From positions 1-50,087 of the forward strand of contig PLUL01000046.1 in the NCBI GenBank assembly GCA_003164895.1: a DNA stretch of 50,087 nucleotides, in the 5' to 3' direction. Under the pieces are notes generated by a model. That model saw nothing but the letters and a program-made list of their open reading frames with translations, did not search any database and was not told the origin of the DNA. The position numbers and the translations under genes are program-made. Positions 1 to 50,087 of the stretch are shown here, piece by piece. Source of the stretch: Bacteroidota bacterium. Its GTDB lineage: Bacteria > Bacteroidota > Bacteroidia > Palsa-948. Positions within the stretch are counted from its first letter, which is position 1. The number at the start of each line of letters is the position of its first letter.

Positions 1-1604
1 GTTATACCGCCTTCTGGAATTAAAACAATATTTTTTTCCAATTGCGATTTAAAAGAGCTCTTGTCAAGTATCTGAACAGCTTCACTGTATTTTTTATAAC
101 CCGGAATTTCGGTATTTAAAGTATATTTTCCGGGAGGAAGAATGATAACATATTTTCCCGTAGAAGGATTGGGCATGTACGTTCCAAATTCATTTCCTGT
201 TTTTACATCTACTACAGAAATAAAAACATTCAATGAATCAACCGGTTTTGAAGGATCAGCACTTTTCACTTTTCCAGTAATGACGGTGGACTCCCCATCC
301 ACATCCAAAAAATTCAATCTGTAAATATCTAAATCTCCAAAACCGTCTTTTTTTCTTGCGGAAATGTATCCGTATTTTCCAGTTGCAGAAACACGAAAGT
401 TCATATCATCTTCAGGAGTATTAACAGGATAGCCCAGATTTTTCATATCTGTAAATTTGTTTTCTTTTTCATTCCATTGCGCATAAAAAATATCGTAACC
501 GCCCATGCTGTTGTGTCCCATCGAGGAGAAATACAAAGTTTTTCCATCGGGAGAAATGTTTGGAAAATCTTCGTTATATGGCGTATTAATGTCGGGACCA
601 AGATTTTGTGCCGGACTCCATTTATTGTTCGGCAAGCGTCTGCAAACATAAAGATCTGATCCGCCCAATCCGCCCGGACGAGTGCTGGCAAAATAAATTG
701 CATTTCCATCCGCAGTAATGGAAGCAGCTATTTCTTGTCCTTTTGTAGAATTTATTTGTTCATCCAAAATAATTGGCTCTTTGAAAGATTTATTTTTATC
801 TGCTTTTGAAATATAAATATCACCCGATCCCTGCAAATTATCGTAATAAATTAAAAGATATTCTCCGCTTGCAGAAAGTCCAACTGCTTCTTCATCTCCA
901 TTTTGATCATTTATAACTCTGCCGAGCGGTTTTGCTTTTGTGAATTGTCCGTCTTTTACTTTCGAATAATAAATTGTTGATCCCCAGGTTCCATCGGGAT
1001 TCTGAAAACCGGCAGGATCAGGTCGCTTTGTATTGAATATGATGAACGATTCATCCGCAGGAACAAAAGGAAAATAATCAGGGTATTCCGAATTAATATT
1101 TTTTCCAAGATTTTCGAAAGATACATTCACCGGATTTTTCATCAGTTCCTTTGCGTTGATGCAATATTGAATTTGCAGATCAGCATCTTTCAGATTTTCA
1201 GAACTTCCTTTTTTCTCCTGTTTGTATTGGGTGAAAGATTTTATTGCTTCATCAAATTTATAAGCATACTGATACGATCTTCCTAAAAGATATTTTGCTT
1301 CCGGCTCTGAAGTTTTATCTTGAATTTTTTCAAAATAAGTGCTTGCTTTGGTCTTGTCAATATCGGTATTCAAATAACACACGCCAATCCTGTAATTATA
1401 CTTTTCGTTATCAGCATCTTTTTTTATCAGAATAAGGTACTCATCCAACGCACCTTCAAAATTTCCGCTCTTGAAATTTTCATCAGCAAGTTTTATATCA
1501 CCTTTTGCAATAATTTTTTTCTGTTGAGGTTGCGCAAATAACGAAACACCAAACAAGCCAAAACAAAAAACACAATACAAAATGTATTTTAGAAATTTCA
1601 ACAT
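1..1604 (-). CDS. PorE-like OmpA/PD40/TPR envelope protein, 3' end cut by window edge
   Basis: Read on the minus strand, the frame is open from an ATG at 1604 to the window edge (about 534 codons seen). It starts with a signal peptide ending LFAQ, then a TPR-like helical part, several PD40 propeller blades (a GGYD-type blade near 480-510 and an FRVSATGKYGYIS-like blade near 400) and a carboxypeptidase-regulatory-like domain (STGKYVIILPPGKY near 120-160). The window ends where the OmpA peptidoglycan-binding domain should begin. The order TPR, propeller, CRD, OmpA is that of PorE of the type IX secretion system, which anchors it to peptidoglycan; that specific role here is inference, because such proteins are often multi-copy. 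A second in-frame ATG at 1616 sits almost on the predicted transcription start, so 1604 is preferred. Two paralogues follow at 2869 and 7400. Confidence 0.88.
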   Translation of the reverse strand, partial: MLKFLKYILYCVFCFGLFGVSLFAQPQQKKIIAKGDIKLADENFKSGNFEGALDEYLILIKKDADNEKYNYRIGVCYLNTDIDKTKASTYFEKIQDKTSEPEAKYLLGRSYQYAYKFDEAIKSFTQYKQEKKGSSENLKDADLQIQYCINAKELMKNPVNVSFENLGKNINSEYPDYFPFVPADESFIIFNTKRPDPAGFQNPDGTWGSTIYYSKVKDGQFTKAKPLGRVINDQNGDEEAVGLSASGEYLLIYYDNLQGSGDIYISKADKNKSFKEPIILDEQINSTKGQEIAASITADGNAIYFASTRPGGLGGSDLYVCRRLPNNKWSPAQNLGPDINTPYNEDFPNISPDGKTLYFSSMGHNSMGGYDIFYAQWNEKENKFTDMKNLGYPVNTPEDDMNFRVSATGKYGYISARKKDGFGDLDIYRLNFLDVDGESTVITGKVKSADPSKPVDSLNVFISVVDVKTGNEFGTYMPNPSTGKYVIILPPGKYTLNTEIPGYKKYSEAVQILDKSSFKSQLEKNIVLIPEGGI

Positions 1605-1622
1605 AGGATTTTTCATGAAAGA

Positions 1623-1650
1623 CAAATATATATGAAAAAGATATTCGCAA
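1623..1650 (-). promoter_or_regulatory. Bacteroidota-type promoter for the leftward PorE-like gene
   Basis: On the minus strand, TTG at 1650-1648 is followed by 17 bases and then TATATTTG at 1630-1623, a full match to the TAnnTTTG -7 box of the phylum. The predicted start of transcription is a few bases before the ATG at 1604. Matched by eye, so chance similarity in AT-rich DNA is possible. Confidence 0.5.
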
Positions 1651-1719
1651 TAGAAAAATACAGGTTCGGCACCAAATAGTTTTCAGACAAAATCTTTAGT
1701 AACCTCATTATCATTGCTG

Positions 1720-1749
1720 TTGCTTCTTTTCAAAAAAACTCTATTTTTG
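1720..1749 (+). promoter_or_regulatory. Bacteroidota-type promoter for the TPR gene
   Basis: TTG at 1720-1722, a 19-base spacer and TATTTTTG at 1742-1749 fit the -33 / -7 consensus (TTG, TAnnTTTG) closely. It lies 26 bases before the ATG at 1775 and is divergent from the promoter at 1623-1650. Confidence 0.55.
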
Positions 1750-1774
1750 TATGAATTCATAATTCCAATCAAAA

Positions 1775-2827
1775 ATGATGAGTAAATTATTCTTGTCTTT
1801 TACGTTTTTTGCACTACTTTTTTTAAATGCAAAATCACAAGACACGGTAAAAGTTTCCACCCTTGCCGGACTTGATAATAATGCCGAAAAATTCTACAAC
1901 AGCGGTATCAGTAAATTTGCTTCAAAAAATTTTCAGGGAGCTATTGCCGATTTTAATCAGGCAATTACGATGAACCCGAAATTCGACAAAGCATTTTATA
2001 ACCGCGGCATTGTAAAACTTGAAATGAAAGATGTTAAAGGAGCAATAGATGATTATTCACAAGCGATCACGCTAAACGATTCGTGCAGCACTTGCTATTT
2101 CAGTCGGGCTCAGGCAAAATATTCTTTGGGAGATAAAGCCGGAGCAGCTACCGATTATAGCAGCACAATCCAAAAAAATCCTAATCACGCACAAGCATAT
2201 TATTATCGCGGAGGAATTATGTTTGAACAAAAAGAATATAAAAGTGCGGTAACAGATTTTGATAATGCAATTCGGCTTAAACCGGATTATGCATATGCTT
2301 ACAATGATCGAGGCAGCGCAAAACGCGAGATGGAAGATTATGACGGTGCTGCTGCAGATTATAAAAAAGCTACTGAATTAAAACCCGATTTGGCTTTTGC
2401 ATATACAAATCTCGGAAGTGCGCTTCGCAAGAAAGAAGATTTTAAAGCCGCCATTTCTGCTTATGATCAGGCGATAAAAATAAAAGCAACTTATCTTTCG
2501 TATAATAATCGTGGCAGCGCGCGTTATGATGCTGAAGATTTTAAAGGCGCTATTGAAGATTTTACGAGCGCCATCAAACTTAAAAGCGATTATTCCATTG
2601 CTTACAACAATCGTGGTGCAGCAAAATTCAAATTGAAAGATTACAAAGGTGCTATTGAAGATTACGATAAAGCCATTCAATTGAATATTCAATACGGTTA
2701 TGCTTATCTTAATCGTGGAATGGCTAAAGAATTAATCCGCGACCAACAAGGCGCATGTAAAGATTGGCAGCAAGCTGTAACTCTTGGAATCGAACATGGA
2801 AAAACATATTTACAGGATTGCAAATAA
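1775..2827 (+). CDS. Secreted tetratricopeptide-repeat protein, nine TPR units
   Basis: 350 residues. A signal peptide (residues 1-21, ending NAKSQ) is followed by about nine 33-35-residue TPR units with the recurring pattern AYxNRGxAKxxxxDxxGAIxDYxxAIxLxP. The last unit ends in GACKDWQQAVTLG and a C-terminal Cys, a closing pattern also present in the 166-residue TPR protein at 16392. TPR arrays are protein-binding scaffolds; the partner is unknown. It is probably periplasmic. Two ATG codons are adjacent (1775 and 1778); the first is used here. It lies 41 bases before the PorE-like operon and may be co-transcribed with it, which would fit a scaffold role in the same envelope complex (inference). 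Confidence 0.9.
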   Translation: MMSKLFLSFTFFALLFLNAKSQDTVKVSTLAGLDNNAEKFYNSGISKFASKNFQGAIADFNQAITMNPKFDKAFYNRGIVKLEMKDVKGAIDDYSQAITLNDSCSTCYFSRAQAKYSLGDKAGAATDYSSTIQKNPNHAQAYYYRGGIMFEQKEYKSAVTDFDNAIRLKPDYAYAYNDRGSAKREMEDYDGAAADYKKATELKPDLAFAYTNLGSALRKKEDFKAAISAYDQAIKIKATYLSYNNRGSARYDAEDFKGAIEDFTSAIKLKSDYSIAYNNRGAAKFKLKDYKGAIEDYDKAIQLNIQYGYAYLNRGMAKELIRDQQGACKDWQQAVTLGIEHGKTYLQDCK

Positions 2828-2868
2828 TAAGTACGAAAAAAAATAAAATTAAATTAATTACAATTGAA

Positions 2869-5418
2869 ATGAAAAATAAAATCTGCGTAATCATAGTTTT
2901 TTTCATTGGAATAATTAATTCTTTTTCTCAAAATGTTGAATTCACAATAGACAATTTTCCCGGGAAAGAAGATTCTTTAAAAGTTGCCTTGAAAAATATT
3001 AAAAAGGGAGATGAATTATTCGATGCCGGCACTCAGGTTTATGGCAAAGCGCTTGAATACTATCTTAAAGCAAATAATTTTAATTCTGAAAATGCAGAAA
3101 TTAATTACAAACTTGGCGTGTGCTATATTTATTCCGCTTTCAAACAAAAAGCTCTCTTCAATCTTGAAAAAGCAAGCCGATTAAGCCCCGAAATGGTTTA
3201 TCCTCTCCTCTATTATAATCTTGGTCGTGCTTATCATTTACGAATGGAATGGAATAAAGCGATTGATAAATATTTAGAATATAAAAATTTTGTAGGAACG
3301 GATCAGGCAAAATTAGATGACATAGAAAAAAAGATACAGGAGTGCAAAAACGGAATGGTACTTATGAAAGATACTTTACGCTTCAGAAAACTTCCTGACT
3401 CACTTCGTTACAAAATCGAAAATCTTGGTCCTGCAATAAATTCTAAATATCCAGATTACCGTCCTGTAATTTCAGCCGATGAATCGGTTTTGTATTTCAC
3501 TTCACGAAGAGAAAATACCACTGGTGGAGGCGTTGATCCCGAAGATGGAAAATATTTTGAAGATATTTATGTTTCAACGAATGAAAATGGAAAATGGTCG
3601 GAAGCAAAAAACTTAGGCGATCCTATCAATAGATTTAATCAGCATGATGCTACCTGCGGACTTTCGGTAGATGGGCAAAAACTTTTTATCTACTTGGATG
3701 ATACTTACAGAGGAAGCGGAAATATTTACGAATGTCAACTTACCGGACATACTTGGTCTGAACCCAAAAAACTTCCTAAAACCATTAATTCAAAATATCA
3801 TGAATCATCGGCAAGTTTGTCTCACGATGGAAAAACACTTTATTTCTGCAGTGAAAATCCAAAAGACAACAAAGGACTTCCCGGCACACACGATATTTTT
3901 AAATCCACAAAAAATGAAAAAGGCGAATGGGGCGAACCGGAAAACCTTGGAGAGGTAATTAATACTCTCTATGATGAACGCACTGTATTTATTCATCCCG
4001 ATGGAAAAACGCTTTACTTTAGTTCTCAAGGACATAACAGCATGGGCGGATATGATTTATTTAAATCCATTTACAATGATTCGCTTAAAAAATGGTCAAC
4101 ACCGGTAAATCTCGGTTATCCTATAAATTCTCCTGATGATGATATTGATTTTGTAGTTTCTGCAAGCGGAAAACATGCTTACTATTCAACTATTCGTCCT
4201 GAAGGATTGGGCGAAAAAGATATTTACAGAATAACTTTACCAGCCGATACCACAGTTTATTTAACACTTATAAAAGGAAAAGTTACTGACGAAAGTGATA
4301 ATCCGGTAGGATCAAAAGTTGAAATCTATGATAACAAAACAGGGAAACTAATTTCCACACAGGAAGCTAACACTGCAACAGGAAAATTTTTGGTGTCACT
4401 TCCTTCTGGAAAAAATTATAAAATGAAAGTTACGGCAAAAGGATATGAAACTCACGAAGAAGATTTCAATGTCCCTAAAGGAGAAAAATTCAAGGAATTA
4501 GATGTAAACATCAAACTGAAACGCAAAGAACAATTGGTCGCAGTGGAAGGAGATGTAACCGATGAAAAAGGTAAAGGGCTTAAAGCTAAAATTGAAATCA
4601 TTAATAATGCAACCGGAGAAGTAATTGCCCGCACCACTGCAGATAAACTCGGAAAATATCTGGCAAAACTTAAAGCAGGCAAAAATTATGGTATCGTAGT
4701 TTCGGCTGATGGATATCTCTTCCAATCACTGAACATTGATATTCCTCCGGATAAAGATCACATGAAACTTCCACCTATCACGTTGAAGAAAATCGAGGCG
4801 GGAAAAAATATTGTTTTGAACAATATCTTTTTTGATTTCGGAAAAGCAACACTTAGCCCGTCTTCAAAACCAGAGTTGGATCGAGTTGCTACTGTGTTGA
4901 AAGATAATCCGAGTATGAAAATTGAAATTTCAGGTCATACTGATAATAAAGGATCGGCAACTTTCAATGTAAAACTTTCCGAGATGCGAGCAAAATCGGT
5001 GGTTGATTATCTCGTTACAAATGGAATTTCAAGTAACCGTTTAACCTATAAAGGTTATGGATTACTAAAGCCGATTGCATCTAATGAAACAGAGGAAGGC
5101 AGACAGCAAAACCGCAGAACCGAATTTAAAGTTACTGCTATTGATGAAAATGCTCAATCTACTCCTTCTGAAATTGATGACGCACAAAAGCTCATCGGTC
5201 ATGGCGAAACAAAAACAAAAACCGAAACTACAACGACAACATCTACGCCACCATCCAATTCAAATTTACCTGCTGAATTTCAATCGGCAGATAAAAATCA
5301 TGATGGAAAAATATCTGCAGATGAAATTGTTACTGTAATTGATGGTTTTTTTGATGGCACCAATGATTTCACTACAGAAAAAATTCATCGTTTAATTGAT
5401 TATTTCTTTGAACAATGA
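2869..5418 (+). CDS. PorE-like TPR/PD40/CRD/OmpA protein with C-terminal EF-hand
   Basis: 849 residues from the ATG at 2869, which begins a clean signal peptide (MKNKICVIIVFF..., ending SFSQ); the frame is open further upstream but without a signal sequence. Domains in order: TPR region about 25-165; five PD40 blades about 190-460 (ISADESVLYF, LSVDGQKLFIY, LSHDGKTLYF, IHPDGKTLYF, VSASGKHAYY); two CRD-like beta domains about 468-545 and 558-632; OmpA-C domain about 648-765 with GHTDNKGS and the closing NRRTEF; a Thr/Ser-rich linker; then a canonical EF-hand loop DKNHDGKISADE at 808-819. No lipobox is visible. The OmpA domain should bind peptidoglycan. The stop overlaps the next start (ATGA), implying translational coupling to the phosphatase. 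Confidence 0.93.
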   Translation: MKNKICVIIVFFIGIINSFSQNVEFTIDNFPGKEDSLKVALKNIKKGDELFDAGTQVYGKALEYYLKANNFNSENAEINYKLGVCYIYSAFKQKALFNLEKASRLSPEMVYPLLYYNLGRAYHLRMEWNKAIDKYLEYKNFVGTDQAKLDDIEKKIQECKNGMVLMKDTLRFRKLPDSLRYKIENLGPAINSKYPDYRPVISADESVLYFTSRRENTTGGGVDPEDGKYFEDIYVSTNENGKWSEAKNLGDPINRFNQHDATCGLSVDGQKLFIYLDDTYRGSGNIYECQLTGHTWSEPKKLPKTINSKYHESSASLSHDGKTLYFCSENPKDNKGLPGTHDIFKSTKNEKGEWGEPENLGEVINTLYDERTVFIHPDGKTLYFSSQGHNSMGGYDLFKSIYNDSLKKWSTPVNLGYPINSPDDDIDFVVSASGKHAYYSTIRPEGLGEKDIYRITLPADTTVYLTLIKGKVTDESDNPVGSKVEIYDNKTGKLISTQEANTATGKFLVSLPSGKNYKMKVTAKGYETHEEDFNVPKGEKFKELDVNIKLKRKEQLVAVEGDVTDEKGKGLKAKIEIINNATGEVIARTTADKLGKYLAKLKAGKNYGIVVSADGYLFQSLNIDIPPDKDHMKLPPITLKKIEAGKNIVLNNIFFDFGKATLSPSSKPELDRVATVLKDNPSMKIEISGHTDNKGSATFNVKLSEMRAKSVVDYLVTNGISSNRLTYKGYGLLKPIASNETEEGRQQNRRTEFKVTAIDENAQSTPSEIDDAQKLIGHGETKTKTETTTTTSTPPSNSNLPAEFQSADKNHDGKISADEIVTVIDGFFDGTNDFTTEKIHRLIDYFFEQ

Positions 5419-7397
5419 GAAAGTTTACGGTTTACGGTTTACGGTTTGCGGTTTGCAGTTTCTTTTTTTTGTTTTCACTAACAGAAAACTGGAAACTGGT
5501 AACAGGAAACTGTTTCGCTCAATCCATTCAGGAACTTGAATCAAAATTAAAATCAGCTTCTGCCGATGATAAACCCGGAATTCTTAATCAGCTATCCGAA
5601 GCATATCTTCAATCCAACGCAAGCAAAAGTATTGACTATGCTAATCAATCACTAAGTTTATCTAAACAAGGTGGAGATATTAACGAGGAAGCAGGTGCAG
5701 ATGTGAATCTTGGAAATGCGTATGTGCAAAACGGAAATGCATCAAAAAGCATCGGCTATTACCAAGATGCGATAAAAATATTTAATCAGTACAATCAACC
5801 TGCAAGTTCTGCTGTCATCTGGAATAAAATTGCCGATGCATATCTTGCTGCGCAGAAATATGCCGATGCATTTAATGCAGACTCAAAAGCATTGGATCTT
5901 TTCAAAAAAATAAATGATAAGAATGGCATAATGAATATGAATATTGACTTGGGCGATATTTGTTTTAAGCAGCAGAAATACGAAAGTTCCATTTCAAGTT
6001 ACAAGCAAGCACTGAAGATGGCGGAAGACGCAAAGAATGCAAAACAACAAGTAACTGTTTTAACCCGCATCAGCAGATCGTATAATGGCTGGGGAAATTA
6101 TGACGAAACCTACAAAACTCTGAATACTGCGTTTGAAATTGCAAAGAAAAATAATCTTACATCTGAAGCAAACTCCATTTCAAAAAATCTTGAAGTTGCC
6201 AAGCAAAACATGACCGGCTCCAAAACCGAATATGTTCAGCAAAAAGAAAAAGAAACCGAGCAACAGATAAAAACAAAAGAAGTGGAGATTACTTCTCTTT
6301 CGGCAGAGAAAATGAAATCTATGGAAGAAATTGAGCAATTGAGTGTGGAAGCGCAGAATAAAGAATTGAAAATAAAAAATCAGCAGGAAGAAATTATTAG
6401 AAAAAAACTGGAGGCGGATAAACAAGCCAAAGCAAATGAACTTTTGAAAAAAGAAAAAGAACTTAAAGACGTTGAACTTAACCAGCAGAAATGGATCATT
6501 TGGGGAGGCGTTGCGTTTTCTATTCTTTTACTTGCACTTATTTTTTATGTTTTTCTTGCCTACAGAAACAAAAAGAAAGCAAATATTGCTTTAACGGAAA
6601 AGAATGAAATTATCTCCAAACAGAAAGAACAGATAGAACAAAAAAATATGTTCATCACCGATAGTATTGATTATGCAAAAAGTATTCAGGAAGCAATTTT
6701 ACCTCCTATTGTTTCCATCGAAAAGTTCTTTCCAAAGTCATTTATTCTATATAAACCAAAAGATATTGTGAGCGGTGATTTTTACTGGACGCACGAAATT
6801 AATAACACCATTTTTATTGCGGCTGCGGATTGTACCGGACATGGTGTTCCGGGAGCATTCATGTCGCTGCTCGGATTTATTATGCTGAATGACATTGTAA
6901 AAACAATTGAGAATGCAAGTCCGGCAGAAATATTGACCGAAGTAAATACTCAACTCATGAACACGCTTCATCAAGACGGAGAACATTCTACAGGAAAATT
7001 CGGGATGGATATTGCATTGATAAAATATAATAAACTTACAAAAGAATTAATTTTTGCCGGTGCACATAACCCGCTTGTGATAATTAATGAAAGCGGAATA
7101 AATGAACTTAAATCGGATAAAGTTGCAATCGGTACAATCAAAACAACTTCTTTCAATAATCAAACGGTGCAAGTGAAGGAAGGAGATATGATATATATAT
7201 ATTCCGATGGCTATCCTGATCAGATTGGCGGAGAGAAAAGAAAAAAATTCCTTTCTTTTAATATGAAAGAACTTTTTGTTCAAATTCATACTATGAACAT
7301 GGATCAGCAAAAAAGCGAATTGGAGAAAAAGCACATGGAATGGCGCAGCAAAACAGATCAAACGGATGACATTCTCATAATCGGTTTAAAAGTATAA
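5415..7397 (+). CDS. Membrane PP2C-type phosphatase (SpoIIE/RsbU family) with periplasmic TPRs
   Basis: 660 residues. A signal peptide built largely from two DNA heptamer arrays comes first. TPR-like helices follow at about 40-265, then a Glu/Lys-rich coiled coil at 270-355 and one membrane helix at about 360-382 (starting WIIWGG). A short coiled-coil linker leads to the PP2C/SpoIIE domain at about 430-660. Metal-binding acidic residues are in place: D455 (SGDFYW), D472 (AADCTGHG), D598 (IYSDGY) and D651/D652 (TDDILI). Family knowledge: such proteins dephosphorylate Ser/Thr on signalling partners, classically anti-sigma-factor antagonists; no partner kinase is in this window. Placement between two PorE-like genes (ATGA overlap upstream, 2-base gap downstream) suggests that envelope state sensed by the TPRs is relayed to the cytoplasm (inference). 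Confidence 0.92.
   Translation: MRKFTVYGLRFAVCSFFFLFSLTENWKLVTGNCFAQSIQELESKLKSASADDKPGILNQLSEAYLQSNASKSIDYANQSLSLSKQGGDINEEAGADVNLGNAYVQNGNASKSIGYYQDAIKIFNQYNQPASSAVIWNKIADAYLAAQKYADAFNADSKALDLFKKINDKNGIMNMNIDLGDICFKQQKYESSISSYKQALKMAEDAKNAKQQVTVLTRISRSYNGWGNYDETYKTLNTAFEIAKKNNLTSEANSISKNLEVAKQNMTGSKTEYVQQKEKETEQQIKTKEVEITSLSAEKMKSMEEIEQLSVEAQNKELKIKNQQEEIIRKKLEADKQAKANELLKKEKELKDVELNQQKWIIWGGVAFSILLLALIFYVFLAYRNKKKANIALTEKNEIISKQKEQIEQKNMFITDSIDYAKSIQEAILPPIVSIEKFFPKSFILYKPKDIVSGDFYWTHEINNTIFIAAADCTGHGVPGAFMSLLGFIMLNDIVKTIENASPAEILTEVNTQLMNTLHQDGEHSTGKFGMDIALIKYNKLTKELIFAGAHNPLVIINESGINELKSDKVAIGTIKTTSFNNQTVQVKEGDMIYIYSDGYPDQIGGEKRKKFLSFNMKELFVQIHTMNMDQQKSELEKKHMEWRSKTDQTDDILIIGLKV
5423..5461 (+). 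repeat. Heptamer array GTTTACG x5 in a signal peptide
   Basis: Three exact GTTTACG units, then GTTTGCG and GTTTGCA, then a partial GTTT. It lies at codons 3-15 of the SpoIIE-type phosphatase and encodes FTVYGLRFAVC. The pattern is directly visible. Confidence 0.9.
5481..5515 (+). repeat. Heptamer array ACTGGAA-type x5 in a signal peptide
   Basis: Five consecutive 7-base units: ACAGAAA, ACTGGAA, ACTGGTA, ACAGGAA, ACTGTTT. They encode TENWKLVTGNC, just before the predicted cleavage site FAQ of the phosphatase. A T-rich stretch separates this array from the one at 5423. Confidence 0.85.
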
Positions 7398-7399
7398 CA

Positions 7400-9490
7400 A
7401 TGAAAAAACAATTTTCGTTACTCTCTGTAATCGTTTCACTTTTAATCTGTGAATCTGTGGCGTTTGCTCAGAACGTAGAATTTGAAAAGGCAAATTTCCC
7501 TGACAAAAAATCTGAACTTAAAGAAGCAAAAAGAAACATTGATGAAGGCGATGGATTCTATAGTAGATCAGAAGCGCCCAATAGCGACTTTGATTTGTAT
7601 CATTCTGCCATACCATTTTATCTCAAAGCAAATAATTTTAATCCAAACAATGCATTGCTTAATTATAAAATTGGTGTATGCTATATTAAGTCGGATGACA
7701 ACAGAGCCAAATCGCTTTCGTATCTTGAAAAGGCATTCAAATTAAATCCCGATGTCGAAAAAAACATTCACTACTATTTGGGAATTGCTTTTCACTTGAA
7801 CATGCAATTTGAAACTGCAATTAAAGAATTTCAAACTGCCAGAGGATTATTGAAAACTGACCAAAAGGGTGGTACGACTGATATTGATAAAAGAATTTCG
7901 GAGTGCAGAAATGGAATTGAACTGGTAAAAAATCCGGCTCTTGTTTTCATTGATAATGTTGGACCGGAAATTAATTCTCCTTACTCGGATTACTCACCTG
8001 TTATTTCTGCCGATGAATCAGTAATGATGTTCACTTCAAAAAGAAATTCTTCTACAGGATCAAAAATTGACCCCTTTAGAGATGAATATTTTGAAGATAT
8101 ATATATATCAACAAAGCAAAACGGAAAATGGTCAACCGCAACAAATATGGGTAAACCGATTAATACGGATGACCACGATGCAACGGTAGGACTTTCAGCA
8201 GACGGGCAAAAACTTTTCATCTATCTTGGCAACAAAGGCGGAGGAGATCTATTTGAATGTGACCTTAAAGGTTCTCAATGGGGAAAGCCGGAGAGTTTGG
8301 GTAAAAATATAAACAGCGATTCACATGAGCCGACCGCTTCCCTTTCTGCTGATGGCAAAACTCTTTATTTTGTAAGCAACCGACCAGGAGGATTTGGCGA
8401 CCACGATATTTACAAATCAACATGGGACGATAAAAAACAAAGATGGGGAGAAGCGCAAAATCTGGGACCCACCATTAATACTCCTTATAGTGAAAATTCA
8501 GCATTCATTCATCCTGATGGGAAAACTCTTTACTTCAGCAGTAAGGGACATAATTCCATGGGCGGTTTCGACATTTTTAAATCAGTATGGAATGAGAAAA
8601 CCCAAAAGTGGTCAACACCTGAAAACCTTGGCTATCCCATAAACACTTCCGATGATGATGTTTATTTTGTTCTTTCTGCCAACGGAAAACATGCTTATTA
8701 CTCTTCTTGCAAGGACGATAGTTACGGAGGCGAAGATATTTACATGGTAACATTCATTACTCCTAAAAATCCTGTATTGAGTACTGAGGATAATCTGCTT
8801 GCAAGTATAACAGAACCGGTAAAAGAAACTGAAATAGCAAAAGAAGTAGCTGTTCCCAGCGCCGCAGTTTCAATTTTGAAGGGAACTATTTTTGACGCTC
8901 TTGTAACAACAAAGATGCTCGAAGCCGATATTGAATTAGTTGACAACGGCTCCAATCAAGTTATCGCAACGTTCAAATCAAACAGCGCGACAGGAAAATA
9001 TTTAGTTTCTCTTCCTGCCGGAAAAAATTATGGCATCGCAGTTAAGAAAGAAGGATATTTATTTCACTCTGAAAATTTTGATATTCCCATGTCTGCCGTA
9101 TCTCAGGAATATGTGAAAGATATTGGACTGAATAATATTTCTGTCGGACAAAAAATTGTTCTGCGAAATATTTTCTTTGACTTTGCTAAAGCGACTCTCC
9201 GCCCTGAATCAACATCGGAACTTGAGCGGCTGATTAAACTCATGAGCGATGTTCCCACTCTGAAAATTGAAATTGGAGGGCATACCGACAGTAAAGGTTC
9301 AGATGAGTTGAACATGAAACTTTCTGCCAGCCGTGCGCAATCGGTGGTGGATTATCTTGCTTCGCATGGAATAGATAAAAGTCGTTTAACTTCCAAAGGT
9401 TATGGCAAAACAAAACCAATTGCCACAAACGATACTGACGAAGGAAGACAGTTGAATAGAAGAACGGAGTTTGAGATTAAGAGTAAATAA
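7400..9490 (+). CDS. PorE-like TPR/PD40/CRD/OmpA protein
   Basis: 696 residues. The signal peptide ends AFA-Q. A TPR region at about 30-165 precedes five PD40 blades at about 190-455 (ISADESVMMF, LSADGQKLFIY, LSADGKTLYF, IHPDGKTLYF, LSANGKHAYY). One CRD-like domain follows at about 505-575 and the OmpA-C domain at about 585-696 (IFFDFAKATL, GHTDSKGS, NRRTEFE). It is closely related to the 2869 gene but has one CRD instead of two and no EF-hand tail. Start at 7400 is 2 bases after the phosphatase stop, so it is the last gene of a three-gene operon. As a PorE-type protein it should sit at the outer membrane with its C-terminus on peptidoglycan; whether it serves type IX secretion is not shown by the sequence. 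Confidence 0.93.
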   Translation: MKKQFSLLSVIVSLLICESVAFAQNVEFEKANFPDKKSELKEAKRNIDEGDGFYSRSEAPNSDFDLYHSAIPFYLKANNFNPNNALLNYKIGVCYIKSDDNRAKSLSYLEKAFKLNPDVEKNIHYYLGIAFHLNMQFETAIKEFQTARGLLKTDQKGGTTDIDKRISECRNGIELVKNPALVFIDNVGPEINSPYSDYSPVISADESVMMFTSKRNSSTGSKIDPFRDEYFEDIYISTKQNGKWSTATNMGKPINTDDHDATVGLSADGQKLFIYLGNKGGGDLFECDLKGSQWGKPESLGKNINSDSHEPTASLSADGKTLYFVSNRPGGFGDHDIYKSTWDDKKQRWGEAQNLGPTINTPYSENSAFIHPDGKTLYFSSKGHNSMGGFDIFKSVWNEKTQKWSTPENLGYPINTSDDDVYFVLSANGKHAYYSSCKDDSYGGEDIYMVTFITPKNPVLSTEDNLLASITEPVKETEIAKEVAVPSAAVSILKGTIFDALVTTKMLEADIELVDNGSNQVIATFKSNSATGKYLVSLPAGKNYGIAVKKEGYLFHSENFDIPMSAVSQEYVKDIGLNNISVGQKIVLRNIFFDFAKATLRPESTSELERLIKLMSDVPTLKIEIGGHTDSKGSDELNMKLSASRAQSVVDYLASHGIDKSRLTSKGYGKTKPIATNDTDEGRQLNRRTEFEIKSK
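7444..7459 (+). repeat. Octamer repeat AATCTGTG x2 in a signal peptide
   Basis: Two exact adjacent AATCTGTG units in the signal-peptide region of the PorE-like gene, encoding part of LLICESVAF. Only two copies, but the same style as the longer arrays in this window. Confidence 0.6.
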
Positions 9491-9508
9491 ATTATTACTC
9501 GAATATTT
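9481..9508 (+). terminator. Possible terminator of the PorE/SpoIIE operon
   Basis: GAGTAA at 9481-9486 can pair with TTACTC at 9495-9500, followed by an AT-rich tail with a T run (9504 onward). The hairpin overlaps both convergent stop codons. The stem is short and AT-rich, so this is weak. Confidence 0.3.
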
Positions 9509-10679
9509 TTTTCTTTCCTTCTCTCACCATCTTTCTCAGCAACACACTTGGGCGGTAGCGGTCTTCGGAGTATTCAGAATATAATTTTTCAAGAATGGAA
9601 AGTATTTTTTCAATTCCAATTTCATCAGCCCATTTCAAAAGTCCTTTCGGATAATTCACGCCTTTGGTCATGGCAAGATCAATATCTTCTTTAGTAGCCA
9701 CTCCATAATAAAGCGCATCGGCAGCTTCGTTGATAAGCATTGCAAGTACACGCAAAAAAATTTCAGATTTGAGATTTTGGATTTGAGATGTATTTTCATC
9801 TGCCATCTGCCCTCTTATATCTTCCTTTGAATAATCATAATATCCTCTTCCTGTTTTTCTTCCAAAATGTTTCGCTTCAAATAATCTTTTCTGAGTAAGG
9901 GATGGTTTGTATTTAGGATCGTAGAAAAATTGTTTCCACACGGTTTCTGTAACGGTGTAATTCACATCATTGCCGATCATGTCCATTAATTCAAATGGAC
10001 CCATTTTAAATCCATTTTCTCTCATTATTGAATCAATGGTTGCAAAATCAGCAATGCCTTCTTCATAAATGCGGATGGATTCTCCATAAAATGGACGCGC
10101 CACACGATTCACAATAAATCCTGGAGTATCTTTTGCGATTACAGGAATTTTCTGCCAAACAATCATTAATGATTTAATTTCTTCTGCAATATTTTTTTTC
10201 GTAGAAATACCCGGAATGATTTCGACCAAAGGCATTAGCGATGCAGGATTAAAAAAATGAATCCCAATCACTCTTTCGGGCTTCGCACAAGCGGATGCAA
10301 TGGAGGTGATTGAAAGAGATGAAGTATTTGAGGCAAGTACACAATCTGCCGAAACAATTTTCTCCAAATCGGTAAATACTTTTTGTTTCACCTCTAAGTT
10401 TTCAATAATTGCCTCAATCACAAGCTTACACGCAGACAACTCAGAAAAAGTATTAGTAAATTTTATTAAGCTAAATATTTTTTTAGACTCATCTAAATTT
10501 AACTTTCCTTTTTCAACCAACTTATTAAAAACAGTGGAAAGATTTGATTTTGCTTTGTCTAATGCGTTTTCATCTGTGTCATAGACAACCGTTCCATGTC
10601 CTGCGGTTGCCGCCACCTGTGCAATCCCGCCTCCCATCGCACCGGAACCTACCACCCCAACGATGATTTCTTTATTCAT
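9495..10679 (-). CDS. 3-hydroxyacyl-CoA dehydrogenase, PaaH-like
   Basis: 394 residues. An N-terminal Rossmann fold has the NAD motif GSGAMGGG at 11-18 and the catalytic pair H141 (GIHFFNP) and E153 (PLVEII). The first C-terminal dehydrogenase domain spans about 183-285 and a second, partial one about 305-394. It oxidises L-3-hydroxyacyl-CoA to the 3-keto form with NAD+. Together with the PaaG-like gene two genes upstream it suggests the beta-oxidation-like lower part of phenylacetate breakdown (PaaG/PaaH), but fatty-acid use is equally possible, since no paaABCDE oxygenase genes are in the window. A heptamer array encodes residues about 296-306 (SQIQNLKSEI), exactly at the linker before the last domain. 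ATG start lies 1 base after the polymerase stop. Confidence 0.9.
   Translation of the reverse strand: MNKEIIVGVVGSGAMGGGIAQVAATAGHGTVVYDTDENALDKAKSNLSTVFNKLVEKGKLNLDESKKIFSLIKFTNTFSELSACKLVIEAIIENLEVKQKVFTDLEKIVSADCVLASNTSSLSITSIASACAKPERVIGIHFFNPASLMPLVEIIPGISTKKNIAEEIKSLMIVWQKIPVIAKDTPGFIVNRVARPFYGESIRIYEEGIADFATIDSIMRENGFKMGPFELMDMIGNDVNYTVTETVWKQFFYDPKYKPSLTQKRLFEAKHFGRKTGRGYYDYSKEDIRGQMADENTSQIQNLKSEIFLRVLAMLINEAADALYYGVATKEDIDLAMTKGVNYPKGLLKWADEIGIEKILSILEKLYSEYSEDRYRPSVLLRKMVREGKKKIFE
9764..9791 (+). repeat. Heptamer array GAGATTT-type x4 at a domain linker
   Basis: Four consecutive 7-base units on the plus strand: CAGATTT, GAGATTT, TGGATTT, GAGATGT. Read on the minus strand they encode TSQIQNLKSE in the linker before the last domain of the PaaH-like dehydrogenase. 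Confidence 0.8.
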
Positions 10680-10680
10680 A

Positions 10681-11952
10681 TTAGTACAAATGTTTTACAG
10701 AACCAAATCCAATTGCATCCCTGTACACTTCTACCTCATGCAGCTCTGCAGCTTTGATGATACTATCGTTCCCGAATTTCTTTTTTATATCATACATGGT
10801 TTTTCTCAGGTGATGATGCTGAACATTATTTTCAAACATATCGTATTGCAGCGCACAGGCAGGAATAAAATTACAAAGATTCACTCCCATCATCACAAGA
10901 TTGGTATTAATAACCGGCTCACAATGATTTACTTTTTGAAAAACTTCCATGCGGTTCTTAATATACTGCATCATCTTCATCGCATCCTGCACAGGATTTT
11001 TCTCGCAATTGATATGCTCTTTGTAATCCTTTCCGTTTTCATAGCGCGCAGAAAATATTATATCTTTTGCGTAAATATCCTGCTTCACCATTCTTTTTTC
11101 AAGAGTTGCGCAGAGTGATACCAATAAATCATCAAGCAACTTTATGTTTCTTCTCTGCGATGCGGAGATTTGTCTCATCGCCTGCATACTTTTATAATCA
11201 CTTGTAGAAAAATCTACTTCAGAAAAATTCAGGCGATAATGCCAATACATTCCGACAATGCTATGACAAGCACTTTTTAATTTTTCAGCCGGAGTGTGGC
11301 GAAGCTGTAAAGGTGTTTCAATGCCGGCAAGTTTCAATTTAATCGCCATTGCTTTTGCGATGCCAGGCAGATCAGTAAGCGAAAGTTTACTTAACACTTC
11401 GTCAATATTTTCAGGTGAGATTACTGTAAGTCCATCCGGTTTTTGAATATCAGAACCTAACTTTGCCAGAAAAGAATTTGGCGCAATGCCGATGGAACAT
11501 TTCAGATAATCTCCCACCTCATTGCGAATATCTGCTTTTATATTATTTGCAACTTCCAGTAAATCTTTATGCACTAATTTATAGGAAGCAAAATTTATCA
11601 TCGCTTCGTCAATACTTTTAGGAATCACATCATCGGAATACTTCCTCAACACATTCATTATCTGTTTGTGAAATTCACGATAACGGTTGGGATGTGTTTC
11701 CAAAGGAATCAGGTCGGGACAAATTTTCATTGCTTCATTCAAGCGCATTCCGAGTTTGATTCCCTTTTTCTTTGCTTCGATGGATGGAGCGATCACACAT
11801 CCGTATTTTCCGGGATACACACATACCGCCACGGCACGATTGCGCAAATAATAATTCACCTGTTGTTCGCAGGTGGCAAAAAAAGAATTCATATCCACAA
11901 ACATCACGTTCGGAACAAGGTCTTTGGCAATATGATTCTGATGAATACGCAT
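10681..11952 (-). CDS. Y-family translesion DNA polymerase (DinB/UmuC-like)
   Basis: 423 residues. Palm motifs VDMNSFFA (catalytic D20) and SIDEA (D115, E116) hold the metal-binding acids of Y-family polymerases. The little-finger region follows at about 240-350, and a probable beta-clamp-binding motif QYDMF is at 369-373. The family copies damaged DNA with low fidelity. It is longer than the usual 350-residue DinB and its thumb/little-finger part is divergent, so I do not assign dinB or umuC. It sits exactly between PaaG-like and PaaH-like genes (no spacer upstream, 1 base downstream), so it is probably translated from the same message. No LexA-type operator is evident. Confidence 0.88.
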   Translation of the reverse strand: MRIHQNHIAKDLVPNVMFVDMNSFFATCEQQVNYYLRNRAVAVCVYPGKYGCVIAPSIEAKKKGIKLGMRLNEAMKICPDLIPLETHPNRYREFHKQIMNVLRKYSDDVIPKSIDEAMINFASYKLVHKDLLEVANNIKADIRNEVGDYLKCSIGIAPNSFLAKLGSDIQKPDGLTVISPENIDEVLSKLSLTDLPGIAKAMAIKLKLAGIETPLQLRHTPAEKLKSACHSIVGMYWHYRLNFSEVDFSTSDYKSMQAMRQISASQRRNIKLLDDLLVSLCATLEKRMVKQDIYAKDIIFSARYENGKDYKEHINCEKNPVQDAMKMMQYIKNRMEVFQKVNHCEPVINTNLVMMGVNLCNFIPACALQYDMFENNVQHHHLRKTMYDIKKKFGNDSIIKAAELHEVEVYRDAIGFGSVKHLY

Positions 11953-12735
11953 TTACTCTCCTTTGAAAACTGGTTTTCGTTTTTCAAAAAATGCTTTCAC
12001 GCCTTCCTGAAAATCGTATGTACTTGCGGCTATCGCTTGTTCCGTTCCTTCGGCATCAAGCTGTTGGTCAAGTGAATGATGCGTTGATTGATTCAATAAT
12101 TTTTTTGTAAGACCGATTCCGCTTGTTGGCATTTCAGAAAGAGTTTTCGCTACGCTAAATGCTTCTCCGTATAACTTTTCATCTTCCACCACTTTATAAA
12201 TCATTCCCATTTTTTCCGCATCTGCTGCCGAAACATTTTCCGCAAGCATCATCAGTGCTGTTGCTTTTCCAAAGCCAATTAAACGCGGAAGAAAGAAAGT
12301 TCCACCGCAATCCGGTATCAATCCAATTTTAGAAAACGCCTGAATGAAACTGGATGAAGTTCCGGCAATCACAATATCGCAGGCAAGAGCAATATTAGCT
12401 CCCGCTCCGGCAGCCACACCATTCACCGCGCACACAATTGGTTTTTCAATCGCCCTAATTTTTTTAATAATGGGATTGTAATTTTCATCTACAATATTTT
12501 TCACGCCCGGACCTTTCGGGTCTATTGCTTCGCCCAAATCTTGTCCGGAAGAAAATGCTTTCCCTTCACCGGCAATAAAAATGGCTCTGATATTTTTATC
12601 GTTCGCACATTTATCCAATGCGTTTTGCATCTGCAATGCCATTTCACGGACGAAGCTGTTGTATTTTTCAGGACGGTTCAGAATAATTTTCCCTACTAAA
12701 TCTTCCACAGAAAATTTTATAAATTCATTTACCAT
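11953..12735 (-). CDS. Enoyl-CoA hydratase/isomerase, PaaG-like
   Basis: 260 residues, the normal crotonase length. Oxyanion-hole segments are FSSGQDL (62-68) and NGVAAGAGANIALACD (105-120). The acid at D142 in GLIPDCGGTFFLPR matches PaaG (2-(1,2-epoxy-dihydrophenyl)acetyl-CoA isomerase), which keeps this Asp and lacks the second catalytic Glu of true hydratases. It would isomerise ring-epoxide-CoA or enoyl-CoA double bonds in the cytosol. It is the first gene of a three-gene minus-strand run and its stop abuts the polymerase ATG. PaaG assignment rests on this local motif; a general crotonase-family enzyme is the alternative. Confidence 0.87.
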   Translation of the reverse strand: MVNEFIKFSVEDLVGKIILNRPEKYNSFVREMALQMQNALDKCANDKNIRAIFIAGEGKAFSSGQDLGEAIDPKGPGVKNIVDENYNPIIKKIRAIEKPIVCAVNGVAAGAGANIALACDIVIAGTSSSFIQAFSKIGLIPDCGGTFFLPRLIGFGKATALMMLAENVSAADAEKMGMIYKVVEDEKLYGEAFSVAKTLSEMPTSGIGLTKKLLNQSTHHSLDQQLDAEGTEQAIAASTYDFQEGVKAFFEKRKPVFKGE

Positions 12736-12890
12736 AATTGAAATGTTTTATGCAAAGTAATTCATTTTTGCTGACATAAAAAAATATGATTAAAGAGTTA
12801 TATGAAGCCCGATTTCATAAATGTTATTTATTGAAGAAAAGTATTTTTCAAAATATGACACGCCTCATGTTACAATATGAGTAAGGATAA

Positions 12891-12898
12891 TACATTTG
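12891..12898 (+). promoter_or_regulatory. -7 box (TACATTTG) before the Asp-box repeat gene
   Basis: TACATTTG matches TAnnTTTG fully and lies 27 bases before the ATG at 12926. No convincing TTG appears at the -33 position, so this is a partial match. Confidence 0.35.
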
Positions 12899-12925
12899 GA
12901 TTCAAAAATAATAAAACAAAAAATC

Positions 12926-14125
12926 ATGAAAAAATTAATACCATTTCTGATATTCTCACTATTTAATTTTCACTTCGTCAATGCGCAATGGACACAGGTA
13001 AATTCCGGCTTGCCATATTCAGGAGCAAATACAGATGTAGAATCTTTTGCATTTATCGGAACAAAACTTTTTGCTGCAACCGATAGCGGAGTTTCTATAA
13101 CTACCAATAACGGCACAAACTGGACGGGAGTAAATTCGGGTTTAACAAATACAGATATTGAAGTGCTTGCAGCAAACGGAACAAATCTTTTTGCCGGAAC
13201 CGGAAATGGAATATTTTTTTCTACAAATAACGGTTCAAACTGGACTGCGGTAGATAATGGTTTAAATACTTCAATGGGAACATCTGTGTATGCTTTATTT
13301 GCGAACGGGAATAATTTGTTTGCAGGAACAGAAGAAGGAGTATTTTTAACTACCAATAACGGCACAAATTGGACGGGTGTAAATAACGGTTTGCCAATTA
13401 CTGATGTTTATGCCTTTGCGCTGAATGGTACGAATTTGTTTGCAGGGGTTTTGTTTAGCGGAGTTTATCTTTCTACAAATAGCGGCACAACTTGGACTCC
13501 AGTGAATAATGGTTTGCCAACAGGGTTCAATGCGGATTTTGAATCCTTTGCTGTAATTGGAAATAATGTTTTTGCCGGAGATTTAGGCGGTGGGATTTTT
13601 CTTACAACCAATAATGGCACAAATTGGTCAGCCGTAAATACAGGTTTGACAGATTTGAATGTTCATGCACTTGCTGTAAGTGGAACAAATATTTTTGCCG
13701 GAACTGATGGCGGAGTATTTCTTTCAACCAATAACGGTACAAGTTGGACGCCAGTGAATACCGGATTAACAAATTTGAATGTTCAATCGCTTGAAGTATT
13801 TGGAACCAATTTGTTTGCCGGAACCGGAGGCGGAATATTTGTTGCTGCATTAAGTTCTTTAGCCGGAGTCAACGAAATGAAAAATGAAAATTTTCAGATA
13901 ACTATTTTCCCAAGTCCCAGCAATGGAATCTTTACAATTAAATCCAATTCTACAGAAAAACAACTTTTACAAATTTTTGATGTGAATGGAAAAATTGTTT
14001 TAAGTCAGATGATATTCAAAAATGCTGAAATTGAAGCCAGCAACTTATCCAAAGGCATTTATAACATTAGCATTTCAAATAATGAAGTCATTGAAAACAG
14101 AAGATTGATTATTGTTAAAAGATAA
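12926..14125 (+). CDS. T9SS-exported protein with Asp-box-like propeller repeats
   Basis: 399 residues from the ATG at 12926, which opens a signal peptide ending VNAQ; an upstream TTG in frame adds only an unlikely extension. Residues about 20-310 hold six full repeats of about 40 residues with the core TNNGTNWTxVNxGL and spacer GTNLFAGTxxGVF, plus partial first and last copies. This resembles the BNR/Asp-box units of sialidase-like propellers. The last 75 residues (IFPSPSNGIFTI ... GIYNISI ... RRLIIVKR) form a T9SS type A sorting domain. It should be exported through type IX secretion to the surface or medium. No catalytic residues are apparent, so a binding or structural role is more likely than an enzyme. 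Confidence 0.9.
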   Translation: MKKLIPFLIFSLFNFHFVNAQWTQVNSGLPYSGANTDVESFAFIGTKLFAATDSGVSITTNNGTNWTGVNSGLTNTDIEVLAANGTNLFAGTGNGIFFSTNNGSNWTAVDNGLNTSMGTSVYALFANGNNLFAGTEEGVFLTTNNGTNWTGVNNGLPITDVYAFALNGTNLFAGVLFSGVYLSTNSGTTWTPVNNGLPTGFNADFESFAVIGNNVFAGDLGGGIFLTTNNGTNWSAVNTGLTDLNVHALAVSGTNIFAGTDGGVFLSTNNGTSWTPVNTGLTNLNVQSLEVFGTNLFAGTGGGIFVAALSSLAGVNEMKNENFQITIFPSPSNGIFTIKSNSTEKQLLQIFDVNGKIVLSQMIFKNAEIEASNLSKGIYNISISNNEVIENRRLIIVKR

Positions 14126-14156
14126 TCAATCTTTAGAATTTAAATTCCTTTTTGTT

Positions 14157-14183
14157 TCGATATAAAAGCAGTTCTGCTTTATC
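14157..14183 (+). terminator. Weak hairpin after the Asp-box repeat gene
   Basis: AAAGCA at 14165-14170 pairs with TGCTTT at 14175-14180 around a 4-base loop, about 40 bases past the stop. No long T run follows, so it may be an mRNA-end hairpin or chance. Confidence 0.3.
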
Positions 14184-14217
14184 TTTTATATTTTCGCGTG
14201 TTCGTTAAATATCGCAC

Positions 14218-14823
14218 ATGGAAAATAAAACACGCTACGTTGCACTCGGAGATTCTTACACCATTTGCGAAGGCGCATCGTGGGAAGAATCCTGGCCCGT
14301 GATCCTCACTGAAAAACTGAGCAATGCTGGAGTGCCGATACAACTTGTGGCAAATCCATCGCGCACTGGTTGGACAACGCAGGATCTGATTGACAACGAA
14401 CTCCCAACCTTCGATTCCTCCTCCCCTACTTTTGCCACGCTTCTCATAGGTGTGAACGACTGGGTGCAGGGAGTGAATGAAGAAAACTTTCATTCCAATC
14501 TCAATATTATTCTTGATCACGTTCAGAAAAAAATAGGAAACAAATTAGTTCTCATCACGATCCCTGATTTCAGTGTTACTCCCGATGGACCGAAATATAG
14601 CAAGGGAAGAAATATTGCTGAAGGATTGACTGCTTTCAATAAAATAATAATGAGCGAAGCACAAAAAAGAAATCTGAAATGCGTGGATATTTTTCCCATC
14701 TCACAGGAAATGAAAGGCAATGCCGCATTAGTTTATAAAGATAATCTTCATCCATCCGCAAAAGAATATACTATCTGGGAAAATCTAATTTATCCTGTTG
14801 TGTATGGCGTTTTAAAAAGATGA
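14218..14823 (+). CDS. SGNH/GDSL-type esterase or lysophospholipase
   Basis: 201 residues with all four blocks of the SGNH hydrolase family: GDS (nucleophile S13), a Gly in block II, GVND (N80), and DNLH (D175, H178). There is no signal peptide, so it is cytosolic. Members cleave ester bonds of lipids or acetylated sugars; the substrate cannot be named from sequence. The stop codon overlaps the ATG of the PAP2 phosphatase (ATGA at 14820), which suggests coupled translation and a lipid-turnover pair, although one is cytosolic and the other exported or membrane-bound. Confidence 0.9.
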   Translation: MENKTRYVALGDSYTICEGASWEESWPVILTEKLSNAGVPIQLVANPSRTGWTTQDLIDNELPTFDSSSPTFATLLIGVNDWVQGVNEENFHSNLNIILDHVQKKIGNKLVLITIPDFSVTPDGPKYSKGRNIAEGLTAFNKIIMSEAQKRNLKCVDIFPISQEMKGNAALVYKDNLHPSAKEYTIWENLIYPVVYGVLKR

Positions 14824-15449
14824 AGTCCTCAAGAAAAATATTTTTGTTTCCATTCTTAATAATTGCAATCAGCAATCTGAATTCCGCTACCTGCTTTTCT
14901 CAAAACACAGACATTGACATCCTCCACTCTATAAATTCAGGCAACTCTGCTTCGTGGGACAATACGAACAAAATATTTTCTCAAAGCATGGCACCGGTGA
15001 GTGCATCGGTTCCAGTTGCTGTATTTTTGTATGGCATAATTGAACACGACAGTTTAGCAAAAAGAAATTCGTATATGATGGCAGCAGGTTTTTGTGCTTC
15101 GGCAGTTATTACAACTGGAATGAAATACGCTTTCAATCGTCCGCGACCATTTGTTACTTACCCATTGCTGATAACCAAGAAAAGCGATGCAGGAAGTCCT
15201 TCGTTTCCATCAGGGCATTCCTCATCTGCATTTGCAACCGCCACATCGCTTTCGCTGGCATATCCTAAATGGTATGTGATTGCGCCATCGTTTCTTTGGG
15301 CAAGCGCGGTGGGATATTCTCGCATGGAACTTGGAGTGCATTATCCAAGTGATGTGCTGGCTGGCGCAATTGTTGGTGCAGGTTCATCGTGGTTAATGTG
15401 GAAAGTGAATAAATGGATGGGAAAGAAAAAGTTAAAAATCAAAAATTAG
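14820..15449 (+). CDS. PAP2-family phosphatase
   Basis: 209 residues. An N-terminal signal peptide or anchor (ending CFSQ) precedes hydrophobic segments and the three phosphatase signatures: KYAFNRPRP, PSFPSGHSS and SRMELGVHYPSDV. PAP2 enzymes remove phosphate from phosphatidate, undecaprenyl diphosphate or similar lipids on the outer face of the inner membrane, through a His nucleophile. The C-terminal tail KKLKIKN is encoded at the start of a degenerate heptamer array that runs on to the next gene. ATG at 14820 overlaps the upstream stop. Confidence 0.9.
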   Translation: MKSSRKIFLFPFLIIAISNLNSATCFSQNTDIDILHSINSGNSASWDNTNKIFSQSMAPVSASVPVAVFLYGIIEHDSLAKRNSYMMAAGFCASAVITTGMKYAFNRPRPFVTYPLLITKKSDAGSPSFPSGHSSSAFATATSLSLAYPKWYVIAPSFLWASAVGYSRMELGVHYPSDVLAGAIVGAGSSWLMWKVNKWMGKKKLKIKN

Positions 15450-15463
15450 AAGTAAAAAACATA
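15429..15463 (+). repeat. Degenerate A-rich heptamer array at a gene junction
   Basis: Units AAGTTAA, AAATCAA, AAATTAG, AAGTAAA, AAACATA keep a 7-base phase. They cover the end of the PAP2 gene and the spacer before the next ATG at 15467. A-richness makes this the least certain array. Confidence 0.4.
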
Positions 15464-15466
15464 GAA

Positions 15467-16387
15467 ATGAAAACCATAAAAATAGTTTTACTGATTCTGT
15501 ATATTCTTTTCAGCATAAAAAGTTTTGCGCAATCTAATGATGATGACACTAAACCGGCAAACAACAAAAGCAGAAAAGGGTTTCATGGCGGTATTTACAC
15601 AGGCGTATACTTTGCAAATAAATCTACCGCAAATATTTATGACGGATATGGTTTTGATCCAAACGGAAACAAAAATGATTTCACCAACAGTTTCATGAAT
15701 CAAAGCATCAACTATTATTATGGCGGAGGAAACGGTCAGACTGATCAAATCGCTCAAGCATTGGGTGTTAATGCTAATCCTAAAGAATGGAGTTTTAATC
15801 CAAGTGATATGCCCACTAAAGTAAAATACAATCCGGCTGTTTCTGTGGGATTTAACTGCATGTACGGTATTACGCAAAGGGATGCATTTATATTTAATGC
15901 GAACGCAACTCGGCTTACGCTAACAGGAGCATTTACTATCGAACTTAACACTACACCAATTAATCCTACACAACCCGGAACTTCAAATGTGCAAATGTGT
16001 TCTATCACCGGAGGAGAACAGCGTGCGCTTTTTCAAATGGGATATAGAAAAATTCTTGGCAACGACAAAGTGTTTAACTTTTTTATTGAAGAAGGCATAG
16101 AAATTAACATGACAAAAGCGATGAGCAATAGGGTAATTATAAATAATTTGCAAATAGACCTGAATACGAATTACAATAATCCATATCTCTATAACGGATT
16201 CATGCAAAAATATCTTAGCGGTGTTGGACTGGGAGCATTTGCAGGTATTGGATTGAACATTACGGCAAATGCAAAATGCAACTTTCAGTTGGTTTATGAA
16301 CCTTCGTATGAAAAAATAAATATTGGCTTTGATAAAAGTCTCAAATTGCAGAATACAGTTGGACTGAGAATTTATTATCTCATTTAA
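15467..16387 (+). CDS. Probable outer-membrane beta-barrel protein
   Basis: 306 residues from the ATG at 15467, which begins a signal peptide (MKTIKIVLLILYILFSIKS, then FAQ). An in-frame upstream ATG at 15413 would only add a charged leader from repeat DNA. The mature part alternates polar and hydrophobic residues, is rich in Gly, Asn and Tyr, and ends in the aromatic strand GLRIYYLI, as in outer-membrane barrels. A Gly-rich GGIYTGVYF near the start supports this. I recognise no specific family. It follows the PAP2 gene closely and precedes a small TPR gene by 4 bases, so the three may form one transcript. Confidence 0.7.
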   Translation: MKTIKIVLLILYILFSIKSFAQSNDDDTKPANNKSRKGFHGGIYTGVYFANKSTANIYDGYGFDPNGNKNDFTNSFMNQSINYYYGGGNGQTDQIAQALGVNANPKEWSFNPSDMPTKVKYNPAVSVGFNCMYGITQRDAFIFNANATRLTLTGAFTIELNTTPINPTQPGTSNVQMCSITGGEQRALFQMGYRKILGNDKVFNFFIEEGIEINMTKAMSNRVIINNLQIDLNTNYNNPYLYNGFMQKYLSGVGLGAFAGIGLNITANAKCNFQLVYEPSYEKINIGFDKSLKLQNTVGLRIYYLI

Positions 16388-16391
16388 TTAA

Positions 16392-16892
16392 ATGAAACAA
16401 TTCTGCATATCATTTGTTATATTATTTCTGCCATGCGCAATCTACTCTCAAATGATAGATCATGTTAAGGAAGGTATTGCAAAAGAGAAAACAGGCGATT
16501 TTATCGGAGCAATTACTGATTACAATCAAGCGATAAAAATTAATCCCAAAGATGCGCACGCTTATTTTAACAGAGGCAATGCAAAATTTAAATCAAAAGA
16601 TTTGAAAGGAGCAATAGCAGATTACGACACTTCCCTCGCTATAAATTCAAAAGATGTAAACGCATATCTTAACCGTGCTCTGGCAAAATATCAGTTAAAC
16701 GATTTTAATGGAGCTGTTGCTGATTACGATAAAATAATTCTTATCAATCCTAAACTCGCTGTTGCTTATCTTGGTCGTGGCAATGCAAAAGATGAACTTA
16801 AAGACAGAACCGACGCATGCTTAGATTGGCACAAAGCATCCGAACTTGGCGAACCCAAAGCCGATGAAACCATTCAACATTTGTGTAAGTAA
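16392..16892 (+). CDS. Small secreted TPR protein
   Basis: 166 residues. A signal peptide (ending AIYSQ) is followed by about four TPR units (AITDYNQAIKINPKDAHAYFNRGNAKFK and similar). The last unit closes with DACLDWHKASELG and a C-terminal Cys-Lys, the same ending as the 350-residue TPR protein at 1775. It is a periplasmic scaffold of unknown partner. It starts 4 bases after the barrel-protein gene, so it is probably co-expressed with it. Confidence 0.88.
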   Translation: MKQFCISFVILFLPCAIYSQMIDHVKEGIAKEKTGDFIGAITDYNQAIKINPKDAHAYFNRGNAKFKSKDLKGAIADYDTSLAINSKDVNAYLNRALAKYQLNDFNGAVADYDKIILINPKLAVAYLGRGNAKDELKDRTDACLDWHKASELGEPKADETIQHLCK

Positions 16893-16908
16893 AGACCGAT
16901 TGTTTTTC

Positions 16909-16932
16909 AATCCGTAAATCTTCAAATCAACA
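16909..16932 (+). repeat. Intergenic octamer array AATCxxxA x3
   Basis: AATCCGTA, AATCTTCA and AATCAACA follow one another 17 bases past the TPR gene stop, then ATTG. An 8-base period is clear although the units differ. Confidence 0.6.
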
Positions 16933-17010
16933 ATTGATTTTAGCGCATCGCTCCGGATGGGATTTATTTTATTAAAATAAAAAATCAGCAAGGAGTTGCC
17001 ACAAAAAAGA

Positions 17011-17018
17011 TAATTTTG
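17011..17018 (+). promoter_or_regulatory. -7 box (TAATTTTG) before the UPF0316 gene
   Basis: A full TAnnTTTG match 19 bases before the GTG start. No -33 TTG lies at normal distance (one is only 12 bases upstream). Confidence 0.3.
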
Positions 17019-17036
17019 AGCCATTGAATTTAATTT

Positions 17037-17609
17037 GTGAGCACACCTTTTGACTATTATAACTGGCTTATCCTTCCGCTGATAATTTTTGTTTCGCGTA
17101 TTGGCGATGTTACGCTCGGCACATTGCGTCATGTAATGATGGCGCGCGGAAATAAAAGTGCCGCACCCATTCTTGGTTTTTTTGAGGTTCTCATTTGGAT
17201 TGTGGTGGTTAGTCAGGTAATGAAGCAAGCAAACAATTTTGCCTGCTACATCGGATGGGCGGGAGGTTTTGCATCAGGAAATTATATCGGGTTACTGATT
17301 GAAGAAAGAATTGCACTTGGCTTGCAAATTCTCCGCATTATTACCAATAAAGAATGCAGCGAACTAATCGCAAAACTTCAGGAAGAAAATCACGGAACCA
17401 CTGTGATGGATGCACAAGGTGCAAAAGGTCCGGTAAAAGTAATTCTCACCGTTGTGAAAAGAAAAAATATTGATACTGTTGTAAAAATAATTCAGCAGCA
17501 TAATCCCGATGCATTCTATTCTATCGAAGATATTCGGGATGTGAACAAAGGAGTTTTCACACGGAGTAATAAGTCGCTGCTAAAGCAAATATTTTATTCA
17601 CAGAAATAA
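17037..17609 (+). CDS. UPF0316 membrane protein (DUF5698/DUF2179)
   Basis: 190 residues starting with GTG at 17037. This start is kept because the next ATG would remove the first membrane helix (LILPLIIFVSRIGDVTLGTLR). Three membrane segments cover about 10-85, including the family signature SRIGDVTLGTLRxVMMARG. A cytosolic DUF2179 domain lies at about 110-180. The family is widespread and of unknown function; DUF2179-type domains occur in YitT-like proteins. It stands between a TPR gene and ridA with short gaps of no clear meaning. Confidence 0.88.
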   Translation: MSTPFDYYNWLILPLIIFVSRIGDVTLGTLRHVMMARGNKSAAPILGFFEVLIWIVVVSQVMKQANNFACYIGWAGGFASGNYIGLLIEERIALGLQILRIITNKECSELIAKLQEENHGTTVMDAQGAKGPVKVILTVVKRKNIDTVVKIIQQHNPDAFYSIEDIRDVNKGVFTRSNKSLLKQIFYSQK

Positions 17610-17642
17610 CATCACACATTAATCTTAATTCTTTATTGCCAC

Positions 17643-18026
17643 ATGGAACAATCAAAAATAATCTTCACAGAAAAAGCACCGGCACCAATCGGTCCTTACA
17701 GTCAGGCAGTAATGAAAGGCAATACATTATTTGTTTCAGGGCAGGTTCCAATTATTCCTCATACCGGAGAAGTAGTTACTACAGGGATTGAGAACGAAAC
17801 GAAACAAGTGATGGAAAACATTAAATCCATTGTGGAACAAGCGGGAATGAAAATGAGCGACATTGTTAAATCATCCATCTTCCTTATTGACATGAATAAT
17901 TTTGGGAAGGTAAACGCTGTGTATGGAAATTACTTTCCTTCCAATCCTCCTGCACGCGAAACTGTTCAGGTATCTGCTCTACCAAAGAATGTGAATGTCG
18001 AAATCTCTGTAATTGCGATTAAGTAA
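17643..18026 (+). CDS. ridA: RidA-family enamine/imine deaminase
   Basis: 127 residues, full family length. Signatures IGPYSQAV (16-23), SGQVP (32-36) and PPARETVQVSALP (102-114) include the R105 and E120 that hold the substrate carboxylate in RidA. It hydrolyses reactive 2-aminoacrylate-type enamines or imines released by PLP enzymes such as threonine dehydratase, so it protects metabolism in the cytosol. No PLP enzyme is adjacent. A GC-rich hairpin repeat begins 24 bases past the stop. Confidence 0.93.
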   Translation: MEQSKIIFTEKAPAPIGPYSQAVMKGNTLFVSGQVPIIPHTGEVVTTGIENETKQVMENIKSIVEQAGMKMSDIVKSSIFLIDMNNFGKVNAVYGNYFPSNPPARETVQVSALPKNVNVEISVIAIK

Positions 18027-18049
18027 TTAGTCCGTATACGCCCAACAAG

Positions 18050-18080
18050 TCCTCCCTTGCGGGGAGGATTTAGGAGAGGT
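18050..18080 (+). repeat. GC-rich hairpin repeat (CCTCCCTTGCGGGGAGG type)
   Basis: TCCTCCC at 18050-18056 can pair with GGGAGGA (ending at 18068), followed by TTTAGGAGAGGT. It stands out from the AT-rich surroundings and resembles the GC-rich insert in parC (41512-41575). It lies 10 bases before the flavoprotein ATG, so it may affect termination of ridA or translation of the next gene. Confidence 0.65.
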
Positions 18081-18089
18081 CGTTTAAAC

Positions 18090-19289
18090 ATGAAAAAATC
18101 AATTGCAATAATAGGAAGTGGTCCGTCAGCATTGATATTAGCTGCAAATCTGAATGAGAATAAGTTCGATGTAACTATTTATGAACGCAACGCTGCACCA
18201 GCGCGCAAGTTTTTAGTTGCAGGCGATGGAGGTTTCAACTTAACACACTCCGAAGATTTAGAAAAAATTATTTCCCGATACACACCAAGCACATTTTTAG
18301 AAAAAAGCATTCGTGCTTTTTCAAATACAAATCTGCGTAATTGCTTAAAGAGCATCGGAATTGAAACTTACATCGGAACAAGCAAAAGAATATTTCCCAT
18401 AAAAAGAATCAAGCCGATTGACGTGCTAAATGCAATTCTAAATGAATTAAAAACCAAAAATGTTCAACTGAAGACAAATCACATCTGGAAAGGATGGAAC
18501 AGCAATAATGAGCTTTTAATAACTCACAACGAAGAAGCACTTATTGTAAAAGCAGATATTATTGTATTTGCATTAGGCGGAGCAAGCTGGAGTAAAACAG
18601 GTTCGGATGGAAGCTGGAAAGAATTATTCGAAAAGAAAAATATTGAGATTGTTCCGTTTCAAGCATCTAATTGCGCCGTTGAAATAAAATGGAATGAAAC
18701 ATTTCTTGCAAATGCTGAAGGAAAATGGTTAAAGAATATTTCTTGCGCTTGCGATGGCAAAGAAAAGAAAGGCGAACTCGTGATAACAAAATTTGGGATA
18801 GAAGGCAGCGCTGTTTATGCGTTAAGCCCGCAGATAAGAAAACAATTGAATGAAAACAATTCTGCAGAAATTTTTATAGACCTCAAGCCAATATTTACTC
18901 TGGAAGAAATAAAAAATAAATTAATCAACAAAGGAAATCGGTCATACACAAAACTTTTACAAGACGCATTAAATCTAACCGAGATACAAATTGCTTTACT
19001 AAAAACGATTTTGACAAAAGAAGAATTCACCAACACAGATATGCTGGCGGAAAAAATAAAACAACTTTCTTTGCAAATTACCGGATTGGCTCCAATTGAC
19101 GAAGCGATCTCAACCGTTGGAGGAATTGCCTTGAATGAAGTTGATGAACAATTTCAATTAAAAAAACTTCCCAACCATTACACCATCGGCGAAATGCTGG
19201 ATTGGGATGCGCCAACAGGCGGATATTTATTGCAAGCGTGTTTCAGCATGGGTTGGTACTTGGCTTCAAAACTTAATGCTGCTGAATAA
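18090..19289 (+). CDS. HI0933-like flavoprotein (TIGR03862/YhiN type)
   Basis: 399 residues from the ATG at 18090; the frame extends upstream only into the GC-rich repeat. The FAD-binding motif IGSGPSALILAANL is at the N-terminus, then GDGGFNLTHS, and the C-terminal signature GGIALNEVDEQF...GEMLDWDAPTGGYLLQACFSMG typical of the TIGR03862 branch. The cytosolic flavoprotein family has no firmly known substrate. It precedes the DbpA-like helicase by 18 bases, and the pair may be co-transcribed. Confidence 0.9.
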   Translation: MKKSIAIIGSGPSALILAANLNENKFDVTIYERNAAPARKFLVAGDGGFNLTHSEDLEKIISRYTPSTFLEKSIRAFSNTNLRNCLKSIGIETYIGTSKRIFPIKRIKPIDVLNAILNELKTKNVQLKTNHIWKGWNSNNELLITHNEEALIVKADIIVFALGGASWSKTGSDGSWKELFEKKNIEIVPFQASNCAVEIKWNETFLANAEGKWLKNISCACDGKEKKGELVITKFGIEGSAVYALSPQIRKQLNENNSAEIFIDLKPIFTLEEIKNKLINKGNRSYTKLLQDALNLTEIQIALLKTILTKEEFTNTDMLAEKIKQLSLQITGLAPIDEAISTVGGIALNEVDEQFQLKKLPNHYTIGEMLDWDAPTGGYLLQACFSMGWYLASKLNAAE

Positions 19290-19307
19290 AAAGGTAACTT
19301 GCGCATC

Positions 19308-20621
19308 ATGAATCACACAAAAACCCTTTCTCCTTTCAACATTCAAGAACTGAATGAAATGCAGAAAGCAACGCTGGAAGCTATTCCAAAGCAAAATGAT
19401 CTTATCCTGATTTCTCCAACAGGTTCGGGAAAAACACTTGCATTCCTGCTTCCCACATTGCAATTATTGAATTCGTCAAAAGCAGGAGTTCAAGTTTTAA
19501 TATTGGTTCCTACCAGAGAATTAGCACAGCAAATCGAAATGGTGTTTAAAAAAATGAGCACCGGGTTTAAAATCAGTTGTTGTTACGGAGGACATCCCGT
19601 TCGGATAGAAAAAAATAATCTTCTGCAACCGCCTGCAATTCTTGTCGGCACACCGGGAAGAATTTCTCATCACATCAACTCAGAAAACATTTCAACAAAA
19701 GAAATAACAACATTGATTTTGGATGAGTTTGACAAATCATTTGATGCAGGATTTCAGGAAGAGATGTCGTATATTATTTCTCAGATGAAGAATCTGCAGA
19801 AAAGAATATTGACTTCTGCTACTCCATTAAAAGATATTCCAGCTTTTGTCGGATTAAATAATCCGACTGAACTGAATTTTACAAGCACCAATCAGCAAAG
19901 CAAACCGACCTTACAATTAAAATCCGTCAGAGCAGTTGGCATAGATAAATTGGATGCGCTGATGTTACTGATTGGGAAATTAGGAACAAGATCGAAAATA
20001 ATTTTCTGCAACCACCGCGATGCAGTGGCGCGAATCAGCGAGCAATTAGATAAATTAAATATTGAACATGGCGTTTATCACGGAGGACTGGAACAAATTG
20101 ACCGAGAAAAAGTGTTGATCAAATTAAAGAATGGAAGTCTTCATTTACTTATTTCAACAGACTTAGCATCTAGAGGATTAGATATTCCTGAGATCGAAGC
20201 CATCATTCATTATCAACTGCCAACTACCGAAGATGTAATGATACATCGCAACGGAAGAACTGCGCGAATGCACGCAAGTGGCACAGTTTATTTCATGATG
20301 AAAGAAACGGATCATTTACCACCATTCTTAAAAATAACTCCAGTAGTTGAATCGCTTCCAGAGAAATTAATTCTTCCAAATGCCAGCGAATGGAAAACAT
20401 TATACATTTCTGTAGGCAAAAAAGACAAGATAAATAAAATGGATATCGTTGGAATGCTTTTGCAAAAAGGCGGTTTACAAAAAGATGAATTGGGAAAAAT
20501 AGAAGTTTTAGATTTTTCAGCTTACGCCGCTGTGAAAAGCAATAAAATACAAAGAACATTACAACTAATCCGCGATGAAAGAATCAAAAACAAAAAAATT
20601 AAATTTGAAATTTCTACTTAA
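19308..20621 (+). CDS. DEAD-box RNA helicase, DbpA-like
   Basis: 437 residues from the ATG at 19308. Helicase motifs in order: ISPTGSGKT (36-43 region), PTRELAQQ, GTPGR, DEFD (139-142, where most relatives have DEAD), TSATP, STDLASRGLDIP and HRNGRTARM. The last 75 residues (LYISVGKKDKINKMDIVGMLL...GKIEVLDFSAYAAV) match the DbpA RNA-binding domain, which in E. coli recognises hairpin 92 of 23S rRNA. The protein therefore probably acts in large-subunit ribosome assembly. The DEFD variant keeps the Mg-binding D and E, so activity is expected. The N-terminal Q motif is short. Confidence 0.9.
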   Translation: MNHTKTLSPFNIQELNEMQKATLEAIPKQNDLILISPTGSGKTLAFLLPTLQLLNSSKAGVQVLILVPTRELAQQIEMVFKKMSTGFKISCCYGGHPVRIEKNNLLQPPAILVGTPGRISHHINSENISTKEITTLILDEFDKSFDAGFQEEMSYIISQMKNLQKRILTSATPLKDIPAFVGLNNPTELNFTSTNQQSKPTLQLKSVRAVGIDKLDALMLLIGKLGTRSKIIFCNHRDAVARISEQLDKLNIEHGVYHGGLEQIDREKVLIKLKNGSLHLLISTDLASRGLDIPEIEAIIHYQLPTTEDVMIHRNGRTARMHASGTVYFMMKETDHLPPFLKITPVVESLPEKLILPNASEWKTLYISVGKKDKINKMDIVGMLLQKGGLQKDELGKIEVLDFSAYAAVKSNKIQRTLQLIRDERIKNKKIKFEIST

Positions 20622-20644
20622 TGAATAAAATTAATTCCAATAAA

Positions 20645-20673
20645 TTTGTCGGCAGAAATAAATATTATTTTTA
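20645..20673 (+). promoter_or_regulatory. Possible promoter of the DUF2807 gene
   Basis: TTTG at 20645-20648, 17 bases, then TATTTTTA at 20666-20673 (last base differs from TAnnTTTG), about 34 bases before the ATG. TAAATTTG at 20641-20648 is itself a perfect -7 box, so the arrangement is ambiguous. Confidence 0.3.
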
Positions 20674-20706
20674 CAAAAAAAAATACAAACTAATAAATCC
20701 GCAATT

Positions 20707-21435
20707 ATGAACTTCCTGAAATCATCCTTCTCTCTTTTAATTTTTATTTCAAGCATATTGCTTTCAACAATTAATTCCTCAGCACAGGAAATAAAAGGCA
20801 ATGGAAATGTTGTAACCCAAGAAAGAACAATTACTTCCTTCACACGTCTTTCAATTGATGGTGTATTCAACGTATTTATCAATCAAGGCGATAAAGAAGC
20901 AGTAAAAGTGGAAACAGATGAAAATCTTCAGAGTGTAATTGAAACAATTAACAACGGTAACACTCTTAACATAAAGTGGAAAGGAAAAGCTTCGGTGAAA
21001 AAGTCAACTAAAATGAATATTTATGTTACCATAAAAGATTTGAAAAGCATTGATATTAGCGGTGTGGGAGATGTTTCAACTACTTCAATTCTGAAATTAG
21101 AAAACATGGAGTTGAAAATTTCCGGTGTGGGAAATACTTCGCTGGAAATGAATTGCAAATCGTTTACTGCCGATATTTCTTCTGTGGGAAATATAAAACT
21201 GAAAGGAACTGCCGACAATGTCAGCGTAACTGCATCAGGAACCGGAAATTTAAAAGCGTTAGATTTTATTGTAAAAAAATTAAGTATTGATGTGAGTGGA
21301 ACCGGAAATGTGGAAGTTTATGCTGACGAAGAAATAAATATTACTTCATCGGGCATTGGTAATATTTCCTATAAAGGAAATGCGGTTGTAAAAACTATGA
21401 ATACTTCAGGAATTGGAAAAGTAAAAAAGCTGTAG
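20707..21435 (+). CDS. Secreted DUF2807 (head-GIN) protein
   Basis: 242 residues. The signal peptide ends NSSAQ. The mature protein is a DUF2807 repeat fold: QERTITSFTRLSIDGVFNVFINQGD near the start, then many SGVGNxxL, SGTGNxxx and SGIGN turns, giving a right-handed beta-solenoid. The family is common in Bacteroidota, was named as a putative adhesin head, and has no proven activity. It stands alone with its own likely promoter and is convergent with ftsY. Confidence 0.9.
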   Translation: MNFLKSSFSLLIFISSILLSTINSSAQEIKGNGNVVTQERTITSFTRLSIDGVFNVFINQGDKEAVKVETDENLQSVIETINNGNTLNIKWKGKASVKKSTKMNIYVTIKDLKSIDISGVGDVSTTSILKLENMELKISGVGNTSLEMNCKSFTADISSVGNIKLKGTADNVSVTASGTGNLKALDFIVKKLSIDVSGTGNVEVYADEEINITSSGIGNISYKGNAVVKTMNTSGIGKVKKL

Positions 21436-21457
21436 AAGTTTTTTTAAAATCAGGCAG

Positions 21458-22396
21458 TTAATTACTTTGGCTAAATAATGAATTTGCAAACTCCTGTTTA
21501 TTGAATATTTGCAAATCATCCATTCCCTCGCCAACTCCAATAAACTTCACCGGAATTTTAAATCGGTCACTGATGCCAATCACCACGCCGCCTTTGGCTG
21601 TACCATCTAATTTTGTGAGTGCAAGCGCTGTAACTTGAGTAACTTCTGTAAATTGTTTGCATTGCTCAATCGCATTTTGTCCGGTGGATGCATCCAGCAC
21701 CAAAAGCACTTCGTGAGGAGCATCGGGAATTACTTTTTGTATCACACGTTTTATCTTGCTTAGTTCGCTCATTAGATTCGCTTTATTGTGCAATCTTCCG
21801 GCAGTATCAATAATTACCACATCCATATTTTTTGCAACTGCGGAACTCACTGTATCAAACGCAACTGCAGCCGGATCGGCATTTGCTCCCTGAGAAATTA
21901 TTTGCGCATTCGCTCGTTTCGCCCAAATTCCTAATTGTTCTACCGCAGCCGCGCGAAAAGTATCTGCGGCTCCAAGTACAACACTTTTTCCTGCATTCTT
22001 AAAATTGCGAGCTAACTTTCCAATAGTGGTGGTCTTCCCTACTCCATTTACTCCGACAACGAGAATCACATAAGGTTTTTTTATTTCACCACCGAAATCT
22101 GTAAATGGATTATCTATCAGTAAAGAAGATATTTCTTCTTTCAGAATTTCATTTAATCGTTCTGTTCCAATCTTTTTTTCTTTCTCAATTCGCTTTTGAA
22201 TATTGGAAATAATTTTGAGCGTGGTTTCTGTACCAACATCCGCAGTAATAAGTGTTTCCTCAAGATTATCAAGCACTTCATTATCAACTACAGTTTTACC
22301 AGTAATAATCTTGCCGAGGCGAGACAAAAATCCTTCTCTTGTTCTAAGAAGTCCAGTATCAAGTTTTTTCTTGGAGAAAACATCAAACAGTCCCAT
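21458..22396 (-). CDS. ftsY: Signal recognition particle receptor FtsY
   Basis: 312 residues from the ATG at 22396 (MGLFDVFSKKK); the longer frame upstream runs into a terminator hairpin. The NG domain is complete: GVNGVGKTTTIGKLA (G1), DTFRAAA, DTAGR and TKLDG, with the closing GVGEGMDDL. The acidic A domain of E. coli is absent, as usual in this phylum. FtsY docks the SRP-ribosome complex at the inner membrane and hydrolyses GTP with Ffh. It is preceded by DUF4295 and rpmG, a standard Bacteroidota neighbourhood, but a strong terminator separates it from them. Confidence 0.97.
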   Translation of the reverse strand: MGLFDVFSKKKLDTGLLRTREGFLSRLGKIITGKTVVDNEVLDNLEETLITADVGTETTLKIISNIQKRIEKEKKIGTERLNEILKEEISSLLIDNPFTDFGGEIKKPYVILVVGVNGVGKTTTIGKLARNFKNAGKSVVLGAADTFRAAAVEQLGIWAKRANAQIISQGANADPAAVAFDTVSSAVAKNMDVVIIDTAGRLHNKANLMSELSKIKRVIQKVIPDAPHEVLLVLDASTGQNAIEQCKQFTEVTQVTALALTKLDGTAKGGVVIGISDRFKIPVKFIGVGEGMDDLQIFNKQEFANSLFSQSN

Positions 22397-22418
22397 AAAT
22401 CTTCGAAAAACAAATTTG

Positions 22419-22434
22419 TACGAATGTACGAAAT
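22419..22434 (+). repeat. TACGAA octamer repeat x2 before ftsY
   Basis: TACGAATG and TACGAAAT lie head to tail between the rpmG-DUF4295 terminator and ftsY. The same TACGAA core recurs at 29253 and 32126. Confidence 0.55.
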
Positions 22435-22435
22435 G

Positions 22436-22470
22436 AAAAAGGGTATAAGGCAAATATTTCCCTTATACCC
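22436..22470 (-). terminator. Rho-independent terminator of rpmG-DUF4295
   Basis: On the minus strand a perfect 10-base stem (GGGTATAAGG / CCTTATACCC, loop of 10) is followed directly by TTTTT. It lies 20 bases past the DUF4295 stop and before ftsY, so ftsY probably needs its own promoter or readthrough. Confidence 0.85.
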
Positions 22471-22490
22471 TAAACTTTTATTTCCCTATA

Positions 22491-22646
22491 TTATTTCTCC
22501 TTCAAAAAATCTGCCACGTGCGTTGAGTGCACCATCTGTTCTTTAAATGTGTAAGAACCGGTTTTTGGAGATCTTACCATTTTAATTACGCGGGTAAAGT
22601 CCTTGCCTTTCCCTGATTTTAAAGTCGCAACTACTTTCTTTGCCAT
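22491..22646 (-). CDS. DUF4295 small ribosome-neighbour protein
   Basis: 51 residues beginning MAKKVVATLKSGKGKDF and ending VADFLKEK. It is small, basic and matches DUF4295, which in Bacteroidota lies between rpmG (L33) and ftsY, as it does here. Function is unknown; size, charge and constant linkage suggest a ribosome-associated protein (inference). It starts 18 bases after the rpmG stop and ends before a strong terminator, so it is the last gene of that transcript. Confidence 0.9.
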   Translation of the reverse strand: MAKKVVATLKSGKGKDFTRVIKMVRSPKTGSYTFKEQMVHSTHVADFLKEK

Positions 22647-22664
22647 TGTATTATGGTTTTACGA

Positions 22665-22850
22665 TTATTTAATTTCTTTGTGAATAGTCATTTTTCTGAG
22701 AATAGGATTAAATTTTTTAATCTCCATTCTTTCAGGATCATTCTTTCTGTTTTTCACAGTAATGTAACGCGAAGTTCCCGGTTTGCCAGTAGCTGCATGC
22801 TCCGTACATTCTAGAATTACTTGTATTCGATTGCCTCTTTTCTTTGCCAT
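22665..22850 (-). CDS. rpmG: Ribosomal protein bL33
   Basis: 61 residues, typical length, with the L33 pattern [11 protein letters not shown]...[26 protein letters not shown]. Component of the 50S subunit near the E site. It has only one Cys (in LECTE), so it is the non-zinc form. In many relatives rpmB (L28) comes directly before; here the upstream gene is an ABC exporter, so rpmB has been separated. A TAATTTTG box lies about 50 bases upstream. Confidence 0.95.
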
Positions 22851-22898
22851 GATAATTCGTTTTTAGGAGCGCGAAGATAATTAAGTTTTCGATACTGG

Positions 22899-22906
22899 CA
22901 AAATTA
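22899..22906 (-). promoter_or_regulatory. -7 box (TAATTTTG) for rpmG-DUF4295
   Basis: Full TAnnTTTG match on the minus strand in the 63-base gap between the exporter stop and rpmG, giving a leader of about 40 bases. A -33 TTG at normal spacing is not seen. Confidence 0.4.
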
Positions 22907-22913
22907 ATAAGTC

Positions 22914-24701
22914 TCACGGCTGCACAGCATCCTTCATTTCATCCTCCGCCATCTGCATTTTATACAATTCAAAATAATAACCTTTCTTGTCCATAAGTTG
23001 TTGGTGTGTGCCTTCTTCTTTTATTCTGCCATGTTCCAATGCAATAATATGAGAAGCATCTTTCACAGTTGAAACGCGGTGACTTATCAATATAGTAGTT
23101 TTACCTGACATTAATTTTCTGAGACTGCCAAGTATTTCTGCTTCGGTTTCCGTATCAACGGCTGAAAGACAATCGTCGAAAATTAATATTTGCGGTGAAC
23201 CAATGATTGCTCGTGCAATTGCAATGCGTTGCTTTTGTCCACCTGAAAGTGTTATGCCGCGTTCACCAATCATCGTTTTGAATTTTTCAGGGAAGCGGTC
23301 TATTTCCGAAAAGATTCCAGCAGCTTTTGTGGCTTGCTCAACTTGCTCTCTGTTGCTTGTTCCCTGTCCAACTCCGAAAGAAATATTATTTTCAACTGTA
23401 TCGGAAAATAAAAAAGTATCCTGCGGAACATAACCAATCTGCTTGCGAACAGAATGTAAATTCCATTCTTTCAGATTTTTTCCGTCAACAAGAATTTTTC
23501 CTTCAGAAACATCATACATCCTGCAAATCAAACTTGCGACTGAAGATTTCCCGCTTCCTGTTTTTCCAATTATGGCAAGAGATTTTCCGGATTGCACCTG
23601 AAAAGAAATATTATCAATTGCTTTTATTCCTGAATCGGGATAAACAAATGAAACATTTTTAAATTCCACATTCCCTTTGACAGAATTTAATTGTATGTCA
23701 ACTTCTGAATTTTTAATTTTTAATTCCGAATGTGAATTAAGAAATTCATTTATTCTTTTTTGCGAAGCAGCCGCTCTTTGCACAAGCGATGTTACCCATC
23801 CAAGAGAAGCAACAGGCCAAGTAAGTTTTCCTACATAAATAATAAATTCCACAATATTTCCGTAGGTAATTTGTCCGTCAATGGCTTGTTTGCCTCCAAT
23901 GTAAATTGTCAGCAGCGTGCTGAGTCCCATCAGCAACAAAATAAACGGACTAAACAATGCTTCCGTCATAATTAATCCTAAATATCTTTTTCGATAGACT
24001 CCGCTTTCGCTTGTAAAATAATTCCCAGTTGGTTCTTCCTGTGCGTATGCTTTGAGTACGCGAATTCCTGAAAATGTTTCTTGTGCAATGGTGGAAAGTT
24101 TTGATAATTGTTCCTGAACTTTATTACTCATTCTGTTTATCAAATCGCTGACAAAATAAATCACAACAACAAGTATCGGCAATGGAAACAAAACATATAA
24201 AGTAAGTTTGGTACTTACATTTGTCATTGTTGCCGAAACAAGAATGAGCGTAGCTATCGTGCTTGCAAAATACATCACAGCGGGTCCGATGTACATTCTC
24301 ACTCTGCTCACATCTTCGCTGATTCGGTTCATTAAATCACCGGTGTTGTTTCTCCTATAAAAAGCCATGTCAAGCGATTGATAATGAGAAAATATTTCAT
24401 TTTTCAAATCATACTCAATCAGTCGCGACATCACAATGATTGATTGCCGCATCAGAAACATTAGAAAACCGCTGACGATAGTTGTGCCGAGAATCAGCAA
24501 TCCATATATCAAAAGTTCGTGAGCTGTGGTTTCAAAAGAAAAATGTTCGGCAACAGCGTGTGTCATAAAATCAGTTGCCTTACGAACAAGAATCGCAACA
24601 TAAATTCCAAAAAAAGTAGAAAGGATGGCAAACAAAATTCCGAGAATCAATCTCCATTTGTATTTCCAAAAATATTTATTAAGATGCTGAAGTGATTTCA
24701 T
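22914..24701 (-). CDS. MsbA-like ABC exporter (fused permease-ATPase)
   Basis: 595 residues. Six membrane helices cover about 15-300, then the ATPase domain at about 340-580 with Walker A GKTGSGKSS, signature LSGGQKQR, Walker B ILIFDD followed by CLSAVD (Cys replaces the usual Ala/Pro next to the acid) and the H-loop ISHRVS. It works as a dimer exporting lipids or drugs; the substrate is not deducible. The linker between permease and ATPase (SELKIKNSEVD, about 323-332) is encoded by a heptamer array. It is 39 bases downstream of tamB on the same strand, an envelope-related pair. Confidence 0.92.
   Translation of the reverse strand: MKSLQHLNKYFWKYKWRLILGILFAILSTFFGIYVAILVRKATDFMTHAVAEHFSFETTAHELLIYGLLILGTTIVSGFLMFLMRQSIIVMSRLIEYDLKNEIFSHYQSLDMAFYRRNNTGDLMNRISEDVSRVRMYIGPAVMYFASTIATLILVSATMTNVSTKLTLYVLFPLPILVVVIYFVSDLINRMSNKVQEQLSKLSTIAQETFSGIRVLKAYAQEEPTGNYFTSESGVYRKRYLGLIMTEALFSPFILLLMGLSTLLTIYIGGKQAIDGQITYGNIVEFIIYVGKLTWPVASLGWVTSLVQRAAASQKRINEFLNSHSELKIKNSEVDIQLNSVKGNVEFKNVSFVYPDSGIKAIDNISFQVQSGKSLAIIGKTGSGKSSVASLICRMYDVSEGKILVDGKNLKEWNLHSVRKQIGYVPQDTFLFSDTVENNISFGVGQGTSNREQVEQATKAAGIFSEIDRFPEKFKTMIGERGITLSGGQKQRIAIARAIIGSPQILIFDDCLSAVDTETEAEILGSLRKLMSGKTTILISHRVSTVKDASHIIALEHGRIKEEGTHQQLMDKKGYYFELYKMQMAEDEMKDAVQP
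23706..23733 (+). repeat. Heptamer array xxAATTT x4 at an ABC-exporter linker
   Basis: Units TGAATTT, TTAATTT, TTAATTC, CGAATGT keep a 7-base phase (AAT at 23708, 23715, 23722, 23729). On the minus strand they encode SELKIKNSE between the permease and ATPase domains. Confidence 0.7.
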
Positions 24702-24740
24702 AAATCATCGAAAATCGAAACTATAGAAAAATTTTAAAAT

Positions 24741-27700
24741 TTATTTTTTCTTTTTTGTTTTTCCAAGAAACCGTCTGTACAATTCACCTATTGTGTCAAA
24801 TTCTTCTCTATATAAAATACCAACTCCTTGCGTGTATGGACCTTTCTGAATATTTAAAATATCTCCTTCGTTCGCTTTGTTAAATGCTTTCAGCCGAACT
24901 TTTCCATTATCAGTCAATTTGTAATTTGCACTCACATCACCCACAATGTTAGAAGTATTTTGATTGGTAAGTGTATTTGCATTATTCGCAACACTTCCAT
25001 CAATAGTTAATTTGTCATTGAATAACTGCGTGGAAAGCGCCAGTTCATACTGCTCGCGATTTATTTCATCACCCGGACGATAATGAACACCCACATCAAA
25101 ATCTTTACTGATTTGTGAAAACCAACTGCTCAATTGATTTGAAAGCATTTCAGAAGTAGTAACTGCTTCCGTTTGAGTGGACGATTGCGCTCCCAAACCC
25201 GATGGTGTAATAAAACTATTCATCACGAGCAATGAGAATACCTGTTGATTCAAATCGTTCTCGCTGTTCTTAAATTTTTCCAGCGCTTGTTGGCGGATAA
25301 AATCATCTATGTCGGGCAAATTGATTTCAAATTTTATATCCGGAGCCATTAATCTTCCAGTTAAATTCATGACGCATTCCACCGGATAACGTTTTTTATA
25401 AATGTCAGATGTCTCAGTCGGAAAAAGCGGAGAAATAGAAGTGCGTGTTGAATAAACTGCATTCACATTAATTTCGGCATCAGTAGGATTTCCTGTCCAG
25501 CGAATCGTTCCTCCATTTTCCATTTTAAACTTTTTGTTGATTACATTTTTTAAAGTAAATAAATAATCTCCATTATCCACAGCATATTCGCCATACATTT
25601 TAAAATCACCAAAATCATTTATTACCAGGTCGATATTGCCGGTTCCTTTTGCTTTTATAACATCTCCGACTTTTTCGTCAAAAGTAAGTTGCACTTGCGC
25701 GTCGGCAGTCGGTTCAATTTTCAAATCCATTGTAAACCCGAATGTGTTTAGTTTATTTTTCGGTAAACTTATTTTTGCAGATGTATCATTCTTCACAAAA
25801 GTTACAAAACTGTTTGAGCCAACTTCTCCCGAATTAGAAAACGGAATAAATAATTGTGAAGTTTCATTTTTATTCTGAAGAGTTTTTGCTTTATCGGTTT
25901 TTACCGCCGCGGTAAGATTAATATTATCAAGATAACCTGATACATTCGCAATTCCGGTTGCAAAAACTTTTCCGCAATAAAGAGAATTATCTTTTTCCGT
26001 TGTATTCAAGCAAAGGAACTTATTCAAATTAATATCGAAATCAAACTGGAAATCTTTAAAGTTATTGTGCAAAATTTTTCCGTTCACTATTTCTGCGGAA
26101 TTATTGTTTGCATCATAAACATGCAGTTTTGAAAAATCGAAATAATGTGACTCCACTTGCACATCTCCATTAAAATGGTAATCTGTACCCAAATAATTCA
26201 CATGAAAATGATCCACCTTTGTTTTCACCAAACCTTTTAACAGCGGTTTGTCGAGAGAACCATGGATTTGTAATTCGGCGCTTGCAGTGCCTTTCAAACT
26301 CTTAAAATTATCTTTTATAAACGGTTCAAAAAAATCTAAATGAATATCATTCACAGCCGCATCCACAGAAATGCTGCTGTCTTTTTTCGAAGGAAAATAA
26401 TTTCCCGAAAATTTCATATTGCCAACTTCATCTCTTTTAAAACCTCCGCTAAAGCTCACCTTGTCTTTATGACTGTCGTAAATACTTGACAGATTTCCAT
26501 TTCCAATTAATTCATTGTTCACTTTTAAATTCTGAATATCAATGCTGCTTCCCAAAATCGGATTGTCATACAGATTGGAAAGAGAAGTATTTCCCGATAT
26601 GGTTCCGAAAAACAAAAATCCGGTTCCTCTCAAAGCTGAATTAAAATCCGCAAGTGAAAAAGAAGAAAGAATTATATACAACTGGTCTTCTTTGACTTTG
26701 GATAAATTTCCTTCCAATTTAACGCGCTGATTTCCACAGGCGAAATCAAAATCGCTTACCTTAATAGCAGAAGAATCAATCACCAATTCATTTGCCGGAT
26801 TAATTTTCCATGTAGAATCTGCTATAGTAAATTGTGAATCCTTAAATTTAAATTTTATTTTTGGTTTATCTGAAAATGAAATATATCCCGGAATATTTCC
26901 ATTGTATTTTTCAACGGAACTATTATTCCAGTTAAGTTTGAAGTTCAACGTATCACTTGCTGCATCAGAATTGAGCGTAATATTATCAACCCAAACACTA
27001 TCCGCAAGAGCAAATCGCTGACAAGAAGTTTGAATAGAAAGTTTTTTATCCTGAGAAGATGCAGTTAAATTGCACTTGTTGAATTTATATTTTTGAATCG
27101 TGAATGCAGGAACTTCTCCCACAAGAGAAAAATCATTTTTATCTTCATCATAATTTCCTTTCAGGGATGCCGGAGTCGTAATTTTCAGAGACGGAACAAA
27201 TGCACTTGTAACAACATCGGTATTTTTTATTTGAACATCAAACGTAAACTTCTGCAAATGGTCATCATACTTTTTTAATCGGAAAGATTTTTTATTTTTT
27301 TCCACCGAAGATTCTATTCGGGAAATATAAGATGGCAGATATTTGCTCAGAAAATCATTCATGCACGAAGCCACTTCTTTCGGCTTAAATTTTCCGTTTA
27401 GATGAACATCGGCAATGGAAGAATACAGATTCATTATTTTATTTCCTGCCGTATCTTCAATGTTTAATTCCAGATTCTTAAAATCAAAAACTTCGGCAGC
27501 TTTTGTATAAACTACATCGTTCAATTTCATTTTTCCAGTAACATCATCTAAATTATTTCCTACCGCTTGAACATCAATCTTTGCCGAAACACCTCTGTAT
27601 TCATCCGATTTTACAAAATTCAGTTTTGAAAGATTTGCTTTTGCAATAGTGGAATTAAAATTAATCTGCGTAGGCGATTTACTGAAATCCACATTGCCAT

Positions 27701-29243
27701 TAAAATCAACATCCGCATTTTCATCCTTCACAATAAGTGAACCATTAAAAATATTTTTTGCAAATTTTCCCTTCACATTTATGTTTTTATAATTGTAACC
27801 GTTGCATTCAAAATCGTTTGCTGTTCCTTCCATCGTTACATTCGCATTTTCTTTTTTTAATCCTTTGCCTTCAAGATTTACATTCATTGTCATCCTGCCG
27901 AAATATTTTTCACTGGAAAAATATTTTCCAATATTAAAATTGGTACATGAAAATTTTCCTCCATAAATTGCATTATCGCCAAGTGTGTCGGTCTTCAATG
28001 AAATATCTGTAGAAATTTCTCCAAGTGCTGAATTAAAATTTCCATACGCGACAAAATCATTATAGAATCCACTAAAGTTTCCGTTGAATTTTATCATTCC
28101 AAAAAGCGAAATATTTTCGGGAACACTAATAAAATGCGGTTCGTTATATGGAGGAAGTGGAATAGCTTCAATTCCCATTTTTGATGTTCGTAATTCTTTC
28201 GCATCAAAACTCATATATGTTTTATTGATGTCAGGAAGTCCGGAAATAGAAACATCTCCCATAAAACTTGTTTCATCGCCATTACCTATGACAAGTAAAA
28301 TATTTTTTCCTTTCAGGTCGCTCACTTTTCCGCTCGCATCTCCGTTCAGAAAAACTTTTTTCTTAATTCCTAAAAGAACATCCGTAAAATATGCGATGTC
28401 AGCCATCTCAATATTCGAACTATTAAACCGAACTTTCATTGTTACACTATCGTTGAAATGAGTAAAACTATAGAATGTTCTAAATTTGAAAATAATATTT
28501 GCAATTATCCGACTGTTATTTGAAAGTATTTTCAGCTCATCACATTTTATCATAACCGGACTTACACTTGCTTGCGCGTCAAATTCTCTAAGTAGAAAAC
28601 CACTTTTTTCCCTGAGTGAAAGATTTTTAATAATGCAATGAATAGTATCGGCATCAAATTTTATATTGGAAATATTTGCTGAGACGTTATTTGTTAAAAT
28701 ATCTGAAAAATTTATTGCTTTCATTCGAACCGTGTCCCTTTCATCGCGGTATGCATAGCGGATATTGTCGAGCGCAATTCCACCAATGCCAATTTTCCAT
28801 TTTTTACCGGAAGCAGGAGAAGTATTTTTAGAAGAAAACGCATCCACAAGAAACCGAAAATTAATTACAGAATCGCTTTTATAATTTCTCATTTTAACCG
28901 TGGCGTTTTGCAAAATAATATCGTTAATGAAAATATTCTGACTGGCGCGGTTAAATGTGCCGATGTCGAGTTTCAATTTCTTCGCGTACAAAAGTGTATC
29001 GTGATGTTGGTCTTCAACATAAACTCCTTCGAGAACAATTTTTTTCCAAAACTCAATGTCAACACCTTCCACCCGAATGGTTGTTCCCCATTCATTTGAA
29101 AAATATCCACCGGCGCGATTTGATGCCCAGGTTTGAACAGCCGGACTGCGAAACGCATAATATAAACTGACGAAAAGTAACAGCAATGCTCCGCAGAAAT
29201 AGAGCAGAATCTTGACTATTTTTTTGATAACTTTACTTTTCAT
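24741..29243 (-). CDS. tamB: TamB-like translocation/assembly or lipid-transport protein
   Basis: 1500 residues from the ATG at 29243; the open frame upstream would overlap tsaD and hides the signal anchor. One N-terminal membrane helix (ILLYFCGALLLLFVSLYYAF) is followed by a very long run of beta-strand repeats with AsmA-like features near the start (VEGVDIEFWKKIVLEGVYVED). The C-terminal DUF490/TamB domain is in the last 350 residues (AEINVNAVYSTRTSISPLF ... PDIKFEINLPD ... EVFSL-like QQVFSLLVMNSF). TamB-like proteins span the periplasm as a hydrophobic groove and carry phospholipids or help outer-membrane protein assembly. No tamA gene is adjacent, as is usual in this phylum. It is divergent from tsaD with only 25 bases between start codons. 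Confidence 0.92.
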   Translation of the reverse strand: MKSKVIKKIVKILLYFCGALLLLFVSLYYAFRSPAVQTWASNRAGGYFSNEWGTTIRVEGVDIEFWKKIVLEGVYVEDQHHDTLLYAKKLKLDIGTFNRASQNIFINDIILQNATVKMRNYKSDSVINFRFLVDAFSSKNTSPASGKKWKIGIGGIALDNIRYAYRDERDTVRMKAINFSDILTNNVSANISNIKFDADTIHCIIKNLSLREKSGFLLREFDAQASVSPVMIKCDELKILSNNSRIIANIIFKFRTFYSFTHFNDSVTMKVRFNSSNIEMADIAYFTDVLLGIKKKVFLNGDASGKVSDLKGKNILLVIGNGDETSFMGDVSISGLPDINKTYMSFDAKELRTSKMGIEAIPLPPYNEPHFISVPENISLFGMIKFNGNFSGFYNDFVAYGNFNSALGEISTDISLKTDTLGDNAIYGGKFSCTNFNIGKYFSSEKYFGRMTMNVNLEGKGLKKENANVTMEGTANDFECNGYNYKNINVKGKFAKNIFNGSLIVKDENADVDFNGNVDFSKSPTQINFNSTIAKANLSKLNFVKSDEYRGVSAKIDVQAVGNNLDDVTGKMKLNDVVYTKAAEVFDFKNLELNIEDTAGNKIMNLYSSIADVHLNGKFKPKEVASCMNDFLSKYLPSYISRIESSVEKNKKSFRLKKYDDHLQKFTFDVQIKNTDVVTSAFVPSLKITTPASLKGNYDEDKNDFSLVGEVPAFTIQKYKFNKCNLTASSQDKKLSIQTSCQRFALADSVWVDNITLNSDAASDTLNFKLNWNNSSVEKYNGNIPGYISFSDKPKIKFKFKDSQFTIADSTWKINPANELVIDSSAIKVSDFDFACGNQRVKLEGNLSKVKEDQLYIILSSFSLADFNSALRGTGFLFFGTISGNTSLSNLYDNPILGSSIDIQNLKVNNELIGNGNLSSIYDSHKDKVSFSGGFKRDEVGNMKFSGNYFPSKKDSSISVDAAVNDIHLDFFEPFIKDNFKSLKGTASAELQIHGSLDKPLLKGLVKTKVDHFHVNYLGTDYHFNGDVQVESHYFDFSKLHVYDANNNSAEIVNGKILHNNFKDFQFDFDINLNKFLCLNTTEKDNSLYCGKVFATGIANVSGYLDNINLTAAVKTDKAKTLQNKNETSQLFIPFSNSGEVGSNSFVTFVKNDTSAKISLPKNKLNTFGFTMDLKIEPTADAQVQLTFDEKVGDVIKAKGTGNIDLVINDFGDFKMYGEYAVDNGDYLFTLKNVINKKFKMENGGTIRWTGNPTDAEINVNAVYSTRTSISPLFPTETSDIYKKRYPVECVMNLTGRLMAPDIKFEINLPDIDDFIRQQALEKFKNSENDLNQQVFSLLVMNSFITPSGLGAQSSTQTEAVTTSEMLSNQLSSWFSQISKDFDVGVHYRPGDEINREQYELALSTQLFNDKLTIDGSVANNANTLTNQNTSNIVGDVSANYKLTDNGKVRLKAFNKANEGDILNIQKGPYTQGVGILYREEFDTIGELYRRFLGKTKKKK

Positions 29244-29252
29244 ACTAATTGT

Positions 29253-29268
29253 TACGAATTTACGAATT
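29253..29268 (+). repeat. TACGAATT x2 abutting the tsaD start codon
   Basis: Two exact TACGAATT units end at the base before the tsaD ATG and fill most of the 25-base tamB-tsaD gap. Related to repeats at 22419 and 32126. Confidence 0.65.
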
Positions 29269-30321
29269 ATGTCCGACAGGAAACCAGAAACAGATAGCAA
29301 GAAACCAATTATTATTTTAGGTATTGAATCTTCCTGCGATGAAACTTCTGCGGCTGTTACAAAGGACTGCAATGTTCTTGCCAATCTTATTGCCGACCAG
29401 AAAATTCATGAATTATATGGCGGAGTTGTACCGGAATTAGCTTCACGTGCGCATCAGAAAAATATTGTCCCGGTCGTTGACCAGGCATTGAAAGAATCTG
29501 GAATAAAAAAAGAAGAACTCAGCGCAATTGCTTTTACTCGCGGACCTGGACTCATCGGTTCGTTGCTTGTAGGCGCATCGTTTGCAAAAGCAACGGCACT
29601 TGCATTAAAAATTCCATTGATAGAAGTGAATCACATGCAGGCACACGTGTTGGCGCATTTTATTAGAAACAAAGACGCAAAAGTGCCAAGTCCAAAATTT
29701 CCGTTTTTGTGTTTAACGGTTTCCGGCGGACATACCCAAATTGTTTTGGTGAAAGATTTTTTGGATATGGAAGTGATTGGCGAAACAATTGACGATGCAG
29801 CAGGCGAAGCATTTGACAAAGCGGCAAAAATTCTTGGTCTTCCCTACCCTGGCGGACCGTTGATTGATAAGTATGCACAAACAGGAAATCCTCTTTCTTT
29901 CAAATTTGCCGAACCAAATATTCCGGAGCTAAATTTTTCTTTCAGCGGATTGAAAACTTCTATTTTATATTTTGTGAGAGATAAAATGAAAGAAGATAAT
30001 AACTTTGTCGAGAAAAACTTAAATGACTTGTGTGCTTCGATTCAACATACGATTATAAAAATATTAATAGATAAACTTACCATTGCATCAAAGCAACTTA
30101 ACATAAAAGAAATCGCGATAGCCGGAGGCGTTTCTGCCAACTCAGGATTAAGAAATGCACTTATTGAAAAAGGAAAAAAACTTGGATGGAAAACTTTTAT
30201 CCCTTCTTTTGAATACTGCACCGACAATGCCGCCATGATTGCCATTGCAGGTTACTATAAATATTTGAAAGGAGAATTTGTTGGGCAAGATATTGGAGCA
30301 ACTGCGAGGTATAAGATTTGA
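29269..30321 (+). CDS. tsaD: tRNA N6-threonylcarbamoyladenosine transferase TsaD
   Basis: 350 residues from the ATG at 29269. The family signatures are present: GIESSCDETSAAV at the N-terminus, metal ligands in NHMQAHVLAH, SGGHTQIV, and GGVSANSGLR, with DNAAMIA near the end. With TsaB and TsaE it transfers the threonylcarbamoyl group to A37 of ANN-decoding tRNAs; it is normally essential. TsaB and TsaE are not in this window. The hydrophobic stretch encoded upstream of 29269 belongs to the tamB reverse strand and is not part of the protein. Confidence 0.97.
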   Translation: MSDRKPETDSKKPIIILGIESSCDETSAAVTKDCNVLANLIADQKIHELYGGVVPELASRAHQKNIVPVVDQALKESGIKKEELSAIAFTRGPGLIGSLLVGASFAKATALALKIPLIEVNHMQAHVLAHFIRNKDAKVPSPKFPFLCLTVSGGHTQIVLVKDFLDMEVIGETIDDAAGEAFDKAAKILGLPYPGGPLIDKYAQTGNPLSFKFAEPNIPELNFSFSGLKTSILYFVRDKMKEDNNFVEKNLNDLCASIQHTIIKILIDKLTIASKQLNIKEIAIAGGVSANSGLRNALIEKGKKLGWKTFIPSFEYCTDNAAMIAIAGYYKYLKGEFVGQDIGATARYKI

Positions 30322-30342
30322 TTAATAAAATATAGAAACAAA

Positions 30343-31212
30343 ATGAAATTACCATATCTATCATTATTGCTTTTATTGACGCTAAACAGTAAAGGACAAA
30401 ATCAGAATATTAAGAAATTCAACTACGCATTCGAGAATGATGGTAAAATATATGTAAATTCAGAATCAGAAAAGAAAACATATTTGATTGCAAAAGGTAG
30501 CGACCCATACCTTTCGCCAGATGGTAAAAAAATAGCTTACACAGATTACTTTGGTAGTGATGGCAGAAGAATTGCAATTTTGGATTTAAATTCAAAAATC
30601 AAAGACACATTAAACATACATAACAATAATTACTACGGTCCCGTTTGGTCACCTGATGGGAATTATATCGCATTTAATTTATTTGAAGGAAATAATTGGA
30701 TTATTAAAATTATCGACAAAAACTATAATCAAATAACAACCATTGGCACATCTAACCATAGTTATTATTCTCCTTCATGGACAACTAATAGTAAAAATCT
30801 TATTATGCAAGATTTAGATTCTATCTATTTTTTTTCTCTTGATGGGCGATTAAAGAGTAAATACAATTTGCGTGAAGTTACAGATGGACATGGCAATTCC
30901 AGCTCTACAAACTTCCAAATCACACCTGACAATAAATATTTGCTTTTCAATGGCGATAGCGATGACCCAAGTTCAGGTGATGGACCAAGCTATGCAATTT
31001 ACTCATGCGAACTTTCAAATATGAAAATAACAAGGATTACTCCCAAAGGCATGGATTGTACTGGATTATTTTTCAAAGATTACAACAATATTCTCTTTGG
31101 CGCATTAAAGAATAAATCCAAGTATGTATCAATATATTCCATAATATTTACTAGTAAAGAAATAAAATTATTGTTTGAAAAAGGAAACCAAATAACAAGT
31201 AGTATGTATTGA
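30343..31212 (+). CDS. TolB/PD40-like secreted beta-propeller protein
   Basis: 289 residues. The signal peptide ends NSKGQ. Propeller blades are visible as [47 protein letters not shown] and [14 protein letters not shown], spaced about 45 residues apart. These match the PD40/WD40-like motif of TolB and of the DPP-IV N-terminal domain. No catalytic domain follows, so it is probably a periplasmic binding protein. Base use is visibly more AT-rich at third positions than in tsaD, and it is inserted 21 bases after tsaD, so recent acquisition is possible (inference). Confidence 0.82.
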
Positions 31213-31236
31213 ATAACTTGTTAATTCTTTTCAATC

Positions 31237-31265
31237 TTGCTTCACTCCTACTTTTTCTACATTTG
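31237..31265 (+). promoter_or_regulatory. Bacteroidota-type promoter of the transaldolase gene
   Basis: TTG at 31237-31239, 18 bases, then TACATTTG at 31258-31265, about 30 bases before the ATG at 31296. Both boxes match the consensus. Confidence 0.6.
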
Positions 31266-31295
31266 CTAACAATTAATTTTAAAACTAAATATCTC

Positions 31296-31952
31296 ATGAA
31301 ATTTTTCATAGACACCGCAAACCTCGAACAAATTAAAGAAGCACAGGCGCTTGGCGTGCTTGATGGCGTAACCACCAATCCTTCGCTGATGGCAAAAGAA
31401 GGAATCAAAGGAGAAAAAAATATTATCCAACATTATATTGATATCTGCAATGCAGTTACCGGTGATGTGAGCGCAGAAGTCATTGCCACCGATTACGAAG
31501 GAATTATTAAAGAAGGAGAAGCACTTGCAAAACTTCACAAACAAATTGTGGTGAAAGTGCCGATGATAAAAGATGGCATCAAAGCAATAAAATATTTTTC
31601 AAACAAAGGAATCAAAACAAATTGTACGCTGGTTTTCTCTGCCGGACAGGCATTACTAGCTGCAAAAGCCGGAGCCACTTATGTTTCTCCTTTCATCGGA
31701 AGATTGGACGATGTTTCAACCGATGGAGTTTCGCTTATTGCACAGATCCGTTTGATCTACGACAACTACGGATATAAAACACAAATACTTGCTGCTTCTG
31801 TCCGCCACGTGATGCACATTGTTCAGTGCGCTGAAGTGGGCGCCGATGTTGCAACTTGTCCGCTGAGTGCCATCATGGGTTTGCTCAAACATCCGCTTAC
31901 AGATAATGGTCTTGCACAGTTTCTTGCGGATCACAAAAAAGTGAATGGATAA
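31296..31952 (+). CDS. Transaldolase / fructose-6-phosphate aldolase (TalC/FSA family)
   Basis: 218 residues, exactly the length of the short TalC/FSA family. The ATG at 31296 gives [13 protein letters not shown], the family start. TTNPSL (27-31 region), the Schiff-base Lys K87 in VVKVPM, and SPFIGRLDD are conserved. It moves dihydroxyacetone units between sugar phosphates in the non-oxidative pentose phosphate pathway. The split transketolase at 45601/47921 supplies the partner activity in the same window. Whether it is a true transaldolase or an aldolase cannot be settled from motifs alone. Confidence 0.93.
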
Positions 31953-31955
31953 TTC

Positions 31956-31993
31956 TAAAAAGAAAAATCCCGACAAAATAAATTGCCGGGATT
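31956..31993 (-). terminator. Second leftward terminator in the transaldolase-micropeptide gap
   Basis: AATCCCG at 31966-31972 pairs with CGGGATT at 31987-31993; the stem extends three more pairs (CAA/TTG) past a mismatch. On the minus strand it is followed by TTTTTCTTTTT. It may also serve the rightward transaldolase transcript, though no T run follows on that side. Confidence 0.6.
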
Positions 31994-32000
31994 AGAATAT

Positions 32001-32022
32001 TAAAAAACACCTTTCGGTGTTT
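32001..32022 (-). terminator. Rho-independent terminator of the lysine-rich micropeptide gene
   Basis: On the minus strand AAACACC-GAAA-GGTGTTT forms a 7-base stem with a stable GAAA tetraloop, followed by a T run. It begins 5 bases past the micropeptide stop. Confidence 0.8.
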
Positions 32023-32027
32023 CCTCA

Positions 32028-32099
32028 TTATCTTTTTTTCTTTGCAGCAGCTTTCTTTTTCTTAGGAGCTGCTTTCTTTTTTGTTGCTTTCTTAGCCAT
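32028..32099 (-). CDS. 23-residue lysine/alanine-rich micropeptide (histone H1-tail-like)
   Basis: An ATG at 32099 opens a 23-codon frame ending TAA at 32028. The product starts MAKKATKKKAAPKKKK and ends AAAKKKR; it contains only M, A, K, T, P and R, with about 14 basic residues. This composition is that of histone H1/Hc1-like tails and AT-hook-free DNA condensers. Alternating AAG and AAA for Lys, and mixed Ala codons, argue against a simple DNA repeat. A clean terminator follows 5 bases past the stop. The gene is isolated, divergent from the BtuF-like gene. DNA or RNA binding is inference from charge. Alternatives: a ribosome-associated basic peptide, or a remnant of a longer histone-like gene. 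Confidence 0.7.
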   Translation of the reverse strand: MAKKATKKKAAPKKKKAAAKKKR

Positions 32100-32125
32100 G
32101 GTATTTATTTTTAAAATTGATTATG

Positions 32126-32139
32126 TACGAAGTACGGTA
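32126..32139 (+). repeat. TACGAAG/TACGGTA repeat upstream of the micropeptide gene
   Basis: Two 7-base units with a TACG core, overlapping a small inverted repeat GTAC-GAA-GTAC (32125-32135). It could be regulatory for the leftward micropeptide gene or another member of the TACGAA repeats at 22419 and 29253. Confidence 0.4.
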
Positions 32140-32244
32140 AAATTTTTCAACTAATTACATTTAAACAACTATATCTTTTCAACAAAGAATTGTGTGTATG
32201 ACAAAATATTTTTCATTTGTTATTTGTAAATTCGCATTTACTCT

Positions 32245-33042
32245 ATGAAAATCACAGATCAACTCGGCAACACAATTTCTCTTTCAGGTTTCCCGAAGAA
32301 AATTATTTCCATTGTTCCCTCTCAAACAGAATTACTTTTCGATTTAGGATTGGATGAAGAAATCATTGGCATCACAAAATATTGCGTTCATCCGAAACAC
32401 TGGCAGGAATCAAAAACAAAAATTGGCGGAACAAAAAAATTAAATGTTGAAAAAATAAAAGAACTTCATCCGGATATTATTATCGGTAACAAAGAGGAAA
32501 ATGAAAAAAATCAGGTCGAAGAACTGATGAAATATTTTCCAGTGTGGATGAGCGATATTAAAACTTTGGAAGATGCTCTTAACATGATAGATTCCATAGG
32601 GAAAATAACTGACAAAGAAAAAAGTGCACTCAGAATTCAAAATGATATTCGCGAACAGTTCTCGCATTTTAAACTTTCAACTTCCAACCTTAAACTTGAA
32701 CCTAAACGAGTTGCATATTTCATTTGGAAAAAACCTTTCATTTGTTCAGGAGGAAATAATTTTATTGACCATATGCTTTCCATTTGCGGATTTGAAAATG
32801 TTTTCAGAAAAAAAACTTCCCGTTATCCTGAAATAACAATCGAAGAAATCCAACAAGCAAATCCTTCCCTCATTTTTCTTTCTTCCGAACCTTATCCTTT
32901 TCGCAAAAAACATATTGAAGAATTTAAAAACATTTGTCCTACTGCAAAAATTGTTTTAGTGGATGGCGAAATGTTTTCATGGTATGGCAGCCGATTGCTT
33001 TATGCTCCTGCATACTTTGAAAGGTTACTGCAAAATCTTTAG
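32245..33042 (+). CDS. BtuF-like helical-backbone binding protein without signal peptide
   Basis: 265 residues of the class III periplasmic-binding fold: IISIVPSQTELLFDLGLDEEIIGITKYC at the start, HPDIIIGNKEEN, and the second lobe FICSGGNNFIDHMLSICGFENVF with YPEITIEEIQQANPSLIFLSSEPYPF. Relatives bind cobalamin or iron chelates for ABC importers. This protein starts directly with the folded domain and has no signal peptide or lipobox, so it is probably cytosolic, and no importer genes are adjacent. A cobalamin-sensing or unrelated ligand role is possible. Residues about 142-151 (KLSTSNLKLE) are encoded by a heptamer array between the two lobes. Confidence 0.85.
   Translation: MKITDQLGNTISLSGFPKKIISIVPSQTELLFDLGLDEEIIGITKYCVHPKHWQESKTKIGGTKKLNVEKIKELHPDIIIGNKEENEKNQVEELMKYFPVWMSDIKTLEDALNMIDSIGKITDKEKSALRIQNDIREQFSHFKLSTSNLKLEPKRVAYFIWKKPFICSGGNNFIDHMLSICGFENVFRKKTSRYPEITIEEIQQANPSLIFLSSEPYPFRKKHIEEFKNICPTAKIVLVDGEMFSWYGSRLLYAPAYFERLLQNL
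32670..32697 (+). repeat. Heptamer array TAAACTT-type x4 inside the BtuF-like gene
   Basis: Units TAAACTT, TCAACTT, CCAACCT, TAAACTT in exact 7-base phase, encoding FKLSTSNLKL between the helical backbone and the second lobe. Confidence 0.8.
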
Positions 33043-33088
33043 TAAATTCGCCAGCGAAATAATAAGTTTTTGTTAGCGTTCACAATCT

Positions 33089-35377
33089 ATGCATATTTTA
33101 AAAAAAAATATTTTATTACTGTTATTTGTCTTTTATTTTTTTCCTTCTGCCTTCGCACAAAAAGTTGGTTTAGTTCTTAGCGGAGGTGGCGCGAGCGGTC
33201 TTGCGCACATCGGTGTTCTTAAAGCGTTGGAAGAAAATAAAATTCCGGTTGATTATATCAGCGGAGCTTCCATTGGCGCGTACGTTGGCGCACTGTATTC
33301 CATTGGTTATTCTCCTAAACAAATTGAAGATATTGTTTTGTCGGATGGATTCAGAAATTGGGCTTACGGAAACATTGATAAAAAATACGTTTACTATTTC
33401 AAAAAAAAAGATAATAACGCGTCGTGGATTTCATTGAAACTTTCTCTCGATACTGCGATTGAAACTAATCTGCCGACTAATCTTGTCTCTCCTGCTTCGA
33501 TAGATTTTTCGCTTATGGAAGATATGGCTCCGGCAAGTGCCGCTGCAAATTATAATTTTGATTCACTTTTTATTCCGTTCCGATGTGTTGCTGCCGATAT
33601 TGAAGATAAAAAATCTGTTTTGTTTAAAAGCGGAGATTTAGGCGAAGCCGTTCGCGCTTCGATTTCTTATCCGTTTTATCTCAAGCCGATTACCGTTGAC
33701 GGGAAACTTCTTTTTGACGGTGGCATTTACAATAATTTTCCTTCCAACGTGATGTGTGAAAATTTTTCTCCTGACATTATTATTGGCAGCAATGTTTCCG
33801 GCAGCGTTTCTAAACCGGATGAAGATAATTTAATCTCCCAGCTAAAAACGATGCTCATCAACAGATCAGCTAATGACATTGGTTGTCCGAATGGAATTCT
33901 CATAGAACCAAAAGTAACTTCATCCACATTTGATTTTTCAAATCCAAAGGCGCAGATTGATAGCGGATATGCTGCCACAAAGAGGCAGATCGAAATAATA
34001 AAAAACAGAATTCCACGAAGGATTGATCCAACTCAGCTTGCAGACAAAAGAAAAAAATTCATCATCAAAGAACATCCGTTGCTATTTGGCGATATCTATA
34101 TTACCGGTTTGAAAAAAAATCAATCTCGATATGTAAAAGGAGTACTTCACAAAAAAGGAGAAACTATTCCTCTTGAAAAATTTAAACCTGCCTATTTTCG
34201 TTTGGTAGAAGATGACAAAATCAAACAAATCTACCCGAAAGCAAAATTCAACGAGAAGAACGGGAATTACGATTTGTTTTTAAAAATGAAAAAAGAAAAA
34301 GATATTGTCGCCCAGGTAGGAGGAGATGTTTCCAACCGACCGATAAGCGAAATATTCGCATCATTTGAATATAAATACCTGGGCAGCATCGGCATCAGTG
34401 CAATGGCAAACGGTTATTTTGGAAAATTATATTCTTCTGCTCAAGCAAAAGTGAGAGTTGATTTTCCTTTCACCGTTCCATTTTATGTTGAACCCGAAAT
34501 TACTTTCAACAGTTGGAATTTTTATAAAAGCAGCAATTTATTTTTTGAAGATGTAAAACCGGCTTATCTGATTCAAAGTGATCAGCACGCTTACTTAAAT
34601 GTTGCAATGCCTATCAGCAATAAAGATAAATTGGAAATTAGCGGAGGCGTTGCATCTACAATAGATGATTATTACCAAACTACTAACTTCACGCAAAAAG
34701 ATACTGCTGACCGCACAACTTTTGATTTTGCAACCGGGCAAATTCATTACGAACGCAATACATTAAACAGAAAACAATATGCAACACAGGGAACTTTAAT
34801 TTCTTTTAAAGCCAGATATGTTAACGGCGATGAAGAAAATATTCCCGGATCAACTTCAACTATTAAAACAACAACACAAACAATGCGCCAATGGACACAA
34901 TATAAATTTGTGTTGGATAATTATTACAAGCAGAAAGGAACTTTAAGAATGGGCGTTTATGCAGAAGGAGTTTATTCCAATCAGCCCTTATTCAGTAATT
35001 ATACTTCCAGTATTCTTGCATCACCTGCTTTTCAGCCGCTTACAGAAAGTTTAACTTTATTCCAGCCCAATTTCAGAGCTCATACCTATTTTGCTTTTGG
35101 TCTGAAAAATATTATCACGTTCAGAAACAGAATTGATTTAAGAATAGAGGGGTATGTTTATCAACCCTATCAGCAAATAGAACAAAATCCAAACAACACT
35201 GCAAGTTACTCCGCTCCATTTTTACGAAGGTATTTAATTGGTTCTGCAGCGTTGGTTGGACATACGCCAATTGGTCCAATCAGCGTGAGTGTAAATTATT
35301 ATTATCAGGAGATACAACCTTTTTCTTTTCTATTCCATTTTGGTTATATATTATTTAATAAAAAAGCAACAGATTGA
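33089..35377 (+). CDS. Patatin-like phospholipase fused to outer-membrane barrel (PlpD type)
   Basis: 762 residues. The signal peptide ends AFAQ. The patatin domain at about 25-310 has SGGGASGLAHIG (oxyanion loop), GASIG with nucleophile S61, and DGG with D210: the complete Ser-Asp dyad. A POTRA-like segment covers about 333-400 (DIYITGLKKNQSRYVKGVLHKKGE), then a 16-strand-type barrel of the BamA/Omp85 surface-antigen family at about 405-762, ending in HFGYILFNKK. This is the architecture of type Vd autotransporters such as PlpD, with phospholipase activity at the cell surface or on outer-membrane lipids. The barrel here is longer than in proteobacterial forms. The stop overlaps the TTG start of an ABC ATPase. 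Confidence 0.92.
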   Translation: MHILKKNILLLLFVFYFFPSAFAQKVGLVLSGGGASGLAHIGVLKALEENKIPVDYISGASIGAYVGALYSIGYSPKQIEDIVLSDGFRNWAYGNIDKKYVYYFKKKDNNASWISLKLSLDTAIETNLPTNLVSPASIDFSLMEDMAPASAAANYNFDSLFIPFRCVAADIEDKKSVLFKSGDLGEAVRASISYPFYLKPITVDGKLLFDGGIYNNFPSNVMCENFSPDIIIGSNVSGSVSKPDEDNLISQLKTMLINRSANDIGCPNGILIEPKVTSSTFDFSNPKAQIDSGYAATKRQIEIIKNRIPRRIDPTQLADKRKKFIIKEHPLLFGDIYITGLKKNQSRYVKGVLHKKGETIPLEKFKPAYFRLVEDDKIKQIYPKAKFNEKNGNYDLFLKMKKEKDIVAQVGGDVSNRPISEIFASFEYKYLGSIGISAMANGYFGKLYSSAQAKVRVDFPFTVPFYVEPEITFNSWNFYKSSNLFFEDVKPAYLIQSDQHAYLNVAMPISNKDKLEISGGVASTIDDYYQTTNFTQKDTADRTTFDFATGQIHYERNTLNRKQYATQGTLISFKARYVNGDEENIPGSTSTIKTTTQTMRQWTQYKFVLDNYYKQKGTLRMGVYAEGVYSNQPLFSNYTSSILASPAFQPLTESLTLFQPNFRAHTYFAFGLKNIITFRNRIDLRIEGYVYQPYQQIEQNPNNTASYSAPFLRRYLIGSAALVGHTPIGPISVSVNYYYQEIQPFSFLFHFGYILFNKKATD

Positions 35378-35979
35378 AAATAACTTTACAAAATATCGGC
35401 AAGCGGTTTAACAGAGAATGGATTTTCAGAAATATCAGTTATGAATTTTCCATCGGAAATAAATACGCTATTCTTGGAACAAACGGTTCAGGAAAATCCA
35501 CCTTACTACAAATTATTGCAGGAGCAATGAGTCAGACTGAAGGGGAAATTATTTATGATTCCGAAATTACTTCTGAAACTCTTTTCAAAGAAATCAGTTA
35601 TGCCTCGCCCTATCTTGAACTTCCTGAAGAAATGACTTGGAGAGAAGCAGTTCGTTTTCATGGTAAGTTTAAAAAATTTGTTTCAGAATTTTCTGAAGAA
35701 AAAATAATTTCTCTGTCAGGTTTGGAATCTTCGGCTGATAAAGAACTTAGAAATTTTTCTTCAGGAATGAAACAACGCGCTCGGCTGTCTCTTGCAATTC
35801 TTTCAAATACAAATCTTCTTCTGCTTGATGAACCATCTACCAACCTTGATCAAAATGCTGTGAAATGGTATCAAAATCTTGTTTCTGAATTTGCAAAAGA
35901 AAAAATGGTGATTGTTTGTTCCAATTATAACAAGGAGGAATATTCTTTTTGCGAAAACACATTAGTAATGGGAAAATAA
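35374..35979 (+). CDS. Stand-alone ABC ATPase
   Basis: 201 residues. No ATG exists before the Walker A motif, so the start must be the TTG at 35374, overlapping the previous stop (TTGA). Motifs: GTNGSGKST (Walker A), FSSGMKQRARLSLAI (signature, GM instead of GG), LLLLDEPSTNLD (Walker B) and a short C-terminus CENTLVMGK. It is a cytosolic ATPase of an exporter-type system, but no permease gene is present nearby. Coupling to the patatin-barrel gene suggests that its membrane partner is encoded elsewhere. Confidence 0.88.
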   Translation: MKITLQNIGKRFNREWIFRNISYEFSIGNKYAILGTNGSGKSTLLQIIAGAMSQTEGEIIYDSEITSETLFKEISYASPYLELPEEMTWREAVRFHGKFKKFVSEFSEEKIISLSGLESSADKELRNFSSGMKQRARLSLAILSNTNLLLLDEPSTNLDQNAVKWYQNLVSEFAKEKMVIVCSNYNKEEYSFCENTLVMGK

Positions 35980-36019
35980 AATGGAAAGTTTTATTAAACG
36001 TTAAAAAATATTTCTCACG

Positions 36020-36862
36020 ATGTCTTCTTCAAAACTTTCTTTAATAATTACCGTTTATAACAAGCCTCAACTTCTTCGTTTTGTTCTTGCTGCGTGTTCC
36101 CGACAATCATTTAAAGATTTTGAAATACTAATTGCAGATGATGGATCTGGACCAGAAATTAAAGAAGTAATTAATGATGCAATCAGCAAATATTCATTAT
36201 CAATTATTCATTGTCGCCACGAAAGAAACGGATGGCAGAAAAATAAAATTCTTAACGAAGCTGTTCGAACTTCACACACAGAATATTTAGTTTTTATGGA
36301 TGGCGATTGTATTCCCACTAAACATTTTTTACACGATCACTGGGAACAACGTCAGGAAAATCGTACACTTTGGGGAAGACGAGTTGAATTGAGCGCACAA
36401 TGGTCAGATGCACTTACGGTAGAAAAAATCCTGAAAGGCACATTTGAAAAAATTACTTCCCGTGAAATTATAAATGGAATAAAAGGAATATCCAAACGAC
36501 TTGAAGACGGAATAAGAATAAAAAGTAATTTCTTAAGAACCATTTTAAGACGAAGAACTCGAGGAATGCTGGGTTGCAATTTTTCTCTTTACAAAAAAGA
36601 TTTGCTCAGGATAAACGGCTTTGATGAATTGTATAATGGTCCTGGTTTTGGCGAAGACAGCGATGTAGAATATCGTCTTTCATTAATTGGTGTGAAAGGA
36701 AAATCATTGCGAAACCTTGCCATTCAATTTCATATTTACCATCCGCACACAATCACCTCAAAAGCAACTCAACAGCGGTTTGAACGAGTAATAACACAGG
36801 GAAATCCGTTATGCGAATTCGGGATTACAAAACAAACAGCAGCATCCGAAAATAATTTTTAA
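36020..36862 (+). CDS. Family 2 glycosyltransferase with galactosyltransferase-type C-terminus
   Basis: 280 residues. GT-A nucleotide-binding start LSLIITVYNKPQLLRFVLAAC, ADDGS, and the metal-binding DxD in MDGDC. The second half (GMLGCNFSLYKKDLLRINGFDE...GEDSDVEYRLSLIG) matches the Glyco_transf_7C region with the acidic GEDSD motif. It has no membrane helix, so it is cytosolic. It transfers a sugar from a nucleotide donor, probably in surface polysaccharide or lipid glycan synthesis; donor and acceptor are not deducible. It ends 12 bases from the convergent subtilase gene. Confidence 0.92.
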   Translation: MSSSKLSLIITVYNKPQLLRFVLAACSRQSFKDFEILIADDGSGPEIKEVINDAISKYSLSIIHCRHERNGWQKNKILNEAVRTSHTEYLVFMDGDCIPTKHFLHDHWEQRQENRTLWGRRVELSAQWSDALTVEKILKGTFEKITSREIINGIKGISKRLEDGIRIKSNFLRTILRRRTRGMLGCNFSLYKKDLLRINGFDELYNGPGFGEDSDVEYRLSLIGVKGKSLRNLAIQFHIYHPHTITSKATQQRFERVITQGNPLCEFGITKQTAASENNF

Positions 36863-36874
36863 TTCTGCTGACGA

Positions 36875-38617
36875 TCAGTATTTGATCACTTTTACCGAAT
36901 ACGTTTGTCTCGGAGTTTGAGCCGTGAGAATATATACTCCGGAAGAAAGTTTCTCAAGATTTTTAATTGCAAGAGTTGAAGTACTTGAAGTAGTACTGAT
37001 TTGTTCGTCAATAATTTTTCTTCCGGCAATATCAAACAAAGAAAATAAAACTTTTTCTCCTTTCCAATCAACAAACGAAATATCGAATCCATTACTGAAT
37101 GGGTTCGGATAAACATTAAGAACATCTTCGGTACTTGCCGAAAGATCATTCACGCCAAGCAAAATCTCTGCTTTACAAAAATCAGGAATGCCATAACCAA
37201 TCAAAGAATCGGGATGCGCATATTGACTGGCGCTTTGCTGAATGGCGTTAATCATTTGCATATTGGTAGATGCAGGATGCGATTGCCACAAACACGCAAC
37301 CAGTCCGGCGGTGATGGGACAAGAAAAAGAAGTTCCACTTTCATATTCAACATCTCCCGAAACCTGATTTCCAACAATAACATCCTGACCTTGTGCTGCG
37401 ACATTCGGTTTTATTCTTCCGTCATAACTTGGTCCACGCGAGCTGAATCCGGCTAAATTTTTAAACGAATCAACTGCAGCTACTGCAATCGTACTGTCCG
37501 CATCCGCAGGTGTTCCAATAAAATGCCAAGGCGACCACCCTTCGTTTCCGGCACTGCACACAGGAAGAATCCCTTTACTCGCTGCAATGGCAGATGCAAT
37601 GGCAATCGGTGTAGTTCTTCCATTCATACCGGCATAGGTTTGATTATTGGGATTTGCTACAGTTATATTATTTATTTTCACAGAATCAAAAGTGGTATAA
37701 CCAAGCGAAGTGCTGAACACATCTGCGCCAACACTATCGGCATATTCCGCCGCCGAAATCCAATTATATTCTTCAATAATATTTTCGCTGCTCACATCTT
37801 CGGTAATGAAAAGTAAATATTTTGCTTTGGGCGCAGTGCCTACAATTCTTCCGGGCAAATTTCCGCCCATATCCGAAAGTGTCATTTCACCGTGAAAGTG
37901 AGTTCCATACACCAGCGAATCATTATCCACATAATTCCACTTACCGATAATTTGGTGGTTTACCCGAAGCGAATCAAAAGCAGGCAACGAATCCGCTTTC
38001 CAAAAACCGGCATCCATAACAGCAATGATCATTCCTTCGCCATGAAATCCTTTGTTGTGCAGGCAAACTCCGTTGAGCATATTTATTTGATTGAACGAGG
38101 AACCATAGTTGTAAGTAGAATTTAATGGAGTTGGAATTTGTTTGTCGTTAGTTGTTGTTTTCACTTCTAACTTTTGACCTCTGACTTCTAACTTTTGACT
38201 ACTGATATTCGATTTAGGATTTCCGAGCCATTTCACCGGTTTTGCATCGGCAACAAATGAAAACGATTTTACTTTATTAAGCGCAATAGTATCGGTTGTG
38301 TAAATAACAACTCCGTTAAACCATTTTGAATGATTGAGAACGGTTATGTTGGGAACTTTCCTCACGCTATCTATGTAAGCAGGATTTACCGGCAGATCAT
38401 TTTGTGCAATGGCAATCCCCTGATTGATTCTGCGCTGAAGTGCGCGTGCCGAAAGATACGCTGAAGAATTTGAAATGCTATACGGGCTATTATTTTTATC
38501 GGTAAACTGAATAAAATATTTTGAGTAAGAAGTGGGTTGGGAAAAACAATTGACAATTAATAATTGACAATTAATAATTAAGAAAAACAAAAACAATTTG
38601 TAGTGATTATTTTTCAT
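36875..38617 (-). CDS. T9SS-exported S8 subtilisin-like protease
   Basis: 580 residues from the ATG at 38617. The signal peptide (to SQ at 26-27) includes the repeat-coded INCQLLIVNC. A pro-region follows to about 170. Catalytic residues: D202 (AVMDAG), H242 (FHGEMT), oxyanion N358 (SAGNEG) and S430 (SGTSFSCP). The last 75 residues (VYPNPFSNGFDIS ... DIAGRKI ... SSGVYILTAQT) form a T9SS type A sorting domain, so the enzyme is secreted or surface-bound. The 7-residue duplication QKLEVRG-QKLEVKT at 141-154 lies between pro-region and protease domain and is encoded by a six-unit heptamer array. Confidence 0.93.
   Translation of the reverse strand: MKNNHYKLFLFFLIINCQLLIVNCFSQPTSYSKYFIQFTDKNNSPYSISNSSAYLSARALQRRINQGIAIAQNDLPVNPAYIDSVRKVPNITVLNHSKWFNGVVIYTTDTIALNKVKSFSFVADAKPVKWLGNPKSNISSQKLEVRGQKLEVKTTTNDKQIPTPLNSTYNYGSSFNQINMLNGVCLHNKGFHGEGMIIAVMDAGFWKADSLPAFDSLRVNHQIIGKWNYVDNDSLVYGTHFHGEMTLSDMGGNLPGRIVGTAPKAKYLLFITEDVSSENIIEEYNWISAAEYADSVGADVFSTSLGYTTFDSVKINNITVANPNNQTYAGMNGRTTPIAIASAIAASKGILPVCSAGNEGWSPWHFIGTPADADSTIAVAAVDSFKNLAGFSSRGPSYDGRIKPNVAAQGQDVIVGNQVSGDVEYESGTSFSCPITAGLVACLWQSHPASTNMQMINAIQQSASQYAHPDSLIGYGIPDFCKAEILLGVNDLSASTEDVLNVYPNPFSNGFDISFVDWKGEKVLFSLFDIAGRKIIDEQISTTSSTSTLAIKNLEKLSSGVYILTAQTPRQTYSVKVIKY
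38163..38204 (+). repeat. Heptamer array ACTTYTR x6 (21-base tandem duplication)
   Basis: Units ACTTCTA, ACTTTTG, ACCTCTG, then ACTTCTA, ACTTTTG, ACTACTG. Each half is 21 bases, so it is in frame and gives QKLEVRG / QKLEVKT in the subtilase pro-region linker. Confidence 0.9.
38545..38579 (+). repeat. Heptamer array in the subtilase signal peptide
   Basis: Units AACAATT, GACAATT, AATAATT, GACAATT, AATAATT. The last four form an exact 14-base tandem duplication. On the minus strand it encodes LIINCQLLIVNC, the hydrophobic core of the signal peptide. Confidence 0.9.
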
Positions 38618-38671
38618 AGGAAAGTATTTTTTGTTGAATATGCAACTTAACGGCAAATAATATTATACACA

Positions 38672-38702
38672 CAAAGGTAAATTGTTATTATGATATAGAC
38701 AA
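38672..38702 (-). promoter_or_regulatory. Bacteroidota-type promoter of the subtilase gene
   Basis: On the minus strand TTG at 38702-38700, 20 bases, then TACCTTTG at 38679-38672, giving a leader of about 50 bases to the ATG at 38617. Farther upstream (38738-38750) lies a GGGATACCC-type partial palindrome. Confidence 0.5.
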
Positions 38703-38807
38703 GAAATAAAAATGGCAGAGAATATTACTTCCTTTTAGGGATACCCCATCTTGAATTATACTACGTTGTCCTTTTTTTTTACACACATTAAAAAATGATT
38801 AGTAGGG

Positions 38808-41618
38808 TTACAACTCCAGTTTCATCTGGTTTTTTCCTCCTTTGCCTTTCTTCTTTGGAGTTTTAACTTTATCAACCTTAGATTTTTTTTCTTTCTTCGG
38901 TTCAAATTCTTTCACGCTTTCTTTTTTCGGAGCAACTATTTCAAATTCTACTTCGCGGGGAGGACTGTCTTTTTTACCTTTTATTTTTTCATCCTTGGCA
39001 GCTTTCACTTCAACTTCATCTTCCTGCGTTTCTTCAACCACAGTAGGTTCTTCTTCAACTTCGGCTTCAGCAAGAATAATATCCTTCACTTTATAATCGC
39101 TCAATTTATTCCCCTTTGCTCCTCTGCCCTTCACTTCAATGAATTCAGCAAGGTTCATTTTCTTGTTTCGCGGTGAAACACCTTCTGTTTTTCCAAAAAC
39201 AATTTCCACTTCAGGATTTGCAGCGGTAGAAGCTACTTCCACACACGAACCATCGGATTCGGAAATGAAAAGCGTTTTACGGCTTGTAGGTTCTATCATG
39301 AAACGTTTCACATAAAACAATTTATCTTCCGCATCGTAATGAATTGCCGAAATTGGTTTTTCAGGATTGTATTTTTCTATCAGCAAAGTTCCTTCTTCAA
39401 AGTGTTCAGTAAGATCGAACGTATGAAGCTCAAAGAATCCTTTTTTGGTGATGGTGAGAATTTTATCATCGCCCGAGAATTCTCCAAGATATTTTCCGTG
39501 CTCATCTCGATTAATGCGATGAACGGTATCGTCATACCAAATCTTGATAGCAGCAAGTGTTGCTTTTCCTTTTTCTTCCTGCACCACTTTCTTCACCGGA
39601 TGACGCGTGAGAATATTTCCAACGGAATCTCTTCCCTTAATATCCAGTTCACCAAAGTTAAATTCAAATTCTAATTTCTTCAAATGTTTTTTTTCCTTGT
39701 GAATCACATTCACCACTTCTGCTTCTCCATTCGGATTTACGCTCATGTAATGCACTTTCGATTCTTCAGTTCCGCGTGTAAGATCATATTCTTTGTCGCG
39801 TATCAAACCTTTAATGCCGAAACGTTTCACGTACACATTTCCTCTCAATCCATCGCGGTAGATCATGTGATAGACCGTGCGGTCATCCTCTTTATTAAAG
39901 ACACCGATGTATTGCACATCTTTCCCTACAAACGCTTTGTCGGTTACTTTGATCATTCGCATTTTTCCGTCACCGGCAAAAACAATAATGTCATCCATGT
40001 CAGAACAGTTGCACACGAATTCATCGCTGCGCATGCTGGAACCTGCAAAACCCTCTTCGCGATTAACATAAAGTTTCACATTGTTAGCAGCAACTCGTGT
40101 TGCCACAATGGTGTCGAATGGCTTGATCTCTGTTTTGCGTTCCTTTCCTTTTCCGTATTTCTCCTTTAAGTTTTTGAAATAATTAATTGCGAACTCGGTA
40201 AGATTTGCAAGATGATGTTTGGTCTCTGCGATCTTCTTTTCCAGCTCTTTCATCTCCTCATCCGCTTTCTTCTTGTCGAATTTGGAAATGCGCTTAATCT
40301 TTATTTCTGTCAGGCGAAGAATGTCATCACGCGTTACATCGCGTACAAAATTTTTTTTATATGGCTTTAATCCTTTGTCAATAGTTTCAATCACTGCTTC
40401 CCATGTTTCCGCGTTCTCAATGTCGCGGTAAATCTTTTTCTCAATAAATATTTTTTCTAGGGAAGAAAAATGCAACTGCTCCAAAAGTTCCGCTTTTTGA
40501 AATTCAAGTTCTGCTTTAAGAATGCTTAACGTTCTGTCGGTAGAAATTTTCAATATCTCGCTAACGCCAATAAATTTCGGTTTCTCATCTTCAATGATGC
40601 AGGCGTTCGGAGAAATTGAAACTTCGCAGTCGGTAAATGCATAAAGCGCATCCATCGTAACATCCGGAGAAACACCTACTGAAAGTTGAATTTGTATTTC
40701 AACATTCTCCGAAGTATTGTCTTCAACTTTTTTAATTTTTATTTTTCCCTTGTCATTTGCAGCGATGATGGATTCGATCAGAGAAGTGGTGGTGGTTCCA
40801 AATGGAATTTCATTGATCACCAACGTTTTCTTGTCAAGCTGCGAAATCTTGGCACGCACACGAATTCTTCCCCCGCGTTTTCCATCATTGTAATCCGAAA
40901 AATCCGCCATTCCTCCCGTAGGAAAATCAGGAAGTATTTTTTTATTTCTTCCCTGTAAAATCGAAATGGAAGCATCGATCAGTTCAATGAAATTATGCGG
41001 AAGCATTTTGCAGGCAAGTCCTACCGCAATTCCTTCCACCCCCATTGCAAGCAAGAGCGGAAACTTTGCAGGAAGAAAAACAGGTTCTTTATTTCTTCCG
41101 TCATAACTCTGCTGCCACTGCGTAACTTTCGGACTGTATAAAACATCCAGCGCAAATTTGGAAAGGCGAGCTTCAATGTAACGAGGAGCGGCAGCTCGGT
41201 CGCCTGTGAGAATATTTCCCCAGTTTCCTTGTGTGTCAATGAGCAGATCTTTTTGTCCAAGCTGAACAAACGCATCTCCGATAGAAGCATCTCCGTGAGG
41301 ATGGTACTTCATCGTTTGCCCAATGATGTTTGCTACCTTATTATAACGACCATCTTCCAGTTCCCACAACACATGCAGGATTCTGCGCTGAACGGGTTTT
41401 AATCCATCCTCCACATACGGCACCGCGCGCTCCAGAATTACATACGAAGCATATTCCAGAAACCAGTTCTGGTACATGCCATCAACGTGAGTGACGTTAT
41501 CCAAAGAAGAATCACCTTGCCCCCCGCCCTGAAGGGAGCTTGATGTTTTGTCCTCTCCCTTTAGGGAAGGGGTGTTGTCTTTTTTTTTCTTTTCGGGTTT
41601 ATCCTTTTTCTTTGCCAT
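38808..41618 (-). CDS. parC: DNA topoisomerase IV subunit A (ParC)
   Basis: 936 residues. The breakage-reunion domain has YVILERAVPYVEDGLKPVQRRIL, KYHPHGDASIGDAFV and the active-site Y147 in RAAAPRYIEARLS. A long coiled-coil region follows at about 420-490, then a degenerate beta-pinwheel C-terminal domain and a Lys-rich tail (KTPKKKGKGGKNQMKLEL). There is no canonical GyrA box, which favours decatenating topoisomerase IV over gyrase; parE two genes upstream supports this. The N-terminal 36 residues are unusual: a charged KKKDKPEKKKK run followed by TPSLKGE...SSLQGGG, encoded by a GC-rich repeat insert. Confidence 0.93.
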   Translation of the reverse strand: MAKKKDKPEKKKKDNTPSLKGEDKTSSSLQGGGQGDSSLDNVTHVDGMYQNWFLEYASYVILERAVPYVEDGLKPVQRRILHVLWELEDGRYNKVANIIGQTMKYHPHGDASIGDAFVQLGQKDLLIDTQGNWGNILTGDRAAAPRYIEARLSKFALDVLYSPKVTQWQQSYDGRNKEPVFLPAKFPLLLAMGVEGIAVGLACKMLPHNFIELIDASISILQGRNKKILPDFPTGGMADFSDYNDGKRGGRIRVRAKISQLDKKTLVINEIPFGTTTTSLIESIIAANDKGKIKIKKVEDNTSENVEIQIQLSVGVSPDVTMDALYAFTDCEVSISPNACIIEDEKPKFIGVSEILKISTDRTLSILKAELEFQKAELLEQLHFSSLEKIFIEKKIYRDIENAETWEAVIETIDKGLKPYKKNFVRDVTRDDILRLTEIKIKRISKFDKKKADEEMKELEKKIAETKHHLANLTEFAINYFKNLKEKYGKGKERKTEIKPFDTIVATRVAANNVKLYVNREEGFAGSSMRSDEFVCNCSDMDDIIVFAGDGKMRMIKVTDKAFVGKDVQYIGVFNKEDDRTVYHMIYRDGLRGNVYVKRFGIKGLIRDKEYDLTRGTEESKVHYMSVNPNGEAEVVNVIHKEKKHLKKLEFEFNFGELDIKGRDSVGNILTRHPVKKVVQEEKGKATLAAIKIWYDDTVHRINRDEHGKYLGEFSGDDKILTITKKGFFELHTFDLTEHFEEGTLLIEKYNPEKPISAIHYDAEDKLFYVKRFMIEPTSRKTLFISESDGSCVEVASTAANPEVEIVFGKTEGVSPRNKKMNLAEFIEVKGRGAKGNKLSDYKVKDIILAEAEVEEEPTVVEETQEDEVEVKAAKDEKIKGKKDSPPREVEFEIVAPKKESVKEFEPKKEKKSKVDKVKTPKKKGKGGKNQMKLEL
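41512..41575 (+). repeat. GC-rich repeat pair inserted in the 5' end of parC
   Basis: GCCCTGAAGGGAGC and CTCTCCCTTTAGGGAAGGGG lie about 20 bases apart, each with a small CCCTnnAGGG hairpin. They encode TPSLKGE and SSLQGGGQG before the conserved ParC domain. Similar in style to the element at 18050-18080. Confidence 0.7.
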
Positions 41619-41624
41619 ATTGTT

Positions 41625-41825
41625 TTAAAATAAATAACCAATGATAAACATGAAGCCACCTAACAAACCAACTATTGTGGATACAAAAACAAACCAATTA
41701 GAACCCTCAGACATAGACCAAAATTCTTTACCGTCTTTCTTTATTCCATTGTACAAAGAAATTCCACTAAAAAATGTTAGTATTACTCCAAACAAGAGTT
41801 CCCATAAATGATGTTCTTCTTGCAT
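41625..41825 (-). CDS. Small two-helix membrane protein between parE and parC
   Basis: 66 residues: a short acidic/His N-terminus (MQEEHHLWE), a first membrane helix (LLFGVILTFFSGISLYNGI), a charged loop (KKDGKEFWSMSEGSN), and a second helix (WFVFVSTIVGLLGGFMFIIGYLF). I recognise no family. It lies 16 bases after parE and 6 bases before parC on the same strand, so it is surely on the same transcript. A hairpin-like inner-membrane topology is expected. Function unknown. Confidence 0.75.
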   Translation of the reverse strand: MQEEHHLWELLFGVILTFFSGISLYNGIKKDGKEFWSMSEGSNWFVFVSTIVGLLGGFMFIIGYLF

Positions 41826-41841
41826 ATTATTTCAACTACAA

Positions 41842-43698
41842 TTAAATAGTTTCTTCATTCACCAAATCCTTTTCCACTCTCAAATTATCAATAATAAATT
41901 CTTGTCGCTCAGGAGTATTTTTTCCCATATAATATGATAGCAATTGCTCAATCTTTGTTTTGCTGTCAATAATAACAGGTTCGAGGCGCATGTCTTCACC
42001 GATAAAGTTTTTGAACTCATCCGGTGAAATTTCTCCCAATCCTTTGAATCGTGTTATTTCCGGCTTTGGTCCCAACTTACTGATCGCTTCCTGCCTTTCT
42101 CTGTCAGAATAACAATAAATGGTTTCCTTTTTGTTTCTCACACGGAAAAGCGGAGTTTGCAGAATATATAAATGACCATTCTTCACCAAATCAGGAAAGA
42201 ATTGCAAGAAGAAAGTGATAAGCAACAAACGAATGTGCATTCCGTCCACATCGGCATCAGTGGCAAGTACTACCTGGTTGTATCGGAGATTTTCCAAACT
42301 CTCTTCAATGTTCAGTGCAGATTGCAACAAATTGAACTCTTCGTTCTCGTACACGATTTTTTTCGTCAGACCGAAAGAGTTCAAAGGCTTTCCTTTCAGA
42401 TTAAATACAGCCTGAACATTTACATCGCGTACTTTTGTAATAGAACCGCTCGCTGAATCTCCCTCGCAGATAAAAAGCGTAGTGTCCAATCTTTTTTCGT
42501 CATCTCCATTTAAATGAGAACGACAATCGCGGAGTTTGCGGTTATGCAAAGCAGCTTTGCGCGCCCTATCTTTCGCGATCTTCTGAATGCCGGACATTTC
42601 CTTGCGCTCTTTCTCAGACATGATTATTTTCTCGAGAAGAAGTTGGGCAACTTCCGAATTCTTGTGAAGGAAATTATCCAGTTCCTTTTTCAGAAAATCA
42701 CTCACAAACGTTTTCACGCTCGGTCCTTTCGGTCCCATTTCCTGAGAACCCAGTTTTGTTTTTGTCTGCGATTCAAAAACCGGCTCCTGAATTTTTATGC
42801 TGACTGCCGCCACGATCGCATTGCGGATATCCGCCACATCAAATTCCTTTTTATAAAATTCACGAATGGTTTTTACAACTCCTTCACGGAAAGCAACCAG
42901 ATGAGTTCCACCTTGTGTGGTGTGCGCACCATTCACGAATGAATAATATTCCTCACCATAACGATTATCATAATGCGTCATGGCAACTTCCATGTCATCA
43001 CCACGAAGATGAATGATGGGATAAACTGTTTTGCCTGTAATTTCTTTTGTAAGCAAGTCAGACAATCCATTTTCAGAAATAATTCTTTGCCCATTATAAT
43101 TAATGACAAGTCCGGGATTCAAATACGCGTAGTTCCACAGCATTCTCTCCACATGTTCGTTGAGGAATTTAAAATTCGGAAACATTTTTTCATCCGGAGT
43201 AAAACTCACAATCGTTCCTTCGTGATCATCACAAGAAACTATTTTAGCATCTTTTTCAACCGCTCCGCGAATGAACTCGATCACTTTTGTTTTATCCTCT
43301 CTGATAGATTGAATCTTGAAAGAAGAAGACAATGCATTCACCGCTTTTGTTCCAACACCGTTCAACCCAACTGATTTCTTAAACGCTTCCGAATCATATT
43401 TTGCTCCGGTATTTATTTTCGCAACGCAGTCCATTACTTTACCGAGTGGAATTCCACGGCCGTAATCGCGCACTGTCACCATTTTATTTTTAATGCTCAC
43501 ATCGATCTTCTTTCCGAATCCCATTGCAAATTCATCTACGGCATTATCCAATGATTCTTTGAGCAGAATATAAATTCCGTCATCCATCGATGAACCATCG
43601 CCTAATTTTCCAATGTACATTCCCGGACGGAAACGGATGTGATCTTTCCAGTCCAGCGACTTAATGCTGTCTTCATTGTATTTTGGGTCTTTTGCCAT
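41842..43698 (-). CDS. parE: DNA topoisomerase IV subunit B (ParE)
   Basis: 618 residues. The GHKL ATPase domain has [11 protein letters not shown] (E48, N52), RDYGRGIP and [14 protein letters not shown]; the transducer domain contains [11 protein letters not shown]; the TOPRIM domain at about 410-540 has [12 protein letters not shown] and [13 protein letters not shown] with the Mg-binding acids. Length fits ParE. With ParC it forms the A2B2 enzyme that separates replicated chromosomes. The 29-base gap to the ORF6N gene upstream leaves room only for a short spacer, so the ORF6N gene may share its transcript. Confidence 0.95.
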
Positions 43699-43727
43699 AT
43701 TATTTTTTTTGTTCTGTTTGATAATAA

Positions 43728-44276
43728 TTACTCTTCATCCTTCCTTCTATAACCCATTCTTCTCATTGGTTCATTTTGTTTGGGCAACAACTCTTTCAGA
43801 TAAGCAAACAGCAATTGCATCTGCTCATCGTATTTTTTATTCTTCCTATCTTGTTTCATTAATTTCTTTTCGAGCTGCTCAATTTTTAATATGATGTCTT
43901 TATGCGTAAGAAGAAGTTCCTTCATTCTTGTATATACACGCATTATTTGGATGTTCACCTGAATGGCTCTGTCGTTTTTCAATACACTCGACAACATAAG
44001 AACTCCGTGTTCTGTAAAAACAAAAGGAAGTTTACGTGTTCCTCCCCAACTTGATGTCACAATTTGTGATATCAAGTTTTGAAATTCCTTAGTAGTAAGT
44101 TGAAACATAAAATCATCTGGAAAATTCTTCCTATTCCGTTTCATTGCCTGAATAAGCGTTCTCGTTTCTACTCCATACAATTCAGCAAGGTCTCTATCTA
44201 TCATTACTTTTAAACCTCTGATATGGTAAATTTTATTTACCACTACTTCATCTGCTATTATTATTTGTTTACTCAT
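43728..44276 (-). CDS. ORF6N-domain DNA-binding protein
   Basis: 182 residues. The ORF6N domain fills about 8-100: [79 protein letters not shown] helical tail at about 105-165 ([22 protein letters not shown]) could form a coiled-coil dimer. The domain is related to KilA-N and phage antirepressors and is taken to bind DNA. A perfect 25-base palindrome ends 6 bases before the ATG, and a near-copy lies inside the gene at 44051-44075, encoding LISQIVTS, so self-regulation is likely (inference). It is inserted between ychF and parE, probably a cargo gene from mobile DNA. Confidence 0.92.
44051..44075. promoter_or_regulatory. Intragenic palindrome, near-copy of the ORF6N upstream operator
   Basis: TTGATGTCACA, 3 bases, TGTGATATCAA: the same 11-3-11 layout as 44283-44307 with one arm mismatch; C at 44050 and G at 44076 add a further pair. 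It lies in the ORF6N coding sequence over the codons for LISQIVTS. Confidence 0.7.
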
Positions 44277-44282
44277 TTAGAT

Positions 44283-44307
44283 TTGATATCACAAAGTGTG
44301 ATATCAA
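44283..44307. promoter_or_regulatory. Perfect 11-3-11 palindrome at the ORF6N start (putative operator)
   Basis: TTGATATCACA, spacer AAG, TGTGATATCAA: perfect dyad symmetry. It fills the 35-base gap between the ychF stop and the ORF6N ATG and covers its ribosome-binding region. No T run follows on the minus strand, so a terminator of ychF is less likely than a protein-binding site. Confidence 0.75.
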
Positions 44308-44311
44308 GATT

Positions 44312-45412
44312 TTAAACATTAAATCTAAAATGCATCACATCGCCATCACCCACAACGTATTCTTTTCCTTCCTGTGCTAACTTTCCTGCTTCGCGACAAG
44401 CAGCTTCTGAACCGAGCGTAATAAAGTCTTTATACTTGATCACTTCCGCACGAATAAATCCTTTTTCAAAATCCGTGTGTATGACTCCTGCAGCTTGTGG
44501 TGCAGTCATTCCTTTACTGATGGTCCACGCACGAACTTCTTTTACTCCTGCAGTAAAATAAGTTTGAAGATTTAAAAGTCTATATGCAGCTTTGATAAGT
44601 ACGTTCACTCCCGGTTGGTCCAAGCCCATATCGGCAAGGAAAGTTTTTCTATCCTCAAAACTTTCGAGTTGAGCAATGTCCGCTTCAATGGCTGCAGCAA
44701 TGAAAACCACTTCTGCATTTTCGTCTTTCACAAGGTTTTTAACCAGATCAACATATTTATTTCCTGTCTTCACCGATTTTTCATCCACATTACATGCATA
44801 CAGTACCGGTTTCGCGGTGAGCAATTGCAGATCAGCAACATAAATTTTATCTTCCTCTTTTACTTGAACCGATCGCGCTGATTTTCCAGATTCAAGATGA
44901 GCTTTGTAAATGGTCAGCACGTCAAATGCTTTCTTCGCCTCTTTATCAACTCCCGCTTTAGCGGTATTTCTAACACGTCCTAATTTTTTATCAATACTGT
45001 CCAGATCTTTCAGCTGAAGTTCCATATCAATCACTTCCTTATCGCGCACCGGATTTACAGAACCATCCACATGCACCACGTTAGGATCATCAAAACATCT
45101 GAGCACATGGATTAGTGCATCGCACTCGCGAATGTTCGCCAGGAATTGATTTCCCAATCCTTCGCCTTTGCTGGCGCCTTTCACCAGTCCAGCAATGTCA
45201 ACGATTTCCACAGTAGTCGGCACCACGCGTTCAGGATGAACAAACTCCGAAAGTTTCGTAAGCCGTTCATCCGGTACTGTAATTACACCGATGTTCGGTT
45301 CTATCGTACAGAATGGAAAGTTTGCTGCCTGCGCTTTCGCGTTCGTCAAACAATTGAACAAAGTTGACTTACCTACATTGGGCAGTCCTACAATTCCACA
45401 TTTTAATGCCAC
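44312..45412 (-). CDS. ychF: Redox-regulated P-loop ATPase YchF
   Basis: 366 residues, full family length, starting at a GTG codon (product MALKCGIVGLPNVGKSTLF). G1 GLPNVGKST, the switch DIAGLVKGASKGEGLGNQFL, the family-specific NVDE in place of NKxD, and the C-terminal TGS-like domain (LQTYFTAGVKEVRAWTI...GFIRAEVI) are all present. YchF/OLA1 prefers ATP over GTP, binds ribosomes and responds to oxidative stress. It has a 188-base upstream region shared with the divergent transketolase. Confidence 0.96.
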   Translation of the reverse strand: MALKCGIVGLPNVGKSTLFNCLTNAKAQAANFPFCTIEPNIGVITVPDERLTKLSEFVHPERVVPTTVEIVDIAGLVKGASKGEGLGNQFLANIRECDALIHVLRCFDDPNVVHVDGSVNPVRDKEVIDMELQLKDLDSIDKKLGRVRNTAKAGVDKEAKKAFDVLTIYKAHLESGKSARSVQVKEEDKIYVADLQLLTAKPVLYACNVDEKSVKTGNKYVDLVKNLVKDENAEVVFIAAAIEADIAQLESFEDRKTFLADMGLDQPGVNVLIKAAYRLLNLQTYFTAGVKEVRAWTISKGMTAPQAAGVIHTDFEKGFIRAEVIKYKDFITLGSEAACREAGKLAQEGKEYVVGDGDVMHFRFNV

Positions 45413-45600
45413 AGAATATTTTTTTTATGAGTGAACACAAAAATCATCACAAAACAGCTTAGTCAGGGTTTAAACAAGAATGAGAATTCCACAGAGTTAT
45501 GAACAGAAATTTTTTTTGAATAAAAACAGTTATTAACATAAATGCTGTTTTTCAACATTCAAAATAAGAAGAAGTATTTACTTTATTTTCGCTCGCAATT

Positions 45601-46491
45601 ATGACAACAGAAATTTTTTCTTCTCCTATCAAAATAAATTCTCCTGTGAAATCTACTGACGAACTAAAAAAGATCTGCTCGCAGGTAAGGCGAGACATTT
45701 TGCGAATGGTGCACGCACCGCAGTCCGGACACCCCGGAGGATCGCTTGGCTGTACTGAATTCCTTGTGGCATTGTATTTCAGTATCATGAAACACAATCC
45801 CAAAAAATTTACAATGAACGGAATCGTAGAAGATATTTTTTTTCTTTCCAACGGACATATTTCTGCTGCATGGTACAGTGTGCTCGCACGTTCAGGATAT
45901 TTTCCGATAAAGGAACTGGCTACATTCAGAAAATTAAATACCCGGCTTCAAGGACATCCTACTACGCACGAAGGATTGGAAGGTATTCGTGTCGCTTCTG
46001 GTTCTCTGGGACAAGGAATGTCCGTTGCATGCGGAACTGCTCTGGCAAAAAAATTAAATAAAGATTCGCAACTTGTTTTCAGTTTACATGGTGATGGAGA
46101 AATTCAGGAAGGGCAAATTTGGGAAGCAGCAATGTTCGCTTCGGCTCGTAAAATTGATAATTTAATTTCTACTATAGATTGGAACGGGCAACAGATTGAT
46201 GGTGCGGTAGATAAAGTAATGCCTCTTGGCGATCTGAAAGCTAAATGGACTGCTTTCGGCTGGGACGTTTTAGAAATGAATGGCAACAAAATAGAAGAAG
46301 TTATTTCTGTGATTGAAGAAGCAAAAAAACATACCGGAAAAGGAAAACCGGTAATGATTCTGATGAAAACAGAAATGGGTCATGGCGTGGACTTCATGGT
46401 GAACAGTCACAAATGGCATGGCGTTGCCCCCAACGACGAACAACTTCAAAATGCGCTTGCTCAACTGCCCGAAACTCTTGGAGATTATTAA
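45601..46491 (+). CDS. Transketolase, N-terminal (thiamine-diphosphate) subunit
   Basis: 296 residues. Conserved features: HAPQSGHPGGSLG, SNGHISAAWYSVLARSGYF, PTTHEGLEG, and the thiamine-diphosphate/Mg motif GDGEIQEGQIWEAAMFA with the IDWNGQQIDG closure. It is one half of a split transketolase; the other half (47921) is separated by a VWA gene. Together they move two-carbon units between sugar phosphates in the pentose phosphate pathway, working with the transaldolase at 31296. Start ATG at 45601 lies in a divergent region with ychF. Confidence 0.95.
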   Translation: MTTEIFSSPIKINSPVKSTDELKKICSQVRRDILRMVHAPQSGHPGGSLGCTEFLVALYFSIMKHNPKKFTMNGIVEDIFFLSNGHISAAWYSVLARSGYFPIKELATFRKLNTRLQGHPTTHEGLEGIRVASGSLGQGMSVACGTALAKKLNKDSQLVFSLHGDGEIQEGQIWEAAMFASARKIDNLISTIDWNGQQIDGAVDKVMPLGDLKAKWTAFGWDVLEMNGNKIEEVISVIEEAKKHTGKGKPVMILMKTEMGHGVDFMVNSHKWHGVAPNDEQLQNALAQLPETLGDY

Positions 46492-46492
46492 A

Positions 46493-47902
46493 ATGAGTAA
46501 TAAGTTACAAGTTACAGGTTACAAGTTCTTGCTGCTGATTTTATTTTTCTTACTCTGTAATCTGCAACCTGCAACCTGCCAACCTGTTGCAACAAAAACA
46601 CGCATCCTTTTTGTCTTTGACGATTCTTTCAGTATGTTTGGCGACTGGCAGAGCGGAAAAAAAATTGATGTAGCAAAAAAACTTCTTTCGGAATTTCTTG
46701 ATAGTCTTACAAAACAAAATGCGCTGGATGTAGAAATTGCATTGCGCTGCTACGGACATCAATCTGCTCTTTGGCCCGGTCCAAGAAATTGCGAAGACAC
46801 AAGATTGGAAGTTCCATTCGGAACAATTGCAACCAGTGCACCGAAAATGAAAAAAGTTATTAATGCGCTTGTCCCAACAGGAACAACACCTATCGCCTAC
46901 TCACTTGGAAAATGTGCAGAAGATTTCCCAACTTCTACCGGAGGCAAGTCAAGAAATATTATCATCCTCATCACTGACGGAATCGAAGAATGTAACGGCG
47001 ATCCCTGCGCTGTTTCCCTTGAACTTCAGCGAAAAGGAATTTTTCTCAAACCATTTATTATCGGCATCGGAATGGAAGTTGCTTTTGCCGATGCGTTCAG
47101 ATGCGTGGGAAAATATTATGATGCAACCACCGAAGTTGGTTTTAAAAATATTCTGAACGTAGTTATCTCACAAGCTTTGAACAATACCACAGCACAAGTA
47201 AACCTGCTGGATATTGCAGGCAAGCCAAGCGAAACAGATGTTGCGATGACCTTCTACGATGAATTTTCAGGGGTGATTCGTTACAATTTTATGCACACAA
47301 TTAATGCTCGTGGAAATCCTGATACTATTTATATTGACCCGATTGGCACATACAAATTGGTGGTGCATACAATTCCTGAGGTGGAAAAATCGCATATTAA
47401 AATCACTCCGGGAAAACATAACATCATTGCGGTGGATGCGCCTCAGGGATATTTGTTTCTGAAAGTTGCCGACAATTATAAAAAACTTCCTTGCATCGTC
47501 CGTAAGCATGGCGAAATGCAGACACTTGTTGTTCAGAATTTCAATGCATATGAAAAATACATTGTCGGGAAATACGATCTGGAAATTTTAACTCTGCCAA
47601 GAATATATTTGCCAAATGTTGAAATCGGGCAAAGTAAAACTACAACGATAGAAATTTCGCAATCAGGAAATGTTTCCATTTACAAACCCGCAACCGGTCC
47701 CGGAAGTATTTATCTCGAAGACAATAATAAATTGGTTTGGGTTTGCAACCTTCAAAGTCAATTAACGCAAGAGAATCTGAATCTCCAGCCGGGAAATTAT
47801 CGCGTGGAATACAGGATGCAAAGTGCCACTGAATCAATTTATACTATAGAGAGAAAATTTAAGGTTGAATCAGGAGGAACTGTTCAGGTAAAACTTTATT
47901 AA
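46493..47902 (+). CDS. Secreted von Willebrand factor A domain protein
   Basis: 469 residues from the ATG at 46493, one base after the transketolase stop. The signal peptide (ending PATCQ) is encoded by two heptamer arrays. The VWA domain at about 35-230 has the MIDAS residues D43-x-S45-x-S47 (FDDSFSM), a Thr in PTGTTPIAYSL, and D162 in ITDGIEECNGDPC. The rest (about 235-469) is beta-rich and resembles repeated Ig-like or CRD-like domains. VWA domains bind protein partners through a metal ion. It is in the periplasm or outside the cell. There is no functional link to transketolase; the position between its halves is unexplained. Confidence 0.88.
   Translation: MSNKLQVTGYKFLLLILFFLLCNLQPATCQPVATKTRILFVFDDSFSMFGDWQSGKKIDVAKKLLSEFLDSLTKQNALDVEIALRCYGHQSALWPGPRNCEDTRLEVPFGTIATSAPKMKKVINALVPTGTTPIAYSLGKCAEDFPTSTGGKSRNIIILITDGIEECNGDPCAVSLELQRKGIFLKPFIIGIGMEVAFADAFRCVGKYYDATTEVGFKNILNVVISQALNNTTAQVNLLDIAGKPSETDVAMTFYDEFSGVIRYNFMHTINARGNPDTIYIDPIGTYKLVVHTIPEVEKSHIKITPGKHNIIAVDAPQGYLFLKVADNYKKLPCIVRKHGEMQTLVVQNFNAYEKYIVGKYDLEILTLPRIYLPNVEIGQSKTTTIEISQSGNVSIYKPATGPGSIYLEDNNKLVWVCNLQSQLTQENLNLQPGNYRVEYRMQSATESIYTIERKFKVESGGTVQVKLY
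46502..46529 (+). repeat. Heptamer array AAGTTAC x4 in the VWA signal peptide
   Basis: Units AAGTTAC, AAGTTAC, AGGTTAC, AAGTTCT encode KLQVTGYKF at the N-terminus of the VWA protein. Confidence 0.85.
46555..46586 (+). repeat. Heptamer array CTGCAAC x4 in the VWA signal peptide
   Basis: Units CTGTAAT, CTGCAAC, CTGCAAC, CTGCCAAC (one base longer), then CTG, encoding CNLQPATCQPV at the cleavage region. A T-rich hydrophobic stretch separates it from the array at 46502. Confidence 0.85.
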
Positions 47903-47920
47903 ATCTTCGAAAAATAAAAA

Positions 47921-48874
47921 ATGAAAAAATTTACTTACACAGAAAAAAAAGATACACGCTCAGGATTTGGTGCCGGTCTTTTAGATATCGGAAAAAAAAA
48001 TCCGAACGTGGTGGCGCTTTGTGCTGACCTTACCGGCTCGCTAAAGATGGATGCTTTTGAAAAAGAATTTCCCGAACGTTTTATTCAATGCGGAATTGCT
48101 GAAGCAAATATGATAGGCGTTGCAGCAGGACTTACTATCGGAGGAAAAATTCCATTCACCGGAACATTTGCAAATTTTTCTACAGGACGAGTTTATGATC
48201 AGATTCGCCAGTCGGTAGCGTATTCAAATAAAAATGTAAAAATATGTGCTTCACATGCAGGATTAACTTTGGGCGAAGATGGCGCAACGCATCAAATTCT
48301 GGAGGACATCGGCTTGATGAAAATGCTTCCGGGAATGACGGTTATTTGCCCCTGCGATTACAATCAAACCAAAGCCGCAACCATCGCGCTTGAAAAACAT
48401 GTGGGTCCTGCTTATTTAAGATTCGGCAGACCTGCAGTTCCGAATTTTACGGATGCCGCTACTCCTTTTGAAATTGGGAAAGCACAAATACTTACCGAAG
48501 GAAAAGACGTTTCTATTTTTGCTACAGGACATTTGGTTTGGAAAGCGATCGAAGCCTGCGAAATATTAGAAGCAAAAGGAATTTCCTGCGAACTGATAAA
48601 CATTCATACCATCAAGCCGCTGGATGAAAAAGCCATCCTTGCTTCCGTGAGAAAAACAAAATGCGTGGTAACTGCCGAAGAACACCAGCGCAATGGAGGT
48701 TTGGGCGACAGCATCGCACAATTGCTCTCGAAAGAATTTCCTGTTCCTATAGAAATGGTTGCCGTGAATGATTCCTTCGGAGAAAGCGGCACACCAAGTG
48801 AACTAATGACAAAATATGGAATTGATACTCCAAATGTGGTGAGTGCAGTGGAGAAAGTTTTGATGAGGAAATAA
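47921..48874 (+). CDS. Transketolase, C-terminal (pyrimidine-binding) subunit
   Basis: 317 residues. It holds the pyrimidine-binding domain with the catalytic Glu E61 in [41 protein letters not shown] and the C-terminal transketolase domain ([24 protein letters not shown]). It completes the split enzyme whose N-terminal half ends at 46491. The gap to the VWA stop is only 18 bases, so all three are probably on one transcript. It converges with the membrane protein gene at 48892. Confidence 0.95.
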
Positions 48875-48891
48875 ATATCTTCAATCCTACA

Positions 48892-50087
48892 TTATCTAAA
48901 CAACACTAAGTTGCTCTTTTTAGTAGAAACAAAATACATTACTAAAGAAAAAGCAATTATAAAAATATTTGCAATGCCTATTGAACCCGATTGAATAAGG
49001 TAATCTGAAATCGTGTCGCCAATAAGTTCTTCGGTATTTCCACCGTAAAAGAATGCGAGAACAACAAAAGCAGCTACGAGCCAATAGTTTTTTTCTTTCC
49101 AGATCGAACGCAACAATACCATCAGCAAAGGAAAAGTCATTAAGAAATGCTGCCAGTCAGTTCGGAATAAATTAGGCATAAGCGCAATCATTACAAACCA
49201 TTCAATAATAAAATTACTTGCAACGAGTTTTTCTTTCTCCTTCAATTTATTTTCTTTCAGTTGATTGAAAATACTAAGTGCAGAAAACAAAATACATGCG
49301 ACAACAATTACAATATATTGAAATATGCTTGGAGCTTCTTGCCAGATATGAATTCTTATCAATTGGTCAAAAGTGGTATTGCTGGGAAAAGAATCCGCGT
49401 GCAGGATCATCGTGTAAATCCATTCCTTATGAAGTAATATATTTTGTTGCATTCCGACAAATAATATAGGAGCAAGTAAAAATAAAATCAATGATACAGC
49501 AAAAGATGCAAGTGCAATGTATTGTCGTCTCAACACAAGCAGAAGAAGTAACAAAACAAAAAATGGTTTAGTAATAATCACCATCGCAAGAAAAATTCCG
49601 GCATAAATATATTTCTGTTTAATCATTAAAAACATGGCAAAAATCAGCATGGTTACCATAATAAAATTAATATTTCCTAAGTGAAGTTCGCGTTGAATGT
49701 TGTTCAACGTGCAAACGAACATGATTGCCAGAAAAGTATTAGGAGATTTAATTTCATCCTGAAAAACATAGGAGCAAACCATCTTCCAGCAAAAAACAAA
49801 TGAAACAATAATAATGCAGGTTAATAAAAAATAGAATAGCACCGCTGCGACATTAAAAGAGAAAAAAGTAAATGGAATGAATTCAAAAAGAACAAAAGGA
49901 GAATATTTATAATTACCTGATCCAAGAGAAAAATTTACACCATAAACCGGAGAGTCGTTAAGAAATGCATGAGCCGCATCGTAATAAACTTTAAAATCAT
50001 TGAGCCAAAAACGTTGATTAAGATTTTCCAAAACAAAAAAAGCAATAAGAATCAGTGCAGCAAATAAAATAAACTTTAAATAATTTC
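48892..50087 (-). CDS. GT87-type (DUF2029) polyprenyl-sugar mannosyltransferase-like membrane protein, 5' end cut
   Basis: The frame runs on the minus strand from the window edge to a stop at 48892 (398 codons seen). No upstream stop is met, so the true start lies beyond 50087. About ten membrane helices are visible. The N-terminal loop FWLNDFKVYYDAAHAFLNDSPVYG with YKYSPF matches GT87/DUF2029 (the D-F...Y-x-A-A loop holds the expected acidic catalytic residue). The family uses polyprenyl-phosphate sugars to build surface glycans on the periplasmic side. The C-terminus ends FVSTKKSNLVLFR. Substrate unknown. Confidence 0.85.
   Translation of the reverse strand, partial: NYLKFILFAALILIAFFVLENLNQRFWLNDFKVYYDAAHAFLNDSPVYGVNFSLGSGNYKYSPFVLFEFIPFTFFSFNVAAVLFYFLLTCIIIVSFVFCWKMVCSYVFQDEIKSPNTFLAIMFVCTLNNIQRELHLGNINFIMVTMLIFAMFLMIKQKYIYAGIFLAMVIITKPFFVLLLLLLVLRRQYIALASFAVSLILFLLAPILFVGMQQNILLHKEWIYTMILHADSFPSNTTFDQLIRIHIWQEAPSIFQYIVIVVACILFSALSIFNQLKENKLKEKEKLVASNFIIEWFVMIALMPNLFRTDWQHFLMTFPLLMVLLRSIWKEKNYWLVAAFVVLAFFYGGNTEELIGDTISDYLIQSGSIGIANIFIIAFSLVMYFVSTKKSNLVLFR

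Follow-up and report, generated by a model that had tools for sequence, protein, structure and literature searches.

A conserved 23-codon lysine- and alanine-rich gene of Bacteroidota whose product resembles a free-standing histone H1-like tail

The chlamydial protein Hc2 and the Bordetella protein BpH1 are lysine-rich and vary in length through repeats, and Hc2 binds DNA (PMC2848022). In Pseudomonas, the DNA-binding protein AlgP ends in an H1-like C-terminus of KPAA repeats that is needed for the spacing of polyphosphate granules (PMC9239181). Another example is SWIB-4 of plant plastids, in which an H1 motif lies beside the SWIB domain; it has been found to bind DNA, to compact nucleoids and to complement an E. 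coli hns mutant, where it replaces H-NS (PMC4154389). The gene described here is a very small form of the known H1-like, lysine- and alanine-rich proteins; it occurs in many genomes of uncultured Bacteroidota, and we propose a function for it. In the open-licence PMC literature, no description of such a free-standing Bacteroidota peptide was found.

The gene lies on contig PLUL01000046.1 of the Bacteroidota assembly GCA_003164895.1, within the stretch of 50,087 nucleotides that was analysed as a whole and is called the window below. The locus is composed of the following features.

31296..31952, plus strand: convergent neighbour talC, fructose-6-phosphate aldolase / transaldolase (TIGR00875, over cut-off)
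31966..31993, minus strand: second terminator hairpin, the stronger of the two (-15.7 kcal/mol), followed by a T-rich tail
32005..32022, minus strand: first terminator hairpin, AAACACC-GAAA-GGTGTTT, moderate (-9.5 kcal/mol), beginning 5 nt downstream of the stop
32028..32099, minus strand: micropeptide gene MAKKATKKKAAPKKKKAAAKKKR, 23 codons plus stop, with protein-level selection and relatives
32100..32112, minus strand: A-rich leader before the start codon, with A at -3, -6, -12 and -13
32128..32134, minus strand: -7-like promoter box TACTTCG (consensus in relatives TTACTTCGTATCA)
32181..32194, minus strand: copy of the upstream dyad, CACA-ATTCTT-TGTT, with one mismatch, at the 60-nt distance from the -7 box that relatives also show
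32245..33042, plus strand: divergent neighbour, a helical-backbone metal receptor, BtuF-like (NF038402, over cut-off; PF01497)

The frame begins with an ATG at 32099 and ends with a TAA stop at 32030-32028. An earlier note on this DNA had described a frame at 32028-32099 whose residues are all M, A, K, T, P or R, and its coordinates, strand and composition are correct; the basic residues, given there as about 14, number 13 of 23 (12 Lys and 1 Arg), the others being 7 Ala, 1 Met, 1 Thr and 1 Pro. The predicted pI of the 23-mer is 11.6 and its charge about +12. It is the sole frame in the whole window with at least 18 codons, at least 45% K+R and at least 90% of residues drawn from KRAPTMSVG, and order-1 Markov copies of the window (n = 100) contained no frame of this kind. 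Conservation across families is far stronger evidence for a gene than composition, and together with the absence from the 100 copies it rules out a chance frame.

A DNA search of 60 related genomes found the gene in three further genomes of the genus (G001, G003 and G005), flanked by talC and the BtuF-like gene, and four of the seven genus genomes, the window's own included, carry it at this site. In the remaining three (G002, G004 and G006), talC and btuF are joined through short unrelated spacers, and neither a start pattern nor the leader model revealed a convincing copy elsewhere in these genomes; a genus match on contig C4 of G004 is a short K/R start within another frame and not the gene. 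Being absent from three of seven members, the gene is not essential. By BtuF identity, the gene-less G004 (74%) and G006 (71%) are closer to the window than the carrier G003 (60%), which makes loss a likelier explanation of this patchy distribution than one recent gain.

Outside the genus, the DNA search retrieved other families with frames of 25-85 codons that start with MAKK or MATK behind a conserved leader. A sequence-only model built from 13 leaders, named R1, was then searched against 395 genomes of the class, and all 67 matches at E<=1.3e-5 were read. Free-standing K/A frames account for 62 of them, one being cut by the end of its contig (L119); two are SWIB genes with a K/A tail (L022, L127), and three are without such a frame (L126, L129 and L108, which a contig end truncates). 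The carriers are 62 of the 395 class genomes sampled, belong to 13 families and agree in start, leader and layout. R1 was also run on 395 genomes sampled across the phylum, in whose list the class members belong to families without the gene, and at E<=1e-5 it matched the own genome alone. The exact leader-plus-start pattern occurs in 73 stretches of a public genome collection, 72 of which are titled as MAGs, and this pattern, which recovers 36 of the 64 known loci, misses many. One of its occurrences (L211) is near the end of a contig labelled Candidatus Saccharibacteria, which is probably a mis-binned Bacteroidota contig.

Several candidates were discarded on reading. The DNA-search matches L024, L025 and L029-L031 hold no such gene, and at L024 and L029 they are the start of another small protein. 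Longer K/A or THX-like frames (L014-L017, L023 and L026-L028) were dropped, as both their leader and their neighbours are different; those at L014 and L015 (in G055 and G009) are 68-aa K/A frames of another family. At L108 and L117 (contigs C50 and C57 of G363) and at L119, contigs break exactly at the K/A gene, and repeats within the gene probably split assemblies and hide copies.

The coding frame itself is under constraint. In three pairs of 23-codon genus copies, pS was 0.29, 0.29 and 0.43 against pN of 0.04, 0.05 and 0.04, and in three 30-codon pairs of family f45 the values were 0.58, 0.11 and 0.47 against 0.03, 0.00 and 0.03. For pairs aligned with gaps, pS and pN depend on the protein alignment. 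The 61 complete frames range from 22 to 147 residues, with a median of 38, and are composed of 46.5% K, 37.2% A and 7.3% P; their lengths change by whole codons. As this composition is constant while length varies, selection acts on charge, composition and start rather than on a fixed length, a pattern to be expected of a product selected for its charge and flexibility. The proposal that the frame is a real gene and not chance is thus upheld by its conservation and by pS far above pN, and the 23-residue K/A-rich frame is a real, protein-conserved gene with its own predicted promoter and terminator.

On the upstream side, the TACTTCG box, which we take to be the -7 element of a Bacteroidota-type promoter, corresponds to a T[AT][CT]TT[CT]G box present in 56 of 62 leaders, mostly 34-38 nt ahead of the start. 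Among 64 start contexts, A is found at -3, -6, -12 and -13 in 62, 62, 60 and 62, respectively, and A at these four positions raises translation in Flavobacterium johnsoniae (PMC6847099). Farther upstream, the dyad AACA-N5-7-TGTT occurs in 55 of 62 copies compared with 16 of 1219 control windows, the R1 matches being in part selected for its presence, and in 48 of the 55 it lies 58-60 nt from the box. At the 12 non-genus loci whose DNA-search matches fall outside the dyad (L006-L013 and L018-L021), it was seen by eye in 11, and the R1 match of the window copy covers 32088-32194. The fixed distance between dyad and box suggests a regulator site, perhaps that of an activator. The own genome gave no sign of a dyad regulon: TYAACA-N6-TGTTRANAA with one mismatch gave 28 matches versus 40 for the reversed control.

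Downstream, both hairpins point leftward. The T run of the first is short, and a standard terminator scan left this hairpin unflagged; the second was flagged by the scan and is present in all four genus members with the gene. The strong terminator reported earlier at 5 bases past the stop is therefore correctly placed, but only moderate in strength, and the second leftward terminator, located earlier at 31956-31993, does exist, with measured bounds of 31966-31993, and is the stronger of the two. A stem-loop with a U-run follows within 70 nt of the stop in 60 of the 61 complete copies, L020 being the one without a convincing terminator, and it begins no more than 5 nt from the stop in 42 of the 60; in the controls, such an element was seen in 30 of 305 shuffles and in none of 61 leader regions. 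The stem sequences vary from family to family and their place is conserved, which indicates that the element acts as a terminator.

The surroundings of the gene differ between the genus and the other families. The usual order outside the genus is rsmB, micropeptide gene, a convergent epimerase gene and a lipoprotein-like gene, and, within about 1.5 kb on each side of the 64 loci, rsmB was counted 21 times, the epimerase 27 times and the lipoprotein-like gene 23 times. The synteny with talC or the BtuF-like gene that had been predicted earlier accordingly holds inside the genus, in the four carriers, and gives way elsewhere to rsmB and the epimerase as usual neighbours. The epimerase belongs to the enolase superfamily and resembles L-Ala-D/L-Glu epimerase or DgcA, falling below the NCBIfam cut-offs and over those of Pfam. 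Its lipoprotein-like neighbour (L008:791-1327 and relatives) forms a family that is conserved across families and has no Pfam or NCBIfam match. In all 21 rsmB loci, the rsmB-like 16S rRNA methyltransferase gene precedes the micropeptide gene on the same strand, at a distance of 137-486 nt; given this gap and a promoter and terminator of the micropeptide gene's own, the two do not form an operon. All seven genus genomes keep the epimerase and the adjoining lipoprotein-like gene, with no micropeptide gene there, so the gene has moved, to the talC-btuF site, or been lost. Relocation that preserves both leader and terminator is in keeping with a self-contained unit.

Tails that look much like the micropeptide are found on SWIB-domain proteins. 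An N-terminal MAKK/MATK K/A tail of this kind was present in all 13 SWIB proteins of the class that were read, out of 54 SWIB matches listed and not as a random sample, and in the own genome two of three SWIB proteins were read and have a short basic start alone. The free peptide of G177 and the tail of its SWIB protein share the start MAKKATKKKAAPKKK. Micropeptide and SWIB genes occur together in 21 genomes, with 7.8 expected (hypergeometric 1.2e-6, uncorrected for phylogeny). Within the genus, SWIB copies number 3, 2, 2 and 1 in genomes with the micropeptide, the last being 78% complete, and 1, 1 and 1 in those without. The three SWIB genes of the own genome (L131, L138 and G000:C50:63758-63976) are more than any genus member without the micropeptide has. 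Inspection of the sequence ahead of nine SWIB genes revealed no AACA-N5-7-TGTT dyad, and one SWIB leader (L227) carries a dyad of similar form whose spacer is 3 nt long.

A possible mechanism can be drawn from these features. The micropeptide gene would be a free-standing, monocistronic unit with a Bacteroidota-type promoter and a leader tuned for strong translation, in which the upstream dyad would serve as an operator- or activator-like site and one or two terminators would end the transcript right after the stop. The product may be a disordered polycation, equivalent to the C-terminal tail of H1 without a folded domain, which would bind the phosphate backbone of DNA without sequence specificity, neutralise its charge and help to compact the nucleoid, probably alongside the SWIB proteins with tails of this type. 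That the gene is transcribed and translated, and that its product binds and compacts DNA, are predictions from sequence here, and we consider the chances about even that the micropeptide is a polycation resembling a free H1 tail, which coats DNA and condenses it. The roles put forward in the earlier note, condensing DNA or binding rRNA, are reasonable as proposals. The broader proposal of a clade-wide, unannotated family of "micro-histones", starting at 22 residues, encoded in their own regulated units and acting in trans with like-tailed SWIB proteins, is tentative and well short of an even chance.

The main rival is a ribosomal or RNA partner, in which a small basic protein would bind rRNA or mRNA like a detached tail of a ribosomal protein. 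It points to the ribosomal protein THX, which in six of the seven genus genomes (L044-L049) is extended from about 26 to 140-173 residues by a long C-terminal tail rich in K, A and P, to a locus (L021:1413-2007, reverse-complemented) where a THX gene with a K/A tail is directly preceded on its strand by a 72-aa K/A frame, and to the rsmB-like gene that precedes the micropeptide in a third of the loci. A functional or evolutionary link between the L021 frame and THX is possible, and set against the H1-like, DNA-condensing role these K/A tails make RNA a possible partner as well. However, rsmB is too distant for an operon, as described above, the search of PDB chains with phmmer, which performs poorly on such a sequence, gave no match, and the own genome has a separate THX gene while the micropeptide is without the MGKGD start, so the peptide is not THX itself; taken together, we regard this alternative as unlikely, though serious. 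More doubtful still is a partnership with polyphosphate or another polyanion, in which the peptide would decorate granules or tie them to the nucleoid in the manner of AlgP. The composition is similar to that of the AlgP C-terminus, whose role in granule spacing was mentioned above, but the repeat domain of AlgP measures 154 aa and sits on a larger protein, 23 residues are short for bridging, and inspection by eye of the neighbours at 16 loci, with a minority of these neighbours scanned against family libraries, showed no polyphosphate gene.

Two explanations that dispense with a working peptide can also be weighed. A decaying fragment, left from a truncated SWIB or THX tail and retained by chance, would agree with the very similar SWIB tails, including the start shared in G177, and with the loss of the gene in three of seven genus members; the purifying selection, the retention across 13 families and the dedicated promoter with a dyad that the nine SWIB genes lacked make it highly improbable. 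A structured small RNA with an incidental frame is the least credible reading. It draws on the 206-nt transcript region, which folds better than shuffles (z -4.6), mostly owing to the two terminator hairpins, and it is opposed by the codon-position pattern, by pS well above pN, by length changes in whole codons, and by the lack of any match to Rfam covariance models at gathering scores across the whole window. The earlier note had named conserved hairpins with an unconserved frame as the sign of such an RNA, and the opposite was found, with the frame kept and the hairpins kept by position only.

Should the DNA-condensing reading be right, few known chromatin proteins would be as small as this peptide. 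It would amount to a minimal H1 tail of natural origin, with which one could test directly to what extent a disordered, charged tail can organise a bacterial chromosome in the absence of any folded domain. If the micro-histone reading is true, the cell would be able to add DNA-condensing charge separately from a folded protein. Genes so short fall under the usual minimum length of gene callers, which is about 90 nt for Prodigal, and trypsin digestion for mass spectrometry breaks their lysine-rich peptides into small pieces; for both reasons a conserved family could be missing from the annotations of a large, uncultured section of the Bacteroidota.

Comparison with known families places the micropeptide outside each of them by the tests made: it is not a member of Hc1, Hc2, THX, SWIB or linker H1. 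Five family members had no Pfam match at E<=1, hmmscan being weak for low-complexity queries of 23-53 aa. The H1-like families Hc1 and Hc2 are present in Pfam, and their models gave no match among these five, with the same weakness of hmmscan on such queries. In a Pfam scan of the 23 residues, the SWIB domain (PF02201), for which the genome has separate genes, and the globular winged-helix domain of linker histone H1 are both absent, and the bTHX model TIGR04560 did not match. The search for a known family yielded a single NCBIfam line, a valine-tRNA ligase tail at E 0.95 in one relative, which reflects composition, and no Pfam or PDB match.

In kind, the micropeptide is nevertheless close to these systems. 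The micropeptide family, like Hc2 and BpH1, consists of lysine-rich proteins, here Lys/Ala-rich, that vary in length through repeats; those two measure 149-237 residues, whereas the family spans 22-147 (median 38, 23 in the window copy) and has no known link to a developmental cycle. bTHX is likewise tiny and basic and bears K/A tails in this genus, but has a different start and a conserved core and is encoded separately in the own genome. With AlgP, the micropeptide shares the H1-tail-like composition of the KPAA repeats; AlgP is much longer, owing to its repeat domain, and is linked to polyphosphate granules. SWIB proteins of the class have an N-terminal tail that resembles the micropeptide together with a SWIB domain, while the micropeptide is the tail alone, with a gene and a promoter to itself. 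Low-complexity sequence converges easily, so likeness to H1 or SWIB tails does not amount to homology. The earlier likening to a bare H1 tail is apt, given the K/A/P composition of the 61 relatives and the like tail on SWIB proteins, and, as far as sequence can say, the micropeptide works like the tails of the proteins compared here.
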